Shown here: positions 1 through 64,000 of the stretch, in pieces | Numbering within the stretch: position 1 is the stretch's first letter | Layout of the letters: every line of letters begins with the position of its first letter | NCBI GenBank assembly: GCA_003225315.1 | Contig: QHZD01000023.1 | Span: 1-64,000 of the forward strand | Length of the DNA stretch: 64,000 bases | Source: Acidobacteriota bacterium | GTDB lineage: Bacteria; Acidobacteriota; Terriglobia; Acidiferrales; UBA7541 | Direction of reading: 5' to 3' | Position numbers and translations under genes: made by a program | The notes under the pieces: model-generated | What the model saw: only the letters and a program-made list of their open reading frames with translations | Told to the model about the DNA's origin: nothing | Databases searched by the model: none

Positions 1-27
1 TCCCCACCAGGAGCAGGGGCCAGCAAG

Positions 28-90
28 CTGTGGAAAAGACGCTGCGCTTGGGAATCCCGCAAAAGACGCGGGATTCCCACTTTCCCACAG
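28..90. repeat. Two-tier inverted repeat (large hairpin)
   Basis: A perfect 12-bp inverted repeat (TGGGAATCCCGC at 49-60, GCGGGATTCCCA at 68-79) encloses a 7-nt loop. An outer 11-bp arm pair (28-38 with 80-90) matches at 10 of 11 positions. No T-run follows, so it is not a classical intrinsic terminator. It could be a REP-like or MITE-like element or a 3' hairpin of a gene left of the window. Confidence 0.6.
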
Positions 91-182
91 CTCCAACAAC
101 AGTCTTCCCTTCTCGATTCAGGGGGAGGAAAAACCAAAGGCAAGCGGACACACCACGTGCTAACAAAAGCGGACATCTCGAT

Positions 183-230
183 TTGCTAACAACAGCAATT
201 CTTTTCATCTATACTTCCGCGGTGGCTAAC
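183..230 (+). promoter_or_regulatory. Putative promoter and operator of the LacI-type regulator
   Basis: A good -10 (TATACT, 210-215) lies about 73 bp before the regulator gene. The -35 is poor (TTGCTA at 183-188 would give a 21-bp spacer). The hexamer GCTAAC occurs at 159-164, 185-190 (around the -35) and 225-230 (just past the expected start site). This arrangement would fit autorepression by the regulator, but that is inference and the hexamer is short. Confidence 0.3.
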
Positions 231-287
231 GGCTCCCGAAGGTGGGAGACAAATCTGGTCAGCCTGCGAGCGGCTAAGTAGTCGAAT

Positions 288-1292
288 ATGGGTCTAACGA
301 TTCGTGACGTCGCGAAGGCTGCAGGCGTCTCTACTGCCACTGTGTCGAACGTCTTGAACAAGACGGGCAAAGTAGGACGGCGCACGCATCTCCTAGTGCT
401 CTCGACAGTTAAACGCCTCGGGTATTTCCCTAACGTTCACGCGCGGCACCTCGCTTCGCATGACAGCCGCACACTCGGAATCATTGTGTCGGACATTGAA
501 AATCCGTTCTTTCCTGAAGTGATCAAGAGTTTCGAAGTCCGCGCCCGCCAGCTCGGTTACGACGCCATTCTCAGCGACACGAATTATGATCCCAGCAGAA
601 CTCGAAAGGCTGCGGAGAGAATGATGGAGCACAATGTCCGAGGTGTCGCGGTGATGACCTCCGAAATCAGCATGCAATTAATCCACGAACTCGCCCGGAG
701 AAGGATTGCGGTGACTTTCCTCGATCTCGCTCCCGTGGGAACCTACATGAGTAATTTGAGAATCGACTATTTCTCCGGAGTCGAGCAGATCATCAAGTAC
801 CTCTACACAATCGGACATCGCAGAATTGCTTTCGTCGCGGGGAGGCCCCGGCTTAAATCCAACATTGCCCGGTTGCAAGCCTACGAAAAGTCCATGCAAG
901 ATTTGGGACTCGAGGCGGGACCAATTCTTCCTGGCGACTTGCGCTTCGAAGGGGGCCTAGCGGCGGGCTCGGCCATCGCAAAGCTGTCTCCCAGGCCCAC
1001 GGCGGTCGTGGCCATTAACGATCTTACAGCGGTAGGGGTCATCAAAGGTTTATTGAAAGCGGGCTGCCGTGTGCCGCAGGATATTTCCGTTACGGGCTTC
1101 GACAACACGCGGTTGGCCGAGTACAGCAATCCCTCCATCACGACGGTGGACGTTCACCGGGAGATGGTGGGGCGGATGGCAGCCGACGTTCTTCATGAAC
1201 TCTCTTGCTCCGCGAATCCTCAGGGCAAGGAATATCAAGTTCCCGCGGAGCTGATTTTGGGAGATTCCTCAGGTCCCGCCCCTTCTGAATAG
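288..1292 (+). CDS. LacI/GalR-family transcriptional regulator
   Basis: A cytoplasmic sugar-responsive DNA-binding regulator of 334 aa, the usual family length. Residues 3-25 (TIRDVAKAAGVSTATVSNVL) form the canonical LacI helix-turn-helix. A hinge with NVHARHLA follows near residues 50-58. The periplasmic-binding-like effector domain fills about 62-325, with the typical openings LGIIVSDIENPFF and ISVTGFDN. No strong Shine-Dalgarno precedes the ATG. It is the first gene of a same-strand run of secreted propeller and TPR proteins, so those genes, and perhaps the TonB receptor and KDG genes downstream, are plausible targets. The effector cannot be read from sequence. Confidence 0.93.
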   Translation: MGLTIRDVAKAAGVSTATVSNVLNKTGKVGRRTHLLVLSTVKRLGYFPNVHARHLASHDSRTLGIIVSDIENPFFPEVIKSFEVRARQLGYDAILSDTNYDPSRTRKAAERMMEHNVRGVAVMTSEISMQLIHELARRRIAVTFLDLAPVGTYMSNLRIDYFSGVEQIIKYLYTIGHRRIAFVAGRPRLKSNIARLQAYEKSMQDLGLEAGPILPGDLRFEGGLAAGSAIAKLSPRPTAVVAINDLTAVGVIKGLLKAGCRVPQDISVTGFDNTRLAEYSNPSITTVDVHREMVGRMAADVLHELSCSANPQGKEYQVPAELILGDSSGPAPSE

Positions 1293-1346
1293 AAGCCCGC
1301 GTGTTAGCATGAAAAAGCTGAGGTACCCTAGCTTGGACGGCTAAGA

Positions 1347-4300
1347 ATGGCGCGTCGCAAAGACGACAACCGAGTTTTTTCACGTCGTACGTTCTTGAGA
1401 GGGATGCAGTGTGCGCCCATTCTTTTTCTTCCCGCTCCTATCCGCTGGCTCCCCCTACCGTCAAAACCTCGCGATGCCTCAAGAGATAGGCCTGCCGATT
1501 TTCCATTCGCTGATTTTCGCCTGACGCCGCACTATCCCGCGAAGTCTCCACTTGAAGATGTTTTGGCCCGGGTTGTGCCCGGTTCCGACGAGTACGTCAC
1601 GGAAAAGTACGCTTTTGAAATCATGCGGCACCTTACTGAATGGAGCGAAGCCCTGAAGGCGTCGCCCCCGGCTCTTGCCGTTGTCGCGAAGTTCCTGGAT
1701 GCCTCGATCGAAGCCACTACGCTGATCCCGGTTCAGGAAAAAACCCTGCGTTCGGGGAACGGGATCGATGTCCTTCGAAGGCGGTTTTCGAAGGAAGCGG
1801 TAACGGGCCGTGAGCGATTTCTGCAGGAAATTCACAGTTATCTGGCGCCCCTGGCAAGACTGGAGACAACTGAATTCGAAATTGTCGGAATCAGAGAAAG
1901 TGCAGGATTATCGCCGACAGTGCAAATCCACATTCGGTATGACTTTGTTGGAACCCGAAAGGACAATGGGCGCGAGGAGCGTGTTGGAACTTGGAAAACG
2001 GAGTGGACACGCAATGAATCCAATGCGTGGCGAGCTATGCGATGGGCAGCGACCGAGGAAACCCTGAGCCAGTCGCGCGAACCGGTTTTCGTTGATATTA
2101 GTTCTCAGGCTATGGGCCAAACTGAGTCATACCGAAATCAGATGCTCCACGGAGTGGATTATTGGCGCGCTGCTCTGGACGGAGCGTGCGGAATCGACGT
2201 CTATGGGAACAACGGTTTGGCCGCAGGAGATTTTGATGGAGATGGACTGGATGATCTCTATGTGTGCCAGCCCGCGGGGCTTCCCAACCGGCTCTATCGC
2301 AACCGCGGCGATGGCACGTTCGAGGATGTGACCGAAAAAGCCGGAGTGGCTGTGTTGGATAGCACGGCTTGCGCTCTTTTCGCGGATTTCGAGAACAAGG
2401 GGCTTCAGGACCTTCTCGTCGTCTGCGGCAGCGGACCGCTGCTTTTCGTGAACCAAGGGAACGGAAGGTACTCACTCAAACGCGACGCCTTTCAGTTTGT
2501 GCGGCCTCCCCAGGGAACTTTCACACACGCGGCGATCGCTGACTACGATGGCGACGGCCGGCTGGACATCTATTTTTGCTTGTACAGTTATTATGTGGGC
2601 CTCGATCAGTATCACTATCCCGCTCCTTATTTTGACGCACGAAATGGCCCGCCAAACTTTCTGCTTCACAACGAAGGAAATGCGACGTTTGTGGATCGGA
2701 CCGAGGCGGCTGGACTGAACGTGGATAACGACCGGTACAGCTTTGCGTGCGCCTGGGGCGACTACAACAATGACAGTCTTCCGGACCTCTATGTAGCCAA
2801 CGACTTTGGCAGGAATAGTCTTTACCGCAACGATGGCGGAGGGAAATTCGCCGTGGTCTCGGCAGAAGCAAGTGTCGAGGATGTCGGGGCGGGGATGAGC
2901 GCTACGTGGTTCGACTTCGATAACGACGGGAAACAGGATATCTACAGCGCTGCAATGTGGTCTAGCGCAGGCATTAGAGTTTCAGAACAAGAGCGGTTTC
3001 ATGAAAAGGAGCAGGAGAATGTCCGCGGGCTTTATCGTCAGCACGCGCGCGGCAATTCGCTATATCGCAATCAGGGCAACGGGAAGTTCAAGAACATTGG
3101 GAACGAAGCCGGAGTTGACATGGGGCGCTGGGCCTGGTGCTCGGACGCATGGGACTTCGATCACGACGGCTATTCGGAAATATATATCGCGAATGGCTAC
3201 ATTTCGAGTCCAGAGAATTCCGCAGGCGATCAGAGCGACGTCTCAAGTTTTTTCTGGCGGCAGGTGGTGGCGAAATCGCCTCAGAACCAAACGTCGTCGC
3301 TGCGTTACGAGCAGGGATGGAACGCCATCAATGAGTTGATCCGGTCAGACAACTCCTGGAGCGGGCGGGAGAGGAATGTTTTTTACGCAAATAATCGCGA
3401 CGGAACATTTTCGGAAATCTCTGGCACAGTGGGACTGGACTTTCTTGAGGACAGCCGAGCATTCGCGCTTGCCGACCTGGACCAGGATGGACGACTGGAA
3501 GTCATACTGAAAAACCGGAGCGCGCCGCAGCTGCGAATTCTACGCAACGCGATGAAGGACATCGGCCAGTCGATCGTATTCCGTCTTCGCGGGCAGAAAA
3601 GTAATCGCGACGCGATCGGCGTGGCAGTAACTGTCGAAGCCCAAGCGCATCGCCAGACCAAGTATCTACAGGCGGGTTCGGGATTTTTGTCGCAGCACAG
3701 CAAGGAGCTTTTCTTTGGACTTGCAAACGTTCAAGGAACTGTGCGCGCCTCAATTCGTTGGCCTAGCGGGGTAACTCAAGTATTCGAGCATTTGCCCGCT
3801 AACCATCGAATTGAAATTCAGGAAGGTTCCGACAAATTTGTGGCCAAGCCCTTTGCGGTTTCGCCTCCTTCTTTCGCGCGAGCTGGTGAACCGCTGAAGC
3901 CGGAACTTCTTCCTTCGTCAGCAGAAACATGGCTCATCGAGCCTCTGAATGCGCCGGAGTTTTCCTTGCCCGACCTCTTAGGCAAGACGCGCGAACTGCG
4001 GGCGTTCCGAGATGGCTCCTTGCTTCTGCACTTTTGGATAACGGCTTCGCCCGCCTGCCGCGAACAGTTGCGGCTATTACAGAACTACCAGTCAACTCTC
4101 ACCGCGAATGGTCTTCGTGTTCTTGGCATGAATGTCGATGATCCCGGCGATGCAGAAAAGGCACGCTCACTCGCCGTCAAAGAAGCGTTAAGCTATCCGA
4201 ACGTGCTCGCCACCCAAGAGGTAGCCGGCATCTATAACATTGCTTACCGGTACCTGTTTGATCGCCGCCGGGATCTGCCCATTCCGGGCTCTTTCTTGCT

Positions 4301-5198
4301 CGACAAGGACGGCCAGATTGTTAAGGTTTACCAGGGAACCGTGCATCCCGACCGGCTAATGGAAGATTTGAAATTGCTCCCGCGTACGCAAGCAGAGCGC
4401 ATTCAGAGGGCCCTTCCTTTCAACGGGGTGCTCTACCAGGATGCGTTTCAGCGCAACGACTTCACTTTCGGCGTAGCGATGTTCCAGCGCGGATACTTGG
4501 ACCAGGCGGCGGCGGCGTTCAAACAGGTCATCGCGGCCAAGCCGGAAGACCCCGAGGCTTACTACAATCTGGGAACGCTGTATCTGCGAAAAAACGATTT
4601 GCGCGGCGCACGGCAATACCTTGAGCAGACTGTGAAGCTGCGTCCAAACTATCCGGAGGCGTGGAACAATCTGGCAATGGTGGCCGCGCAGGAGGGCCAG
4701 ACGGACGAGGCTATCCGTAACTTCAACCAGTCATTGCTCTTGAGGCCAAACTACGCCATCGCGCTTACAAATCTCGGAAACATTTATCGGCGCCAGGGTG
4801 ACTTCGACGACGCGGAAAAACTCTTGAGCCGCGCACTGGAAATTACGCCGGATGACCCGGAGATCAACTACAGCCTCGGAATGCTCTACGCTCGGCAAAA
4901 CCAGCTCGAAAAAGCTGCATCGTATTTGGAAAACGCAGTGAGCTTGCGTCCGGATTACCCCGACGCGCTGAACAATCTTGGGGTCTTGTTTGTTCGTGAA
5001 CAGCGCAATTCCGACGCTGAAGAGCAATTCAAGACCTGCATTCGCGTAGCACCAAGGTTTGACCAAGCCTATCTTAATCTGGCCCGCCTTTACGTGATTT
5101 TGGAGAAAAAACAGAAGGCCAAAGAGGTTTTGCTCGCACTTCTGCAACAACAACCGCAGCACAAGGTGGCCCAGCAAGAACTGGAGATGCTAAAGTGA
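1347..5198 (+). CDS. Tat-exported FG-GAP propeller / ASPIC-UnbV / redoxin / TPR fusion protein
   Basis: A 1283-aa protein. Its N-terminus carries a twin-arginine signal (SRRTFLRG, residues about 13-20) and a hydrophobic stretch. Seven calcium-loop motifs of the DxDxDGxxDLY type (one degenerate) run from about 295 to 710, suggesting a seven-bladed propeller. An ASPIC/UnbV domain follows at about 748-826. A thioredoxin-fold AhpC/TSA-like domain lies at about 871-1011, and TPR repeats fill about 1037-1283. In the redoxin, the CxxC position reads S901-P-A-C904, so the first cysteine is missing and a normal dithiol exchange is unlikely. The start lacks a strong RBS but gives the Tat signal. Its role is unknown; it is probably an exported scaffold for binding a ligand or partner. 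The TPR gene downstream is close (46 bp). Confidence 0.85.
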   Translation: MARRKDDNRVFSRRTFLRGMQCAPILFLPAPIRWLPLPSKPRDASRDRPADFPFADFRLTPHYPAKSPLEDVLARVVPGSDEYVTEKYAFEIMRHLTEWSEALKASPPALAVVAKFLDASIEATTLIPVQEKTLRSGNGIDVLRRRFSKEAVTGRERFLQEIHSYLAPLARLETTEFEIVGIRESAGLSPTVQIHIRYDFVGTRKDNGREERVGTWKTEWTRNESNAWRAMRWAATEETLSQSREPVFVDISSQAMGQTESYRNQMLHGVDYWRAALDGACGIDVYGNNGLAAGDFDGDGLDDLYVCQPAGLPNRLYRNRGDGTFEDVTEKAGVAVLDSTACALFADFENKGLQDLLVVCGSGPLLFVNQGNGRYSLKRDAFQFVRPPQGTFTHAAIADYDGDGRLDIYFCLYSYYVGLDQYHYPAPYFDARNGPPNFLLHNEGNATFVDRTEAAGLNVDNDRYSFACAWGDYNNDSLPDLYVANDFGRNSLYRNDGGGKFAVVSAEASVEDVGAGMSATWFDFDNDGKQDIYSAAMWSSAGIRVSEQERFHEKEQENVRGLYRQHARGNSLYRNQGNGKFKNIGNEAGVDMGRWAWCSDAWDFDHDGYSEIYIANGYISSPENSAGDQSDVSSFFWRQVVAKSPQNQTSSLRYEQGWNAINELIRSDNSWSGRERNVFYANNRDGTFSEISGTVGLDFLEDSRAFALADLDQDGRLEVILKNRSAPQLRILRNAMKDIGQSIVFRLRGQKSNRDAIGVAVTVEAQAHRQTKYLQAGSGFLSQHSKELFFGLANVQGTVRASIRWPSGVTQVFEHLPANHRIEIQEGSDKFVAKPFAVSPPSFARAGEPLKPELLPSSAETWLIEPLNAPEFSLPDLLGKTRELRAFRDGSLLLHFWITASPACREQLRLLQNYQSTLTANGLRVLGMNVDDPGDAEKARSLAVKEALSYPNVLATQEVAGIYNIAYRYLFDRRRDLPIPGSFLLDKDGQIVKVYQGTVHPDRLMEDLKLLPRTQAERIQRALPFNGVLYQDAFQRNDFTFGVAMFQRGYLDQAAAAFKQVIAAKPEDPEAYYNLGTLYLRKNDLRGARQYLEQTVKLRPNYPEAWNNLAMVAAQEGQTDEAIRNFNQSLLLRPNYAIALTNLGNIYRRQGDFDDAEKLLSRALEITPDDPEINYSLGMLYARQNQLEKAASYLENAVSLRPDYPDALNNLGVLFVREQRNSDAEEQFKTCIRVAPRFDQAYLNLARLYVILEKKQKAKEVLLALLQQQPQHKVAQQELEMLK

Positions 5199-5244
5199 CC
5201 TTGCGACAACTGCGATCAGAGCCTTTTCGGAGGCATACCGGGGG

Positions 5245-7797
5245 ATGAAGTTCAATGTTGCAATGCGGCCTTCATCCAGGCTCACAGGTAAAGGGCCCAG
5301 GTTTAGCGGAATCCTTGCGATAGCGATAATTCTCTTCTCTTCGAGAATACTCGCACAGCAGTCCGCTTCAAGCAGGAAAGAAGTCCCGCAAACAGCGAAA
5401 ATCCAATCACATTTTCCGGATGTGGAAGAGCTGCTCCGCCAAGGGCTGATCGAACAGGCCAAGGAAAAAATTCAGGATGAGCTTCAGCGAAATCCCTCGA
5501 GCGTGGAGGGGTACAATTTGTTAGGAATTATCTACAGTGGTCAAAAGGACTACGCAAAAGCTCTGGAAGCGTTTCAGTATGCGTTGAAGCTTGAACCCAG
5601 CTCTACCAGAACTCGCAACAATCTGGGGAACGTATATGTCGCGGAAGAAAAGTCCGATCTTGCCGAAAAAGAATTCAGGACGGTCTTGCGCCTCGATCCC
5701 GCGAATCGCGATGGGAACTATAATCTGGGCTTGGTCTTGATGTCCGAGGGTCACCCCGCCGAAGCCGTTGTCCACTTTCAGCGTGTGCGCCCCGCAAACG
5801 TCCAAGCTCGGTTCAACCTGATTCGCGCGTTTCTCCAAGCGCGCAGAACTGCTGAAGGTTTGAAAGTGGCAAGGCAGCTATCCGCCGAAAATAAGGACGA
5901 CGTTCAACTGCATTTCACGCTGGGAGTGCTGCTGGCTTCTGAAAAGCAATACTCGACAGCCCAACTCGAACTAGAAAAAGCCGTTGCCTTGCAGCCGGAA
6001 ACGTTCGAGATTCTCTTCAACCTTGGCCAGGCTTATCTTCGAGGCGCCGAATACACGAAAGCCGAGCAGGCGCTGAATCGGGCCTTGAAACTGAAACCAG
6101 ATTCACCCGAGACACTTTATCTGCTGGCGCAAGTTTATGCGGATGAGACAAAGGCCGTCGATGCCCTGGATCTGCTCGTTCGCGCGCACAAGCTGGCTCC
6201 GCAGAATACGGACATCATCTTTCTTCTAGCACGCGTGAGCATGTCGCAGAATTATTTCGAGGATGCGATCCCGCTTCTGGAATCAGGCTTGAAAATAGCG
6301 CCGCAGCGCGCCGACCTCCACGCCGCATTGGGGGAGAGCTACTTCATGTCCGGCAAGGCGGAAAGGGCCATCGAAGAATTCAAGACACTGATTCAACTGG
6401 ATCCGTCGCCGCCATCTTACGCATTCATGGGACTCTCGTATCGCCACCTGGGGCGCTTCGATGAGGCGCGAAGGTATTTTCAAGAGGGACTCAAGAAGGA
6501 CCCCCGCAACGCCTCGTGTTTATTTAACATGGGCTACATCGAGGAGCGGCAGGGAAATCACGCGCGAGCCGAAGAGTTGTTTCAACAAGCGCTCCGCTCG
6601 AACCCCGATTTTTCCGAAGCGCTCTTGGAGCTGGCAAATCTGCGAATCGCGAACAAGCGACTGGAAGAGGCCGCGGAACTGCTTAGACGCTATGTGAAAG
6701 TCAGTCGCAACGCCGCTTCAGGATATTACAAGCTGGCCATGGTGGAGAGGAGCCTCCATCAGCTTGTGGCAGCGCAGAGGGACTTGAATGTTTTTCAGAC
6801 GCTTTCGAAGGACGCTTCGCCGGGCCCGTATCCGTATCAGCACCTTTTCGATTACCTCGATAACCGCTCCAACCTTTCACCTCAAGCGCGGACGCAACTG
6901 GATTTGACAGAGCTGACGGAGCAGATTCAGAAACACCCGGATCAACCGCAAGATCTCTATCTGCTGGCCGAAACGTATCTGAAACTGGGCAAACTCGAAG
7001 ACGCGCGAAAAACAATCGCGCAGCTTGATCAGCTCAGCTCCGGTGACTACCGGACACAGACCGGCGCGGGCGTACTGCTGGCTCGCTACCGTTTGTACGA
7101 CGACGCTGTTCAGCATTTCCAATCGGCCTTGCGCGCCAATCCGGATTCCGACGACGTGAGATTTGATTTGACTGATGCGTATTTCCGCAAAGGCCTCTAT
7201 ACGCAAGCGCTCGAAGCTGCCCGGCAGATTTCTGCGGTGGGTCAGCAAGACGATGCTTACCTGGCGCTGCTCGGTGACATCCATGCGCATCTCGGCGACA
7301 CGGCCCGCGCCAAAGGAATTTTCCAGGAGGCCATCCGCCGCAATCCTGATAACGACCAGTATTACCTCTCGCTCACACTCGCCCAGCTCCGCGAAAATAA
7401 TGTCAGCGGCGCCGAAGAGACGTTGCGGAGAGGTCTGGCGCGAATTCCCAGCTCCGGAAAAATCCTCTGGGGCTTGGGAATCGTCTCGGTGTTGGAAGGG
7501 AAGACTCCGCAAGCCGCGGAAAATCTCGAGCGCGCCGTGGACCTTTTGCCGGAGTGGCCCGGAAGCTATTCCACGCTGGGCGTTTTCTATTATCAAACCG
7601 GAGAAATCACCAAAGCCCGCGAAGTGCTGAATCGCTTCAAGGGCAGCAACGCTGCCGGTGGCCTGGATGTGAATCGTATTGAAGAGGCTCTGGATAAAGC
7701 CCCGGTGACCTCATCTTCGCTTCGCGAACCCATGCCGATGGTTGCCAGACAGCAGTTGCTTCAACTGGCGCTGTCGCTTGCTGACCGTACGCTATGA
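5245..7797 (+). CDS. Exported TPR-repeat protein
   Basis: An 850-aa protein composed almost wholly of tetratricopeptide repeats. The N-terminus has basic residues and a hydrophobic segment (about 21-36, ILAIAIILFSS) ending at LAQQ, a probable signal peptide. TPR motifs such as GYNLLGIIYSGQKDYAKALE and NNLGNVYVAEEKSDLAEKEF recur from about residue 60 to near residue 800. This implies a superhelical protein-binding scaffold, not an enzyme. The ATG is preceded by GGAGG at a slightly long distance and by a G-run. It lies 46 bp after the propeller/TPR fusion and is probably co-transcribed with it. Its partners are unknown; the adjacent propellers are the natural guess. Confidence 0.85.
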   Translation: MKFNVAMRPSSRLTGKGPRFSGILAIAIILFSSRILAQQSASSRKEVPQTAKIQSHFPDVEELLRQGLIEQAKEKIQDELQRNPSSVEGYNLLGIIYSGQKDYAKALEAFQYALKLEPSSTRTRNNLGNVYVAEEKSDLAEKEFRTVLRLDPANRDGNYNLGLVLMSEGHPAEAVVHFQRVRPANVQARFNLIRAFLQARRTAEGLKVARQLSAENKDDVQLHFTLGVLLASEKQYSTAQLELEKAVALQPETFEILFNLGQAYLRGAEYTKAEQALNRALKLKPDSPETLYLLAQVYADETKAVDALDLLVRAHKLAPQNTDIIFLLARVSMSQNYFEDAIPLLESGLKIAPQRADLHAALGESYFMSGKAERAIEEFKTLIQLDPSPPSYAFMGLSYRHLGRFDEARRYFQEGLKKDPRNASCLFNMGYIEERQGNHARAEELFQQALRSNPDFSEALLELANLRIANKRLEEAAELLRRYVKVSRNAASGYYKLAMVERSLHQLVAAQRDLNVFQTLSKDASPGPYPYQHLFDYLDNRSNLSPQARTQLDLTELTEQIQKHPDQPQDLYLLAETYLKLGKLEDARKTIAQLDQLSSGDYRTQTGAGVLLARYRLYDDAVQHFQSALRANPDSDDVRFDLTDAYFRKGLYTQALEAARQISAVGQQDDAYLALLGDIHAHLGDTARAKGIFQEAIRRNPDNDQYYLSLTLAQLRENNVSGAEETLRRGLARIPSSGKILWGLGIVSVLEGKTPQAAENLERAVDLLPEWPGSYSTLGVFYYQTGEITKAREVLNRFKGSNAAGGLDVNRIEEALDKAPVTSSSLREPMPMVARQQLLQLALSLADRTL

Positions 7798-7950
7798 GAC
7801 CGGTGTCATTGTCGCGTCTTCGTGGCGCCCAGGTCGCGAATCTCAACGTCGATGGGGGCTTGAGAAGCGATCCAATGGATGTCGTCCAGATGGAAACTTC
7901 CAGTTGAGCGTCTGCATGGCTAAGGCTAAAATGCCTGAGCGAAGACCACG

Positions 7951-8415
7951 ATGAATTCGAATGAGCACTCTTCAGGTCAAACGCCAATTGTTATCGCGCT
8001 TTGTTGCTTCATCGTCATTCTTGCCTTGGTCGTGGGCGTCGGGCTTGTCACCAATTTAGTGGTGCGTCATATCGTCCAGACTTTGCCGCTGTGGTTTGGA
8101 GTGGCGTTCGGATTTCGCCGCTCGCAAGCAACGGGCTGGATTGCTCTGCCGTTCTTTCTATGCTGGCTGGCATTAATGGTAATCGTCTGGCTGTATCTCC
8201 TGGGAATTGCACGCATCATAACCGGGCATTTTTCAGCCGTCGAGATTGCGATGACAATCATCGTCGGAGCAGCATGTCTGACCGGCATTGTTGTGTTCGC
8301 CGGCCTTAAATCTTTTTTGTCTCCGGCGAAGGCTGCAACGGCGTTTGTGGCCATGGCTGTATTACAATTGGCATGCCTTCGCATCAGCTTCCTGCCCGCA
8401 ATCGCAAATCGGTAA
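7951..8415 (+). CDS. Small four-helix membrane protein, unknown function
   Basis: A 154-aa, very hydrophobic protein with about four predicted transmembrane segments near residues 10-35, 55-80, 95-115 and 125-150. I recognise no family motif and no conserved charged residue inside the helices. It sits between the TPR gene and the first CRTAC1 gene. Its stop at 8415 is followed within 8 nt by the likely start of that gene, so translational coupling is plausible. It may anchor or help export the neighbouring secreted proteins, but that is only context. The preceding 150 bp (7798-7950) hold no other convincing gene. Confidence 0.6.
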   Translation: MNSNEHSSGQTPIVIALCCFIVILALVVGVGLVTNLVVRHIVQTLPLWFGVAFGFRRSQATGWIALPFFLCWLALMVIVWLYLLGIARIITGHFSAVEIAMTIIVGAACLTGIVVFAGLKSFLSPAKAATAFVAMAVLQLACLRISFLPAIANR

Positions 8416-8423
8416 TCCGGGGA

Positions 8424-10193
8424 ATGGGAAAAAGAACAACGATCAATAAGGCATTCGGCCTCACAAGCAGCTTGAGCGCAATCCTTGCGCTCAGTGCCAT
8501 GAGTGTTGCCGCTATCCAGCTTAGAAGTTCTGCTGGGCAAGCTCCTAAAACACAGGGCGAGCGAATCACCGTCCAGTTTACAGACATTCGGCAGTCGGCG
8601 GGAATCACGTTTCGTCAGGACTCCACGCAAACCGACGAAAAGTATTACCTCGAAACCATGGGCACAGGTGTCGGCTGGATTGACTACGATCAGGACGGCT
8701 TCATGGATCTCTACTTCGTGCAATCAGCCGCCACTGACATTTACAAACCGCCGAATCCTCTGCGCTCGGCGCTTTACCACAATAACGGCGATGGAACGTT
8801 TACTAACGTCACCGAGAAAGCCGGTGTTGGAGGCGAAGGCCACTACGGTCAGGGAGTGGCCGTCGGGGACTACGACAATGATGGCTATCCCGATCTGTAT
8901 GTGACTGGCTACGGCCGCGCCATTCTTTATCACAATAATGGCGATGGAACGTTTACCGATGTCACCGCCAAAGCCGGTGTCGCTGATGAAGGCCAGTGGT
9001 CCACCAGCGCGGGCTGGTTTGATTACGATAAGGACGGCTGGCTAGACCTCGTCGTCACGAATTACATCGAGTGGATTCCGAAGACCAATCTCTGGTGCGG
9101 CGAGCGACGGCCGGGCTACCGTTCGTATTGCAATCCTGGCAACTACAAAGGGCAGAAGACCAAGCTCTACCACAACAATCACGACGGCACGTTTACCGAC
9201 GTCAGCGATGTGTCCGGTGTTGGCAAGCCCGAATCCAAGGGCATGGGCGTCGTGCTCGCCGACTTCAACAACGACGGTTGGCCGGACATCGTCATCGCCA
9301 ACGATACTTGGCCGAATTTTCTGTTCCTTAATAAGCACGATGGAACGTTTCAAGATGTTTCGTTCGTTTCTGGTTTGGCGGCCAGCGAAGACGGCCGCTA
9401 CGAGGCGGGCATGGGCATCGACGCCGCCGACGTGGACGGCGACGGCTGGCTGGACGTCTACGTCACGCACCTTGATCTTGAATTGAATCGTCTCTACCAC
9501 AACAACCGGGATGGAACGTTCGACGATTACACCTATCGCTCCGGGATCGGCAACAAGGCCATCTTGTTGAGCGGCGTTTCCATGAAGTTTCTGGATTATG
9601 ACAACGACGGCTGGCCCGATATTCTGCAATTGAACGGCGCCATGCTAGATAACGTGAATCTCTACCACAGCGAAGTCTCCTACAAGGAACCGCTGCTGAT
9701 GTTCCGCAATCTCGGAAAGGGCCAGTTCGAAAAAGTCTCGGACTCTTTGGGACCGGACTTCATCCGTCCCATCGCCGGCCGCGGCCTGGCCACCGCCGAT
9801 TTCGACAATGACGGTGACAGCGACATCGCCATCAACAATCGTGGCGATTTTCCCGATCTTCTGCGCAACGATGGCGGCAATGCCAATCACTGGCTGGAAG
9901 TCTTGCTGATCGGCACAAAATCTAATCGTGACGGAATTGGCTCGTCGCTGAGGCTGACGTCCGAAGGTGCCACGCACGTCGAACAGTCCAAGGGCGGCAT
10001 GAGCTACATGTCGGCCAGCGATCCACGAATTCATTTTGGTTTGGACAAGCGCGCCAAGATCGAGTCTCTCGAAATCACTTGGCCGAGCGGGAAAGTGGAC
10101 AAGCTGACGAATGTGCCCGTGGACAAGATCATCGCCGTCAAAGAGGGAGCAGGAATTGTGCCGCGCAATTTTCCCCAGGTGCCGAGCAAATGA
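8424..10193 (+). CDS. CRTAC1-family protein: FG-GAP/VCBS seven-blade propeller with ASPIC/UnbV
   Basis: An exported protein of 589 aa from the ATG at 8424; an upstream in-frame start at 8373 would overlap the membrane-protein gene. Residues 10-30 form a hydrophobic signal or anchor segment. Seven Ca-binding propeller motifs (DYDQDGFMDLYF, DYDNDGYPDLYV, DYDKDGWLDLVV, DFNNDGWPDIVI, DVDGDGWLDVYV, DYDNDGWPDILQ, DFDNDGDSDIAI) alternate with LYHNNGDGTFTDVT-like strands. The C-terminal ASPIC/UnbV domain starts near KSNRDGIGSSLRL and contains WPSGKVDKL. The family is widespread in Acidobacteriota and Planctomycetota, but its biochemical role is not established. It is a clear paralogue of the next gene. 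Confidence 0.88.
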   Translation: MGKRTTINKAFGLTSSLSAILALSAMSVAAIQLRSSAGQAPKTQGERITVQFTDIRQSAGITFRQDSTQTDEKYYLETMGTGVGWIDYDQDGFMDLYFVQSAATDIYKPPNPLRSALYHNNGDGTFTNVTEKAGVGGEGHYGQGVAVGDYDNDGYPDLYVTGYGRAILYHNNGDGTFTDVTAKAGVADEGQWSTSAGWFDYDKDGWLDLVVTNYIEWIPKTNLWCGERRPGYRSYCNPGNYKGQKTKLYHNNHDGTFTDVSDVSGVGKPESKGMGVVLADFNNDGWPDIVIANDTWPNFLFLNKHDGTFQDVSFVSGLAASEDGRYEAGMGIDAADVDGDGWLDVYVTHLDLELNRLYHNNRDGTFDDYTYRSGIGNKAILLSGVSMKFLDYDNDGWPDILQLNGAMLDNVNLYHSEVSYKEPLLMFRNLGKGQFEKVSDSLGPDFIRPIAGRGLATADFDNDGDSDIAINNRGDFPDLLRNDGGNANHWLEVLLIGTKSNRDGIGSSLRLTSEGATHVEQSKGGMSYMSASDPRIHFGLDKRAKIESLEITWPSGKVDKLTNVPVDKIIAVKEGAGIVPRNFPQVPSK

Positions 10194-10278
10194 AAAGAGA
10201 CAGTCAACAACGCTCCCCAAGCGAATTGGTTCGCTCAAATTGCAGCTCGGCAGCTTGCGCTCCCGGTGATCGCTGGTT

Positions 10279-12081
10279 ATGAATCTTCTCCGCCGCCGTT
10301 TTCTCGGCTCCTCCCTTCTGGTTCTTGGCAGTTCGCTTTTGGATGCGCTTACAACCCCACTCTGGAAATGGCGCGGCACCGTGCGCCTCGAGGCCGAAGT
10401 TCTTCCGAATCCGTCCGTTCCAAATTCGACGCCAACCTCCCCAGTCCAGTTCGTCGACGTAGCTCGCGAAGCCGGGCTGACCATTCCCAACGTTTGGGGC
10501 GGCGCCGACCACAAAAAGTACATCATCGAAGCCAAGGGCAGCGGGCTGGCTTTCTTCGATTACGACCAGGACGGCTGGCTGGACATCTATCTCACCAACG
10601 GAACCCGCTTCAACACCGACTGGCCCGCGGGCAAAGCACCCACTTCTCATCTCTACAAGAACAATCGCGACGGCACCTTCGCGGATGTTACGGAAAAATC
10701 CGGTCTCGCCCGTACCGGCTGGCAGACCGGCGTTTGCGTCGGCGACTACGACAACGACGGCTGGGACGACCTCTTCTGCTGCTTCTGGGGACACAACATC
10801 CTTTTTCACAACAATGGCGACGGCACGTTTACCGATGTCACGCGCAAAGCTGGCGTCTACGACGAACAAATCCGGTGGGGCGCTGGATGTACCTGGCTCG
10901 ACTACGACCGCGACGGCCGTCTCGATCTTTTCATCTCCAATTACATCAAGCTCGATCCGGAAAAAACTCCTTCCAAAGCCGAGCCCGCTCAGTGCCAGTG
11001 GAAAGGCATCCCCGTAATGTGCGGTCCGCGCGGTTTACCCGGCGACACCAACGTTCTCTTCCACAACAATGGCGACGGCACCTTTACCGATGTCTCCGCA
11101 AAGTCGGGAATCCTCAAGCCTGGCCCGCGGTATTCCATCACCGCCGTCTCCTATGATTTCGACAACGACGGCTGGCCCGATATTTATGTCGCCGTGGACT
11201 CCGAACCCAGCATCCTCTACCACAACAACCACGACGGAACGTTTACCGATGTCGCGGTGATCGCCGGCTGCGCGTACAGTGAGAACGGCCACGAACAAGC
11301 CGGAATGGGTGTCGCGGTCGCCGATTATGACTGCGACGGATGGTTTGACATTTTCAAGACCAACTTTGCGGACGATACCTGCAACCTCTATCACAACAAC
11401 GGCGACGGCACTTTCAGCGACGTCACCTTCTCGTCGGGCATCGGTATCAACAATCAGTACGTTGCCTGGGGTTGCGGCTTCATTGATTTCGACAATGATG
11501 GCTGGCCCGACATTCTGCAGATCAATGGACATGTCTACCCGGAAATTGAGGGCCACGAACTCGGCCAAACCTACAAAAATCCGCGCCTGGTCTACAAAAA
11601 TCTGAGCGATGGCCGATTCAAGGACGTTTCGTCAGAGATGGGCCCCGGCATCAGCGAGCACTTCTCCAGCCGCGGTGCCGCGTTCGGCGACTACGACAAC
11701 GATGGCGACATCGACGCGCTCGTTCTAAATATGAACGACCTGCCTTCCCTTCTTCGCAACGACGGCGGCAACCAGCAGAATTGGATCAAGATCAAGCTGA
11801 TCGGCACAAAGGGCAATCGCACTGCCATCGGCGCTCGCGTTCGTGTAGTGACCGGGAAACATAACCAGATGGACGAAGTCCACAGCGGCTCAAGTGTTAT
11901 GTCGCAGTGCGACCTGCGCCTGCACTTCGGCCTGGGAAAATCTCAGGTCGTCGATCTCATCGAAGTGAAGTGGCCAACCACGCAGAAGGTGGAACAGTTC
12001 AGGCAAGTGAAGGTGAATAAGATTCTGACTATCCTCGAAGGCACCGGAATCGTCGCGCCTGCTGGCGCCAAGAGCAAATAG
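10279..12081 (+). CDS. CRTAC1-family protein, second copy (FG-GAP/VCBS plus ASPIC/UnbV)
   Basis: A 600-aa paralogue of the preceding gene, 85 bp downstream. The N-terminus (LLRRRFLGSSLLVLGSSLL) resembles a twin-arginine signal. Seven propeller motifs are readable (DYDQDGWLDIYL, DYDNDGWDDLFC, DYDRDGRLDLFI, DFDNDGWPDIYV, DYDCDGWFDIFK, DFDNDGWPDILQ, DYDNDGDIDALV), again separated by FHNNGDGTFTDV-type strands. The ASPIC/UnbV domain begins at KGNRTAIGARVRV near the C-terminus. The shared order and blade number imply tandem duplication. The RBS is weak. Its function is unknown beyond probable extracellular ligand or protein binding. Confidence 0.88.
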   Translation: MNLLRRRFLGSSLLVLGSSLLDALTTPLWKWRGTVRLEAEVLPNPSVPNSTPTSPVQFVDVAREAGLTIPNVWGGADHKKYIIEAKGSGLAFFDYDQDGWLDIYLTNGTRFNTDWPAGKAPTSHLYKNNRDGTFADVTEKSGLARTGWQTGVCVGDYDNDGWDDLFCCFWGHNILFHNNGDGTFTDVTRKAGVYDEQIRWGAGCTWLDYDRDGRLDLFISNYIKLDPEKTPSKAEPAQCQWKGIPVMCGPRGLPGDTNVLFHNNGDGTFTDVSAKSGILKPGPRYSITAVSYDFDNDGWPDIYVAVDSEPSILYHNNHDGTFTDVAVIAGCAYSENGHEQAGMGVAVADYDCDGWFDIFKTNFADDTCNLYHNNGDGTFSDVTFSSGIGINNQYVAWGCGFIDFDNDGWPDILQINGHVYPEIEGHELGQTYKNPRLVYKNLSDGRFKDVSSEMGPGISEHFSSRGAAFGDYDNDGDIDALVLNMNDLPSLLRNDGGNQQNWIKIKLIGTKGNRTAIGARVRVVTGKHNQMDEVHSGSSVMSQCDLRLHFGLGKSQVVDLIEVKWPTTQKVEQFRQVKVNKILTILEGTGIVAPAGAKSK

Positions 12082-12090
12082 TTTGTCCTC

Positions 12091-13638
12091 TTATCGGTGG
12101 GGCGTAGCTGCCGCTGGCTGGTCCTTCAAAATAATCAGGAATTGCCGAAGCTCTCGCTGTTGGCTCTCAATTGCCTCGGCCTCGGCTTTTTCAATTCTCT
12201 CGTACTCTCGAAATTCCCGCTCTGCTTTCGATTCTTCACCAATTCGCCTGTAGGCGGAACCCAGCCGATAGTGGGCTTCGCTGAGCTGCGGACTTACTTC
12301 GATGGCCTTTGTGTAATCGCGAATCGCCTGTTCGAAATTACCGCGCTCGGTACGGAAAATCCCAAGTTGTAGATAAGCCTCGCCAAGCTTGGGATCAATC
12401 CTAACCGCCTTGTCGAGCAATGCTTCAGCTTGCTGCAAGCTTGCTGCGTTTTTCTCCGATCCCCGGTCGCGTTTCCACAGCGCTACTCCGTAATAATAAT
12501 TGGCGAGAGCATTCCAAGGCTGTTCGCGCACGAAGCGTGCAAGCTTTTGCTCCCCGCACGGAAGCACGGCGGTCGCCGCCTTCTCGATTCTTCCCAGGAA
12601 AACGTATGGCGCAGGATCTGCCGGTTTCAAGTCGGCAGCTTCGCAGAGCCGCCGCGCTGCCTCCTCAGTTTTGCCCTCGGCGTACAACGCCGCGCCAAGC
12701 CCTGCCAGCATTCTTGCGGAGTCCGGATGCGCGTGTGATCCCTTTGTAAAAACTTCCACCGCCGGCTCGTCCGCCCGGTGCAAAAGCAGTTCTGTGCCCC
12801 ACTCAAAATAATTCTGCTCGCTGGGATCCATCAGCGCCGACCGTTCATATTCCCGCACCGCTTCCAGTGGATCACCCAATCGTTCGTTGAGTTCGCCCAG
12901 CAAGCGATGCCCGTCGGCAGTATCCGCCTTCGCCAGCATCGTTCGCGCTTGCTCGCGAGCAGCACGCAATTCTTCACGAGATTCGTTGGAGTTCCTGGCC
13001 GCTCCAGCCTTCGTCTCCGTGGAACTTTTGACCAGTCCGCCGTTCTTTAGCGCCAGCGTTTCCTTTGCGAGCACTTCGCTCGTTCTCACACGAACGTCCG
13101 ACCCGTGCGTCCCCGTATTATTCCAATCCATCACTCCCGCGACCGTGAAGTTCGGCTTGTCGGTAAATTCCATCTCTCCCGCCGCGGGGCTGGAAGAACG
13201 GGATGCGCCGGTAGCTCCGGGATGATCTATCGGCAAAGACTCAAGCACCAGATCAACACGCTTCTTGTGTCCCGCTATTAGAACCAGCGGATTCGATACA
13301 CCTTCCCGCCATCCCGCTTTTTCCGCCCTAACTGTGTAGACGCCCGGCCTCAGTCCCGAAAAAATAAAACTTCCGTCGGCTTTGGTCTTTGTCTCAAGAG
13401 AGTTAGACGGCTCTTGTTCCTCCAGCCTCACGATCACGCCCGTCAGCAGGTCTCCAGTCGAGCTCCGGATCGTGCCTTGCACCTTGTTTGTCTCGCCATG
13501 CGGTAGGGAAGTACCTTGCGCAAAGATCGCCCCGCCACAAAAACTCGTTAGCACCCCAACGACAGCGACGAGGGCCGCAAGAAATTGCTTTTTCAGCCGC
13601 CAAGCTACGCCGAGGACTTTGCGCGGAAGGTTCATCAT
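12091..13638 (-). CDS. Exported TPR protein with N-terminal carboxypeptidase-regulatory-like domain
   Basis: A 515-aa protein from the chosen ATG (13638), which follows GGTGAG at about 9 nt; starts up to 13734 are possible. After a basic N-terminus and a hydrophobic signal (about 16-38) comes a CarboxypepD_reg-like beta-sandwich at about 50-140, with NKVQGTIRSSTGDLLTGVIV and GSFIFSGLRPGVYTV. A low-complexity linker follows, then TPR repeats from about 220 to 500 (for example AYLQLGIFRTERGNFEQAIR). It converges on the CRTAC1 genes with only 9 bp between stops. The beta-sandwich is the type also found at the N-terminus of the Oar-like receptor nearby. It is probably a cell-envelope scaffold protein. 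Confidence 0.8.
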   Translation of the reverse strand: MMNLPRKVLGVAWRLKKQFLAALVAVVGVLTSFCGGAIFAQGTSLPHGETNKVQGTIRSSTGDLLTGVIVRLEEQEPSNSLETKTKADGSFIFSGLRPGVYTVRAEKAGWREGVSNPLVLIAGHKKRVDLVLESLPIDHPGATGASRSSSPAAGEMEFTDKPNFTVAGVMDWNNTGTHGSDVRVRTSEVLAKETLALKNGGLVKSSTETKAGAARNSNESREELRAAREQARTMLAKADTADGHRLLGELNERLGDPLEAVREYERSALMDPSEQNYFEWGTELLLHRADEPAVEVFTKGSHAHPDSARMLAGLGAALYAEGKTEEAARRLCEAADLKPADPAPYVFLGRIEKAATAVLPCGEQKLARFVREQPWNALANYYYGVALWKRDRGSEKNAASLQQAEALLDKAVRIDPKLGEAYLQLGIFRTERGNFEQAIRDYTKAIEVSPQLSEAHYRLGSAYRRIGEESKAEREFREYERIEKAEAEAIESQQRELRQFLIILKDQPAAATPHR

Positions 13639-14053
13639 GCAGACCATCTCACCCATGGAAACCAGTGTCCTTCCGAGTGAGCGCGTCGCCACGCATTTTA
13701 TCCCCTGCCACCGCCGCCCGCAACGACCCGCCACAATCCCAAAATCCTACTTGAATCTTCCTTCGTTCCTAAAGAAGTTGACGGTGCAGCGAGAGATCCT
13801 GGAGAAACTAAACCGGCATGCTAACGGAATCCAATGGACACTAACACTATGGTTGTAGTATCAACTGAACTTCCAAACGACAAAATATCTCGGGCCACAA
13901 AACGATTCATGTCTTTCAGCGGTACAACATCATCGATGTCAAGGATAGATTGGCTGCCATGAAGCGAACAGAGCGTTACAATACAAGTTTAATGCAAAGC
14001 TGCCGCTCGCGGAAACGCGGAATGAGTGGTAAGTTGTTGATTCTACAAGCGTG
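13639..14053. other. Intergenic region before the tRNA gene
   Basis: About 415 bp with no supportable gene. It must hold the promoter of the minus-strand TPR gene and of the tRNA. A TACAAT hexamer at 13977-13982 could be the tRNA -10, but no well-spaced -35 is visible. Nothing else stands out. Confidence 0.5.
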
Positions 14054-14126
<73 letters not shown>

Positions 14127-14129
14127 CTA

Positions 14130-14147
14130 GCTCTCTTAGAGCATTTT
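14130..14147 (+). terminator. Putative intrinsic terminator of the tRNA
   Basis: GCTCT-CTT-AGAGC forms a short 5-bp stem with a 3-nt loop, followed by ATTTTC, only 4 nt after the tRNA. The short stem and modest T-run make it a weak but well-placed terminator. Confidence 0.4.
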
Positions 14148-14477
14148 CTCGCCTACCGATTACGGAGTTTCCCCGATTGACTGTTAGGTTCGCCCTATCT
14201 ATTGTCGCGCCGTCTGCGGTCGGTGTTTTCGAAGTGAGGCCAGGAGCTGTCGGCCCAGAAAGGCTCTGGCACGAACCGTTCAGCCCGGGATCATGTGTTT
14301 TATTCTCAGGCCGGCGCGTCAGTTGCGAGTCTGAAAAAGCCGGCAGTGTTTCACTCCGAAAGTCGCAGTAGTTTAGGCACTCGGTGATTGCGGCGAGCGC
14401 TCCAGGTGTCTCCCGACATTCTCGCTGGCGTAGCGATCCGTGAGCCGACCGAGGTCGCGTGTCTCCTGGAGGTGAAA
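14148..14477 (+). promoter_or_regulatory. Upstream region of the TonB receptor gene with a candidate promoter
   Basis: TTGACT (14177-14182) and TATTGT (14200-14205) are separated by 17 bp, a reasonable sigma70-type pair. The leader to the ATG at 14478 would be about 265 nt. Open frames reading through the tRNA into this stretch are artefacts. No other gene is supportable here. Confidence 0.3.
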
Positions 14478-17400
14478 ATGAAAAGCAATCGGCATTCCGT
14501 CTCCCCGAGAACAAGGTCAGCGTCTGCTCTTGAGATCTGCCGGCTTTTGGCCATCATTCTCTTTTCGACAGCGACGTTCTTGTGCGCGCAGGACTTCCGG
14601 GCAACGCTGGAGGGCGACGTATCGGATCCGAGCGGCGCTGGAGTTGCGAACGCTACTGTTAAAGCGATCAACGTCGAAAACAATGAAACCAAGGAAGCGA
14701 AAACGACCGCTGAGGGACACTACACGATTCCTTACCTCAACCCCGGGATTTACAACATCGAAGTGAGGGCTAATGGCTTCAGCACGCTAAAGCTGGAGAG
14801 CATTGTACTTCGCGTGGCCGACAAGCTGAACTTGCCCTCGCGTTTGCAAATTGGCGGGGTTGCCGATTCGGTCGTTGTCATGGCCCAGCAAGGAGTGATC
14901 GAGAGCGGCTCAGCGGACCGCGGCCTGGTTTTCGACCCCATCAAAACCCAGGAATTGCCCCTCAACGGCCGCCAAACGTACATGCTAATGTCCCTTACAC
15001 CGGGCGTCATTTTTACGCAGGAGGCCTTCGGGCCGAGCGGTTTTTCGGGCACGCGCGGCTGGGACGTGAACGCTTCGTACAAGATTAATGGCGCTCGTGC
15101 GGGACAAAATCTCTTCTTGCTGAATGGGGCGCCCATAAGCGACGCCGGCGGCAGTTGGCAGTTTGCACCCAACGTCGAGGCCGTTCAGGAGTTCAAGGTA
15201 ATGACCAACACCTACGACGCGCAGTATGGGCGTTTCGGAGGCGGCGTGGTCAACACCATCATAAAGTCAGGCTCGAGCAACTGGCATGGGGACGCTTTTG
15301 AGTACTTTCGCAATAAGGTCTTCGATGCGAACTACTTTCAGAACAATTTCATCGGTACGCCCGTTCCCAAACACAACCAACATCAGTGGGGAGGAATCAT
15401 CGGAGGCCCAATACGGAAGGAAAAGGACTTTATCTTTTTCAGCTTCGAGGGGTGGCGAGAGATCGTTGGCTTTCCCGCACTTTCCAGTGTTCCTCCGTCC
15501 CAACTTCGGAAGGTGGACGCCACGTTGCTTGGCGGAGCAGGCGGCATCGACTTTGGCGCTCTCGGATACAAAATCTATGACCCGATGAGCGGGCACGCCT
15601 GCGGCGCAGCAAACGAACCTTGTTCGAAGGCTAGTGTTTGGCGCAATGAATTTCCGGGAGACATTCTTCCGGCAAACCGAATCAATCCGGTTGGGCTCAA
15701 AATTCTCTCCTACTATCCGGCACCGAATACCACTGGACTGAACAACAACTTTATCGCCAGCGGAAACGTCGGCCGCTATCGTTACGACCAGCCGATGGCC
15801 CGGTGGGACCATGTCTTCAGCGCGAGCGATAAGATCTACGCGTTAGCTACGTTTCAGCATGGTAGTGAATATCGGGATTCAACGGGTTTCGGGCCCCCGG
15901 CTGGGAGCGGAGATGTCGGGTCAGAGCGAACCGACCAAAACTACATTACGGCCTGGACGCACGTGCTTTCTCCAACATCGGTGTTCGACGTCCGGGGCTC
16001 GTACGGCAGGTTCACCGCGATGTTTCCGCGTTACACGGACTTCAATCTCACGGCCGACAAGCTTGGCATTACGCAAGTGTTTCACGCCCCCACTTATTCG
16101 AAGAACACAGTTCCGGTTATCCAAGTAGATGGGTACACATTTTTGTTCGGGCTCACCGGCGCAGGTACGCTACTGTCCTGGAACACTTACAATCAATGGA
16201 ATTTCGCCCCAAGTCTGACCACGACCCGGGGCAAGCACACTGTGCACACGGGCATCGAGTGGAACTACGTGGCCAGGGGCGACGCGAGTTACGGATGGTC
16301 AAACGGGAATTTCACTTTTGGCCAGGGCTGGACACAACAAAACAACGGCAACAATCAGAGCACACCGACGGCATTTGACGGTTCCGGGTTGGCTACATTA
16401 CTCCTGGGTGCGCCCACAGGCGGCACAGTCGACTGGAATCAAAGCGCGTACATGACGCGTCCCTACATGGGACTTTACGTCGGGAATGATTGGAGAATTC
16501 GTCCCCGCCTGACGATAAACGTTGGTTTGCGCTATGACGTGCAGATTCCGTGGCTGGAACGATTTGATCGCGTGAATCGAGGCTTCGACCTGACAAACAA
16601 GAACCCCGACAGCGACGTTATCCTGGCAAAATGGGCCTCCAACCAGGCGAATTGGACAGCTTGCGGCGGGGGTGACGCTACCAAGTGTCCCGCAGGAGTG
16701 ACGCCTGCCACCGCGACAAAGTATGCCTACCCTTCTCCACCGGCGCAGCTTACGGGCGGATATTTGTTTCCGGGAGTAAACGGTCAATCTCGCCGGCTTT
16801 ACAACACCGATTGGACAAACATCGCGCCTCGCGTGGGCGTCGCCTGGCTAATCACTGAAAAAACCGTGCTGCGGGCGGGTGCAGGCGTCTATTACATTTC
16901 GCCCACGCAACTCGGCACGCGCTCGGGATTTCAGCAGAACACCCCATACAACAGCATCGCGCCGGACGGCATGACTCCCGCTGCCTGTGGCAGCGATCCC
17001 ACGACTTGTTCGAGCGGGCCGTACTCAATCACAAATCCATTCCCAAATGGGGTTTTGCCACCACCTGGATCGAGTCTGGGTTTGTTGACGAATATTGGAA
17101 ATGGCGCCAGCTTCCAACCCCCGAACTACAAGATCCCGCGGACATATCAATACTCACTCGGATTCCAGCGGGAGTTGCCCCACGGAATCCTGGCCGAGGC
17201 GTCGTACGCGGGGAACTATCAAATCCATATCGAGTCCGGCTTTGATTTGAGCAACATAAGCCTGGCCGACCGTCTCACCGGCGTTGCGGACAATACCTAT
17301 CTGAACCTGCGAGTACCCAACCCGTTTTTCGGAATCGTTTCACCGCAAACTTCTCTCGGCAGCAGCCCTACTATCTCGCGCTTCGATTTGCTGAGGGCAG

Positions 17401-18131
17401 ACCCTATTTTCCCTGGACTTACGAACAGCCTCGTGCAGAATGGACGCTACCGCTCCGACGCCCTCCAGGTGAAGATCGAGAAGCGAGTTCTAGGCGATCA
17501 CCGCCGTGGCGTTCTGACATTTGTCGTTTCGTACGCTTTCGCGAAAGCCTTCGAACAAAACCACCGCCTGAACAACTGGAACGCGCAAGAACCGTTGATT
17601 CACGAGCTGGATAACACAGACAAACCTCAGAACCTTTCCTTCGAAGGCGTCTGGGACTTGCCCATGGGCGCAGGGTATAGGGTCTTTAGCGGCCACAGGG
17701 CCAACGCGATTGCCGGGGGCTGGCGTTTCAAGTGGATTTTTACCTATCTTTCGGGCTATCCCGTCGCCTGGCCAAACCTGATAAACAGTTGCGGCACGTG
17801 GCACGCAGCCGTCCAAGATGAGAATCACTGGTTCAACAACGATAAGACGTGCTACAAGACCTTCCCGGCGTTCACCCCACGGACGCTTGCGGACCGGTTC
17901 GGCGACATCCGGAACCCGTCGCTTCGGCAGCTAAACGTCTCCGCGAAGAAAACCATTTCGTTCAGCGAACGGTACAAGTTCGAGTTCAACACCGAAGCCT
18001 TTAATGTGACCAATACGCCTATTCGGCCGGGACCAGATTCGAGCTTCAGCAGCCCGAGGTTCGGGCGGTTGCCGGAGAGCCAGCAAAACTTTCCGCGCGT
18101 GATCCAACTGGCGGCAAAGATACTCTTCTAG
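14478..18131 (+). CDS. TonB-dependent outer-membrane receptor, Oar-like, with CarboxypepD_reg N-domain
   Basis: A 1217-aa outer-membrane transporter. The ATG at 14478 follows GGAGGTGAAA, a near-perfect RBS, and gives a proper signal peptide ending about FLCAQ; an in-frame start 90 bp upstream lacks this support. Residues about 40-120 form a carboxypeptidase-regulatory-like domain (GAGVANATVKAINVE, PGIYNIEVRANGF). A plug domain follows at about 130-260 (ELPLNGRQTYMLMSLTPGV). The rest is a large beta-barrel ending in IQLAAKILF, with the terminal Phe expected for BAM recognition. Such expanded Oar-like receptors are typical of Acidobacteriota. The substrate is unknown; the KDG pathway and GH31 genes nearby suggest a glycan or oligosaccharide. 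Confidence 0.93.
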   Translation: MKSNRHSVSPRTRSASALEICRLLAIILFSTATFLCAQDFRATLEGDVSDPSGAGVANATVKAINVENNETKEAKTTAEGHYTIPYLNPGIYNIEVRANGFSTLKLESIVLRVADKLNLPSRLQIGGVADSVVVMAQQGVIESGSADRGLVFDPIKTQELPLNGRQTYMLMSLTPGVIFTQEAFGPSGFSGTRGWDVNASYKINGARAGQNLFLLNGAPISDAGGSWQFAPNVEAVQEFKVMTNTYDAQYGRFGGGVVNTIIKSGSSNWHGDAFEYFRNKVFDANYFQNNFIGTPVPKHNQHQWGGIIGGPIRKEKDFIFFSFEGWREIVGFPALSSVPPSQLRKVDATLLGGAGGIDFGALGYKIYDPMSGHACGAANEPCSKASVWRNEFPGDILPANRINPVGLKILSYYPAPNTTGLNNNFIASGNVGRYRYDQPMARWDHVFSASDKIYALATFQHGSEYRDSTGFGPPAGSGDVGSERTDQNYITAWTHVLSPTSVFDVRGSYGRFTAMFPRYTDFNLTADKLGITQVFHAPTYSKNTVPVIQVDGYTFLFGLTGAGTLLSWNTYNQWNFAPSLTTTRGKHTVHTGIEWNYVARGDASYGWSNGNFTFGQGWTQQNNGNNQSTPTAFDGSGLATLLLGAPTGGTVDWNQSAYMTRPYMGLYVGNDWRIRPRLTINVGLRYDVQIPWLERFDRVNRGFDLTNKNPDSDVILAKWASNQANWTACGGGDATKCPAGVTPATATKYAYPSPPAQLTGGYLFPGVNGQSRRLYNTDWTNIAPRVGVAWLITEKTVLRAGAGVYYISPTQLGTRSGFQQNTPYNSIAPDGMTPAACGSDPTTCSSGPYSITNPFPNGVLPPPGSSLGLLTNIGNGASFQPPNYKIPRTYQYSLGFQRELPHGILAEASYAGNYQIHIESGFDLSNISLADRLTGVADNTYLNLRVPNPFFGIVSPQTSLGSSPTISRFDLLRADPIFPGLTNSLVQNGRYRSDALQVKIEKRVLGDHRRGVLTFVVSYAFAKAFEQNHRLNNWNAQEPLIHELDNTDKPQNLSFEGVWDLPMGAGYRVFSGHRANAIAGGWRFKWIFTYLSGYPVAWPNLINSCGTWHAAVQDENHWFNNDKTCYKTFPAFTPRTLADRFGDIRNPSLRQLNVSAKKTISFSERYKFEFNTEAFNVTNTPIRPGPDSSFSSPRFGRLPESQQNFPRVIQLAAKILF

Positions 18132-18204
18132 GTCAATATGTTTCGTGAAGGCGACGCCTTCGTGGAGAGAGAGCAGCCAAAGTAAAGGTCCATTCCTCAG
18201 CGCG

Positions 18205-18870
18205 CTAATGCGAGGCACTTTTTGCTGCGCGCGCCTCGCGCACGGCTTCGACTAGCTTTTTCGCCGCGTCAATAATTTCGTCCGGCTTTCCAGCTCGAAG
18301 CGCCGCCCCACTGACGAGGTCCGCTCCCACACCAAGAGCAAATACTCCGGCGGCGATATACGCGGCAGCGTTCGAGAGATTCACTCCTCCCGTGGGAATA
18401 AGCTCCAGGCCCGGGAAAGGAGCTTTCAGCGCTTTGATGTATTTTGCGCCGCCCATGTTTTCGCAAGGAAAAATCTTGATAACGCGCGCACCTTCCAGAG
18501 ACGCCATCATCAATTCCGTAGGCGTAAGCGCGCCGGGGATTGCTAATTTGCCGTGTGCTTGCGCCGTCTTAATGACCGGAACCGACAGACCTGGACTGAC
18601 CAGAAATTCCGCTCCGGCATCCAGACATTCCGTGGCTTGTTCGGAACGCAAGACTGTGCCTGCCCCGGTCAGCACTTTGTCTCCGTACTTGCGAACGACT
18701 TCTCGAATCACCGCCGGCGCATTCGGAACAGTCATGGTGATTTCGATCACCGGGATTCCGCCCGCGCAGATGGCATCGACCGCTTGCCGAGCCTCCTCGA
18801 AACTGGCAGCTCTCACCACGGGAACGATTCCAATCTCTCCGATCTTTTTAAAAACTTCATCGATGTTCAT
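18205..18870 (-). CDS. eda: 2-dehydro-3-deoxyphosphogluconate (KDPG/KHG) aldolase
   Basis: A cytoplasmic class I aldolase of 221 aa that cleaves KDPG to pyruvate and glyceraldehyde-3-phosphate (Entner-Doudoroff and uronate catabolism). Visible signatures are the catalytic Glu43 in VIEITMTVPN, GAGTVL (69-74), FLVSPGLS (89-96), the Schiff-base Lys132 in VIKIFPCENMGG, and the phosphate-binding IPTGGVNLSNA. It lies 41 bp downstream of the KDG kinase gene on the same strand. The two enzymes catalyse consecutive steps, KDG to KDPG to triose plus pyruvate, so an operon is very likely. It converges with the TonB receptor gene. Confidence 0.93.
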   Translation of the reverse strand: MNIDEVFKKIGEIGIVPVVRAASFEEARQAVDAICAGGIPVIEITMTVPNAPAVIREVVRKYGDKVLTGAGTVLRSEQATECLDAGAEFLVSPGLSVPVIKTAQAHGKLAIPGALTPTELMMASLEGARVIKIFPCENMGGAKYIKALKAPFPGLELIPTGGVNLSNAAAYIAAGVFALGVGADLVSGAALRAGKPDEIIDAAKKLVEAVREARAAKSASH

Positions 18871-18911
18871 TGTGTTGTCCGGTGTAAAGCATGCAAGAAA
18901 TCAAGAATTCT

Positions 18912-20003
18912 TTAGCGAGCGATTCGCGGCGCATGCCCTTCCATTACCTGCAAAACTTCCTGCAACGTCGCCATACTCGTATCGCCGGGAGTGGTCATCG
19001 CCAAGGCGCCGTGCGCCGCGCCGCACTCCACCGCCCACTGCGGCTCGTGCCCCGTCAGAAAACCATAAATCAAGCCGGAAGCGAAAGAGTCTCCGCCGCC
19101 AACGCGGTCCAGGATTTCCAAATTCTCGCGGCACGTTGCTTCATAGAATTTTCCGTTGCAATAGGCGATAGCGCCCCAGTCATTCAGCGTTGCGGTACGT
19201 GCATTGCGCAAAGTGGTTGCCACAACGGAGAGGGCAGGGAACTGCTGAATTACTTTTTCCATCATGCGCTTGAAATTGGCGGGGTCGAGCTGCGAGTGGC
19301 TTTCGTCCACTCCATCGACCTTGAAGCCGAGCGCGGCGGTGAAATCTTCTTCATTGCCGAGCATCACGTCGACAAAGGATGCCAGCGAGCGATTTACTTC
19401 CTGCGCTTTCGATTTTCCTCCGATGGATTTCCAGAGCGAACCGCGATAATTCAAATCGTAAGAGACGACGGTTCCCGCGCGCTTGGCCGCTTCCATCGCC
19501 TCCCGCGCAACGTGCGGAGTCGTTTCCGACAGCGCGCAAAAAATGCCGCCGGTATGAAACCAGCGCGCGCCTTCTTTGACAAAGATTTTTTCCCAATCGA
19601 TTTGGCCGGACTTGAGCTGCGAAATCGCCGTGTGCCCGCGATCGGAGCAGCCCAGAGCGGCGCGCACGCCAAATCCGCGCTCGGTGAAATTCAATCCGTT
19701 GCGGACGCCGCGGCCGACGCCGTCGTACTCGACCCAGCGGACATGGCTGAGATCGACGCCGCCTTGCAACATCAAGTCCTCGACGAGGCGTCCGACCGGA
19801 TTGTCGGCGAGCGCCGTGACGATGGCGGTGTTCAAGCCGAAGCAGCGGCGGAGGCCGCGCGCGACGTTGTATTCGCCGCCGCCTTCCCACGCGCGGAATT
19901 CGCGCGTGATAGAGACGCGAAAATCTCCGGGGTCGAGGCGCAACATCACTTCGCCCAGACTGACCAGATCCCATCGGCAGCTCTCTCTCGGCTTGATCTT
20001 CAT
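18912..20003 (-). CDS. kdgK: PfkB-family sugar kinase, probable 2-keto-3-deoxygluconate kinase
   Basis: A 363-aa ribokinase-fold kinase. I chose the ATG at 20003 (MKIKPRES) because GGAAGAGG lies about 10 nt upstream; an in-frame ATG at 20045 would add 14 residues. The N-terminal LVSLGEVMLRLDP and the glycine pair in WEGGGEYNVARGL are the sugar-binding signatures. The C-terminal GGGDSFASGLIYGFL holds the catalytic Asp and anion hole. KDG kinase is favoured over other PfkB substrates because KDPG aldolase follows directly. It probably acts in pectin, alginate or other uronate breakdown. Substrate choice within the family is inferred from context. Confidence 0.85.
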   Translation of the reverse strand: MKIKPRESCRWDLVSLGEVMLRLDPGDFRVSITREFRAWEGGGEYNVARGLRRCFGLNTAIVTALADNPVGRLVEDLMLQGGVDLSHVRWVEYDGVGRGVRNGLNFTERGFGVRAALGCSDRGHTAISQLKSGQIDWEKIFVKEGARWFHTGGIFCALSETTPHVAREAMEAAKRAGTVVSYDLNYRGSLWKSIGGKSKAQEVNRSLASFVDVMLGNEEDFTAALGFKVDGVDESHSQLDPANFKRMMEKVIQQFPALSVVATTLRNARTATLNDWGAIAYCNGKFYEATCRENLEILDRVGGGDSFASGLIYGFLTGHEPQWAVECGAAHGALAMTTPGDTSMATLQEVLQVMEGHAPRIAR

Positions 20004-20261
20004 CGAACCGGCGCCTCTTCCGTGACGCGAGTAAAGTTGTTTCAATTGCCAGAGCGCATTCGCCTGTCAACTATTGAAAGTCAAACTACATCTTGACGGT
20101 TGGAGTTCGAAATCAAGAGATCACGCTTGGCGTTCGACGCGTCGCTGCTGGCCGCGGTTCTTCGCAGCTCCACCCATCCGATTGCCCCTGGCTGCGCTTC
20201 CCAGCGATTTTCGCGCACCAAACTATTTGCGCACGCGCGCTTCAAAAATTGCGCCTTTAGA

Positions 20262-20459
20262 TTAGGTCAGGGCGTGTTTCAGGCGCTTTGCGGTTTTCTG
20301 CAATTGGCGCTTGAGGGCTTCGACCTGCTTGGCTATATCATCAAGCTCCTTCCTGGCCAGTTTCCCGGCCTTCGCAACCTTTTGCACTTTGCGATCCGCG
20401 TTGCCCATGGCCGTCCCAATTTTCACCGCAACTCGCGTGAGCCTGCCCTTCCTTGCCAT
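20262..20459 (-). CDS. Small Lys-rich coiled-coil protein, unknown function
   Basis: A 65-aa protein starting MARKGRLTRVAVKIGTAMG. The ATG at 20459 sits 6 nt after AGGGAGG, one of the better ribosome sites in the window, which argues that this small frame is real. The second half (about residues 30-60) has a heptad-like pattern of Leu, Ala and Lys (LDDIAKQVEALKRQLQKTAK) consistent with a coiled coil. It is strongly basic. No family is recognised; a nucleoid- or membrane-associated helper is possible. It stands alone between the KDG genes and GH31. Confidence 0.6.
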   Translation of the reverse strand: MARKGRLTRVAVKIGTAMGNADRKVQKVAKAGKLARKELDDIAKQVEALKRQLQKTAKRLKHALT

Positions 20460-20637
20460 CGTAAGCCTCCCTTTGGAACCGAGCCATCCTATACCCGAAC
20501 GATTCCCAGAGTCATTAGCAGAACGACATTGGGAGTCAAGCTTGATTCCGATGGATGGCCTGATGGACAATCACCGCCCGGCGTGAAACGCAGTCACTTT
20601 CGGCAAAATTGTTTAGCAAGCTTTGAAAGGTACGCGA

Positions 20638-22983
20638 ATGAGCCGTTTTTTTCGCATGATTTGGTTATCACTTTTCCTTTGGCTGTTCGTCGCGGGCCCT
20701 GTGTGCGCGCAGTGGAATTCACTGAACCCAGTTCTCTCCGTGCAGCGCGAATCCGACGGAGTGCGACTGGCGCTGCAGAACGGAACGCTGAAGCTGCAAG
20801 TGTGCTCCGATTCGATCATTCGCGTGCGCTATTCCCCGACGGCGTCGTTTTCCTCTCGTCCAGAATTCGCAGTGATAAAAGACAGTTGGCCGGTAACAAA
20901 GTGGGAGATGCAATCCTCCGAAGACGCCATCACGCTGAGCACTGCGCAATTGAAAATCGTCATCGCGCGCAAGGATAGCAGCGTTACGTTTCAGGATTCC
21001 GCAGGCAAAACGTTGTTCGCGCAAAACGAAGTCAGCATGACTCCGGCTTTAGTGAATGGCGAGCAGACTTATCACGCGGAACTCTTTTCGAAACTATGGG
21101 CCTCGTACGAATCTTTTTACGGACTCGGACAGCATCAGTCCGGTGTTTGGAATTACCGCGGCGAAGCCGTGGACATTTCGCAGGACAATACGAACATCAG
21201 CATCCCTTTTGTTCTGTCGAGCAGCGGCTATGGCATTTTCTGGGACAACGCATCGCGAAGCCGCTTCAACAATCGCTTTCTGAGTGCACTCTATTTGAGT
21301 TCGGAAGTGGCCGATGTGCTGGACTATTACTTCCTGTACGGTCCGGAATTCGACAAGATCATCGGCGGATATCGCGAGCTCACTGGCGCTCCGCCGATGT
21401 TCGGCAGATGGGCGTATGGATTCTGGCAGTGCAAGAACAAATACAACACTCAGGATGAATTACTCGGCGTCGCCCACAAATACCGGCAACTGCACATCCC
21501 CGCAGACAACATCGTGCAGGACTGGTTCTGGTGGTACACCATGGGTGAGCCGGCCTTTGACAAATCCCGCTATCCCGATCCACCCGGGATGGTGGAAGAC
21601 CTCCACAAAAACAATTTTCACTTGATGATTTCCTTCTGGCCTTACTTCCGCCCCGGCTCAAAGACCTATGAGGACATGGACAAACGCGGTTTTTTCATCG
21701 ATAAGACGAAGGTGGGCGCCTTTCATCCGGCGCAAATGGGACTCTATGACGCGTTCAATCCCGAGGCGCGAAAGTACTACTGGAATTTGATGGATCAAGC
21801 ACTTTTCAAGATCGGCGTCGACGCCTGGTGGCTGGACACCACGGAACCGGAAACAGAAGATCGCGAAACCAATATTCTGGTGACGAACAAGACGTTCCTC
21901 GGAAACGGCGCGCGATACGCCAACATGTTTCCCTTGATGACGACGAGTGCCGTCTATCAGGGTCAGAGGAGCGCGTCGGAGAAGAAGCGCGTTTTCATTC
22001 TCTCGCGGTCCGCGTTCGCGGGAGCGCAGCGCAACGCCGCCGCAGTTTGGTCGGGAGATGTGAATTCGGACTGGGTATTCTTCAAGAAACAAATCCCGGC
22101 GGGATTGAATTATTCCATTTCTGGCTTACCTTATTGGACCACGGACATTGGCGGATTCGTTTCCGGCAACCCAGACGATCCGCAATACCGCGAACTGTTC
22201 ATCCGCTGGTTTCAGTTCGGCGTGTTCAATCCACTGCTGCGAGTGCATGGAACGCGTTCCACGAACCAGAATGAATTGTGGTCCTATGGTTCCGAAGCCC
22301 AAAAAACCCTCGTGAATTTCGACGCGCTCCGCTACCGGCTGCTCCCTTACATTTATTCCCTGGCGTGGATGACCACCAGCCGGGGCTATACGCCCATGCG
22401 CGCATTGGTAATGGATTTTCGCACGGACGCGCGCACAGCAAGCATTGGGGACCAATTTATGTTCGGTCCAGCCTTCCTGGTGAATCCGGTCACCGAACCT
22501 GGCGCCATTTCGAGACACCTTTACCTGCCGAAGGCGAAGTGGTGCGACTTTTGGACCGGAGCTTCGATGGAAGGTTCACGCATTCTTGATGCCGCCGCGC
22601 CAATTGAGGAGTTACCGCTTTTTGTCCGCGCGGGATCAATCGTTCCGATGGGGCCGGAGAAGGAATGGTCCACGGAGAAACCGGAAGATCCCATGGAACT
22701 GCGCATCTATCGCGGAGCGAACGGTGATTTCACGCTATACGAGGACGAGAACGATGGCTACAACTACGAAAAAGGAGCGTACGCCACGATTCCGTTCCAT
22801 TGGGATGAAACAAAACAGGCTTTGACCATCGGTGAACGCAAAGGCGAATTTCCGGGAATGCTTGCCGCGCGCAGCTTTCAGATTGTTTTCGTTGGCGAGA
22901 ACCATGGGGTAGGGGTGCAGCCCGAAGGTAAACCGGACAAGGTCTTGCATTACGCCGGAAAGCAAATTACCGTAACGCCGTAG
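20638..22983 (+). CDS. Secreted glycoside hydrolase family 31 (alpha-xylosidase/alpha-glucosidase type)
   Basis: A 781-aa exported retaining alpha-glycosidase. The ATG at 20638 follows GAAAGG; an in-frame TTG at 20623 is less likely. A signal peptide (MIWLSLFLWLFVAGPVCAQ) covers about residues 6-24. An N-terminal beta-sandwich precedes the TIM barrel. The nucleophile Asp400 lies in GVDAWWLDTTEPE and the acid/base Asp474 in VWSGDVNSDW, both in GH31 contexts. YWTTDIGGF and a C-terminal beta domain with LPLFVRAGSIVPMGP complete the fold. The sequence is closer to bacterial alpha-xylosidases and GH31 oligosaccharidases than to ER glucosidase II, but substrate cannot be fixed. It may feed sugars to cells in concert with the TonB receptor. 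Confidence 0.9.
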   Translation: MSRFFRMIWLSLFLWLFVAGPVCAQWNSLNPVLSVQRESDGVRLALQNGTLKLQVCSDSIIRVRYSPTASFSSRPEFAVIKDSWPVTKWEMQSSEDAITLSTAQLKIVIARKDSSVTFQDSAGKTLFAQNEVSMTPALVNGEQTYHAELFSKLWASYESFYGLGQHQSGVWNYRGEAVDISQDNTNISIPFVLSSSGYGIFWDNASRSRFNNRFLSALYLSSEVADVLDYYFLYGPEFDKIIGGYRELTGAPPMFGRWAYGFWQCKNKYNTQDELLGVAHKYRQLHIPADNIVQDWFWWYTMGEPAFDKSRYPDPPGMVEDLHKNNFHLMISFWPYFRPGSKTYEDMDKRGFFIDKTKVGAFHPAQMGLYDAFNPEARKYYWNLMDQALFKIGVDAWWLDTTEPETEDRETNILVTNKTFLGNGARYANMFPLMTTSAVYQGQRSASEKKRVFILSRSAFAGAQRNAAAVWSGDVNSDWVFFKKQIPAGLNYSISGLPYWTTDIGGFVSGNPDDPQYRELFIRWFQFGVFNPLLRVHGTRSTNQNELWSYGSEAQKTLVNFDALRYRLLPYIYSLAWMTTSRGYTPMRALVMDFRTDARTASIGDQFMFGPAFLVNPVTEPGAISRHLYLPKAKWCDFWTGASMEGSRILDAAAPIEELPLFVRAGSIVPMGPEKEWSTEKPEDPMELRIYRGANGDFTLYEDENDGYNYEKGAYATIPFHWDETKQALTIGERKGEFPGMLAARSFQIVFVGENHGVGVQPEGKPDKVLHYAGKQITVTP

Positions 22984-23058
22984 GACTTTTCTATCGAGCG
23001 TGCCAGCATGTGCCTGCGTCTTTTCAATGCAAGCAATCTTAATCTTTCAGACAAGGCT

Positions 23059-25353
23059 CTACGCGAAGCCTGCTTTCGAAAGCGGCAATTCCCGGATGCG
23101 CTTTCCGGTCGCGGCAAAAATCGCGTTGTATAGGGCAGGCGCAAACGGCGGCAGTCCGGGCTCGCCAATTCCGGCCGGCGGTGCTTCGCTCGGAACGATG
23201 TAGACATTCGTTTCCTTCGGCGCATTGTTCATCCGCGCCATCTGGAAGCCATCGAAATTGGATTGGTCAATCACGCCGTTCGTCGCGGTGATTTCTCCGT
23301 AGAAGGAAAGACTCGTCCCCATGACGGCTGCGCCTTCAAACTGTTGTTTCACCATCTCCGGGTTTACGACGGTACCCGCGTCGAGCGCCGTATCGACGCG
23401 GTTGACGCGCACCTTCCCCGCATCATCCACCTGCGCCTGTACGACTGTCGCGACGTAGGTTAGGAAACTGCGGTGCATGGCGATTCCCGTGCCCATTCCG
23501 TTGCCCTGTTTTTGTTTGCCCCAGCCGGACTTCTCCGCGGCCAGTGTCAGCACCTGCCGAAATCGCGCGGTATCTATCGGATACTGGTCGTAATCTCCAC
23601 CGTAGTTCGGGAATTCTTTCGGGAGTTCGGCTCTCGGCACGATGCGATCGGGCCCCAGCAATTGCAGCAAGTACTCCACGGGGTCTTTTCCGGCCGCATG
23701 CGCGAGTTCATCTGCGAACGAATGAATTCCAAACGCATGGTAGACGTTGGCCACGGACCGGAACCAGCCGATGCGCGTATGGGCCGTCGCTGGCCCGTTT
23801 TCGGCGCGAAAGTTCGCGAAAGCGAACGGCACATCCGTGAAGCCCAGCCCAAGTTCTCCTGGGTCGGAATAATTGTTTTTGGGGTCGAACGTCGATCCGA
23901 TCGGCGGAAACACGGTTCTCTGTAGCCATGCCGTGGGTTTTCCATCGGGCCCCAGCGCGGCCTTCATGTACATCGCCGCAACGGAGTGGTACACGTCGAA
24001 CTTGATGTCGTCTTCCCGGCTCCAGACTACTTTCACGGGCGTGCCGGTCTTTTTAGAGAGCACCGCCGCTTCCACTGCAAAATCCGGAAACGACTTCCGC
24101 CCGAAACCACCGCCGAGCAGCGTCACATGCACGGTCACGTCTTCCTTCTTCAATCCCAGCGCTTGCGCGACAGCATCGCGCGCGCCTTGCGGACCCTGCG
24201 TGGGCGCCCACACTTCTGCTTTGCCGTCGCGGTATACCGCCAAGGCAGCCGGCGGCTCCATCGAGGCATGCGCCAACAGCGGCGCATAATACTCCGCCTC
24301 GACGATTTTTCCTCCCTTCGCAAAGGCGTCGTCCACGTTGCCATTTTCTCGGACGACCTTGCCCGGCTTACGCGCCGCTTCCTGCAATTCTTTTTTGTAA
24401 GTATCCGAATTCCAGGCACTGTGCGGGCTCTTTTCCCATTCAATCTTGAGTTTCTTTCTTCCCTGCATCGCTGCCCAGGTGTTATCCGCTAGTACGGCCA
24501 CGCCGCCGTGCGCCTGAAATCCAATGGGTGGTTTGAACGCTTCGATGGTTTGTGTTTGCTTTACACCGGCAACACTGAGCGCCCCCTTGTCATCAACGGA
24601 CTTCACACTGCTGCCGAAGACCGGCGGACGCGCCACGCTCGCATACAGCATTCCTTCCATGCGCGTATCCTGGCCGTATGCGGCTTTACCGGTGCACATG
24701 TCCTTGAGGTCGTAACTTACCGTGCCTTTGCCGATGTAGCGCCATTCGCGTCGCGGCTTCAGCTTGATCTCTTCCTTTTTCGGAACGTCCAGTTTTGATG
24801 CCCCCGCTGCCAACTCTCCGTAGCCCAGTTTTTTTCCTGACGCCTTGTGCACCACGGTGTGCAAATTCGTGGAGCACTCCGTCGGCGGCACATTCCACTG
24901 CGCGGCTGCCGCGCGGATCAGCATCAGCCGGGCGGTTGCGCCGGACTCCCGCAAGGTGTCGAAGAAGCTTCGCACGGAATGTGATCCATCCGTATCCTGA
25001 TCGCCATATTTTTCATCGCCAATGGCCTGTACAAGTTTTACGCGAGACCAATCCGCATCCAGCTCATCCGCGACGATGCGCGGCAGAGCGGTGCGGCTGC
25101 CGCTTCCCATCTCGGAGCGATGCGCGATGATGTATGCGGTTCCATCCGTATCGATCGCCAGGTACACGCCTGGCTGCAGCGGGGCTTTGGCCATGCCATC
25201 CGAAGCAGCTGCGTTCGCGGGCGCGTCAAACAATTCTTCAGGCATCAGCCGGACGCTCAGAACAAATGCGCCTGCACCGAGCATGCCCTTAAGGAACCCC
25301 CTCCGGCTGAATAACTCCTGGTTGCGGTTGGAAATATTCTCGATGTGAATCAT
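23059..25353 (-). CDS. Xanthine dehydrogenase-family molybdopterin-binding subunit (IorB-like), Tat-exported
   Basis: A 764-aa large subunit of a molybdenum hydroxylase. The ATG at 25353 follows GGAGAGGG. The N-terminus contains the twin-arginine signal SRRGFLKGMLGAGAF, so the enzyme acts in the periplasm. Family signatures include RTALPRIVADELD, GGGFGRKSFPDF, and near the C-terminus GIGEPGLPPFAPAL, which holds the catalytic Glu, followed by ATGKRIRELPLSK. This matches isoquinoline-1-oxidoreductase beta-type or aldehyde-dehydrogenase-like subunits. The 2Fe-2S partner subunit and a cytochrome are not adjacent, which is unusual. Substrate is unknown. A guanine-deaminase-like gene is divergent, 189 bp away. 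Confidence 0.88.
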   Translation of the reverse strand: MIHIENISNRNQELFSRRGFLKGMLGAGAFVLSVRLMPEELFDAPANAAASDGMAKAPLQPGVYLAIDTDGTAYIIAHRSEMGSGSRTALPRIVADELDADWSRVKLVQAIGDEKYGDQDTDGSHSVRSFFDTLRESGATARLMLIRAAAAQWNVPPTECSTNLHTVVHKASGKKLGYGELAAGASKLDVPKKEEIKLKPRREWRYIGKGTVSYDLKDMCTGKAAYGQDTRMEGMLYASVARPPVFGSSVKSVDDKGALSVAGVKQTQTIEAFKPPIGFQAHGGVAVLADNTWAAMQGRKKLKIEWEKSPHSAWNSDTYKKELQEAARKPGKVVRENGNVDDAFAKGGKIVEAEYYAPLLAHASMEPPAALAVYRDGKAEVWAPTQGPQGARDAVAQALGLKKEDVTVHVTLLGGGFGRKSFPDFAVEAAVLSKKTGTPVKVVWSREDDIKFDVYHSVAAMYMKAALGPDGKPTAWLQRTVFPPIGSTFDPKNNYSDPGELGLGFTDVPFAFANFRAENGPATAHTRIGWFRSVANVYHAFGIHSFADELAHAAGKDPVEYLLQLLGPDRIVPRAELPKEFPNYGGDYDQYPIDTARFRQVLTLAAEKSGWGKQKQGNGMGTGIAMHRSFLTYVATVVQAQVDDAGKVRVNRVDTALDAGTVVNPEMVKQQFEGAAVMGTSLSFYGEITATNGVIDQSNFDGFQMARMNNAPKETNVYIVPSEAPPAGIGEPGLPPFAPALYNAIFAATGKRIRELPLSKAGFA

Positions 25354-25542
25354 GCGCCCTCTCCGCCACTGAACGAAAATAGATGCAAAACCGCGCAGTG
25401 CAATGCACCATCGTACCGCCATTTCATTATCTTGCAAGTCCGGGCAGTGGAGAGGCGCGCCGCGCGGATCGCCCGGCAGTAGGTGATTCCAAGCATTACA
25501 GGCTGGACAGTACAATCTGAAACGCGGAAGAAAGGCAGGCAA

Positions 25543-26010
25543 ATGTCACCAGACTTCATGAGGCACGCCATCGCGCTGGCGTTGGAAAATGTCCGCTCGG
25601 GCAGCGGCGGGCCATTCGCCGCGTTAATCGTCAAAGAAGGCCGCATTATTGCCGAAGGCGCGAACCGTGTTACACGCACGAACGATCCGACGGCGCATGC
25701 GGAAGTCGTGGCCATTCGCGAGGCTTGCCGCGTTCTTGCTGATTTTCAACTGCACGATTGCGACCTCTATACGACTTGCGAGCCCTGCCCGATGTGCCTC
25801 GGAGCAATTTACTGGGCGCGCCTGGCGCGGACTTTCTATGCGGCCACGGCTGCCGATGCTGCGGGCGCCGGGTTTGACGACGCTTTCATTTATGACGAAT
25901 TGAAGGTCGCGCCGGCAGTACGGCGTATTCCGATGACGCAGCTTCTCAGAGACGATTCGCTAGTTATTTTTTCGGCGTGGAAACAGCAGGAAAACAAGAC
26001 GCCCTACTGA
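25543..26010 (+). CDS. Nucleoside/purine deaminase, guanine deaminase-like
   Basis: A 155-aa zinc-dependent cytidine-deaminase-fold enzyme. The ATG at 25543 follows GAAGAAAGGCAGG; an upstream in-frame start lacks support. His52 and Glu54 in PTAHAEVVAI and Cys82/Cys85 in CEPCPMCLGAIYWA provide the zinc site and proton shuttle. Full length and the C-terminal domain-swap-like tail (RIPMTQLLRDDS) resemble Bacillus-type GuaD (guanine to xanthine) more than tRNA-specific TadA. The divergent molybdenum hydroxylase invites a purine-degradation reading, but that enzyme looks periplasmic and IorB-like, so the link is weak. Confidence 0.85.
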   Translation: MSPDFMRHAIALALENVRSGSGGPFAALIVKEGRIIAEGANRVTRTNDPTAHAEVVAIREACRVLADFQLHDCDLYTTCEPCPMCLGAIYWARLARTFYAATAADAAGAGFDDAFIYDELKVAPAVRRIPMTQLLRDDSLVIFSAWKQQENKTPY

Positions 26011-26054
26011 AGGAGATTTGCGATTGTCCTGCCCCGCCTCAGATTCGCATGTGT

Positions 26055-26582
26055 TTACGACTCGGGCCAGGCGCCTAGCGCGCGACGTAGATCGACCAAC
26101 TGACCCAGATGATAGGCGTTGTGATCGGCCAGCAGCAGCGCTTCGCGGAGAATCGTCTGGCCGTCTCCATGCGGAATCGTGGCGTAGAGATCGGTTTTCG
26201 GGTTTTTCACCAGCTTGACCATTTCCTGGAGATCGCGCTGAAACTCCTGCACGCTCTTTTCCCACGCAGCTTCATCCGGCGGCACGGGAGTTCTCGGCCA
26301 GTAGCCCTCGGGAAATCCCGGCGAGACGTGCTTGGCGCTGCGGCTGAATTCCAGGATGTCCCATTGCGCGATCCGTGCGTGCTCCAGCAATTGCCATCCC
26401 GTATGCGGCAGGCCTTCGACGAATGTTCCTCGTTTGGCTTCAGGGAAACCCTCGATGGCATCCATGAAGTGGACGTGCGCATGGCCGCCCTTCAATAGGG
26501 CGACGAGGTGCTCGCGCAGAACGTGATCGTAATTTCTTGAATTGCTTTTCTTTTTCGCGACTTTTTTGGCTTTTTTCTTCAC
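26055..26582 (-). CDS. DinB-family protein
   Basis: A 175-aa four-helix-bundle protein of the DinB/YfiT superfamily, whose members bind a metal through three histidines and often act as thiol-dependent transferases or are damage-inducible. Candidate ligands are in FMDAIEG-adjacent HAHVHF, in [12 protein letters not shown], and in the C-terminal [16 protein letters not shown], which is the most typical motif. The first 15 residues are Lys-rich ([12 protein letters not shown]). The start lies 8 nt after the stop of the methyltransferase gene, so the two are co-transcribed. The enzymatic role is not known. It converges with the deaminase gene. Confidence 0.8.
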
Positions 26583-26590
26583 GGGCCGTC

Positions 26591-27613
26591 CTATTTTTCC
26601 GAAAGAAGCAGCTGCTGGGGCGAGTCTGGAATCGAATGCTGTGTCGTTTTCACGAAGCCGGCATTCGCAAACATTTTCTCATATTGCGAGAAGGTGTAAG
26701 CATCGCCCGAATCCGTTCCTGCCAGCATGATGAGGCTGAAAGCCGCGGCCGTCGGCGGCGTAACGCCATCTTCATCGGGGACAAACTCAAGTGTGATTGC
26801 TTTGCCGCCAGGTTTTAGCGCGTCATGAACGCGGCGCATCAGCTTTTCGCAAGTTGGCACGTCGAAGTGGTGAAAGATGTTTGTCAGCAGCGCGATGTCG
26901 TAACCTTCGCCGAGGTCCGCTTCAAACGCGCTCCCGGGCTGGAAGGCGACGCGATCGGCTACGCCCGCGGCCGCCGCATTTTCCTTTGCGACTGCCAGGA
27001 CGGGAGCCCAGTCAGCCGCGGTGATGTGCGCGTTCGGATTCTGTATGGCAATGGTGATTCCAAACATCCCGTGTCCCGCGGCGATGTCCAGTACCTTGCA
27101 CGGTTTTCCTTCCTTCGCGCGGGCCAGGTCCGCGATAAACCCGGCCGACACGGTCGTCAGAGGCGACATGGTTCTTGCGAAGGTCACCCAGAGTTCGTCG
27201 TTTGGCTTGGTATTGTCGCCTTGCGCGACTGATGTGCCGCCTTTTCTTACCGATTCCGTCAGCGCGTCGAAATTTCTCTTGTGAGCGGCGCTGACAAGAA
27301 AATCCGCCAGGGTTCCCATATATGCTGGCGAATGCCGGTTGAGAAAAATGGCAGACTCTTGCGAGAGGGAGTAGCGGCCATTGCTCTTAGCCAGAAATCC
27401 ATGGATGGTCAGGTAGTTGCAGAGGATGCGGACGCCGCGTTCCGCAGCACCGGTCTTCGCTGCGAGCAAAGCTGCCGTGTTCGTGCCGTCCGCGATGGCC
27501 GTGAAAATATCCAATTCGATCGCGGTTTTCAGCGCGGCGCTCTGCTGGAAAGCATTGAGAGTGTTGAAAATGTGCTCCGGACTAGGCCGGCTTGTTGCCG
27601 TGGAAGTGGCCAT
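26591..27613 (-). CDS. SAM-dependent O-methyltransferase-like protein with dimerisation domain
   Basis: A 340-aa class I methyltransferase. The ATG at 27613 follows CAGGAGAG at good spacing. Residues about 10-100 form the winged-helix dimerisation domain seen in hydroxyneurosporene, acetylserotonin and polyketide O-methyltransferases ([33 protein letters not shown]). The SAM-binding motif [16 protein letters not shown] is near residue 175, and post-motifs [13 protein letters not shown] and [13 protein letters not shown] follow. The substrate is unknown; these enzymes usually methylate small aromatic or polyketide hydroxyls. It is the promoter-proximal gene of a two-gene unit with the DinB-family gene. 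Confidence 0.87.
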
Positions 27614-27763
27614 GGATGAACTCTCCTGTCGAGTGGGTTCAGAGGCCACAGATTATATACGCGGATTCCCTCAAAACGCATTTTTCCGAAGGCAAGCTAA
27701 TTGCCGGAAAGCGGTCCCCACTGGCATACTCTCTTCTCCCCGCAACAATCAAGAGGGCGACCG

Positions 27764-28495
27764 ATGCAACGCGAATATCACCGCTGGTACTCTCACCGGC
27801 TTGGCATGGAGCTGGGCGTCGTCGTGCACGGGCATTGGGGCGCGCCGCTTCTTGGTTTTCCGACCAGCGCGGGCGACGAGTGGGAACTCGAAGGCCAGAG
27901 CATGATCGGTGCGCTCGCGGACTTCATCGATGCGGGAAGAATCAAGTTCTACAGCATAAATTCGATCAATGGGCATAGCTTTTACAACAAGGGAGCGCAC
28001 CCGTTTAACCGCAGCTACGTCCAGGCGGTTTTCGATTCTTACCTGCGCGAAGAGGTCGTGCCCTTCATCTGGAATAATTGCCAGACGCAGGGCATTGCGA
28101 TCACGACAATGGGCGCATCGTTTGGCGCGTACCACGCCGCGAACAGCCTGTTCAAGCATCCGGATGTGATCAAACGGTGCTTTGCGATGTCAGGCGTCTA
28201 CGACCTGCGGAATTTCATGGACGGCATGTACGACGACAATTTTTACTTCAACAACCCGGTGGATTACCTGTCGAACGCCAGCGATTCCTGGTTCTATCAG
28301 CAGATTGCAAGTTGCGACATTCACCTCAGCACCGGCACGGGGCCGTGGGAGAACAGTGGGCCGACCTACCGCCTATCCGAAGTTCTCTCCGGCAAGGGCA
28401 TCCGCCACTCGCTGGACAACTGGGGCCCGCAGGGCGGCCACGATTGGCCATACTGGAAACACCAGATGTGCGAATACGTTTCGCAGATTTTCTGA
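27764..28495 (+). CDS. Putative esterase (alpha/beta hydrolase)
   Basis: A 243-aa cytoplasmic alpha/beta hydrolase. The ATG at 27764 follows AAGAGGGCGA; an in-frame start 63 bp upstream has no RBS. The nucleophile elbow is MGASFGAYHAAN (GxSxG with Ser in GASFG), and the catalytic His is probably in GPQGGHDWPYWK near the C-terminus. No signal peptide is visible. The protein resembles the uncharacterised COG4947/esterase-D-like group. It converges with the amidoligase cluster, with 28 bp between its stop and that of the aminopeptidase-like gene. Hydrolysis of an ester or activated product of that cluster is a possibility only. Confidence 0.8.
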   Translation: MQREYHRWYSHRLGMELGVVVHGHWGAPLLGFPTSAGDEWELEGQSMIGALADFIDAGRIKFYSINSINGHSFYNKGAHPFNRSYVQAVFDSYLREEVVPFIWNNCQTQGIAITTMGASFGAYHAANSLFKHPDVIKRCFAMSGVYDLRNFMDGMYDDNFYFNNPVDYLSNASDSWFYQQIASCDIHLSTGTGPWENSGPTYRLSEVLSGKGIRHSLDNWGPQGGHDWPYWKHQMCEYVSQIF

Positions 28496-28523
28496 GTCTG
28501 ATTTTGCGTGGAACTAAGGAGTG

Positions 28524-29549
28524 TTAGGCTAGGCCGAGGTGATTGAGCTGGTAGTGGCCTTTTTCGATGACTTGGTCGTCGTCGATCCAAACGTCGCATT
28601 TACGGGTGAGAACGTCAACGTGCGTCTTCGATTTCCAATCAGCGTGGGTCTGGCTGCCGTAGGGATCGCCGAACGCGATGTGCACGCCGGGACATTTTTC
28701 GTCCTGAAGCAGGATTCCGATCATCTTGGACAGGCCAAGGTTGGTGCCGAAAGCGAGTTCGCCCACGCGGTCGCTGTTTTCATCCGTGTGGCAATAATCC
28801 CAAAACTCCCGCTCCAAATCCTTACGGGCGCAGTTGACACCTACGAGCCGCGCGCCTTTGATCTCCAGTGTAAGCGGCGTAGATTGCAGATCACCGTATT
28901 TTCCATTGAAATGATCGCCGGCGGTGGCGTCGCAAACGAAAGTGCCGTCCACGGTTGCAGGTGTGGTGAAAACTTCGCCAGCGGGAAGATTTGACCAGTA
29001 ACGCGGGCTGATGAGCCCACTGGTCTTCACCCAATCGAGGCCGCGGTCGAAATGGGCGGCAATCTTTGTGCCGGCTTCGGTTTTTACCGTGAGCGTTTCG
29101 GCGCGCAGCATGCGTTCGCGCAGGCTGTCGCTCAGGCGGTCCACCAACTTGTAATCCGCGCGCATGCCCTGCTGCATGATCTGTGGCGTGACGCCGACCA
29201 TGTGCGCGTAACGAATTTGGCGGCGCTCCACCACTTTCACGATGGCCATGCGCGCGCCTAGTTCGCCCGGCTGAGGCGTCATGCACATCACACCGACATC
29301 CGCGGTTTCCAAAGCTTCGAGCACCGGCGCGGGCGCGGTATTGATCGGGCGCGGCCCAAAATCTTCCAAGAGCAATCCGGTGTAAGGCGCGTGCCGGTCG
29401 TCCAGCGCGGAGGCGATACTGGCAGCGACGGCGCGGCAGGCTTCATCGGCAATCAGCGCCACATGCTCGCCGGGACGCACACCGAGACACGTTTCCACGG
29501 CATTTCGCGCGCCGGGCATCAAGTCCGTCTGTGGCGAACCAAAGTTCAT
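28524..29549 (-). CDS. M29-like aminopeptidase (leucyl aminopeptidase T-related)
   Basis: A 341-aa protein related to the M29 metallopeptidases (AmpS, AmpT, PepS), somewhat shorter than the usual 400 or so residues. The C-terminal half carries the family pattern ELAFGTNLGLSK, a DEK followed by GVHIAFGDPYG, and HADWKSKTHVDV, which would supply metal ligands. The same fold includes NicX-type dioxygenases, so peptidase activity is not certain. It is the last gene of the minus-strand cluster and 150 nt from the permuted ATP-grasp gene; its own RBS is weak. In context it may trim or recycle a peptide-like product made by the upstream ligases. Confidence 0.75.
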   Translation of the reverse strand: MNFGSPQTDLMPGARNAVETCLGVRPGEHVALIADEACRAVAASIASALDDRHAPYTGLLLEDFGPRPINTAPAPVLEALETADVGVMCMTPQPGELGARMAIVKVVERRQIRYAHMVGVTPQIMQQGMRADYKLVDRLSDSLRERMLRAETLTVKTEAGTKIAAHFDRGLDWVKTSGLISPRYWSNLPAGEVFTTPATVDGTFVCDATAGDHFNGKYGDLQSTPLTLEIKGARLVGVNCARKDLEREFWDYCHTDENSDRVGELAFGTNLGLSKMIGILLQDEKCPGVHIAFGDPYGSQTHADWKSKTHVDVLTRKCDVWIDDDQVIEKGHYQLNHLGLA

Positions 29550-29699
29550 CTTGGTAATTCTACTAGAATGGCCGGATTTTCTGTCTACGGTAAATTACTG
29601 ATACTTCTTTTTTCGAAACTGGCCGATGGGCCGGTCAAAAAACCTGCCTCAAGGGGCGAGCCCGCACCAGAGCGCTTCCTTGCCTAGAAATTTTACCGT

Positions 29700-31097
29700 C
29701 TAGTTGGCCGCAGAGGCTCGCGGGGAAATGCGAAATGCCGGGACTTGGCCGCCGCCGCTGGTTACATTGGCGAGGCTGGTGGCACTGAGGCGGGTGAGAA
29801 AGCCGCAGAGCTTTCCGCGAAACAGGTACGGAGCGAAATCCACGAGCATGTCGCGGTAATCGACCCTGCCGACATCCGCGATGTAAGGAAAAACTTCGCG
29901 CCGGATGGGGATGCGTTCCTGGACGATCCATGCGCCGTTCTTCGCCGAAAGAGCGTTCTCGATCCTCACGTCCCAGTCGGCTTCACTGGTTTCCCAGCCG
30001 AAAGTCACACCGGAACCGCCGTACTCATCGCTGGGTTTCAGCACCAGGTTCTCACGCTCTTTACGGATAAAAGCAAGCAAATCGATGTGCTGGCCGTAGT
30101 GGGCCGTCCCGACGTCCGCAACAACGCGCGTCCAAGGAATATGATTTTCGATGACTGCGCGCTCGCTATGGGAAAAAAGGGCGCCGTTTTGCTCGTCGGT
30201 CAGCACGGCGAAAAACGCTTTTACATGCGGAATCTTGCAGCGAAAGTTATTCGCCACACACACGGCATTCGCCGCGTACGCTTTGACGAGGGCGGAACAC
30301 TCAGCAGGCTTGGCCACAATGTCGTTGATGAGCACGCGGCGGTAGACGAGATCGATCTTCTTGTCCTCAGCGACAAGAGATTTGCCGTCCCACTCGAGCT
30401 GGCGGGGATCGGCAATCAAGGTTGGGATGCCCATTCGCTCGAAGCGTTCCTTGAGGATTTCAAACTCGCTCACGGTTGGAACGTCTTCCCAATCCACAAT
30501 CGCAATCTGCGGCTTCGCGGACGATCCTCCCCAGTCCAGATAGCTCATCACCAGGGCATCAAGGAGCTTGGCGCTGAGAGGATAACTGTGAATTTCATAG
30601 TTCTGCGCAAACTTGCCCATCACCGGGAGTTCGCGGAAAATCTCCGCAAGCGTTTCCGAATAGCCCGCGCCGGCCGGCGATTCGCCATTGTATTCAGCAA
30701 ACTTCAGAGAGTCTGGAAGTAGAAACGCATCCAGCCGCGAGGCCGTGCTCGCCCGTCCGTATCCCGTGGGGATGCGGGCGAGACGCTCCTCTTCCTCCCG
30801 CAGATGCAATTGGGCAAAAAGGTCTTTGTCGTCGAGGGCGGCGCTTGCGATGCGCTCGCCAAGGTCGGCGATCGTTTCCGCGACGGTTCTCACGCGCGTT
30901 TCGTCTTCGGTCGAAAGAAAAAATGGGCGCAGGAATGGACAGTGAACACGGTCGCCAAACGTAAGCCGGGCTTTGCGCATGCGCTTGAACAAATCTTCGG
31001 GGAGGGCGGGCACGCGCAGCAGCGTGGCTTTCAAAATCGCGTGCCATTCTTCCGCCGGGGACGGTGGCAAAGCCGATGGTGTTGGCGCGCTGGTCAT
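29700..31097 (-). CDS. Circularly permuted ATP-grasp-like ligase, unknown substrate
   Basis: A 465-aa protein starting MTSAPTPSALPPS (ATG 31097); an upstream in-frame start would overlap the neighbouring ATP-grasp gene. It has features of glutathionylspermidine-synthase-like, circularly permuted ATP-grasp enzymes: KFAEYNGESPAGAGYSE near residue 145, a nucleotide-binding NLVLKPSDEYGGSGVTFGW near 360, and a C-terminal TRLSATSLANVTSGGG that closes the active site. Such enzymes form amide bonds by an acyl-phosphate route. It lies 16 nt after the ATP-grasp gene and is almost certainly co-transcribed. Substrates are unknown. Short glycine runs at the C-terminus are family-typical, not repeats. Confidence 0.75.
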   Translation of the reverse strand: MTSAPTPSALPPSPAEEWHAILKATLLRVPALPEDLFKRMRKARLTFGDRVHCPFLRPFFLSTEDETRVRTVAETIADLGERIASAALDDKDLFAQLHLREEEERLARIPTGYGRASTASRLDAFLLPDSLKFAEYNGESPAGAGYSETLAEIFRELPVMGKFAQNYEIHSYPLSAKLLDALVMSYLDWGGSSAKPQIAIVDWEDVPTVSEFEILKERFERMGIPTLIADPRQLEWDGKSLVAEDKKIDLVYRRVLINDIVAKPAECSALVKAYAANAVCVANNFRCKIPHVKAFFAVLTDEQNGALFSHSERAVIENHIPWTRVVADVGTAHYGQHIDLLAFIRKERENLVLKPSDEYGGSGVTFGWETSEADWDVRIENALSAKNGAWIVQERIPIRREVFPYIADVGRVDYRDMLVDFAPYLFRGKLCGFLTRLSATSLANVTSGGGQVPAFRISPRASAAN

Positions 31098-31113
31098 TTT
31101 TCCACGATTCTCA

Positions 31114-32139
31114 TTACGATCTCTGCGAGGCACCGGCAGCGGGAGCGGCAGCGCTCTTTTGCCCGGCGGCGACGCTCTTCGGCGCTCCTGTAAGTCCCGC
31201 GGCTGCGCCGATGCCAAGCATCTCTTCCCACCGCGGCCAGGGATTCGAAGCCTTGCCGTTCAGTGCGCGGTCAATCACCAGCCGTGCCATCTTTTCCACC
31301 ACGTGCTCGAAATAAAATTCCGTGATGCGGTCGCGTTCGAAATCCGGCGCGGGATTCAGGAAGTCGATGGCATACGGCACACCATCCTTGACGGCGAACT
31401 CGATAGTGTTCATTTCGTAGCCGAGCGCCTGGTTAATGGTTTGCGCATCCTTCACGATGCGCGCGCCGAGCTCCGGAGTCAGGTACTGGTGGTCGACAAG
31501 GTATTTGCGTTCCTTGGGATCATAGTGAACGGGGACAATGTCCGTCTTGCCAAAGGTAAAACAACGCACGTACTGGGTGAAATCAATGAATTCCTGCAGC
31601 GTCATGCAGTAAGGGGAAGTCTTGTCGTACGCGGCGAGGAGTTCCTCTTTGTTATGCACTTTGTAGACGTGCTTCCAGCCGCCGCCTGAAAAAGGCTTCA
31701 AGATCGCGGGGCGGCCAACGTAATCAAGCAGCCCGTCCCAGTCCACCGGATATTCCAGGTTATGGAGTGACTCGGCAGTGATGTCCACGTCGATGGGATA
31801 ACCCTTCTGCGGAAGGAGCACGGTTTTGGGAATCGCGATGCCGAGTTTGGCGGCCACCGAATAGTTGAAATACTTGTCGTCGGCGGTCCACCAGAACGGA
31901 TTGTTGATAACGTAAGTCCCCTGAAGCACCGCGTGCTTCAGGTAGCCACGATAATATTCGACTTCATGCGAGATACGGTCGACGATGACGCTATAGCGCG
32001 CGCGCTCGCCCATGCGCGTGCCGCCCAGTTTCACAAATTCGGCGGTTACGCCGTCCTTGACGCCGAGCTTCTTCACGCGTTCGATAAACGCTGGAGGAAA
32101 ACTGTATTCTCGTCCGCAGAGTAGGCCAACGGTTTTCAT
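31114..32139 (-). CDS. ATP-grasp domain carboxylate-amine/thiol ligase
   Basis: A 341-aa protein with an N-terminal Rossmann-like preATP-grasp domain (MKTVGLLCGREYSFPPAFIE) and a central ATP-grasp domain. AILKPFSGGGWKHVYKV is the flexible nucleotide-binding loop, MTLQEFIDFTQYVRCF supplies the adenine-side acidic residue, and EFAVKDGVPYAIDFLNPAPD carries the metal-binding acid/Asn pair. The last 35 residues are Ala-rich and disordered-looking. The fold resembles RimK/D-Ala-D-Ala ligase enzymes that join an amino group to a carboxylate. It begins 48 nt downstream of the YbdK-like gene. Substrates are unknown; a gamma-glutamyl compound from the YbdK-like enzyme is the obvious candidate. Confidence 0.82.
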   Translation of the reverse strand: MKTVGLLCGREYSFPPAFIERVKKLGVKDGVTAEFVKLGGTRMGERARYSVIVDRISHEVEYYRGYLKHAVLQGTYVINNPFWWTADDKYFNYSVAAKLGIAIPKTVLLPQKGYPIDVDITAESLHNLEYPVDWDGLLDYVGRPAILKPFSGGGWKHVYKVHNKEELLAAYDKTSPYCMTLQEFIDFTQYVRCFTFGKTDIVPVHYDPKERKYLVDHQYLTPELGARIVKDAQTINQALGYEMNTIEFAVKDGVPYAIDFLNPAPDFERDRITEFYFEHVVEKMARLVIDRALNGKASNPWPRWEEMLGIGAAAGLTGAPKSVAAGQKSAAAPAAGASQRS

Positions 32140-32187
32140 GTTCGTGCTCCTGTAGGGTCGCGCGGAACTACCTCGTCTTCGAGGCCG

Positions 32188-33324
32188 TCAATTCACGGCG
32201 TGTGCTGAAGAAGTGCGCGGTTGGGTGACGCCTCCGCGCGTTTCGGCAACCAAGTGCCGCACCACTGCTTTCAAGTCGCCGGTTTCCTGATAGATGCGCA
32301 ACTGCCGGTCCGCACTGGTGCCTTCGCTCATGATCGTGTGTACGTATTCGACGGCACTGCGGCTGCCTAAGTCATCGACGACGTCATCCACCAATTCCAG
32401 CAATTCGGGAATCAACTGGCGCATGGGCACTTCGGCTTCCTTGCCGAAGTCGATCAGCTTTCCATCGATGCCGTACCGCGCCGCGCGCCATTTGTTCTCT
32501 TCGATAAGCGCGCGCCGGTAGAGCCGCCAACTCACATTGCCCTGGTAGAGGCGATGCAGCTTCACAATGATGGCCTGCGCGAGCGCGGCAATGGCCACAG
32601 CCTCCTCGACTCTCGTTGAAACGTCGAACATGCGGAATTCGAGTGTCCCGAACGTTGGGTGCGGGCGCACGTCCCACCAAATCTTCTTGCCGTTGTCGAT
32701 GCAATTCAGCTTTACGAGGAGGTTCACGAAATTTTCGTAGGCGCTCCACGATTCGAATTGTTCCGGCACCCCGGTCCGTGGAAACCGGCGAAACACCGTG
32801 GTGCGGAAAGATTTCAAACCGGTGTTTCTTCCCATCCAAAACGGCGAACTCGTGGAAAGCGCCAAAAGGTGCGGCAGGAAATAGCGCACCCCGTTCATCA
32901 TGTCGATGGTGGTCTGTTTGTCCGGCATGGCCACGTGGACGTGCATGCCGAAGATCAACAACGACCGCGCCAATTGCCCCATCTCTTCGACGATATGCTG
33001 ATAGCGCTCGCCCGGAGAGATGACCTGGTCGATCCAGCTTGAGAAGGGGTGTGTCCCCGCGGCTGCGACTTGCAGCCCTGCGCGTTCCGCGGCGGCGACG
33101 AGTTCGCCGCGCGTGCGATGCATTTCAATGCGCAGTTCGCTCACGTTCTCGCAGATGCGCGTGCCCGTCTCCACAATGGACTGGTGCAGCTCGTGCTTCA
33201 CCTGCTCTGCGATATCTGGGGAAGCCGCGGAAACGAGCTGGCTTACGTGCGAACGCAACTCGCACGTCGCAGGGTCAATAATCTGGAACTCTTCCTCGAC
33301 GCCGATGGTGAAGTGGTGAGCCAT
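32188..33324 (-). CDS. Carboxylate-amine ligase, YbdK family (glutamate-cysteine ligase GCS2 type)
   Basis: A 378-aa member of the GCS2 (COG2170) glutamine-synthetase-fold ligases. The signature TIGVEEEFQIIDPATCEL stands at the N-terminus (residues 6-23), and MHVHVAMPD and GTLEFRMFDVSTRVEE carry further active-site His, Glu and Arg positions. E. coli YbdK has weak gamma-glutamyl-cysteine ligase activity; other members make gamma-glutamyl or related amides. The ATG follows GAGGG about 9 nt upstream. It is the first gene of a minus-strand cluster with two ATP-grasp-type ligases and an aminopeptidase-like gene, so a multi-step peptide-like small molecule is likely made here. Confidence 0.9.
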   Translation of the reverse strand: MAHHFTIGVEEEFQIIDPATCELRSHVSQLVSAASPDIAEQVKHELHQSIVETGTRICENVSELRIEMHRTRGELVAAAERAGLQVAAAGTHPFSSWIDQVISPGERYQHIVEEMGQLARSLLIFGMHVHVAMPDKQTTIDMMNGVRYFLPHLLALSTSSPFWMGRNTGLKSFRTTVFRRFPRTGVPEQFESWSAYENFVNLLVKLNCIDNGKKIWWDVRPHPTFGTLEFRMFDVSTRVEEAVAIAALAQAIIVKLHRLYQGNVSWRLYRRALIEENKWRAARYGIDGKLIDFGKEAEVPMRQLIPELLELVDDVVDDLGSRSAVEYVHTIMSEGTSADRQLRIYQETGDLKAVVRHLVAETRGGVTQPRTSSAHAVN

Positions 33325-33374
33325 GGATTTGGCCCTCGGGATTTACTGGGTCCTGTTGGGGACTTTGAGCTCGT

Positions 33375-33380
33375 ATCATA
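33375..33380 (-). promoter_or_regulatory. Candidate -10 of the amidoligase cluster
   Basis: On the minus strand this reads TATGAT, 5 of 6 to the sigma70 consensus, about 50 nt before the YbdK-like start. A TTGGTG lies upstream with a spacer near 20 bp, too long for a good -35. The site is offered only as the best visible candidate. Confidence 0.25.
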
Positions 33381-33531
33381 CCGCGACGCGGCGCAAAATA
33401 CACCAATGCCCCGTATGCGGGACCACAATTTGTTTCAAACGGGGAAAGGCGGACAGGAATGTTTGTCCCACTGGAGACTTGTTGGGCTGGAACGTTCCCT
33501 GGTTGACCTCTTAGCCTAAAATGCCCGCGTA

Positions 33532-33837
33532 TTACGCCGCGCCCATCGCTCTGCGCTGCTGGAAGCATTCTCGGCAAAACACCGGCCGCCCCTGTGTGGG
33601 ACGGAAGGGAACCGTAGTCTCCTTCCCGCACTGCGAGCAGTTTGTCTTCGTTTCCGAGCGCATCGGTGAGGCGTGACCGCCTCCACCGCCGCCTTCGGCT
33701 CGCTTAGCCTTGCAGGCCTTGCAACGCTTGGGTTCGTTTTTGAAGCCCTTGTCAGCGAAAAACATCTGTTCGCCGGCAGTAAAAACGAACTCTGCGCCGC
33801 ATTCCGAACACTTCAGCACCTTGTCGTGGTATTCCAT
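33532..33837 (-). CDS. Double zinc-ribbon (CxxC) small protein
   Basis: A 101-aa protein from the ATG at 33837, which follows GGGGAGAG; a longer in-frame start would add 50 residues with no family character. Residues 9-35 hold a zinc-ribbon with CSECG and CKACK (CxxC-x17-CxxC spacing region). After a Gly-rich linker (EGGGGGGHAS) a second pair appears as CSQCG and CRECF. This is the architecture of the CxxC zinc-binding proteins found in many Gram-negative genomes. Their role is unknown; nucleic-acid or protein binding is usual for zinc ribbons. It is monocistronic. Confidence 0.8.
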   Translation of the reverse strand: MEYHDKVLKCSECGAEFVFTAGEQMFFADKGFKNEPKRCKACKAKRAEGGGGGGHASPMRSETKTNCSQCGKETTVPFRPTQGRPVFCRECFQQRRAMGAA

Positions 33838-34082
33838 GAGCCGCTCTCCCCTGGTCCCGTGTGGGGCAGGGGATTGGGCGGACTTTGTACCGTATAGCCT
33901 AGATGCTTGAGGAGACCAGTATCCGGGGGACGCCGGGCGCGGATCCCTTGGGCTGCGGGCACGAAGCTGTGACAACTTCCCAAACACTCTGCCTTACGGG
34001 GGCCTGATTCTCGGAAGTGCGGCGCCGAGCCGCGGCGAAAACGGAAGGGCGATCCCGGTGTTACCGGAACCGCCCAATATCA

Positions 34083-34280
34083 TTAATCCGCTTCCCGCCG
34101 CTGCTTCTTGCGCAGTCGCTTCCGCGAAAGCGCTTCTTTTGCCCGGCGCTTCTCGCCGGGTTTCATGTAGAAGCTGTGCTTCTTGATTTCCTTGATGATG
34201 TCCTCCTGTTGCACCTTGCGCTTAAAACGGCGCAGGGCATTTTCCAGGGATTCACTCTCTTGAATGATGACTTCAGCCAC
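34083..34280 (-). CDS. rpsU: 30S ribosomal protein bS21
   Basis: A 65-aa basic ribosomal protein of the small subunit, located near the 3' end of 16S rRNA and involved in initiation. The start is a GTG at 34280 (VAEVIIQESESLENAL); the frame's upstream ATG would add 28 residues unlike any bS21. The RBS is GGGGGTGA, 10 nt before the GTG. The conserved core ALRRFKRKVQQEDIIKEIKK and the basic C-terminus KRRAKEALSRKRLRKKQRRE are unmistakable, and the length is normal. It is not in the rpsU-dnaG-rpoD arrangement of proteobacteria; it stands alone. A hairpin overlaps its RBS (separate entry). Confidence 0.95.
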   Translation of the reverse strand: MAEVIIQESESLENALRRFKRKVQQEDIIKEIKKHSFYMKPGEKRRAKEALSRKRLRKKQRREAD

Positions 34281-34296
34281 TTTATTAAATTCACCC

Positions 34297-34315
34297 CCAA
34301 TCCGGTTCGGATTGG
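34297..34315 (-). promoter_or_regulatory. Hairpin overlapping the rpsU Shine-Dalgarno
   Basis: A perfect 8-bp inverted repeat CCAATCCG/CGGATTGG with a 3-nt loop lies in the rpsU leader. On the mRNA its 3' arm ends in the first two G of the GGGGGTGA ribosome-binding site (34291-34298). It could hide or present the site, as in feedback control of ribosomal proteins. The hairpin is seen; regulation is inferred. Confidence 0.5.
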
Positions 34316-34698
34316 TATCTTGCGGCGCCTGCCAAAATGACCGGCTCTGCTCTGCTGTGAGCACCGCCCCTGGTACTTATTATCGCATGTCTTGTCCGGT
34401 TAGCGTACGCACCCTGATAGGTAGATGGCTTCTTCTAATCAATTTCGCCCACATAGTCAAGGAATCTTTGCGTTTTTGGCCCGGTGTACGGGTACTGAGT
34501 CTCCCTCATAACCATCCGGGTACCCTATTGACGCAGGCATAACCAAAGGCATTTCCTTGGATTCGTATCGAGCTGCTGTTCGACGGGCCGCCTTCCCTCA
34601 CTGCACCTATGCTCACCGTTTTCGTGGCGCCCTTCTTGTTTTTCCCTCCTTCTATTGTTAGATTGAGCCGCTTCGCTAGCCGCACCGCGGGGGCAGCC
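34316..34698. other. Divergent intergenic region between rpsU and glgC
   Basis: About 380 bp. It must contain the rpsU promoter (minus) and the glgC promoter (plus). A TTGACG at 34528-34533 is a possible glgC -35, but no good -10 is spaced correctly. GGGTAC words recur near 34490 and 34520. No open frame here has coding character; the in-frame extension of glgC to 34609 is not supported. Confidence 0.4.
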
Positions 34699-35937
<1,239 letters not shown>

Positions 35938-36087
35938 CTCTTTGTTTTGTCATCTCGCAGTGGCGAGTTTTCTCATCCTCTGTAAACACATCCAGTGTCT
36001 CGTGCGTTTTTGCCGACCAGGTGGCAAGGTGCGTTTTTGTTTGACATTTGACAATGGTATGGGTAGCCCTGTACGATACCTTTAATG

Positions 36088-36101
36088 GAGGTACTTACCT
36101 C
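36088..36101. promoter_or_regulatory. Palindromic operator candidate of the PIN toxin-antitoxin pair
   Basis: GAGGTA-CT-TACCTC, a perfect 6-bp inverted repeat with a 2-bp centre, sits 18 bp before the first gene of the pair. TTGACA occurs at 36041-36046 and 36048-36053, and TACGAT at 36073-36078 may be a -10. A weaker GGTAT/ATACC pair (36056-36060, 36076-36080) overlaps it. The layout fits autoregulation by the antitoxin or complex. Confidence 0.4.
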
Positions 36102-36118
36102 GCGTCAAGGATGGGAGC

Positions 36119-36610
36119 ATGCCTATCAAAGAGCGTTTAAAGATTGCCGATGAGGTTTGGCTAGCCACTGCACAATTGCACCAAGAGCATCCCGAGGCCG
36201 ACGATTTCTCAGTCGATGAAATTGTTTGGCGCGCGGGAAAATTTGAAGATCCCACTGCGATTCGGCCGGGGGTATACGTTCATGTGATTCAGCACTGCGT
36301 CGCGAACCGCCCTCCAAATCCTGGAAAATCTCGGATACTCTTTGAAACCTCGGAAGGCCGCCGGAGGCTCTATCGAAAGGCGGATCCCTTTCACCCAGGA
36401 CGAGCAGGCTCTAAAGTCACTCCCGAACCGGAAGACATTCCCGTGGAATATCAAAGACTCCTGCTTTGGTATAAGGATTGGTCGGAGCGCGAATCACAAA
36501 GTCAATCTGCCAAAGATCCGCTCCTGCGTCTGAGCGGCTCAGGAAAGCGCCTGTGGGCTGACGAACCTGCCGATGAGTATGTGGAGCGTCTCAGGGAGGG
36601 GTGGCAGTGA
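36119..36610 (+). CDS. Putative antitoxin partner of a PIN toxin, unrecognised family
   Basis: A 163-aa protein with no motif I can name. It is not an evident AbrB, ribbon-helix-helix or Phd protein. The first 65 residues (KERLKIADEVWLATAQLH, DFSVDEIVWRAGKF) look like a compact helical, possibly winged-helix, domain. The middle is basic (EGRRRLYRKADPFHPGRAG) and the C-terminus acidic and helical (DEPADEYVERLREGW), as expected if it wraps a toxin. GGATGGGAG precedes the ATG. Its last four bases overlap the GTG of the PIN gene, the coupling typical of type II modules. Calling it an antitoxin rests on that context. Confidence 0.6.
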   Translation: MPIKERLKIADEVWLATAQLHQEHPEADDFSVDEIVWRAGKFEDPTAIRPGVYVHVIQHCVANRPPNPGKSRILFETSEGRRRLYRKADPFHPGRAGSKVTPEPEDIPVEYQRLLLWYKDWSERESQSQSAKDPLLRLSGSGKRLWADEPADEYVERLREGWQ

Positions 36611-37029
36611 GCCGCGTCTTTTGGGACACCAATCTCTTCATCTATCTATTTGAAGGTTCCCCCGCCTTCGGACCTCAAGTAGTAGCGCTAAGACAGAAAA
36701 TGCTGAAACGCGGAGACGAGCTATTGACTTCGACGCTCACTCTTGGGGAAGTGCTCGTAAAACCGATGAAGCTGGGTGATGGCATACTCACCAACGAGTA
36801 CCGGCGTTCAATTCCTGCGACTGCCACGCTATTGCAGTTTGATGAGAAAGCCGCAATTTTATACGCTAAGTTACGTTGCGATGCGGCTCTGCGCGCGCCG
36901 GATGCCATTCAGCTCGCCTGCGCCGCGTCGTTCGGAGTCGATCTTTTCGTCACAAACGACGGACGCCTTCACGGAAAGCAGGTGGACGGGATCCAGTTCA
37001 TCACGCCTCTAGACCGCGTTCCGATTTGA
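36607..37029 (+). CDS. PIN-domain ribonuclease, VapC-like toxin
   Basis: A 140-aa PIN-domain protein. The GTG at 36607 overlaps the previous stop (GTGA) and follows AGGGAGGGG at about 6 nt; the GTG at 36601 is too close to that RBS. Acidic metal-binding residues are at VFWDTNLFIYLFEG (first Asp), TSTLTLGEVLVK (Glu), LRAPDAIQLACAA (Asp) and LFVTNDGRL (Asp), the full PIN set. VapC toxins cleave tRNA or rRNA when freed from the antitoxin. The unusual companion gene replaces VapB. A mobile or stress role is common for such pairs, but no mobility gene is adjacent. Confidence 0.88.
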   Translation: MSRVFWDTNLFIYLFEGSPAFGPQVVALRQKMLKRGDELLTSTLTLGEVLVKPMKLGDGILTNEYRRSIPATATLLQFDEKAAILYAKLRCDAALRAPDAIQLACAASFGVDLFVTNDGRLHGKQVDGIQFITPLDRVPI

Positions 37030-37104
37030 CTGCGGATTGGTTTTATTGAGTTGTTCGCAACACGGTGGCTCTCCCGGCCTTTCGGCCTTCTCCGGCGCCT
37101 CTGC

Positions 37105-37110
37105 TACAAT
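37105..37110 (+). promoter_or_regulatory. Candidate -10 of the enolase gene
   Basis: TACAAT, 5 of 6 to the consensus, lies about 33 nt before the enolase start. The -35 at the correct distance is not recognisable, as often in this genome. Confidence 0.3.
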
Positions 37111-37130
37111 CGTTGGTTCATCTTCCTTGA

Positions 37131-38459
<1,329 letters not shown>

Positions 38460-38468
38460 CCGCGGCCT

Positions 38469-38714
38469 TCACTCGCAAGGAGGACACCGCGTAGCCCAGA
38501 AATTTACCAGTACAACCTGCCCCTTGTACGCCTCCAACTTGGACCAGTTCTCGCCGTAATCTCGGAAGACCGCGTGCGGCGCAGGCAGATCGATGTCCAC
38601 TTCGCTGGACATTCTCTCGCCTGATTCCTCGGACGGCCACCCCAGCGAATCGCGTTTCACCCAGGCCGCGCCCAGCAACAGGGCCAACGCCAAAAGTATG
38701 AGTAGACCCTTCAA
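38469..38714 (-). pseudogene. Truncated TlpA/ResA-like thioredoxin remnant
   Basis: An open frame of 81 residues from a TTG at 38714 preceded by GGAG at about 8 nt. It has a membrane anchor (LKGLLILLALALLLGAAW) and the start of a TlpA-type thioredoxin fold (VDIDLPAPHAVFRDYG, KGQVVLVNFWATRCPPCE). It stops directly after the redox motif CPPC plus one residue, so about 100 residues of the fold are missing. The stop lies 9 bp from the enolase stop. Neither strand beyond contains the lost part. It is most likely a deletion remnant next to eno; a functional mini-protein is improbable. Confidence 0.65.
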
Positions 38715-38923
38715 GTTTCTTGCTCCAAATTTCTCTTTTGGCTTGAACGCGAGAACTTCACCGCCAATAACATTTAGTTTACCGAGAGAGGAATTCTTTC
38801 CGCGTTTCGTGGATGCGAGTGTGTCGAATGAATCCCTTGACCTTTGACGGAGCCCCGGTGAAGCACAGCCGACAGACTGGGCTCGCATTGGAACAGTGAG
38901 GAATTTTGCGAAGGGAGTTACAC

Positions 38924-39469
38924 TTGGCGCGAGGCCAACATCTTAGGCAACAGGCAGAATTCTCTTTTATGGCCAATACCGCCAATGCTTGCTCTCCGGA
39001 CAGCGTTTACATTCGTCCCGCCTTCCCCGACGATGTGGAACCTCTCGTCCGCCTCATAAACGCTGCCTTTCGCGTGGAGCAGCCCTTCATCGAGGGCGAT
39101 CGCGTTGACGCCGCTGGCGTTCGTTCCTACATGGCCAAAGGCAAATTTCTCGTCGCTGAGGATTCCACTGGCCTGGCCGCTTGCGTCTACGTTCAGATTG
39201 ACAATGGCGGAGGCTACTTGGGGTTGCTCGGTGTCGATCCTTCGCGGCAAGGAACCGGGCTCGGCCGCAAGATGATGGATGCTGCCGAAGGCTACTTTCG
39301 CGAAGCAGGTTGCAAGACCGTCAACCTCCGCGTCATCAGCGCACGCACCCCGCTCCCTTCCTTTTATCGTCACCTCGGCTACTACGAAACCGGCACCGCC
39401 CCCTTTGCTCCTGACGTGCCTGTCAAAGTTCCTTGCCACTACATCGTCATGTCCAAATCGCTCGCCTGA
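38924..39469 (+). CDS. GNAT-family N-acetyltransferase
   Basis: A 181-aa acetyltransferase if it starts at the TTG at 38924, which follows AAGGGAG at 6 nt. The ATG at 38969 (MANTANACSP) has no good RBS but would give 166 aa with an intact domain. The GNAT fold begins at VYIRPAFPDDVEPLVRLI. The acetyl-CoA pyrophosphate-binding motif is LGVDPSRQGTGLGRKMMD, and PLPSFYRHLGYYETGT is the usual C-terminal signature. The acceptor substrate is unknown. It is divergent from the thioredoxin remnant and 84 bp before the M28 peptidase gene. Confidence 0.85.
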   Translation: MARGQHLRQQAEFSFMANTANACSPDSVYIRPAFPDDVEPLVRLINAAFRVEQPFIEGDRVDAAGVRSYMAKGKFLVAEDSTGLAACVYVQIDNGGGYLGLLGVDPSRQGTGLGRKMMDAAEGYFREAGCKTVNLRVISARTPLPSFYRHLGYYETGTAPFAPDVPVKVPCHYIVMSKSLA

Positions 39470-39553
39470 CCGGCCCTGCGGCTGCCTTGGACTCCACCAT
39501 TTTCAATTCTTTGCACTTCAGGCAGAATACCTCTTCTATTTCAGGGGGAATTC

Positions 39554-41836
39554 ATGAACCGTCGTGCTGTCCTTTCTTCCTTTTTTTTTGCAGCCCTCTC
39601 ATTTGCACCTGTCGGAAACCACGTCATCGCTGACGAGCAGCCTCTCTTTGGCTATTCCGCCGAATCTTCCCGCGCCGAACGCCAGTGGGAAGAAAAGCTG
39701 CGCGCCATTCCCAGTCCGGAAAATCTCCGGGCCTATATGCAGCGCCTTTCCGCGCGTCCGCATCACGTCGGTTCGCCCTACGACAAAGACAATGCCGAAT
39801 GGATCGCCGCGAAGTTCAAGGAGTTCGGTCTCGACACCCACATCGAGCAGTTCGACGTTCTCTTTCCCACGCCCAAGGAACGCGCTGTTGAGCTGGTCGA
39901 AGGCGGCCCGAAATTCGCCGCCAAGCTTCAGGAGCCCGCGCTTCCGCAGGATCTCACCTCAAATCAGCGCGACGAGCAGCTTCCCACCTATAACGCGTAC
40001 TCGATCGACGGAGACGTCACCGCTCAGCTCGTCTACGTGAACTACGGCATCCCTGAAGATTACGAGCAGCTCGATCGCATGGGCATTTCCGTGAAGGGCA
40101 AGATCGTCATCGCGCGCTATTACCACTCCTGGCGTGGCATCAAGCCCAAGGTTGCCGCCGAGCACGGCGCCGTCGGCTGCCTCATTTTTTCCGATCCGCA
40201 CGAAGACGGATTCGTCCAAGGCGAGACGTTTCCTTCCGGCGCTTTCCGCCCGCCCGATGGGGTCCAGCGTGGCAGCGTCGCGGACATGCCGTTTTATCCG
40301 GGCGATCCGCTAACTCCGGGAGTCGGGGCCACGAAAGACGCCAAGCGCTTGAAAGTGGAAGAAGCTCCTACGATTACGAAAATTCCAGTGCTGCCGATTT
40401 CTTATGCGGACGCGCAACCATTGCTCGCGGTGTTGACCGGCCGAGTTGCTCCGGAAGGATGGCGCGGCGGACTCGGCATCACCTATCACGTTGGCCCGGG
40501 CGCCGCGAAAGTCCACCTGAAAGTGAAATCGAACTGGGACATCAAACCTCTCTATGATGTGATCGCAAAAATTCCTGGCTCAACTTTCCCGGATGAGTGG
40601 GTGATTCGCGGCAACCATCACGACGGCTGGGTGAACGGCGCGGAGGATCCCATTTCCGGCCAGGTCGCCATTTTGGAAGAGGCGCGTGCGCTTGGCGAGC
40701 TCGTGAAATCCGGTTGGAAGCCGAAGCGCACTATTATCTATTGCGCGTGGGACGGCGAAGAGCCGGGGCTCCTGGGCTCGACTGAGTGGGCCGAACAGCA
40801 TTACGACGAACTGCGCGTCCACGGCGTCGCCTACATCAATTCTGACGGCAACGGCCGCGGTTATCTCCGAGTCGAAGGCTCGCATACGCTCGAAAAATTC
40901 AGCAACGATATCGCGCGCGAGATTTCCGATCCGGAAACAAAATTAAGTGCGTGGAAGCGCCAGCAACTTCGCGAAATTGCCGATGCCAAAACCTCGGAGC
41001 AGCGTGAGGAAATTCGCAAGCGCTCCGATCTCCGCATTCCCGCGCTGGGTTCCGGTTCGGATTACACCGCATTCCTGCAGCATGACGGTGTCGCCGCGCT
41101 CAACATCGGGTTCGGCGGTGAAGACCAAGGTGGCATCTACCATTCTATCTACGACGATTTCTACTGGTTCACCCACTTCAGCGACACGGACTTTGTTTAT
41201 GGGCGCGCGCTCGCACAGACCGGCGGCACCGCAATCATGCGGTTGGCGGACGCGGATCTGCTTCCGTTCGAGTTCACAGATTTTGCTGACACCGTGCAGA
41301 CTTACTTGAAGGAATTGAAGGCTCTTTCGCAAAAAATGCAGGACGACATTCGCGAACGCAATCGCGAAATTGAAGAAGGCGTTTTCAAAGCTACGGACGA
41401 CCCCAAGCGCCCTCTGGTTCCGCCAACGGTCGAAACCGTTCCTCCTCATCTCAATTTCGCTCCCATGGAGAATGCTGTGGATGCGCTTTCTCGCAGCGCG
41501 GCGGAGTATCGCAAAACGTTGGAACATGCGAACGCCAATGGCGGCGCGGCGCTGGCCTCCGCTTCGCTTGCCGAAGTCAATAAAATGCTCATCGAGAGCG
41601 AGCGCAAACTCACCAATGCCGAGGGACTGCCCAATCGTCCCTGGTTCAAGCACCAGCTCTATGCGCCGGGTTTTTACACTGGTTACGGTGTCAAGACGGT
41701 GCCCGCGGTGCGCGAAGCCATCGAGCTAAAAAAATGGCAGCAGGCTGACGAAGCGATTATTGTTGTCGCACGCGTTTTGCAGGATGAAGCCGCGCTGATT
41801 ACTTCCGTCGCCCAGAAACTCTCAGGTGGGAAATGA
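39554..41836 (+). CDS. Secreted M28-family peptidase, glutamate carboxypeptidase II-like
   Basis: A 760-aa exported zinc peptidase. The start gives a signal peptide (AVLSSFFFAALSFAPVG) and GGGGGAATTC lies just before the ATG. A PA-domain insertion covers about 120-320 (KGKIVIARYYHSWRGIKPK). The catalytic M28 domain follows: RGNHHDGWVNGAEDP with the first zinc His and Asp, YCAWDGEEPGLLGSTEW with the catalytic Glu pair, NSDGNGRG, and HSIYDDFYWFTHF with the last zinc His. The C-terminal helical part (about 570-760) resembles the transferrin-receptor-like dimerisation domain. The architecture is that of GCPII/PSMA-type enzymes, which cleave C-terminal Glu. A periplasmic peptide-scavenging role is likely. 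Confidence 0.92.
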   Translation: MNRRAVLSSFFFAALSFAPVGNHVIADEQPLFGYSAESSRAERQWEEKLRAIPSPENLRAYMQRLSARPHHVGSPYDKDNAEWIAAKFKEFGLDTHIEQFDVLFPTPKERAVELVEGGPKFAAKLQEPALPQDLTSNQRDEQLPTYNAYSIDGDVTAQLVYVNYGIPEDYEQLDRMGISVKGKIVIARYYHSWRGIKPKVAAEHGAVGCLIFSDPHEDGFVQGETFPSGAFRPPDGVQRGSVADMPFYPGDPLTPGVGATKDAKRLKVEEAPTITKIPVLPISYADAQPLLAVLTGRVAPEGWRGGLGITYHVGPGAAKVHLKVKSNWDIKPLYDVIAKIPGSTFPDEWVIRGNHHDGWVNGAEDPISGQVAILEEARALGELVKSGWKPKRTIIYCAWDGEEPGLLGSTEWAEQHYDELRVHGVAYINSDGNGRGYLRVEGSHTLEKFSNDIAREISDPETKLSAWKRQQLREIADAKTSEQREEIRKRSDLRIPALGSGSDYTAFLQHDGVAALNIGFGGEDQGGIYHSIYDDFYWFTHFSDTDFVYGRALAQTGGTAIMRLADADLLPFEFTDFADTVQTYLKELKALSQKMQDDIRERNREIEEGVFKATDDPKRPLVPPTVETVPPHLNFAPMENAVDALSRSAAEYRKTLEHANANGGAALASASLAEVNKMLIESERKLTNAEGLPNRPWFKHQLYAPGFYTGYGVKTVPAVREAIELKKWQQADEAIIVVARVLQDEAALITSVAQKLSGGK

Positions 41837-41874
41837 AGGTTTCTCGAGTACGCGTAGAATGAGTTTCTGATACC

Positions 41875-42528
41875 TCACCGTTTGTAGTGCGCCGTATACG
41901 CGGGCGTGGGAATGGCGGCATCGCACTTCTCGTCGCGGATCGGCGCGCCCGGCGTAAGAGCCAATGGAATCACGCCGGCCCAGACCGGCAGCACGTAGTC
42001 TGCCTCGTCGTCCTCCGGCGGCCCAACGCGCATCTTTGCGGAAACTTCCGTCAGCGGCAGTCGCAGAATGCTCGTGGCTTTCAATTCTTTTTCGCTGGGC
42101 TGGCGCGCATCGTTCCAGCGGCCGGCAATGATTTTCTCGGTGAAGGCGTGCAGCGCTTCTAGCTTTTCTTCCGGCGCCTCGACGAGCGCAGCTTGGCCGA
42201 GGGCGACGACTGAGCGGTAATTCATCGAGTGATTGAAAACGGAGCGTGCGAGAACAAAGCCATCCGTTAGAGTTACGGTAACGCAAACGGGAATTCCGCC
42301 GCTCAGGTTGCGGAGCATGCGGCTGGCAACAGAACCATGGAAATAAATCGCGTCGCCAACACGCGCGAACAGCGTGGGGATCACGTAAGGGTGGCCATCC
42401 ACGGCAAAGCCGACGTGGCATACAAAACCCTCGTCGAGGATTTTGTAAATGGTTTCGCGATCGTAAGCGCCGCGATGCGATTCACGCACGACGCGCGTGC
42501 GCTCGGTCGGCGGAGTGGTTTCTGGCAC
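41875..42528 (-). CDS. Pyridoxamine 5'-phosphate oxidase-family FMN-binding protein
   Basis: A 217-aa split-barrel flavoprotein of the PNPOx-like superfamily. It lacks the canonical PdxH C-terminal motif, so it is a relative and not vitamin B6 oxidase. Readable family segments are VCHVGFAVDGHPYVIPTLFARVGDAIYFHG (in parts at residues 35-65), FNHSMNYRSVVALGQA with the typical NYRSV pattern, and AGVIPLAL near the C-terminus. Such proteins bind FMN, F420 or heme. The stop is convergent with the M28 gene. The RBS is AGGTGA just before the ATG. The substrate is unknown. Confidence 0.85.
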   Translation of the reverse strand: MPETTPPTERTRVVRESHRGAYDRETIYKILDEGFVCHVGFAVDGHPYVIPTLFARVGDAIYFHGSVASRMLRNLSGGIPVCVTVTLTDGFVLARSVFNHSMNYRSVVALGQAALVEAPEEKLEALHAFTEKIIAGRWNDARQPSEKELKATSILRLPLTEVSAKMRVGPPEDDEADYVLPVWAGVIPLALTPGAPIRDEKCDAAIPTPAYTAHYKR

Positions 42529-42786
42529 GATTCACCTCATTGAGAAACGTGGCGCGAAGACGGCTGGTGCGTGGCCGCTCATTTGATTTGTAGCCGGCGC
42601 CAAAGCGGCATGAGTGAGGACCAACTACAAGTATTGTATCACTCGGGAAACCGAGGCAATTCAGAACTCGCGATGCGCGCGCGGACAATAGTGGTCCCAA
42701 TTTGGATGGCGTGCCTTACAACCACGGCGCCACGTATGAGAAACTGGCGACCTGACTTGTATTCGTTTGCGGCCGGGAAAGGGACG

Positions 42787-44067
42787 ATGAGCACACCAGG
42801 AATGCAGGGAGCTGAGAAAAAAGCGTTCGACATCGCGTGGGTGAGGGAACAATTTCCTTCGCTCAAATTGCAGGTGAACGGGCAGAATGCGGCGTTTTTG
42901 GACGGGCCGGCAGGCACGCAAGTGCCGAAACAGGTGATGGACGCTGTGCAAAATTATTTTATGAGCGCGAACGCCAACACGTATGGCGCCTTCCTCACGA
43001 GCCGGCGAACCGATGAAATGATCCTTTCGTCGCGGGCCGCGATGGCGGATTTTTTCAACTGCGATCCGAGCGAAGTGTCCTTCGGGCAGAACATGACGAC
43101 GATCACGTTCGCGCTCGCGCGTGCAATCGGTCGCGAACTGAAAGCCGGCGACGAGATTGTAGTGACGACTTTGGATCATGACGCGAATGTGGCGCCGTGG
43201 CGCGCACTGGAAGAAAAAGGCGTGGTGGTCCGTCAGGCGGATATTCGCGAAGCGGATTGCACGCTGGATATGGATGATTTGAAGCGAAAGATTTCCGAAA
43301 GAACGAAACTCGTCGCCGTGGGATACGCCTCGAACATCGTGGGAACAATCAATCCTGTGGCGGAAATCACCAAGCTCGCGCACGCAGCGGGCGCGCTGAT
43401 GTTTGTCGACGCCGTGCACTATGCTCCGCACGGGCTGATCGATGTGAAGGCCCTGGATTGCGATTTTCTGGCGTGCTCGCCGTACAAATTTTTCGGGCCG
43501 CACATGGGCACGCTGTTCGGCAAGCGCGAACAATTGGAGCGCTTCAAGCCGTACAAAGTGCGGCCGGCGACAAACGTTCCGCCGGAATGCTGGGAAACGG
43601 GAACGCAGGTGCAGGAACTAATCGCGGGAATTGGCGCAGCCGTGGACTACATTGCGGAGCTGGGCCGGCACTGCGACCCCAGCGCGAAAAGCCGTCGCGA
43701 AGCGTTGCAGGCCGCGTACCGCGCGACACACCAATACGAAACCAGCTTGATGGCGCAGTTGATCGCGGGTTTGCAGACAATTCCTGGGATGCGCATTTTC
43801 GGTATCACCGACGAGAAACGATTCAACGAGCGTTGCGCGACGCTGTCGTTCCGGCTGGGCGATCATCATCCGACGAAGATTGCGGCGTTTCTCGGTGAGC
43901 GCGGAATATTCACCTGGGACGGGAATTTCTACGCGCTGAATCTCTCCGAGCGCCTCGGAGTTGAGCAACTTGGCGGCGTCCTGCGTGTCGGCCTGGTTCA
44001 CTACAACACCGTCGAAGAAGTGGACCGCCTGCTCGCGGCGCTACGGGAGTTCGCGAAGAAAAACTGA
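42787..44067 (+). CDS. Class V aminotransferase, cysteine desulfurase-like
   Basis: A 426-aa PLP enzyme. The ATG at 42787 (MSTPGMQGAEK) follows GGAAAGGGACG; an open frame extending upstream to 42571 has no coding character. AFLDGPAGTQVPKQVMDA and TYGAFLTSRRTDEMI mark the N-terminal region. The PLP-binding lysine is in ACSPYKFFGPHMGTLFG, and ATNVPPECWETGTQ follows. The closest family is the cysteine desulfurase-like VC1184/TIGR01976 group, distinct from IscS and SufS. No Fe-S assembly scaffold gene is adjacent, so a housekeeping IscS role is unlikely. The substrate is not established. Confidence 0.87.
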   Translation: MSTPGMQGAEKKAFDIAWVREQFPSLKLQVNGQNAAFLDGPAGTQVPKQVMDAVQNYFMSANANTYGAFLTSRRTDEMILSSRAAMADFFNCDPSEVSFGQNMTTITFALARAIGRELKAGDEIVVTTLDHDANVAPWRALEEKGVVVRQADIREADCTLDMDDLKRKISERTKLVAVGYASNIVGTINPVAEITKLAHAAGALMFVDAVHYAPHGLIDVKALDCDFLACSPYKFFGPHMGTLFGKREQLERFKPYKVRPATNVPPECWETGTQVQELIAGIGAAVDYIAELGRHCDPSAKSRREALQAAYRATHQYETSLMAQLIAGLQTIPGMRIFGITDEKRFNERCATLSFRLGDHHPTKIAAFLGERGIFTWDGNFYALNLSERLGVEQLGGVLRVGLVHYNTVEEVDRLLAALREFAKKN

Positions 44068-44125
44068 GCCGAACCAGCGCGACTCAGCGTCCGGCAAAAA
44101 GTCAATCCATCTCCGCAAGTGCAAG

Positions 44126-44815
44126 CTATCTGCAGGGATTGTGGCCGTCCACGCCGGAACCAGGAAGAATCGAAAAACCAAGTTCTTGCAAATCCTTGCG
44201 CAATTGAGCGACGGATTCAAAGAGGATCCCATGAATTCCCACCGCCCGAGCGGCCTGAATGTTTTCTTCGCGGTCATCGACGAAGGCCGCTTCAGCCGGC
44301 GCAATTTTCAGCAGGGAAAGAGAATGCCGGTAGATTACCGGGTCCGGCTTGATGGCGCGCAGCTCGCACGAAAAAATCTGATGATCGAAGTGGCTCAGCC
44401 AGGCGAAGTTCTTCCTCACGTGAGCGGCCATGTCCGTTTGCATGTTTGAGAGAATGGCGGTCTTAATGCCGCGCGAGTGGACGTGCGCGAGCCACTCCGT
44501 CATTTCCGGATTGACGTTGCTCCACATCTGTACATCCATCCGGCGAAGACTTTCCACCTGATGCTCATGAATCATGACGCCCGCCCGGCGCGCAAACTCA
44601 ACCCAATAATCATGCCCAGTGAAGTCGCCGCGATCGTAAGGATTGCGCGAGGAACGATAGATGGGGAGAAATTTATCTTCGTCGATGCCAAAAATGCCCG
44701 CCATTTCCGCAAGAACTTCCGGAGAAGGGCGATGGCAAAGGACTTCACCATAGTCGAGGATAACGCCGCGAATTGGTCCTGCAAAAGCCGAACGTGAAAC
44801 TTTTTCATCAACCAT
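44126..44815 (-). CDS. HAD-superfamily phosphatase, YihX-like
   Basis: A 229-aa HAD hydrolase from the ATG at 44815, preceded by ATTGGAG at 8 nt. The same frame stays open for 576 nt upstream, but that part is antisense to gpmI and not coding. The nucleophile motif GVILDYGEVLC has Gly in place of the second Asp, as in YihX-type alpha-D-glucose-1-phosphatases (DLGNV). Motif II is TAILSNMQTD, and motif III/IV is RAIKPDPVIY with AAFVDDREENIQAA. The substrate is likely a small sugar phosphate or nucleotide. It is divergent from gpmI across 72 bp. Confidence 0.87.
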   Translation of the reverse strand: MVDEKVSRSAFAGPIRGVILDYGEVLCHRPSPEVLAEMAGIFGIDEDKFLPIYRSSRNPYDRGDFTGHDYWVEFARRAGVMIHEHQVESLRRMDVQMWSNVNPEMTEWLAHVHSRGIKTAILSNMQTDMAAHVRKNFAWLSHFDHQIFSCELRAIKPDPVIYRHSLSLLKIAPAEAAFVDDREENIQAARAVGIHGILFESVAQLRKDLQELGFSILPGSGVDGHNPCR

Positions 44816-44887
44816 GAAGACGCTCCAATGAATATCGTGACGGAAACGAAGTGATTCGTCCAACAAATCCATGTATTCTGGCGCGCT

Positions 44888-46447
44888 ATGGCAAAACGGC
44901 CGAAACCGATTGTGCTGACGGTGTTGGATGGATGGGGATACCGCGCGGAGACCAAGGGGAACGCCATCGCCCTGGCGCGGAAACCGGCGTACGACGAACT
45001 GCTCAAGAAATTCCCCAACACTTTGATTCATACGTCCGGTCCATTTGTGGGATTGCCCGAGGGACAAATGGGCAACAGCGAAGTGGGGCACATGAACATG
45101 GGCGCTGGAAGGATTGTGCACATGGACATCACCCGGATTGACCTGCTGATCGCCAATAAACAATTGCAGAGTGCGCCGCTTTTCCAGCAAGCCATGGAGC
45201 GCGGGCGGGCGCGGCAACTGCATTTTCTCGGATTGCTGAGCGACGGCGGCGTGCACTCGCACATTCAACATTTGTTTGCCCTGCTGGAAATGGCCAAGCA
45301 GTACAAAGTGGAAAAAGTGTTTGTGCACTGCTTCATGGATGGACGCGACACGCCGCCGAACAGCGGGCGCGATTACGTGCGTCAGTTGCAACAGAAAATG
45401 CGCGAGCTGGGCGTGGGCGAAATCGGCACGCTAGTGGGGCGCTACTACGCAATGGACCGTGACAACCGCTGGGAGCGCGTCGAACTGGCGTATCGCGCGC
45501 TGGTTCACGGCGAAGCGGAAACGCGAACGGATGATCCGCTTGCGGCACTGCAGCGAAGTTACGAAGCAAACGTTACGGACGAATTCGTCAAGCCGATCGT
45601 GGTGACAAAAGGTAGCGGACCATCCGCTACCCCGGTGGGTTTGATTCGCGATGACGATGCCATTATCTTTTTCAATTTTCGCGCGGACCGTGCGCGACAA
45701 ATGACCTACGCCCTGGCGGCTCCGGACTTCGACAAGTTTACCGATGTGAAGCGGCCTCAGAATTTGTTTTATGTGGCGATGACTCAGTACGACAAGAACT
45801 GGCCGTGGCTGAAATATGTGATTGCTCCGGAAAAGCTTGAGCACATCCTGGCGCAAGTTTTTGCGGAATTGCAGTACAAGAATTTGCGGACCGCGGAGAC
45901 GGAGAAATACGCGCACGTCACCTATTTTTTCAATGGCGGCGTGGAGAAACCATTCGCCGGGGAAGAGCGCATCCTAGTGCCGTCACCGAAAGTGGCGACG
46001 TACGACTTGAAGCCCGAAATGTCGGCGGCGGGAATTACGGACACCGTAGTGAAGGCGATTGAGAAGGGCGACTTCGACGCCATCATCATGAATTATGCGA
46101 ATGCGGACATGGTGGGCCATTCCGGAAAACTGGAAGCGGCGATCAAGGCGGTCGAAGCAGTGGACGCGGGGCTGGCGCGGATTTATCAGGCACTGAAGCC
46201 GCGCGGAGGTGTGTGGATGATTACTGCGGACCACGGCAATGCAGAGACGATGATCGACCCGGCAACCGGCGGGCCGCACACGTATCACACGACGAATCCG
46301 GTGCCGTTTATTTTGGTGAGTGACGACGACAAAGTAAGGCTGAAGCCGGGCGGTTCGCTGCGGGATATCGCGCCGACGATGCTGGGCGCGCTCAAGCAAC
46401 CGCGGCCCACCGATATGACGGGCACCGATTTGCGCATCATTTCCTAG
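44888..46447 (+). CDS. gpmI: 2,3-bisphosphoglycerate-independent phosphoglycerate mutase
   Basis: A 519-aa Mn-dependent enzyme interconverting 3- and 2-phosphoglycerate. Asp14 in [11 protein letters not shown] and the phosphoserine Ser64 in [15 protein letters not shown] are the catalytic residues. [35 protein letters not shown] and TADHGNAE supply the substrate and metal sites, all intact, and the length is normal. No Shine-Dalgarno is visible. TATTCT (44874-44879) is only 8 nt before the ATG, so the mRNA may be leaderless. The dehydrogenase gene follows after 7 bp. Confidence 0.96.
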
Positions 46448-46454
46448 CCTAACC

Positions 46455-47462
46455 ATGAACCGTACAAAACCTGCAGAGACAAAACTCGTGATTTGTGTGT
46501 GGCATCCGTTTACCGAGTGGCGGCCGAAGTCGGCGATGGCGGAGGCGATTCGCAAACGGTGGCCGGAGACACGCGTGGTGCATTTGCCGAATTACGATTA
46601 CTTGGCGAAAGAATTGCCTGATACGGATATTTTTGTGGGCTATTCACTGCGTGCGGAGCAATTGAACGACGCGAAGAAACTGAAGTGGATCCATTCGACG
46701 GCGGCGGGCGTGGCGCAATTGATGTATCCGGAGCTGCGCAATTCCGGAATCCTAGTGACAAACCCGAGTGGAATCTTCTCCGTGCCGATGGCGGAGCATA
46801 CGATGGGTTTGTTGCTCGCACTGGCAAGAAATTTTCCGGATTCGGTGCGCGGGCAGGACCGCGCGCGATGGGCTCAGCAGGAGATCTGGGACAAGCCGCA
46901 GCACTTGACGGAGCTGAATGGGAAAGTTTTGCTGATTGTCGGGTACGGATCGATCGGCAGGGAAGTAGCGAAGCGGGCGAAGGCGTTTGACATGAAGGTT
47001 TGGGGAGTGACGCGATCCGGCAAAGGCGAACAGGCGCACATCGAGAAGATTTTTGCAGCGCCTCAACTACACGAAGCACTGCCGGGCGCGGATTACGTTT
47101 TGACCTGCGCGCCAGAGACGGCGGAAACGAATCACTTGATCGGCGCGACTGAAATCGCAAAGATGAAACGCGGAGCGCGGCTAATCAACGTGGGGCGCGG
47201 ATCGCTGCTGGATGAAGCGGCACTGATCCAAGCGCTTGAAGACGGCGCGCTCGGCGGAGCAGCGCTGGACGTGGCGCAAACGGAGCCCTTACCGGCGGAG
47301 AGTCCGGTGTGGAAGGCGCCGAATTTGTTCATCACGCCGCACACCAGCGGGGTAAGCGACCGGCTGTGGGACCGGCAGACAACCATTTTGATCGAATTGC
47401 TGAAGAGATGGTTTGAGGGACAAGAATTGTTCAACCGGGTGGATTTTGCGCGCGGCTATTGA
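46455..47462 (+). CDS. D-2-hydroxyacid dehydrogenase (NAD-dependent)
   Basis: A 335-aa two-domain dehydrogenase. The N-terminal flavodoxin-like domain (TKLVICVWHPFTEW) is followed by a Rossmann fold at about 110-300 with LIVGYGSIGREVAKRAKAF. The catalytic Arg lies in YVLTCAPETAETNH to LINVGRGSLLDEAAL, and the catalytic His is in FITPHTSGVSDRLWD. The Glu of the triad is near LDVAQTEPLP. The protein belongs to the general D-lactate/glyoxylate/phosphoglycerate reductase group. It is not a full serA, as it lacks ACT domains. It starts 7 bp after gpmI, so the two are probably one transcript. The substrate is uncertain. Confidence 0.9.
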   Translation: MNRTKPAETKLVICVWHPFTEWRPKSAMAEAIRKRWPETRVVHLPNYDYLAKELPDTDIFVGYSLRAEQLNDAKKLKWIHSTAAGVAQLMYPELRNSGILVTNPSGIFSVPMAEHTMGLLLALARNFPDSVRGQDRARWAQQEIWDKPQHLTELNGKVLLIVGYGSIGREVAKRAKAFDMKVWGVTRSGKGEQAHIEKIFAAPQLHEALPGADYVLTCAPETAETNHLIGATEIAKMKRGARLINVGRGSLLDEAALIQALEDGALGGAALDVAQTEPLPAESPVWKAPNLFITPHTSGVSDRLWDRQTTILIELLKRWFEGQELFNRVDFARGY

Positions 47463-47479
47463 ATGGAAAATAGGAATTG

Positions 47480-47549
47480 GAAAATCGAAATTGGAAACCC
47501 GCACCGGAAAGCGGCCTCACGATTCTCCCAATTTCTAATTTCGATTTTC
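47480..47549. terminator. Inverted repeat between convergent genes, possible bidirectional terminator
   Basis: A 13-bp perfect inverted repeat, GAAAATCGAAATT (47480-47492) and AATTTCGATTTTC (47537-47549), surrounds a 44-nt loop between two converging genes. Each arm is A/T-rich, and shorter related words (GGAATTGG, CGGAATTAG) are scattered around. It could end transcription from both sides or be a decayed intergenic repeat. Confidence 0.4.
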
Positions 47550-47565
47550 GAACTTCGGAATTAGC

Positions 47566-48681
47566 TCAGTCACCGACGCCGCCTTTGGGGGCCTGATAGC
47601 CTTCGCGGGCGTACACCTGATATTTCTGCTTTTTGCCTTTTTGATCGACGATGCTCAGAGGGCCGCCATCCGGAGCCACCAACTCCACCTTAACCTTGTG
47701 AAATTTGCCGTCCTTTGCGCCTGCTGTAGGCGAGTAGGAGAGGCTGTACTGGTGGCGCAGGAACGCGGCGACACTCCGAAACACATCTGGCATCTCGCCG
47801 GCGAACTGAGGAAACCAGGAATAGCCGCCGGTCTCCTGCGAGAAAGTTTTTAACTGATTTTCTGCCTGCAGGTAATCCATACGCCGCAGGCTGCCCATTC
47901 CGCCGTTCATATCGGCGTAGTTCTGAAAGGCGCGGCCCAAACCGATGCAAAAAATCGAGACGTCGCTTTGACGGAGCTGCTTCATGGTCTGATCAAGGGT
48001 GTGTTTGGAGAAGGTATCGACGCCGCTGGCCAGCACGACGATGGACTTCTTGCCTTTTACATCCTTCAAGCGATCCACGGTTTCCAGGATGGCGTCGAAA
48101 AGGTTCGATTCGCTGAAGCCGGGGAAATAGAGATGATAGAGCCCTTCCATGACTTCGTCTTTGTTCTGCGTGAAGTCGACTTCGACACGCGTTTTCATGT
48201 CAAACGTTTCGAGAGCGATCCAGTCTTTCTGTTGCAACGAGGGGAAGAGAGCCGTCGACCAATATTTACCGACATACGCAAAAAAACCGCCATAGCCACG
48301 GCTGCTGAATTCAAGGAGAAGCACCATGGTGATGGGAGCCTCGGTGGGAGAAAAGTTGGTGATCGTTTGGGGCACGCCATCGTCGAGGATGCGGAAATTC
48401 TCTTTCTTAAGACCAGGGATGATGTCGCCGTGCTGCGTGGTGGCGACAACATCGAGCGTGACTATGGGAACATCTACGGCGATAGTCACGCCGGCCTGGG
48501 GAGCTTGCTGTGCCGGATTAGTCGCCTTGGGCGAATCGGGATTCTGCTGTTGTTGCGCTGGGGGCGGAGCGCCACCTTGCGGTCCGGTGGGGGCCTGGGC
48601 GAATACGCAATTCTCAGCCAGCGGCAAGACCAAAACGACCGCCAGAGTTGCGAGCAAAGCTACGGAAAAAATGGCCTTCAT
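47566..48681 (-). CDS. VWFA-related domain protein, acidobacterial type
   Basis: A 371-aa exported protein. A signal peptide (IFSVALLATLAVVLVLPLAENCVFAQ) precedes a Pro/Gln-rich linker (residues about 30-65). The VWA-like domain spans about 70-330 with VTLDVVATTQHGDIIPGLKKENF at its start, VLLASGVD-like strand SIVVLASGVDTFS, and FCIGLGRAFQNY. The first MIDAS motif DxSxS is altered to LLEFSSRG (Glu at the Asp position). This is the hallmark family (TIGR03436) abundant in Acidobacteriota. The function is unknown; adhesion or envelope assembly has been guessed. It is divergent from the M20 gene. Confidence 0.88.
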   Translation of the reverse strand: MKAIFSVALLATLAVVLVLPLAENCVFAQAPTGPQGGAPPPAQQQQNPDSPKATNPAQQAPQAGVTIAVDVPIVTLDVVATTQHGDIIPGLKKENFRILDDGVPQTITNFSPTEAPITMVLLLEFSSRGYGGFFAYVGKYWSTALFPSLQQKDWIALETFDMKTRVEVDFTQNKDEVMEGLYHLYFPGFSESNLFDAILETVDRLKDVKGKKSIVVLASGVDTFSKHTLDQTMKQLRQSDVSIFCIGLGRAFQNYADMNGGMGSLRRMDYLQAENQLKTFSQETGGYSWFPQFAGEMPDVFRSVAAFLRHQYSLSYSPTAGAKDGKFHKVKVELVAPDGGPLSIVDQKGKKQKYQVYAREGYQAPKGGVGD

Positions 48682-48891
48682 CGTGCGCCCCCGATAGCAA
48701 TCAAAACTGCAAATTTTCGACTACCCCCCGCTCGCAGGACAGTCTAGTAGCCATGAAGCGGGTCAATCTTCGCAACCGAACAGCAATGCCTAAGTCAAGC
48801 GCCCACACCTGCATGTTAGTATGAAGCGTAATAAAGGCAAAACGTTTACTGGCGCCGGAATGCCGCCAGCTTTTTCTAGGAGGATGGATTC
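48682..48891. promoter_or_regulatory. Divergent promoter region, VWFA gene and M20 gene
   Basis: A 210-bp region must hold both promoters. AGGAGG at about 48879-48884 is a strong RBS for the GTG start at 48892. I see no confident -35/-10 pair. Confidence 0.3.
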
Positions 48892-50358
48892 GTGAACTGG
48901 AAACGAATGGTCCCGAGCATAGCGGGAGCGACGGTATTGATGGTAGCCGCAAGTTTTCCGGCCGCGGCGCAGGTGGCGCCAGCAGCGGGGCCAGGGATCC
49001 CAGCGAGTATTTCTTCGGCCGGGAATACACCAGCAATCGCCAAGGAAGCGCGAGGCTGGCTGGCGGACCTCATCAAGATCAATACATCGAATCCTCCGGG
49101 AAACGAGCAGGTCGCGGCGATGTACATTGCGGGAATCCTGGCCAGGGACGGGATCAAGGCGGATGTTCTGGACATGACGCCGGGGCGGAGCGCGGTGGTT
49201 GCCAGGTTGCAGAGTTCGGCGGTCGCGCAACCTTCAAAGGCGCTGTTGCTGGTGGCGCACATTGACACGGTGCCGGTGGAGAAGTCGCGGTGGACCGTTG
49301 ATCCATTCGGCGCGGTGGTCAAGGACGGATATTTGTACGGACGCGGGGCCATCGATGACAAAGGCATGCTCGCGGCGAACCTGGCGGTGTTCCTTGAATT
49401 GAAGCGTTCGAGGGCGCGCCTGAACCGCGACGTGATTTTCCTCGCGACGGACGACGAGGAGACCAGCGGGGATGCCAGCATTCGCATGCTGATTGCGAAG
49501 CACTGGGAAAAATTCGCCGGAGGGTTCGCGATCAACGAAGGCGGAAACGTCTTTCTGAAGAACGGAAAAGTGCAGTACGTCGGCGTACAAGCAAGCGAGA
49601 AAGTGGCCACCAACGTCGCTGTGATCGCGCGCGGTACGTCAGGCCACGCTTCGCAGCCGACGAAAGACAATCCAGTCGTACATCTGGCGGCGGCGGTGGC
49701 GAAAATCGGTAATTATTCCGCGCCGGTGCACTTCACTGCGATTGTGCGGAGATATTTCGAGGGGCTGGCGCCGCTCGAGGATGACGAGATCGGGAAGTGG
49801 ATGCGCTCGATGGACACGCCGGACCGCGGCGAGCACGCGCAACGCGTGATTTCCGATGCCAGTCCTTTGTGGAATTCGATGTTGCGAGACACCATCGCAC
49901 CGACAGTTTTGACAGGAGGCGTGGCGAATAACGTGATTCCGGCGGAGGCGCGGGCAAACCTGAACGTACGGCTGCTTCCGGGCGATCCCATTGATGGCGT
50001 GATCAACGAGCTAAATAAGCTGGTGAATGATCCGCAAGTGCGGCTGGAGGTACAGCCAAACGCCGGACTCGCAGCGCCGCCATCGTCGCTGGAATCGGAT
50101 TTTTATAATGTAATCACGAAGGTGGCTTCGCGAGAATTCGAAGGCGCCCCCGCGTTGCCGTTTCAATCGACGTGGCTGACGGATTCGGCGCAGTTGCGGC
50201 TCCACAACGTCCAAGCCTATGGGCTGGTCCCGTTTCCGCTGACGGACGATGATCTCAAGCGTATGCACGGGAACGATGAACGGATACCGCTCGCGGCGTT
50301 TGACAAGGGTGTGGACGTGCTGCTGAAAATCGTCACGGAATTCGCGGTCGCGCGCTAG
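48892..50358 (+). CDS. Exported M20/M25/M40-family metallopeptidase
   Basis: A 488-aa di-zinc exopeptidase. It starts at a GTG preceded by AGGAGGATG. A signal peptide (SIAGATVLMVAASFPAAAQ) points to periplasmic action. The M20 motifs are LLVAHIDTVPVE (His/Asp), YGRGAIDDKGMLA (bridging Asp), TDDEETSG (catalytic Glu pair) and the dimerisation domain at about 230-350 (ARGTSGHASQPTKDN). The last His would be near the C-terminus. Substrates are probably peptides or acyl amino acids. It stands upstream of pyk, 93 bp apart, and an operon with pyk is not obvious. Confidence 0.9.
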   Translation: MNWKRMVPSIAGATVLMVAASFPAAAQVAPAAGPGIPASISSAGNTPAIAKEARGWLADLIKINTSNPPGNEQVAAMYIAGILARDGIKADVLDMTPGRSAVVARLQSSAVAQPSKALLLVAHIDTVPVEKSRWTVDPFGAVVKDGYLYGRGAIDDKGMLAANLAVFLELKRSRARLNRDVIFLATDDEETSGDASIRMLIAKHWEKFAGGFAINEGGNVFLKNGKVQYVGVQASEKVATNVAVIARGTSGHASQPTKDNPVVHLAAAVAKIGNYSAPVHFTAIVRRYFEGLAPLEDDEIGKWMRSMDTPDRGEHAQRVISDASPLWNSMLRDTIAPTVLTGGVANNVIPAEARANLNVRLLPGDPIDGVINELNKLVNDPQVRLEVQPNAGLAAPPSSLESDFYNVITKVASREFEGAPALPFQSTWLTDSAQLRLHNVQAYGLVPFPLTDDDLKRMHGNDERIPLAAFDKGVDVLLKIVTEFAVAR

Positions 50359-50426
50359 CAGAGAACAGATTCGCAAGCGAAAACAGACACTGTCTCATCC
50401 AGTTCCCGTAAAGAATAAAAACAGTC

Positions 50427-50432
50427 TACAAT
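50427..50432 (+). promoter_or_regulatory. Candidate -10 of the pyruvate kinase gene
   Basis: TACAAT lies 20 nt before the ATG. The RBS AAAGGA is directly downstream at 50443-50448, giving a very short leader of about 13 nt. No -35 is evident. Confidence 0.3.
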
Positions 50433-50451
50433 CGGTGCCCTTAAAGGACGC

Positions 50452-51876
50452 ATGAGTTTCCGTCATTCCAAAATAGTGTGCACCATCGGTCCGGCGAGCC
50501 GTTCGCCGAAGATGATTGACCGCTTGGTGGGCGCGGGTATGGACGTGGCGCGGCTGAATTTTTCGCATGGTACCCACGAGGAGCACGCGAAAAATATTTC
50601 GACGTTGCGGGCTGCTTCCATCGAGCATGAAAAACCGATTGCCATCCTGGCGGACCTGCAAGGACCAAAAATCCGTACCGGACCGCTGGCGGGTGGCGGG
50701 CCAGTTCTGCTGCGTACGGGCCAGAAGTTCATAATCACTACGGCAAAGATTCTGGGAGATTCGACGCGCGTAAATACAGTTTTCACGCCGTTGCCGAGAG
50801 AAGTTCACCGTGGCGACCGCATCCTGCTTTCGGACGGGTTGATCGAATTGCGCGTGGAAAAAGTCAGCGCCCGGAACGTGATTTGCGAAGTCGTGAACGG
50901 CGGAGCGCTCGGCGAACACAAAGGAATCAACCTGCCCGGGGTGAAATTGCGCGTGCCCGCGCTTACGCCAAAAGACCGCGCCGATTTGGTTTTCGCGCTG
51001 AAACACGGCGCGGACTACATTGCCGTCAGTTTTGTGCGGCGCCCGGAAGACGTGCTGCTGGCGAAGCAATTGATTCGCAGGGCCGGAAGAGAGGTCCCGG
51101 TGATTGCGAAACTGGAAAAGCCCGAGGCCATCGAAAATCTGGACGCGATTCTGCTGGCCGCCGATGGGGTGATGGTGGCGCGCGGCGACCTGGGCGTGGA
51201 AATGAATCCGGAGCGCGTGCCGGTGGTCCAAAAAACGATTATTGCGCGAGCCAGGGAACTCCGGCGCCCGGTGATTACCGCGACGCAGATGCTGGAATCC
51301 ATGACCGAGAATCCGCGGCCGACGCGCGCGGAAGCTTCCGACGTGGCCAACGCGATTTTCGATGGCTCGGACGCGGTGATGCTCTCGGCGGAAACGGCCT
51401 CGGGGAAATATCCCATCGAAGCCGTTAGCATGATGGCGCGCATCATCGAAGAAGCGGAAGGGAGCATCCGGGAATTTCCGCGGCCGGCGTCTCAGGAGCA
51501 ATTAAAAGTTGCGGGAACCGTCGCGGAGCTGGTGTGCCACGCCTCACGCGAATTGCACATGAAGGTGATCGCCGTCTTCACGCACAGCGGTTTCACGGCG
51601 CGACTGGTGTCGCGCTACCGGCCGCTGGTGCCGATTGTGGCGTTTTCCCCGGAAGCGGAGACCCGCCGGCGTATGGCCCTGATCTGGGGCGTGGTGCCGA
51701 GAAACATCCAGGACGTGCAAAAGGTGGACGGGCTGGCCAAGGTCGCGGAGAAACGCCTGCTCGAAGAGCGGCTTGTCCGCAAGGGCGAGATCGTCGGAAT
51801 TGTTGCGGGCACGCCGATGGGCATTCGCGGGACAACGAACTTCATGAAGTTCCACATCATCGGCGGGCCGGCGTGA
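50452..51876 (+). CDS. pyk: Pyruvate kinase
   Basis: A 474-aa glycolytic enzyme that makes ATP and pyruvate from phosphoenolpyruvate. AAAGGACGC precedes the ATG. The N-terminal KIVCTIGPASRSPKMIDRL and ARLNFSHGTHEEH, ILADLQGPKIRTG, and the active-site VIAKLEKPEAIENLDAI with VARGDLGVEM and TATQMLESM are all intact. The C-terminal allosteric domain (about 350-474) contains VFTHSGFTARLVSRYRP. Its length is normal, without the extra phosphohistidine domain of some Firmicutes. With eno and gpmI, it puts the last three glycolytic steps within about 15 kb. Confidence 0.97.
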   Translation: MSFRHSKIVCTIGPASRSPKMIDRLVGAGMDVARLNFSHGTHEEHAKNISTLRAASIEHEKPIAILADLQGPKIRTGPLAGGGPVLLRTGQKFIITTAKILGDSTRVNTVFTPLPREVHRGDRILLSDGLIELRVEKVSARNVICEVVNGGALGEHKGINLPGVKLRVPALTPKDRADLVFALKHGADYIAVSFVRRPEDVLLAKQLIRRAGREVPVIAKLEKPEAIENLDAILLAADGVMVARGDLGVEMNPERVPVVQKTIIARARELRRPVITATQMLESMTENPRPTRAEASDVANAIFDGSDAVMLSAETASGKYPIEAVSMMARIIEEAEGSIREFPRPASQEQLKVAGTVAELVCHASRELHMKVIAVFTHSGFTARLVSRYRPLVPIVAFSPEAETRRRMALIWGVVPRNIQDVQKVDGLAKVAEKRLLEERLVRKGEIVGIVAGTPMGIRGTTNFMKFHIIGGPA

Positions 51877-51889
51877 GCAGTGAGCAGCG

Positions 51890-52200
51890 TAGTCCTAAGG
51901 TGCTGCTACCCCCACCCCCCATCAATTTGTATGAATGTGAAAACAAAGGCCTTACAAAAAAAGCATTTCGTAACTGATTGATTCTAAGGGACGCGATCTT
52001 GCTTGTTTTGGATTGGCAAAGCTGAAATTGCTGGCTTGAAAAAGAAAAGGGGAGCAGCTCCCGCACTCCAAACGCAGTTATCTACAAGGTAAAATATAGC
52101 AGAGATTAGAGAAATGTCAAGAGGTTTTTTCATTTTTGTCAACCTCTTTTGAAATGTCCTTTTTTCTCCTCGATTAAAATGTCCCCTTCGTTCACGGGGG
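51890..52200. other. AT-rich intergenic block with C-tract and inverted repeats
   Basis: A 380-bp gap between convergent genes. It opens with a C-tract (CCCCCACCCCCC near 51909) and then becomes markedly AT-rich compared with its surroundings. AAGAGGTT (52119-52126) and AACCTCTT (52141-52148) form an 8-bp stem with a 14-nt loop, suitable as a terminator for either gene. GAAATGTC occurs at 52111 and 52151, and AAATGTCC again near 52178. GGGAGCAGCTCCC near 52055 is another small hairpin. No open frame is credible. It may be a dispersed intergenic repeat or an IS-end remnant. Confidence 0.45.
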
Positions 52201-52259
52201 AAGAGTGGACGGAAGGGGCGCTGGCGACAGTCGGCAAGTAAAAACTGGGCTGGCTTCTT

Positions 52260-53048
52260 CTAATTGACCCAGTTGTCAGGGCGGGAGGGCGGTTCTTTCC
52301 TGTGCTTGTTGATGTAGACCTCGAAGCGCTTGCGATTTCGTTTGTGCTGCCAGTCCGTGACCGTGTTGCGGACATTGTATAGGAACGAGCCGCGGCGGAG
52401 GTAGAGATAACCAACGAGCATGCCGCCGAGATGGCAGACGTGGCTGACATTATCTCCGCCGGAGCCAATCGTGGAGAAGAATTCGATTGCCCCCATCACG
52501 GCAACGTAAGGGCGCATCGGGATTGTGACCGGAAGAGGAATCAGCCAAATGCGGCGGTCGGGGAAGAGCACCGCGTTGGCCATTAGGATCCCGAAAATCG
52601 CTCCAGAAGCGCCAATGGTGGGCGTCAAAGAAGGCGGCGCCCCGAAGAAGACAGGAACTGTTTTGACGATCACCTCGATGAGCCCCGCGCCTGCTCCACA
52701 TAGAAAAAAATAATTCAGAAACCGGCGTTTCCCCCAAACCAATTCCAGTTCGCGGCCGAACATCCAGAGCATCAGCATGTTGATCAGGATGTGCCAGACC
52801 GATCTCGGATCGTGAAAGAAAATGTAGGTAAAGGGCTGCCAGATGCGCGGCGGAAGCAAACGTGTCACTGCCGCGGGGATCAAACCGAACCACTTCAGCA
52901 TCCAGGCGCAAGCACCTGGGCTCAGGAGGTAAGTTAACACCTCGACCAGGAAGACGCCGGTGCACACAAGCACAATCAGCTTGACACCGGGGGTAATGAA
53001 ACTGCGCCAGTCGAAGTTGTAACGCCGCGCGCCGAAGGTACTTCCCAT
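52260..53048 (-). CDS. Rhomboid-family intramembrane serine protease
   Basis: A 262-aa polytopic membrane protease with about six transmembrane helices. The cytoplasmic N-terminus (MGSTFGARRYNF) is short. HILINMLMLWMFGRELE is the conserved oxyanion/L1 region. The catalytic Ser148 sits in TIGASGAIFG and the catalytic His is in VSHVCHLGGMLVGY (His203 or His206). The C-terminus is basic and cytoplasmic (QHKRNRKRFEVYINKHRK). It would cleave single-pass membrane proteins within the bilayer; its substrates are unknown. The RBS is weak. It is followed upstream by an unrelated OPT transporter gene, 124 bp away. Confidence 0.92.
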   Translation of the reverse strand: MGSTFGARRYNFDWRSFITPGVKLIVLVCTGVFLVEVLTYLLSPGACAWMLKWFGLIPAAVTRLLPPRIWQPFTYIFFHDPRSVWHILINMLMLWMFGRELELVWGKRRFLNYFFLCGAGAGLIEVIVKTVPVFFGAPPSLTPTIGASGAIFGILMANAVLFPDRRIWLIPLPVTIPMRPYVAVMGAIEFFSTIGSGGDNVSHVCHLGGMLVGYLYLRRGSFLYNVRNTVTDWQHKRNRKRFEVYINKHRKEPPSRPDNWVN

Positions 53049-53172
53049 TTAGCCAGTCTACGGCGACCGAGGGCGCTCGTCAAAGGAGCGTCTCGGCTAA
53101 TCAGTAGTGGTGAGTTTTGAATCTTGACCCCAATTGTCACGATCAAGAAAATTCAAACTAGCCGACTGCCGG

Positions 53173-55389
53173 CTAATCGAGCTTCTTGCGGGCGAAATAG
53201 AAAAGCGAGGTCGCGAGAAGCGCGAACATAAAAACGCCGAAGAGATTGCTGGTCGCGAGCGGTCCCATCAGTTTAGGCCCAAAGGAGAAGAGGTCAGGCC
53301 GCCAGGGGAGGCCAAGAATGGATGTGAGGAAATGAGGGACGCGATTGGAGATTTCCGGGTCTTGCAGAAGAGCGATGATGATGCCAAGCAGCCCGAAGAC
53401 ACCTCCCGCGGCGATGAGTCCGCTGGAGTAGAGTGCGCCCGGGCTGGCTTCGCTTTCGTCTTTTTTCTTCGTAGTTGCTTCGACCAGCGCGCGGACAAGA
53501 CCGCCGGCAAACATCGCCCCAGTCGTGGCGATGGAAAGATACGATCCGGTTGCAAAGGCCAGGGAGCGAACGCCCAGAACCTCCACGGCGATGACCAGGG
53601 CAACGCCCATCAAAACCAAACGCCAAGGCAATCGCTGATTCAGAATGCCATGTATCACGGTGGCCATCAGCCGGGCCTGGGGAGCCGGAGCCTTATCGCT
53701 GCCGATGCCCTGCGCCCACTGGAACTCGATTTTCTTTGTCGATGGATCGTAGAGATACTCGCCATCGGGAATCTCATGCGAGCTCAAGGAATTGATCAGC
53801 ACATAAGTTTTTCCTTGATGGGTAAAAGTGTCTCTTTCGACTTTGACGCCCTCTGGCAGAGTCTGGAGGTTGACCGGTATTTCCGTGGGGATATATTTTT
53901 CCAAACCTTTATTCATCAGATTCAAAGTTGTCCCGATGGCGATGGTGGAAACCGTAACACCCACGAGAAGGCTCAATTGCTGATAGGAGGGCGTGGCGCC
54001 GACGAGGTAGCCGGTCTTCAAGTCCTGCGAGGTGGCGCCGGCAATTGCCGCAGCCGTGCAGACCACTCCGCCAATCATCAATGCCAGCACTTCGTAATTA
54101 GGCGCCGTCCACCCGGCCACAAAAAAGATCGCGCACGTAGCCATGAGCGTGGCGATACTCATGCCGCTGACCGGGTTGGAGGAATTGCCGAGCAGCCCGC
54201 TGATGCGCGCCGCCACGGTAACAAAGAGGAAGCCGAAGACGGTGACGAGAATACCGGCCAGAAGATTGTGGTACCACTGCGTATTCGCGCCCTTCATAGG
54301 ATGAAACGTCAGCAGCGCCCACATCATGGCAATGATGAGGATAGAGCCGACAATGACCCAGCGCATGGGGACGTCGCGGTCAATTCTAGAAGCCGAGGAT
54401 GAGGTATCAGCGCCCTCGGCACGCACGTCTTTCAATCCCGCGCGCAATGCTGAAATGATGGTGGGCAGAGTGCGCAATAGGGTAATCAATCCAGCAGCGG
54501 CGACGGCGCCTGCGCCCATCGGTCGAATGTAGCTGCGCCAGATGTCATCCGGCGTCATGAGAGGGATGGGAATGGTGGAGGGATAAATCGGCGTGTTGCC
54601 CGCAAGCTGGCCATAAAATTTGATGGCGGGCATCATGACCAGCCAGGAGACGATGCCTCCGGCGAAGAGGATGCCGGCAACCCGCGGACCAATGATATAG
54701 CCGACTCCTAGATATTCGGAGGTTATAGCCGCGCGAAAACTCGCTCCGGGAAACCAACTGGGCCGGCCCTCGGGCTGTGAGGTCCACGCTTGCACCGTGT
54801 TCATCAGGAAGGTGTAAACGCCGCCGAGCCCGAGGCCCCAGAAAACGCGGCCTGCGAAGGAGCCGCCACGTTCCCCTGCGACAAGCACGTCGGCGCATGC
54901 TGTGCCTTCGGGAAACGCCAAATTTCCGTGTTCTTTGACGATCAGTTGGCGGCGCAGCGGCACCATGAAGAGCACGCCGAGCCACCCACCTAGCAAAGCC
55001 AATGGGAAAATCCGCCAAAACGTGAATTCGGAGCCGAAACCGAGAAAGATCAGCGCAGGGATGGTGAACATGACGCCCGCGGCGAGCGATTCGCCTGCCG
55101 AGCCAGTGGTCTGGACAATATTGTTTTCAAGGATGGTGGAACGGCCGAAGGCACGAAGGATGCTGATGGAGAGTACGGAAATGGGGATCGAGGCGGAAAC
55201 CGTAAGCCCGGCGCGCAGGCCAACGTAGACGGTCACGGCGCCGAACAGCAGCCCGAAAAGTGCCCCAAGGACGATCGCCCGGGTGGTGAATTCCCCTGGA
55301 CTTTCTTCGGCCGATATATAGGTGCGGAATTCACCTGGTGGCGCCGTCGAACTCCATGCCTTTTCGCGCCCCCCAGTTTGTTCGCTCAA
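53173..55389 (-). CDS. OPT-family oligopeptide/metal-chelate transporter
   Basis: A 738-aa inner-membrane transporter with about 15 hydrophobic segments. It starts at a TTG (55389) preceded by GGGAGG at 6 nt. The N-terminal PGEFTTRAIVLGALFGLLFGAVTVYVGLRAGLTVSASIP region is typical, as is NNIVQTTGSAGESLAAGVMFTIPAL (short pieces at residues 25-115). A soluble loop of about 70 residues at about 490-560 (LPEGVKVERDTFTHQGKTYV) is present between helices. OPT proteins import peptides or metal-siderophore complexes. The closest relatives are bacterial OPT proteins of unknown substrate. It is divergent from the DUF3857 gene pair. Confidence 0.9.
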   Translation of the reverse strand: MSEQTGGREKAWSSTAPPGEFRTYISAEESPGEFTTRAIVLGALFGLLFGAVTVYVGLRAGLTVSASIPISVLSISILRAFGRSTILENNIVQTTGSAGESLAAGVMFTIPALIFLGFGSEFTFWRIFPLALLGGWLGVLFMVPLRRQLIVKEHGNLAFPEGTACADVLVAGERGGSFAGRVFWGLGLGGVYTFLMNTVQAWTSQPEGRPSWFPGASFRAAITSEYLGVGYIIGPRVAGILFAGGIVSWLVMMPAIKFYGQLAGNTPIYPSTIPIPLMTPDDIWRSYIRPMGAGAVAAAGLITLLRTLPTIISALRAGLKDVRAEGADTSSSASRIDRDVPMRWVIVGSILIIAMMWALLTFHPMKGANTQWYHNLLAGILVTVFGFLFVTVAARISGLLGNSSNPVSGMSIATLMATCAIFFVAGWTAPNYEVLALMIGGVVCTAAAIAGATSQDLKTGYLVGATPSYQQLSLLVGVTVSTIAIGTTLNLMNKGLEKYIPTEIPVNLQTLPEGVKVERDTFTHQGKTYVLINSLSSHEIPDGEYLYDPSTKKIEFQWAQGIGSDKAPAPQARLMATVIHGILNQRLPWRLVLMGVALVIAVEVLGVRSLAFATGSYLSIATTGAMFAGGLVRALVEATTKKKDESEASPGALYSSGLIAAGGVFGLLGIIIALLQDPEISNRVPHFLTSILGLPWRPDLFSFGPKLMGPLATSNLFGVFMFALLATSLFYFARKKLD

Positions 55390-55740
55390 TGAAGCCTCCC
55401 TATTTGCCGCAATTTGATGACGATGCCGCCCCTGTGCGGGGGATTATGCCGCAGGGGGGCCAGGCGGGGAAGCGAATCCTAGCCGTCGGAGGGGCCGCTT
55501 TTTCTCAGGTCTATGCCCTATTGACGGATAGAAGAGCGTCCCTATAATGGCCGCCGATATATGTTGCTCAGGTAGGCAACAGCCCATGGGATGTGACCTC
55601 TTGACGTCGCGGACAAACGCGAAACCGTTCCGGGCGCCGGTGGCCGCATTGCAGCCGGTTCACATGGGAGCCACCTGCGGATCCTTCCCCGTGGTCCGTC
55701 GAATACCGTGATTCTGCTGATGCAAGCTGGGAGAACTATC
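55390..55740. other. Divergent intergenic region, OPT gene and DUF3857 pair
   Basis: About 350 bp without a credible gene. It holds the promoter given separately (55521-55548) and a G-rich stretch near 55440-55475 (GGGGGATT, GGGGGGCC). The leader of the plus-strand gene would be about 185 nt and could contain regulatory structure, but I see no known riboswitch. Confidence 0.45.
55521..55548 (+). promoter_or_regulatory. Strong sigma70-type promoter for the DUF3857 pair
   Basis: TTGACG (55521-55526) and a perfect TATAAT (55543-55548) are separated by 16 bp, the best promoter in the window. It points to the plus-strand genes from 55741. Confidence 0.6.
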
Positions 55741-57711
55741 ATGAGCTACCGCCGCCTGTTCCTGCTCGCTTTGCTACTGGCCGTTTTGGGCGCCGTGCGC
55801 CCCACTCATCCCGTAAGTGCCGGCGACGAATGGCAGCCTATCTCGCAGGAAGAGTTAAAGATGGCCAGCGAGCCGAAAGCGCCAGGGGCTCCCGCGGTCT
55901 ATCTGTACCGCCAGGTGGACCGGGACGACAACACCCACACGCCGCACGAATACAATTACGCGAGAATCAAGATTCTTACGGAAGAAGGCCGAAAGTACGC
56001 CGACGTAGAGATTCCTTTCTTCAAGGAAGAGGGAGACATCCACGGCATCAAGGCCCGGACAATCCGACCGGATGGCTCGATCGTGAACTTCGAGGGGAAA
56101 GCTTTCGACAAGACCATTGTGAAGGCGAAGGGCGTAAAATTCCTGGCGAAAACCTTCACTTTGCCGGATGTGCAAGTGGGCAGCATCATTGAGTATCACT
56201 ACACTTATGACTTGCACGAAGGTTACGTTTACAACTCCCGATGGATTCTTAGCGAAGAGCTTTTTACTAAACGCGGCAAATTCAGCCTGAAACCAAACTC
56301 GGATTTTGCTCTTCGCTGGAGCTGGCCGGCCGGTCTGCCGGCGGGAACCGCCGCACCGAAGGATGAAGGAGGTTACGTCCGCCTGGAGTCACAGAATATT
56401 CCTGCATTTCAGATTGAAGACTACATGCCGGCGCAGAACGAACTGAAATTTCGCGTGGATTTCGTTTACAGCGACGGTATTCCGGAAAAAGAGCCGGACA
56501 AATTCTGGAAGAAAGAAGGGAAGAAGCTGAACGACAGGGTGGAGAGTTTTACCGGAAAGCGCAAAGCGATGGAGGAGGCTGTGGCGGAAATCGTCGCGCC
56601 GAGCGACACGCCGGAAGTGAAACTGGGGAAGATCTACGCGAAAGTGCAAAAGCTGCGAAATACTTCCTGGGAGGCGGAGAAGACCGAGCAGGAGCAAAAG
56701 CGCGAAAAGCAGAAAGAAATAAATAACGTAGAGGATCTGTGGAAGCGGGGTTACGGAGATGGCCGCCAGATCAACTGGCTGTTTCTGGCGTTGGCGAGAG
56801 CAGCAGGATTCGAGGCGTACTCCGTGTACATTTCGTCGCGCAGCGAGTATTTCTTCAAGCCGCAGATAATGAACGCGTTCGAATTGAACGGTGACGTAGT
56901 GCTGGTGAAGTTGAACGGGAAGGACACGTACTGCGATCCGGCAACGGCGTTTGCTCCGTTTGGATTGCTCTCGTGGCCCGAAACCGGAGTAATGGGATTG
57001 CGACTCGACAAAGAGGGCGGAAGCTGGGTGACCACGACGCTGCCGCCGAGTTCCGATTCGCGAATCGAGCGGAAAGCCGACTTGAAATTGACGGAGACTG
57101 GAGCGCTGGAGGGAAAGTTGACAGTCACGTTTTCCGGGCTGGAAGCGCTCTGGCGGAGAATCGAAGAGCGGAACGAAGATGCGACCAACCGGAAGAAGTT
57201 TCTCGAGGATCAGGTGAAGGAATACATCCCTGTGGGAATCGACGTGGATTTGGCAAACCAGCCGGATTGGGGGAGTTCGACTCCGACACTGGTTGCCGAG
57301 TTCGATCTGAAAGTTCCCGGCTGGGTTTCGGGAGCGGGGCGGCGGGCGCTCGTGCCCGTGGGGCTCTTCAGCGCGCCCGAAAAGCATGCATTCGAACATG
57401 CCGGTCGCGTTCACCCGATCTATTTTTCTTATCCATCAACAAAAATCGATGATGTGACGATCGACCTGCCGCTGGGCTGGCAAGTGAGCAGCCTGCCGCC
57501 GGTACAGGGGCTCGACGCTAAGGCCGCTCTGTACAGCCTGAAAGCGGAAGACAACAAAGGCACACTTCACGTAACACGACGGCTGAATATGGATTTGTTA
57601 ATGCTCGATCAGAAACTTTATCCGACGCTCAGGAATTTCTTTCAAGTTGTGAGGACGGGAGATGAGCAACAGATTGTGTTGCAGCCCGGCGCGTCGGCTG
57701 CGAGTAGGTAA
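55741..57711 (+). CDS. DUF3857/transglutaminase-like exported protein, catalytically degenerate
   Basis: A 656-aa protein from the ATG at 55741, 7 nt after GGGAG; an upstream frame start lacks a signal. A signal peptide (RLFLLALLLAVLGAV) precedes a DUF3857 domain (about 30-240). The transglutaminase-like core is about 280-410. At the active site the usual Cys is Gly341 (RGYGDGRQINWL), the His position in AFELNGDVVLVKL is lost, and only Asp399 in YCDPATAF remains. The protein therefore cannot act as a thiol enzyme. It is followed with 1 bp spacing by a paralogue with the full triad, so a pseudoenzyme partner is likely. Confidence 0.85.
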   Translation: MSYRRLFLLALLLAVLGAVRPTHPVSAGDEWQPISQEELKMASEPKAPGAPAVYLYRQVDRDDNTHTPHEYNYARIKILTEEGRKYADVEIPFFKEEGDIHGIKARTIRPDGSIVNFEGKAFDKTIVKAKGVKFLAKTFTLPDVQVGSIIEYHYTYDLHEGYVYNSRWILSEELFTKRGKFSLKPNSDFALRWSWPAGLPAGTAAPKDEGGYVRLESQNIPAFQIEDYMPAQNELKFRVDFVYSDGIPEKEPDKFWKKEGKKLNDRVESFTGKRKAMEEAVAEIVAPSDTPEVKLGKIYAKVQKLRNTSWEAEKTEQEQKREKQKEINNVEDLWKRGYGDGRQINWLFLALARAAGFEAYSVYISSRSEYFFKPQIMNAFELNGDVVLVKLNGKDTYCDPATAFAPFGLLSWPETGVMGLRLDKEGGSWVTTTLPPSSDSRIERKADLKLTETGALEGKLTVTFSGLEALWRRIEERNEDATNRKKFLEDQVKEYIPVGIDVDLANQPDWGSSTPTLVAEFDLKVPGWVSGAGRRALVPVGLFSAPEKHAFEHAGRVHPIYFSYPSTKIDDVTIDLPLGWQVSSLPPVQGLDAKAALYSLKAEDNKGTLHVTRRLNMDLLMLDQKLYPTLRNFFQVVRTGDEQQIVLQPGASAASR

Positions 57712-57712
57712 A

Positions 57713-59701
57713 ATGTGGCGCGTACTGCTTTGTTTTGCATTAGTTGTGATGGGCTGTCTTGCAGGTGTGCCGCCGTGTGCGGCGGGAGACGCTCCCGCTT
57801 GGATGCACGCGCTCGTTAGTGCGCCCTTGCCGGCGCACGATGAGAAGACAGACGCGGTGCTGCTCTATTCCGAGCGAATCGTAACGGTACAATCCGCGGA
57901 CAAATTCAAAATTACTGTTCGCGAAGCCTACAAGATTCTGCGCCCGGGCGGCCGCGAGTATGGCACCGTGACAGTCTCGTACAACTCCCATTCAAAGATC
58001 ACCGGCTTGCGCGGATGGTGCATTCCCGCGCAGGGCAAAGACTACGAAGTGAAAGATAAAGAGGCCGTAGAAATCTCGCTGCCAAAAGTGGACGGCAGCG
58101 AACTTGTCTCCGATGTAAAAGACAAACTCCTGCGCATCCCCGCTGCAGACGTGGGGAACATCGTGGGATACGAGTACGAGAAGGAATTACAGCCCTTTGT
58201 CTTGCAGGACGTATGGCGTTTTCAGGAAGCGAACCCCGTGCGGGAAGCGCACTATACGTTGCAGCTCCCGGCAGGCTGGGAATACAAAGCCACGTGGATG
58301 AATTATCCGGAAGTGAAACCGGCGCAATCGGGAAACCAGTCACAATGGATCGTGAGCGACATTAAGGGGATCAAGCACGAAGACAGTATGCCGCCCTGGC
58401 AAGGCGTGGCCGGCCAGATGATCGTTTCATTTTTTCCGTCAGGAGGTTCCGCGCAAAACCAGGGATTTCAGAACTGGAAGCAAATGGGGATTTGGTACCA
58501 GGGGCTGACCAGCGGACGGCGGGATGCTTCTCCGGAACTGAAACAAAAGGCGGCGTCGCTGACGGCTTCCGCGAGCACTCCAGCCGCGAAGATGAAGGCC
58601 CTTGGAGAGTTTGCGCAGCGGGATATCCGTTACGTAGCGATTGAGTTGGGGATCGGAGGGTGGCAACCGCATCCGGCCGCGGAAGTGTTCGCGCACCATT
58701 ACGGTGACTGCAAGGACAAAGCAACACTGATGGGAGCGATGCTGCACGAGATCGGCATCGATTCGTATTACGTGGTCATTAATTCCGAGCGTGGTTCCGT
58801 TACACCTGAGACGCCGGCTCACATGGGCGGATTCGATCACGTCATCGTTGCCATCAAACTGCCTGATGGAGTCAGCGAGGGCTCGCTCGTTGCCACAGCC
58901 GCGCACCCGAAGCTCGGCAAGATCTTGTTCTTTGACCCGACGGACGAATTGACTCCCTTTGGACAGCTTAGTGGCGCGCTGCAAGCGAATTACGGACTGC
59001 TGGTGACACCGGATGGCGGCGAGTTGATTGCGCTTCCGGAATTGCCGCCAGCCATGAACGGAATTCAGAGGACCGCCAAGCTTAACTTGAGCGCCACTGG
59101 GACGTTGAGCGGCGAAGTGCAGGAGACGCGCGTGGGCGACCGTGCCTGGTCCCAGCGATGGGCTCTGCGAACAGTGACAAAAGATACCGACAGGATCAAG
59201 CCGATTGAGACACTGCTCTCGCATTCGCTCGCAACTTTCCAAATTACGAAGGCGAGTGTCGGCAACCTGCAACTCACAGACCAGCCGTTTTTGTACAATT
59301 ACTCGGTGGTGGCCCAGAATTATGCAAAGCCGGCGGGAAACTTGTTGCTGGTTCGCCCCCGCTTCGTTGGCAACAAGTCGAGTGATCTGCTGGAAACAAA
59401 AGAGCCGCGAAAATATCCCGTCGAGTTTGACGGGCCATCGCGGGACTCGGACAGCTTTGAAATCACGCTGCCGGCAGGTTACGAGGTCGACGATTTGCCG
59501 CCGCCGGTGAACGCGGACTACAGTTTCGCGAGCTATCACAGCAAGACGGAAGTGAATGGAAACACCTTGAAGTACACGCGGACGTTTGAGGTAAAGGAGT
59601 TAAGCGTGCCGCTGAGCAAAGTCGAGGATTTGAAAAAACTTTATCGCATCATCGCAAGTGACGAACGTAATACCGCGGTGCTAAAACCCGCGGCTCACTG
59701 A
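57713..59701 (+). CDS. DUF3857/transglutaminase-like exported protein with intact catalytic triad
   Basis: A 662-aa paralogue of the preceding gene. The ATG at 57713 follows AGGTAAA, and the previous stop ends at 57711, so translation is coupled. A signal peptide (VLLCFALVVMGCLAGVPPCAAG) is present. DUF3857 occupies about 40-240. The papain-like transglutaminase domain has Cys333 in HHYGDCKDKATLMGAML, His376 in GGFDHVIVAIKL and Asp408 in ILFFDPTDE, a full triad. The C-terminal third is beta-rich. Related proteins are common in Bacteroidota and Acidobacteriota; their substrates are unknown. The stop is 7 bp inside the convergent DoxX gene. Confidence 0.88.
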   Translation: MWRVLLCFALVVMGCLAGVPPCAAGDAPAWMHALVSAPLPAHDEKTDAVLLYSERIVTVQSADKFKITVREAYKILRPGGREYGTVTVSYNSHSKITGLRGWCIPAQGKDYEVKDKEAVEISLPKVDGSELVSDVKDKLLRIPAADVGNIVGYEYEKELQPFVLQDVWRFQEANPVREAHYTLQLPAGWEYKATWMNYPEVKPAQSGNQSQWIVSDIKGIKHEDSMPPWQGVAGQMIVSFFPSGGSAQNQGFQNWKQMGIWYQGLTSGRRDASPELKQKAASLTASASTPAAKMKALGEFAQRDIRYVAIELGIGGWQPHPAAEVFAHHYGDCKDKATLMGAMLHEIGIDSYYVVINSERGSVTPETPAHMGGFDHVIVAIKLPDGVSEGSLVATAAHPKLGKILFFDPTDELTPFGQLSGALQANYGLLVTPDGGELIALPELPPAMNGIQRTAKLNLSATGTLSGEVQETRVGDRAWSQRWALRTVTKDTDRIKPIETLLSHSLATFQITKASVGNLQLTDQPFLYNYSVVAQNYAKPAGNLLLVRPRFVGNKSSDLLETKEPRKYPVEFDGPSRDSDSFEITLPAGYEVDDLPPPVNADYSFASYHSKTEVNGNTLKYTRTFEVKELSVPLSKVEDLKKLYRIIASDERNTAVLKPAAH

Positions 59702-60210
59702 TTTTCACTCGCGCCAGCGCCCGCATGATTTTTTCGCAGGGCTTTCACCGACCAGACGGAATCCGCGTGTCCCATCAGAAACGCGGCGAAACAGAGCGCA
59801 AATACCGAATGGCTGAGGCTCGCGCCGAAGTATTGCCAGAAGGCCGCTCCCGCGCCGGGGTAGTCCGAAGAGAAGAGCAGCGTGAGCATGAAAATCAGAC
59901 CGCAGAGACTTGCGGAGCGGACGAAGACGCCGAGAACGAGCGCGGTCCCGATTGCTAATTCGCCATAAGCTACCAGGAAGGCGATGGCAGTGGCGTGTGG
60001 AAGAACGAAGCCGCGCAGAATGGGCGCCATGAAGGGGTAAGTTCCGCCTTCGAGGAACTTGTTGATCCAGAATTGAAAGCCGCCGTGAAGAGTAAATGCA
60101 GTGCCGAAAACTTTGTACTGACCGAAGATCAGGAAAAAAATCCCTACGCCGATGCGGAGCATAGCAAGCGCATAGTTATTGCGGGCGCTGGAATCCGAAC
60201 CAAGATTCAT
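59695..60210 (-). CDS. DoxX-family membrane protein
   Basis: A 171-aa integral membrane protein with four helices at about 13-32, 68-90, 97-115 and 130-150. It matches the DoxX/SURF4-like family: ALAMLRIGVGIFFLIFGQYK at the start and AYGELAIGTALVLGVFVRSA in the middle. Members are linked to quinone or thiosulfate oxidation or to membrane redox complexes, but most are uncharacterised. It is the last gene of a tight minus-strand operon: YqeY, an unknown protein and this one, with gaps of 21 and 13 nt. It overlaps the end of the DUF3857 gene by 7 bp. Confidence 0.87.
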   Translation of the reverse strand: MNLGSDSSARNNYALAMLRIGVGIFFLIFGQYKVFGTAFTLHGGFQFWINKFLEGGTYPFMAPILRGFVLPHATAIAFLVAYGELAIGTALVLGVFVRSASLCGLIFMLTLLFSSDYPGAGAAFWQYFGASLSHSVFALCFAAFLMGHADSVWSVKALRKNHAGAGASENQ

Positions 60211-60223
60211 CGCTACTCCGATC

Positions 60224-60862
60224 CTATGGCGGAGCTTGCTCTCTGGCGGAGTTCGCCCGAGGAATGAAGAATAGTATCGCCGCGGGAGGCTGTAAGGCAG
60301 CCAGTTTTTTGCGAAGAGCGCGCGGCGAAGCGTCCAGCATTTGTTTCATCAGCGAGGCAGCCACTTCAAAGGAGAGATGGACGCGAAAGACATCGGCGCG
60401 TTCCGCGTGAGAATATTTTTCGTAGCGAGGAGTTGAGTCTTTCGCCGCAGTGAGCAGGATCTCCCAGGGACTTTGCTTTTGAAACAATTTCTTCGCTGAC
60501 GCCTCGTCGCGCGCAAGGCCAACCAGAGATCGCTGTGCGCCGCCACCTATTTCGAGAGAGACTGAAGTGACCTGGGCAGAGTTGAACGGGCGCGCGGGAT
60601 CGTCATCCGGAAAACGAGCGAGAAGTCCGGCGACTTCGATTTCGTTGGAAGCGAAACCGTCCCACCAGTAGCGATGACCGTTGTAGACGACAGTGCCCGC
60701 GCGGAAGATTTGCTGCACGCGGGCGGCGTTTTTGCCCGTCACGCTGACTACCATATCCGCGAGTTCGGCAAGGCGAAACGTTTGCTTCACAACCGGCCGC
60801 ACTGTGACATAGCCGGCGTCTTCTTCCGTGAAGCGCAACGCGATGTTTTCAGGGAGCGGCAT
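60224..60862 (-). CDS. Conserved-looking hypothetical protein in the YqeY-DoxX operon
   Basis: A 212-aa soluble protein with no family I recognise. It has no signal peptide or membrane segment. Seen features are a mixed alpha/beta first half (PENIALRFTEEDAGYVTVRP, MVVSVTGKNAARVQQIFRAG, GHRYWWDGFASNEIEV), a middle of ASAKKLFQKQSPWEILL, and a helical, basic C-terminus (SPRALRKKLAALQPPAAILF). Codon use resembles its neighbours. The tight spacing (13 and 21 nt) with the flanking genes supports a real gene and co-expression. The YWW cluster near residue 65 could be a ligand pocket, which is speculation. Confidence 0.65.
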   Translation of the reverse strand: MPLPENIALRFTEEDAGYVTVRPVVKQTFRLAELADMVVSVTGKNAARVQQIFRAGTVVYNGHRYWWDGFASNEIEVAGLLARFPDDDPARPFNSAQVTSVSLEIGGGAQRSLVGLARDEASAKKLFQKQSPWEILLTAAKDSTPRYEKYSHAERADVFRVHLSFEVAASLMKQMLDASPRALRKKLAALQPPAAILFFIPRANSAREQAPP

Positions 60863-60883
60863 GCGGAAGGAATGATGCGAAGC

Positions 60884-61339
60884 TCAGCCGAGTTTCGAGA
60901 GGCGGTCGCGCACGCGATCGCTGAGAACCTTGCCGTCAACGGTCTTGCCTTCGAGGGCGGCCTTCGCGGCTTTCACAACCGCGCCCATTTGCTTGATGGA
61001 ATTCGCGCGGGATTCGGAGATGGCCTTGGCGATTGCTGCGTCCATTTCGGCTTCGCTCGCGCCCGCGGGCAGATACGATTCGATAATGGCGAGCTCCTTG
61101 GTTTCTTTGCCCGCGAGTTCCGGGCGGTTGCCCTTGGTGAACTGCTCGATCGATTCCTTGCGCTGTTTTACAAGCGTTTGGAGAATCTGAATGGACTCGG
61201 CGTCGTCGAGGGCGCGTATTTTTTCGACTTCTTTGTGCTTGATGGCCGCTTTGATCCCCCGCAGGACGCTGAGGCGCAGCTCATCTTTGGCACGCATGGC
61301 GTCGACCAGGTCTTTCTGAATTTTTTCCGCAAGACTCAT
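60884..61339 (-). CDS. yqeY: GatB/YqeY domain protein
   Basis: A 151-aa protein from the ATG at 61339, which follows GAGGAGAAGCC; a start 18 nt upstream would have no RBS. SLAEKIQKDLVDAMRAKDEL, RLSVLRGIKAAIKHKEVEK and LPAGASEAEMDAAIAKAI are typical of the YqeY family. The C-terminal helical tail is shared with the GatB subunit of the amidotransferase that corrects Glu-tRNA(Gln) and Asp-tRNA(Asn), so RNA or tRNA binding is likely. It stands first in the operon with the unknown gene and the DoxX gene. It often lies near rpsU in other genomes; here it does not. Confidence 0.93.
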   Translation of the reverse strand: MSLAEKIQKDLVDAMRAKDELRLSVLRGIKAAIKHKEVEKIRALDDAESIQILQTLVKQRKESIEQFTKGNRPELAGKETKELAIIESYLPAGASEAEMDAAIAKAISESRANSIKQMGAVVKAAKAALEGKTVDGKVLSDRVRDRLSKLG

Positions 61340-61678
61340 CGGCTTCTCCTCGTTCACCGACTATAGCAGAGGGCGGGCCGGCACCGGCAAACACCGAAAG
61401 CGGTCACTCATGTGCAGGGCCAGCATCCTCAACTTCAAGCCTTCCAGGAATCTCCTCACACACCGGATAAACCACCGACCCTCCATTCAGGTAAATCCCT
61501 TATTGGCCGGTGGAAGGTGCGTGGCAGAATCGGCCAAGCAACGAGGGTCCGCATCCTCCAGCCCACCGAGGCCTCGTTTTTAAGGCTCTACAGTTTTCCG
61601 TTTTCCGGTCCCCGCTCTTCCGCCCTCCTCTCCGGCCCAGGGTTCCGAAACGGAAGGAACTTCGTGCCGGGGTGTGAA
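61340..61678. other. Divergent intergenic region, YqeY and the repeat lipoprotein
   Basis: About 340 bp. It must hold the promoters of the minus-strand operon and of the lipoprotein. I see no confident -35/-10 pair, no riboswitch and no gene. Confidence 0.4.
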
Positions 61679-64000
61679 ATGAAAAAGGCATATCTGCTCT
61701 TGCAGTGCGCCTTGCCGATTCTCGCTGGATGCGCGGCCAACTCGACGCCGGCACCCGCGCCCACGCCCGTTTCCGTCCTTGTCACGCCCTCAAGCACAAC
61801 TGTAGCTCCCGGCACTTCGGCGCAGCTTACGGCATCCGTCACAGGCGATTCGGCCGGTAAGGGAGTCAGCTGGACCGTGACATGCTCCACGCAGCAGTGC
61901 GGGAGCGTCTCTCCCGCGTCAACACCCAGTGGCGTACCCACGACATACACGGCACCGAGCCCACCTTCGACCAGTTTGACGGTGACCATCACAGCCGCTT
62001 CAGTCGCGGACGGATCTAAGGCGGCATCGGCAATCATTACGGTCCCGGCCATCCAGGTCGCAATCAATCCAGCCAGCGTAAGTGTTGCCACCCTCGGCAC
62101 TCAACAATTCACCGCCACAGTCATGAACGACCCAAACAACAAGGGCGTGAGCTGGTCACTGACGCAGGGCGGGGCCAACTGCTCACCGGGCTGCGGGACC
62201 ATCGCACCGGCAACGACTCCCAGTGGGAACGCGGCGACATACACCGCGCCGTCAACCGTCCCGCGGAACCCGAATGTCACGGTTGTCACAACATCCATGG
62301 CCAATACGGCAGTATCCGCCACCGCGACGATCACGGTCACGACGGGAGTGGGAGTGTCGGTTTCACCGGGGGCGGCGAATGTCAGCGTGAACGCAACGCA
62401 GCAATTCACCGCGACGGTGACAAATGACCCGAGCAACAAAGGAGTGAATTGGACGCTGTCGCAAAGTGGGACGCCGTGCTCTCCGGGTTGCGGAACGATT
62501 AGTCCGGCAAGCACGGCGAGCGGCGCGGCCACGACTTATACGGCACCGTCAGCGGTGCCAATCCCGGCGCAGGTGACGGTTTCTGCGATCTCAGTAGCAG
62601 ACATCACAAAGTCCGCGACGGCCACAGTGACCGTTTTGCCCCCCATTGCTGTCTCCATCTCGCCGACGACTGCGAATGTCAGTGTGAACGCAATGCAGCA
62701 ATTCACGGCGACGGTGACGAATGACCCGAACAACAAGGGCGTGAGTTGGACGCTGACGCAGAGTGGGACACCGTGTTCACCGGGTTGCGGAACGATTAGC
62801 CCCGTAAACACCGCGAGCGGTGCAGCAACAACTTATACAGCGCCGTCTGTGGTGCCGGCGAATCCGAATGTAACAATCGTAGCGACGTCTGTGGCGAATA
62901 CGGCCGTATCCGCGACTGCAGCAGTTACGGTGACGCCGGGAGTGGGAGTGTCGGTTTCCCCGGCCACCGCTAATGTCAATGCGAACGCGACGCAGCAATT
63001 CACGGCGACGGTAACGAACGATCCAAGCAGCAGGGGCGTGAGTTGGACACTGACGCAGGGGGGAGCAGTGTGCTCGCCCGGCTGTGGCACGATCGCGCCG
63101 GCGACGACCGCGAGCGGTAGTCCGGCCAGCTACACGGCGCCGTCCACTATTCCGGCGAATCCAAATGTTACGGTCGTGGCGACATCGGTAGCGGATACGA
63201 CAAAGTCCGCGACCGCGGCCGTTACGGTCACTGCGGCAGTGGGAGTGTCGGTTTCACCGGCGACAGCCAGTGTCGGTGTGACAGGCACTCAGCAATTCAC
63301 CGCGACGGTAACAAATGACCCAAGCAACAAGGGTGTGAGTTGGACTCTGATGCAGAGCGCGACACCGTGCTCGCCGGGTTGCGGAACGATTAGTCCGGTA
63401 AACACGGGGAGCGGCGTAGCCACGACTTATACAGCACCGTCTGCAGTGCCAACCCCGGCGCAGGTGACGGTTACTGCGACCTCGGTTGCGGACACAACAA
63501 AATTCGCGGCGGCCACAGTTACAGTTGCGCCTCCTATCGGTGTCACCGTTTCCCCATCGAGCGCGAGTGTCAGCGTGAACGCAACGCAGCAATTCACCGC
63601 GACGGTGACGAATGATCCGAGCAACAAGGGCGTGAATTGGACGCTGACGCAGAGCGGGATACCGTGCTCGCCGGGATGCGGAACGATTACTCCTGCAAGC
63701 ACGGCAAGCGGCGCAGCCACAACCTACACGGCGCCGTCTGCGGTACCAAGCCCCGCCCAGATAACGATTAATGCGATCTCAGTAGCAGACACCACAAAGT
63801 CCGCGACGGCCACAGTGACCGTCATGCCCCCCATTGCTGTCTCGGTTTCGCCGACGACGGCGAACGTCACGGTGAACACAACGCAGCAATTTACGGCGGC
63901 GGTGACGAATGATCCGAGCAACAAGGGCGTCAACTGGACCCTGACGCAGGGCGGGACACCATGCTCACCAAGTTGCGGAACCATTGCACCGGCAACGACT
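61679..64000 (+). CDS. Ig-like repeat lipoprotein, C-terminally cut by the window edge
   Basis: A plus-strand reading frame that begins at the ATG at 61679, after GGGGTG, and stays open for all 774 codons to the window end. It has no stop within the window and is easily missed because antisense frames are also open. The N-terminus MKKAYLLLQCALPILAGCAA is a lipoprotein signal with lipobox LAGC, so the cysteine near residue 18 is lipidated. A divergent domain (about 30-130) is followed by repeats of 99 residues, each with a QQFTATVTNDPSNKGV core, WTLTQ, a Cys pair in CSPGCGTI, and TYTAPS. These are Big/Ig-like beta-sandwich domains. It is likely a long surface stalk or adhesin. Confidence 0.85.
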   Translation, partial: MKKAYLLLQCALPILAGCAANSTPAPAPTPVSVLVTPSSTTVAPGTSAQLTASVTGDSAGKGVSWTVTCSTQQCGSVSPASTPSGVPTTYTAPSPPSTSLTVTITAASVADGSKAASAIITVPAIQVAINPASVSVATLGTQQFTATVMNDPNNKGVSWSLTQGGANCSPGCGTIAPATTPSGNAATYTAPSTVPRNPNVTVVTTSMANTAVSATATITVTTGVGVSVSPGAANVSVNATQQFTATVTNDPSNKGVNWTLSQSGTPCSPGCGTISPASTASGAATTYTAPSAVPIPAQVTVSAISVADITKSATATVTVLPPIAVSISPTTANVSVNAMQQFTATVTNDPNNKGVSWTLTQSGTPCSPGCGTISPVNTASGAATTYTAPSVVPANPNVTIVATSVANTAVSATAAVTVTPGVGVSVSPATANVNANATQQFTATVTNDPSSRGVSWTLTQGGAVCSPGCGTIAPATTASGSPASYTAPSTIPANPNVTVVATSVADTTKSATAAVTVTAAVGVSVSPATASVGVTGTQQFTATVTNDPSNKGVSWTLMQSATPCSPGCGTISPVNTGSGVATTYTAPSAVPTPAQVTVTATSVADTTKFAAATVTVAPPIGVTVSPSSASVSVNATQQFTATVTNDPSNKGVNWTLTQSGIPCSPGCGTITPASTASGAATTYTAPSAVPSPAQITINAISVADTTKSATATVTVMPPIAVSVSPTTANVTVNTTQQFTAAVTNDPSNKGVNWTLTQGGTPCSPSCGTIAPATT
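62102..64000 (+). repeat. Tandem 297-bp coding repeats (99-aa Ig-like units)
   Basis: The CAR-CAA-TTY codons that open each unit fall at 62102, 62399, 62696, 62993, 63290, 63587 and 63884, exactly 297 bp apart each time. This gives six full units and part of a seventh. The array leaves the window. Units differ at the third codon position and in a loop that reads either NPNV or PAQV, so they are not identical copies. Confidence 0.93.

Follow-up and report, generated by a model that had tools for sequence, protein, structure and literature searches.

Five neighbouring genes for amide ligases and hydrolases, conserved in Acidobacteriota, as a candidate pathway for a small peptide-like metabolite

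The locus is located on contig QHZD01000023.1 of an Acidobacteriota bacterium (assembly GCA_003225315.1), of which positions 1 to 64,000 were analyzed; this stretch of 64,000 nt is called the window. Five genes were found side by side (Table 1). The initial annotation had described three amide-ligase folds in a row on one strand, followed by an M29-like gene, and this was confirmed by the ORFs, the strands and the gaps, which measure 48 nt between GCS2 and GRASP, 16 nt between GRASP and CPGRASP, and 150 nt between CPGRASP and the M29-like gene. The convergent esterase gene lies 28 nt from the M29-like gene. An ATG was taken as the start of CPGRASP, whose mechanical ORF opens at TTG 31217, while the mechanical ORF of the esterase opens at TTG 27701. 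All five genes were under purifying selection, with omega values of about 0.02–0.10 against five relatives (25 comparisons, with dS saturated in one of them).

Table 1. Genes of the cluster in the window and the basis of each assignment
Feature	Position	Strand	Basis
GCS2/YbdK-family carboxylate-amine ligase (GCS2), first gene	32188..33324	(-)	PF04107, NF010039
RimK/LysX-like ATP-grasp ligase (GRASP)	31114..32139	(-)	modelled fold, invariant residues
Circularly permuted ATP-grasp (CPGRASP), glutathione/glutathionylspermidine synthetase fold	29700..31097	(-)	modelled fold, catalytic residues
Short M29-like metallopeptidase	28524..29549	(-)	PF02073
Alpha/beta-hydrolase esterase	27764..28495	(+)	PF00756; convergent with the four (-) genes

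The smaller frames of the region were also inspected. The gaps 29550-29699 and 33325-33531 hold 18 interior frames, one of which, on the opposite strand, had a match in one of 12 relatives (E 0.002). The ORFs of 30-89 residues that recur around GRASP appeared by eye to be frames opposite larger genes. No precursor of a RiPP (graspetide) was recognized in the gap frames or in the nearby ORFs of 30-89 residues. A zinc-ribbon gene at 33532-33987 was considered as a LysW-like carrier and rejected, given that NF041070 matched it only at E 0.005, below the cut-off, and that it occurs in 6 of 83 loci, all within L036-L043 and at varying distances.

Judged from its sequence, the first protein is a member of the YbdK/GCS2 family, as both curated cut-offs were passed: PF04107 matched with an E value of 6.6e-63 (213.2 bits, Pfam cut-off 21), and NF010039, the model of YbdK-type carboxylate-amine ligases, with 530.9 bits (cut-off 371). 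Its nearest solved structures are YbdK 1r8g (E 4e-54) and the related 1tt4 (2e-53), and the host genome has no other PF04107 match. The second protein, GRASP, matched Pfam only below the cut-offs and scored 33.8 bits with TIGR00768 (RimK family), below the cut-off of 143.4. In its structure model (pLDDT 87), the nearest folds among the matches listed were RimK, ArgX and LysX, with Z scores of 22-23. K148, E247, D259 and N262 are invariant in 33 sequences including that of the window, and the last three are presumably the acidic and asparagine metal residues. The model shows a RimK/LysX-like ATP-grasp fold with such metal residues, outside the curated RimK family.

The third protein, CPGRASP, reached 24 bits with PF14403 (CP_ATPgrasp_2), below the cut-off of 32, and its fold was modelled with a pLDDT of 93. 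The model matched human glutathione synthetase (Foldseek E 1.7e-19) and, among the matches listed, YjfC (Z 30.8) and homoglutathione synthetase (Z 30.5). R121, D123, E135, N137 and K354 are invariant in 26 sequences, window included, and align with R316, D318, E330, N332 and K533 of E. coli GspS, the catalytic residues of that enzyme. The profile alignment with GspS and YgiC had a P value of 3e-4 at low probability, yet the catalytic residues were in register. In human glutathione synthetase, the gamma-glutamyl moiety is bound by R267, E214 and N216. CPGRASP shares both its modelled fold and its catalytic residue set with glutathione/glutathionylspermidine synthetases; the roles of the R-x-D ... 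E-x-N residues follow PMC2845819.

The M29-like protein matched PF02073 at 5.1e-9, above the cut-off, as did all 33 members of its family. M29 peptidases have the metal ligands E, E, H, H and D plus a catalytic Y; E192, E264, H290, Y297, H310 and D312 are invariant in the 33 sequences. The first four of these align with AmpS 1zjc, whereas H310 and D312 lie beyond the AmpS alignment and are supported by their invariance and by the alignment with NicX. Together, PF02073 and the AmpS-type ligand positions identify a predicted M29 peptidase. The M29-like gene was present in 37 of 83 GRASP loci and a second protein family lacking an assignment in 4, and the two were never found together; the same was seen in 20 further loci, hand-picked as odd cases (2 and 2). 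The second family thus replaces the M29-like protein in six loci in all, and on a quick GRASP tree there were four changes between them. It was matched by no Pfam or NCBIfam model, its profile comparison with C26 was not significant, and its reading as a class I GATase was rejected because it rested on a motif (C141, H258, E260; 4 sequences) that the profiles did not support. In a single locus, L131, a C26 peptidase (gamma-glutamyl hydrolase family; PF07722 4e-59) follows GCS2 in place of the M29-like gene. The esterase matched PF00756 (E 6e-11, above the cut-off), and its S119 (GxSxG) and H226 (HDWP) are invariant in 24 sequences including the window.

Conservation of the neighbourhood was analyzed in the 83 GRASP loci, namely the best 80 of 578 relatives plus L032-L034 (from G043, G058 and G044), a sample biased to Acidobacteriota in which many loci stop at contig edges. 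All four partner kinds (esterase, GCS2, permuted ATP-grasp, hydrolase candidate) were found within 8 kb of GRASP in 28 loci; three of them were found in 11, two in 14, one in 8 and none in 22. Nineteen of the 22 partnerless loci fall into one 26-row clade of the quick GRASP tree, which contains records titled Pyrinomonadaceae. In 40 of the 83 loci the esterase is at most 8 kb away from GRASP; convergent in the window, it precedes GRASP on the same strand in many other loci. The initial annotation had placed the esterase beside the set as a neighbour; the location stood, and the bystander status did not, since the esterase belongs to the conserved set. Within the genus, GRASP was found in 30 of 35 genomes (in one, G029, as fragments only), and GCS2, GRASP and CPGRASP lie on one strand in 28 of 29 loci examined; in the exception, L004, no CPGRASP was recognized within the 715 bases before the contig edge. 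An apparent GRASP-CPGRASP fusion in G001 (L025, an 820-residue frame) was not counted, as its frame crosses an ambiguous base at the junction.

Among 297 Acidobacteriota genomes, GRASP was counted in 82, GCS2 in 95 and both in 70. The counts cover matches above 300 bits for GRASP (82 of 95 genomes; the remaining 13 carry a distant family at ~160 bits), above 480 bits for GCS2 (95 of 102 genomes, 98 passing the cut-off) and above 300 bits for the M29-like protein (24 of 50 genomes). GCS2 was present in 70 of the 82 genomes with GRASP, compared with 25 of the 215 without it, an association whose Fisher P values ignore kinship; 23 of the 24 genomes with the M29-like gene also have GRASP. By hand count, GCS2 also occurs in 21 of 26 families containing GRASP. 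In 41 of the 70 genomes the two ligase genes are at most 6 kb apart; contig ends may explain part of the remaining 29, of which 21 belong to one family (f30). In another family (f11, 33 genomes), GCS2 and the M29-like gene occur in the same 15 genomes and in no others; 4 genomes have GRASP alone of the three, and 14 have none. GCS2 is absent from 12 of the 82 GRASP genomes, and in one genome lacking it (G108) a PGM1_C ATP-grasp lies inside the cluster (L119).

All five families were found in a row in the cultured Bryocella elongata DSM 22489 (L109), and parts of the set also in records titled Chloroflexi, Obscuribacterales and Armatimonadetes. In plasmid records, neither GRASP nor the permuted ATP-grasp of L034 was matched; 15 of these records matched CPGRASP at less than 60% identity. 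In other families, and to some extent in other phyla, the genes likewise stay next to one another. The five genes, esterase included, form a conserved unit.

The closest work known to us is the amidoligase survey of Iyer et al. 2009 (Mol Biosyst), which may predict a similar set. Among the matches listed in a PMC literature search, no publication on this gene set was found by title or start of abstract, and it goes unmentioned in the excerpts of PMC2922099 and PMC8939145. The cluster shares with the glutathione/glutathionylspermidine pathway a GCS-superfamily ligase, a GS/GspS-fold ATP-grasp with Arg/Asp/Glu/Asn/Lys, and an amide hydrolase. It differs in its additional RimK/LysX-like ligase and esterase, in the YbdK type of its first enzyme, and in having an M29-like peptidase in place of the Gsp amidase domain. 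E. coli YgiC/YjfC share the fold of CPGRASP over 357-373 residues (rmsd 3.1-3.5), but at 13-15% identity, and CPGRASP is longer and accompanied by GCS2 and a second ATP-grasp. RimK and LysX/ArgX, the nearest folds of GRASP, have only 14-19% identity with it; unlike the LysX/ArgX systems, the cluster has no recognized LysW-type carrier, and GRASP falls below the RimK-family cut-off. The M29-like protein has PF02073 and metal-ligand positions in common with AmpS, but comprises 341 residues (418 in 1zjc) and has a conserved place beside ligases. The fungal E-64 pathway, with the ATP-grasp Cp1B and an amide bond synthetase, also forms amides stepwise and independently of NRPS (abstract of PMC12568646), and Cp1B has the fold of CPGRASP (Foldseek rank 17, Z 25.4); however, E-64 is a fungal protease inhibitor built on epoxysuccinate, and this abstract names no GCS2, RimK-like ligase or M29 protein.

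The cluster is best read as a pathway of stepwise amide ligation with turnover, given the conserved neighbours, the co-occurrence of the ligases, the frequent hydrolase, and the fold and residues of CPGRASP. We consider it fairly probable that the five genes constitute a cytosolic, NRPS-independent pathway that makes and recycles one small peptide-like metabolite, most likely a small peptide or peptidyl-amine, probably gamma-glutamyl. GCS2 would form the first amide, probably a gamma-glutamyl amide; GRASP would extend a free carboxylate by one amino acid, and CPGRASP would cap the peptide with a final amino acid or amine. The M29-like enzyme, replaced elsewhere by the C26-family protein or the second protein family, would cleave the peptide, and the esterase may strip an ester or thioester from the precursor or product.

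As a special case of this explanation, GCS2 and GRASP might build a short acidic peptide to which CPGRASP adds a polyamine, the peptidase reversing the step like Gsp amidase. YjfC, YgiC and GspS are among the folds closest to CPGRASP (Z about 30), YgiC is annotated as a peptide-spermidine ligase, and the counterparts of the five GspS residues are invariant; nevertheless, glutathione synthetases are just as near, and these add an amino acid. We regard this case as somewhat unlikely. Quite unlikely is a role in protein modification, in which the RimK/LysX-like ligase would add residues to a protein or carrier and the M29-like peptidase would trim them: RimK, LysX and ArgX do act on proteins, but no carrier-like gene was recognized among the clustered ORFs of at least 90 residues around GRASP, although a carrier as small as LysW could have escaped notice, and the GCS2 and GS-fold ligases known to us use small-molecule substrates.

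The initial annotation had inferred stepwise synthesis and turnover of a small peptide or thiol-like metabolite; ligation and turnover are supported by linkage, co-occurrence and folds, whereas the thiol part was not supported. For a second low-molecular-weight thiol, GCS2 would yield gamma-Glu-Cys and CPGRASP a glutathione-like tripeptide, with an esterase resembling S-formylglutathione hydrolase, which is a PF00756 enzyme. The GCS2 family does contain glutamate-cysteine ligases, and the fold of CPGRASP is that of eukaryotic glutathione synthetase. However, YbdK-type enzymes are poor cysteine ligases, and no pointer to cysteine was found in the analysis of the locus and its relatives. Moreover, the host has BshC of bacillithiol synthesis, as do 79 of the 82 GRASP genomes (103 of the 215 others). 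The cluster therefore does not stand in for another thiol pathway, and an additional thiol is very unlikely. A compatible-solute dipeptide amide resembling NAGGN seems hardly probable: in the NAGGN operon (asnO, ngg), too, ligases are accompanied by a metallopeptidase, and most layouts examined had no transporter, but a dipeptide needs fewer than three ligases. Lastly, a NicX-like ring-opening dioxygenase in a cluster handling an aromatic amide is highly improbable, since, despite NicX 7cn3 being the best PDB match of the M29-like protein (single-sequence E 8.8e-5; by profile 3.6e-5, slightly above AmpS at 4.5e-4), E264 occupies the position of the histidine in the NicX stretch ISHIGWG (the iron ligands presumably being H265, H318 and D320) with only HxD kept, and the AmpS-type ligands and the PF02073 match are found in 33 of 33 proteins.

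Returning to the stepwise ligation pathway, a bolder proposal, which we hold to be doubtful, is that YbdK-, RimK/LysX- and GspS-type ligases together assemble a dedicated gamma-glutamyl peptidyl-amine in about one quarter of Acidobacteriota. This counterpart of glutathionylspermidine would coexist with bacillithiol and be recycled by a hydrolase whose type varies by lineage. We know of no role assigned to YbdK-type ligases, to short M29-like proteins or to many permuted ATP-grasps; here they share one context, often as a five-gene set. As the cultured B. elongata has all five families, the putative metabolite of these soil bacteria can be sought directly.

The five genes form one unit, and the coordinates and motifs that the initial annotation had assigned to the cluster were found to be correct. 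The intergenic gaps along the set are 48, 16, 150 and 28 nt; the host genome is 4.98 Mb, and the window sits on its contig C20. The presumed rpsU stretch explains part of a DNA block (33988-34608) that is 79-86% conserved among near kin.

Cluster genes (GRASP, GCS2 and CPGRASP are the ligases) and adjoining features in the window
Feature	Coordinates	Strand	Transcription order
Five-gene cluster	27764-33324		
GCS2, YbdK-type carboxylate-amine ligase		minus	1st
GRASP, RimK/LysX-like ATP-grasp		minus	2nd
CPGRASP, circularly permuted ATP-grasp		minus	3rd
Putative short M29-like metallopeptidase		minus	4th
PF00756 esterase		convergent to the four minus-strand genes	
PF00891-type O-methyltransferase, adjoining the esterase	26591-27649	minus	
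Ribosomal protein bS21 (rpsU), assigned by eye	34086-34283 (approximate)	minus	

Within the same genus, GRASP was found in 30 of 35 genomes (one with fragments only), and the three ligases shared one strand in 28 of the 29 loci examined. A scan of named genomes with the GRASP alignment gave at least 578 relatives, and the best 80 (L036-L115) were analyzed together with L032-L034, many of these 83 loci being terminated by contig edges. Within 8 kb of GRASP in this set (best 80 of at least 578, plus three), GCS2 was present at 54 loci, permuted ATP-grasp at 46, the esterase at 40, the M29-like protein at 37 and an unassigned protein, found in its place, at 4; all four partner kinds (esterase, GCS2, permuted ATP-grasp and hydrolase candidate) were present at 28 loci and none at 22. 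When near kin (L036-L043) were removed (n = 75), the corresponding numbers were 46, 38, 34, 30 and 4, with 22 complete and 22 empty loci. Nineteen of the 22 partner-less loci belonged to one 26-row clade of the GRASP tree, the one with Pyrinomonadaceae-titled records. Gene order differs between loci. The window's clade has GCS2-GRASP-CPGRASP-M29 and an esterase that converges on them; Bryocella elongata (L109), for example, has esterase-GRASP-GCS2-M29-CP2, in which CP2 denotes another, second family of permuted ATP-grasps, only remotely related to CPGRASP (probability 74, E 2.8e-5). Chloroflexi-, Obscuribacterales- and Armatimonadetes-titled records held partial sets only (four families in L067, three in L053, two each in L052, L054 and L078).

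Of 297 evenly drawn Acidobacteriota genomes, 82 had GRASP, 95 had GCS2 and 70 had both (Fisher P 8e-34, kinship ignored), and 23 of the 24 genomes with the M29-like protein carried GRASP. A coarser tally by family, made by hand, agreed, GCS2 also occurring in 21 of 26 GRASP-bearing families. Among the 33 genomes of family f11, the same 15 had GCS2 and the M29-like protein, 4 had GRASP alone and 14 had none. However, 12 of the 82 GRASP genomes lacked a GCS2 enzyme and 25 genomes had GCS2 without GRASP, counter to a simple reading. Of the 70 genomes with both, 41 had GRASP and GCS2 no more than 6 kb apart, and family f30 accounted for 21 of the other 29. The cluster is apparently decaying in two genomes of family f24: G197 keeps the M29-like gene with a broken GCS2 and no GRASP match, and G181 has an M29-like fragment with a stop and nothing else.

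The O-methyltransferase was matched in 5 of the 83 loci (best 80 of at least 578, plus L032-L034), and in four of these (L038, L039, L040, L042) it scored ∼500 bits and adjoined the esterase. A second, divergent PF00756 esterase lies upstream of the cluster's own in L102 (8178-9083) and L114 (1365-2456), followed in L114 by a further ATP-grasp (169-1386). A small ORF between GCS2 and CPGRASP in L056, L063, L080 and L089, PilZ-domain-like by eye, hints at c-di-GMP control. In L025, from a fragmented MAG, GRASP and CPGRASP lie in a single 820-residue open frame that has an ambiguous base where the two meet; this is either a fusion or an assembly artefact. A distant GRASP family (∼160 bits, 13 of 297 genomes) adjoined an esterase matching both PF00756 and Enterochelin_N at the two loci fetched (L116:6933-10174, L135:6014-8524), and ATP-grasp plus esterase may be an older pair.

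The best matches of the CPGRASP model (pLDDT 93) were human, yeast and plant glutathione/homoglutathione synthetases (E 1e-19 to 1e-15), together with YjfC, YgiC and GspS (Z ∼30) and the E-64 ligase Cp1B. Its R121, D123, E135, N137 and K354 do not vary across 26 sequences and correspond to R316, D318, E330, N332 and K533 of GspS in a profile alignment that is weak overall; in glutathione synthetases, the equivalent Arg, Asp and Glu residues bind substrate and magnesium (PMC2845819). Judging from the model, CPGRASP might add an amino acid, like glutathione synthetase, or an amine, like YgiC and GspS, in the last step, the fold fitting both. The GRASP model (pLDDT 87) was nearest to RimK, ArgX and LysX (Z 22-23), followed by D-Ala ligases (Z 20-21), and the GCS2 enzyme exceeded the NF010039 cut-off.

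For the M29-like protein, the dioxygenase NicX was the best match by sequence and profile alike; nevertheless, a metallopeptidase appears the better reading, because the ligand positions of the aminopeptidase AmpS are invariant in 33 sequences. The unassigned protein replaces it in L034, L045, L048 and L083 and in the second-batch loci L119 and L130, at the exact M29-like position of the window's clade in L045 and L048. The two were never present together, either in the 83 loci (best 80 of at least 578, plus three) or in 20 further loci, and the GRASP tree, made by a quick method and with a very long L034 branch, requires four changes between them. The unassigned protein has Cys, His and Glu as in class I amidotransferases, an identity to which profile comparisons gave no support. 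In L131, a single case, the gene next after GCS2 encodes a peptidase of the gamma-glutamyl hydrolase family C26 (PF07722, 4e-59); gamma-glutamyl bonds are proposed on account of this case and the GCS2 family itself. In L119 (genome G108, without GCS2), a PGM1_C ATP-grasp lies inside the cluster, as though the first place had been taken over by another ligase.

Taken as a pathway, the three ATP-dependent ligases would probably make a short peptide or peptidyl-amine, the peptidase would reverse the ligation, and the esterase, which retains its Ser and His, would act on the precursor or the product in an ester or thioester form. NRPS-independent peptide ligation is of an already known kind; the grouping of these three ligases with an esterase and a hydrolase that can be exchanged was not found among the papers listed in a limited literature search. 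Iyer et al. 2009 reportedly surveyed such gene neighbourhoods, and this set may be included. The thiol-like product suggested initially is not indicated, because the host and 79 of the 82 GRASP genomes have the bacillithiol-synthesis protein BshC. Among 42 layouts viewed by eye, the only recurring transporter recognised was encoded by the ORF that follows a LuxR regulator gene in L064 (where Pfam confirms the regulator), L074 and L109; an internal metabolite is therefore likelier than a secreted one.
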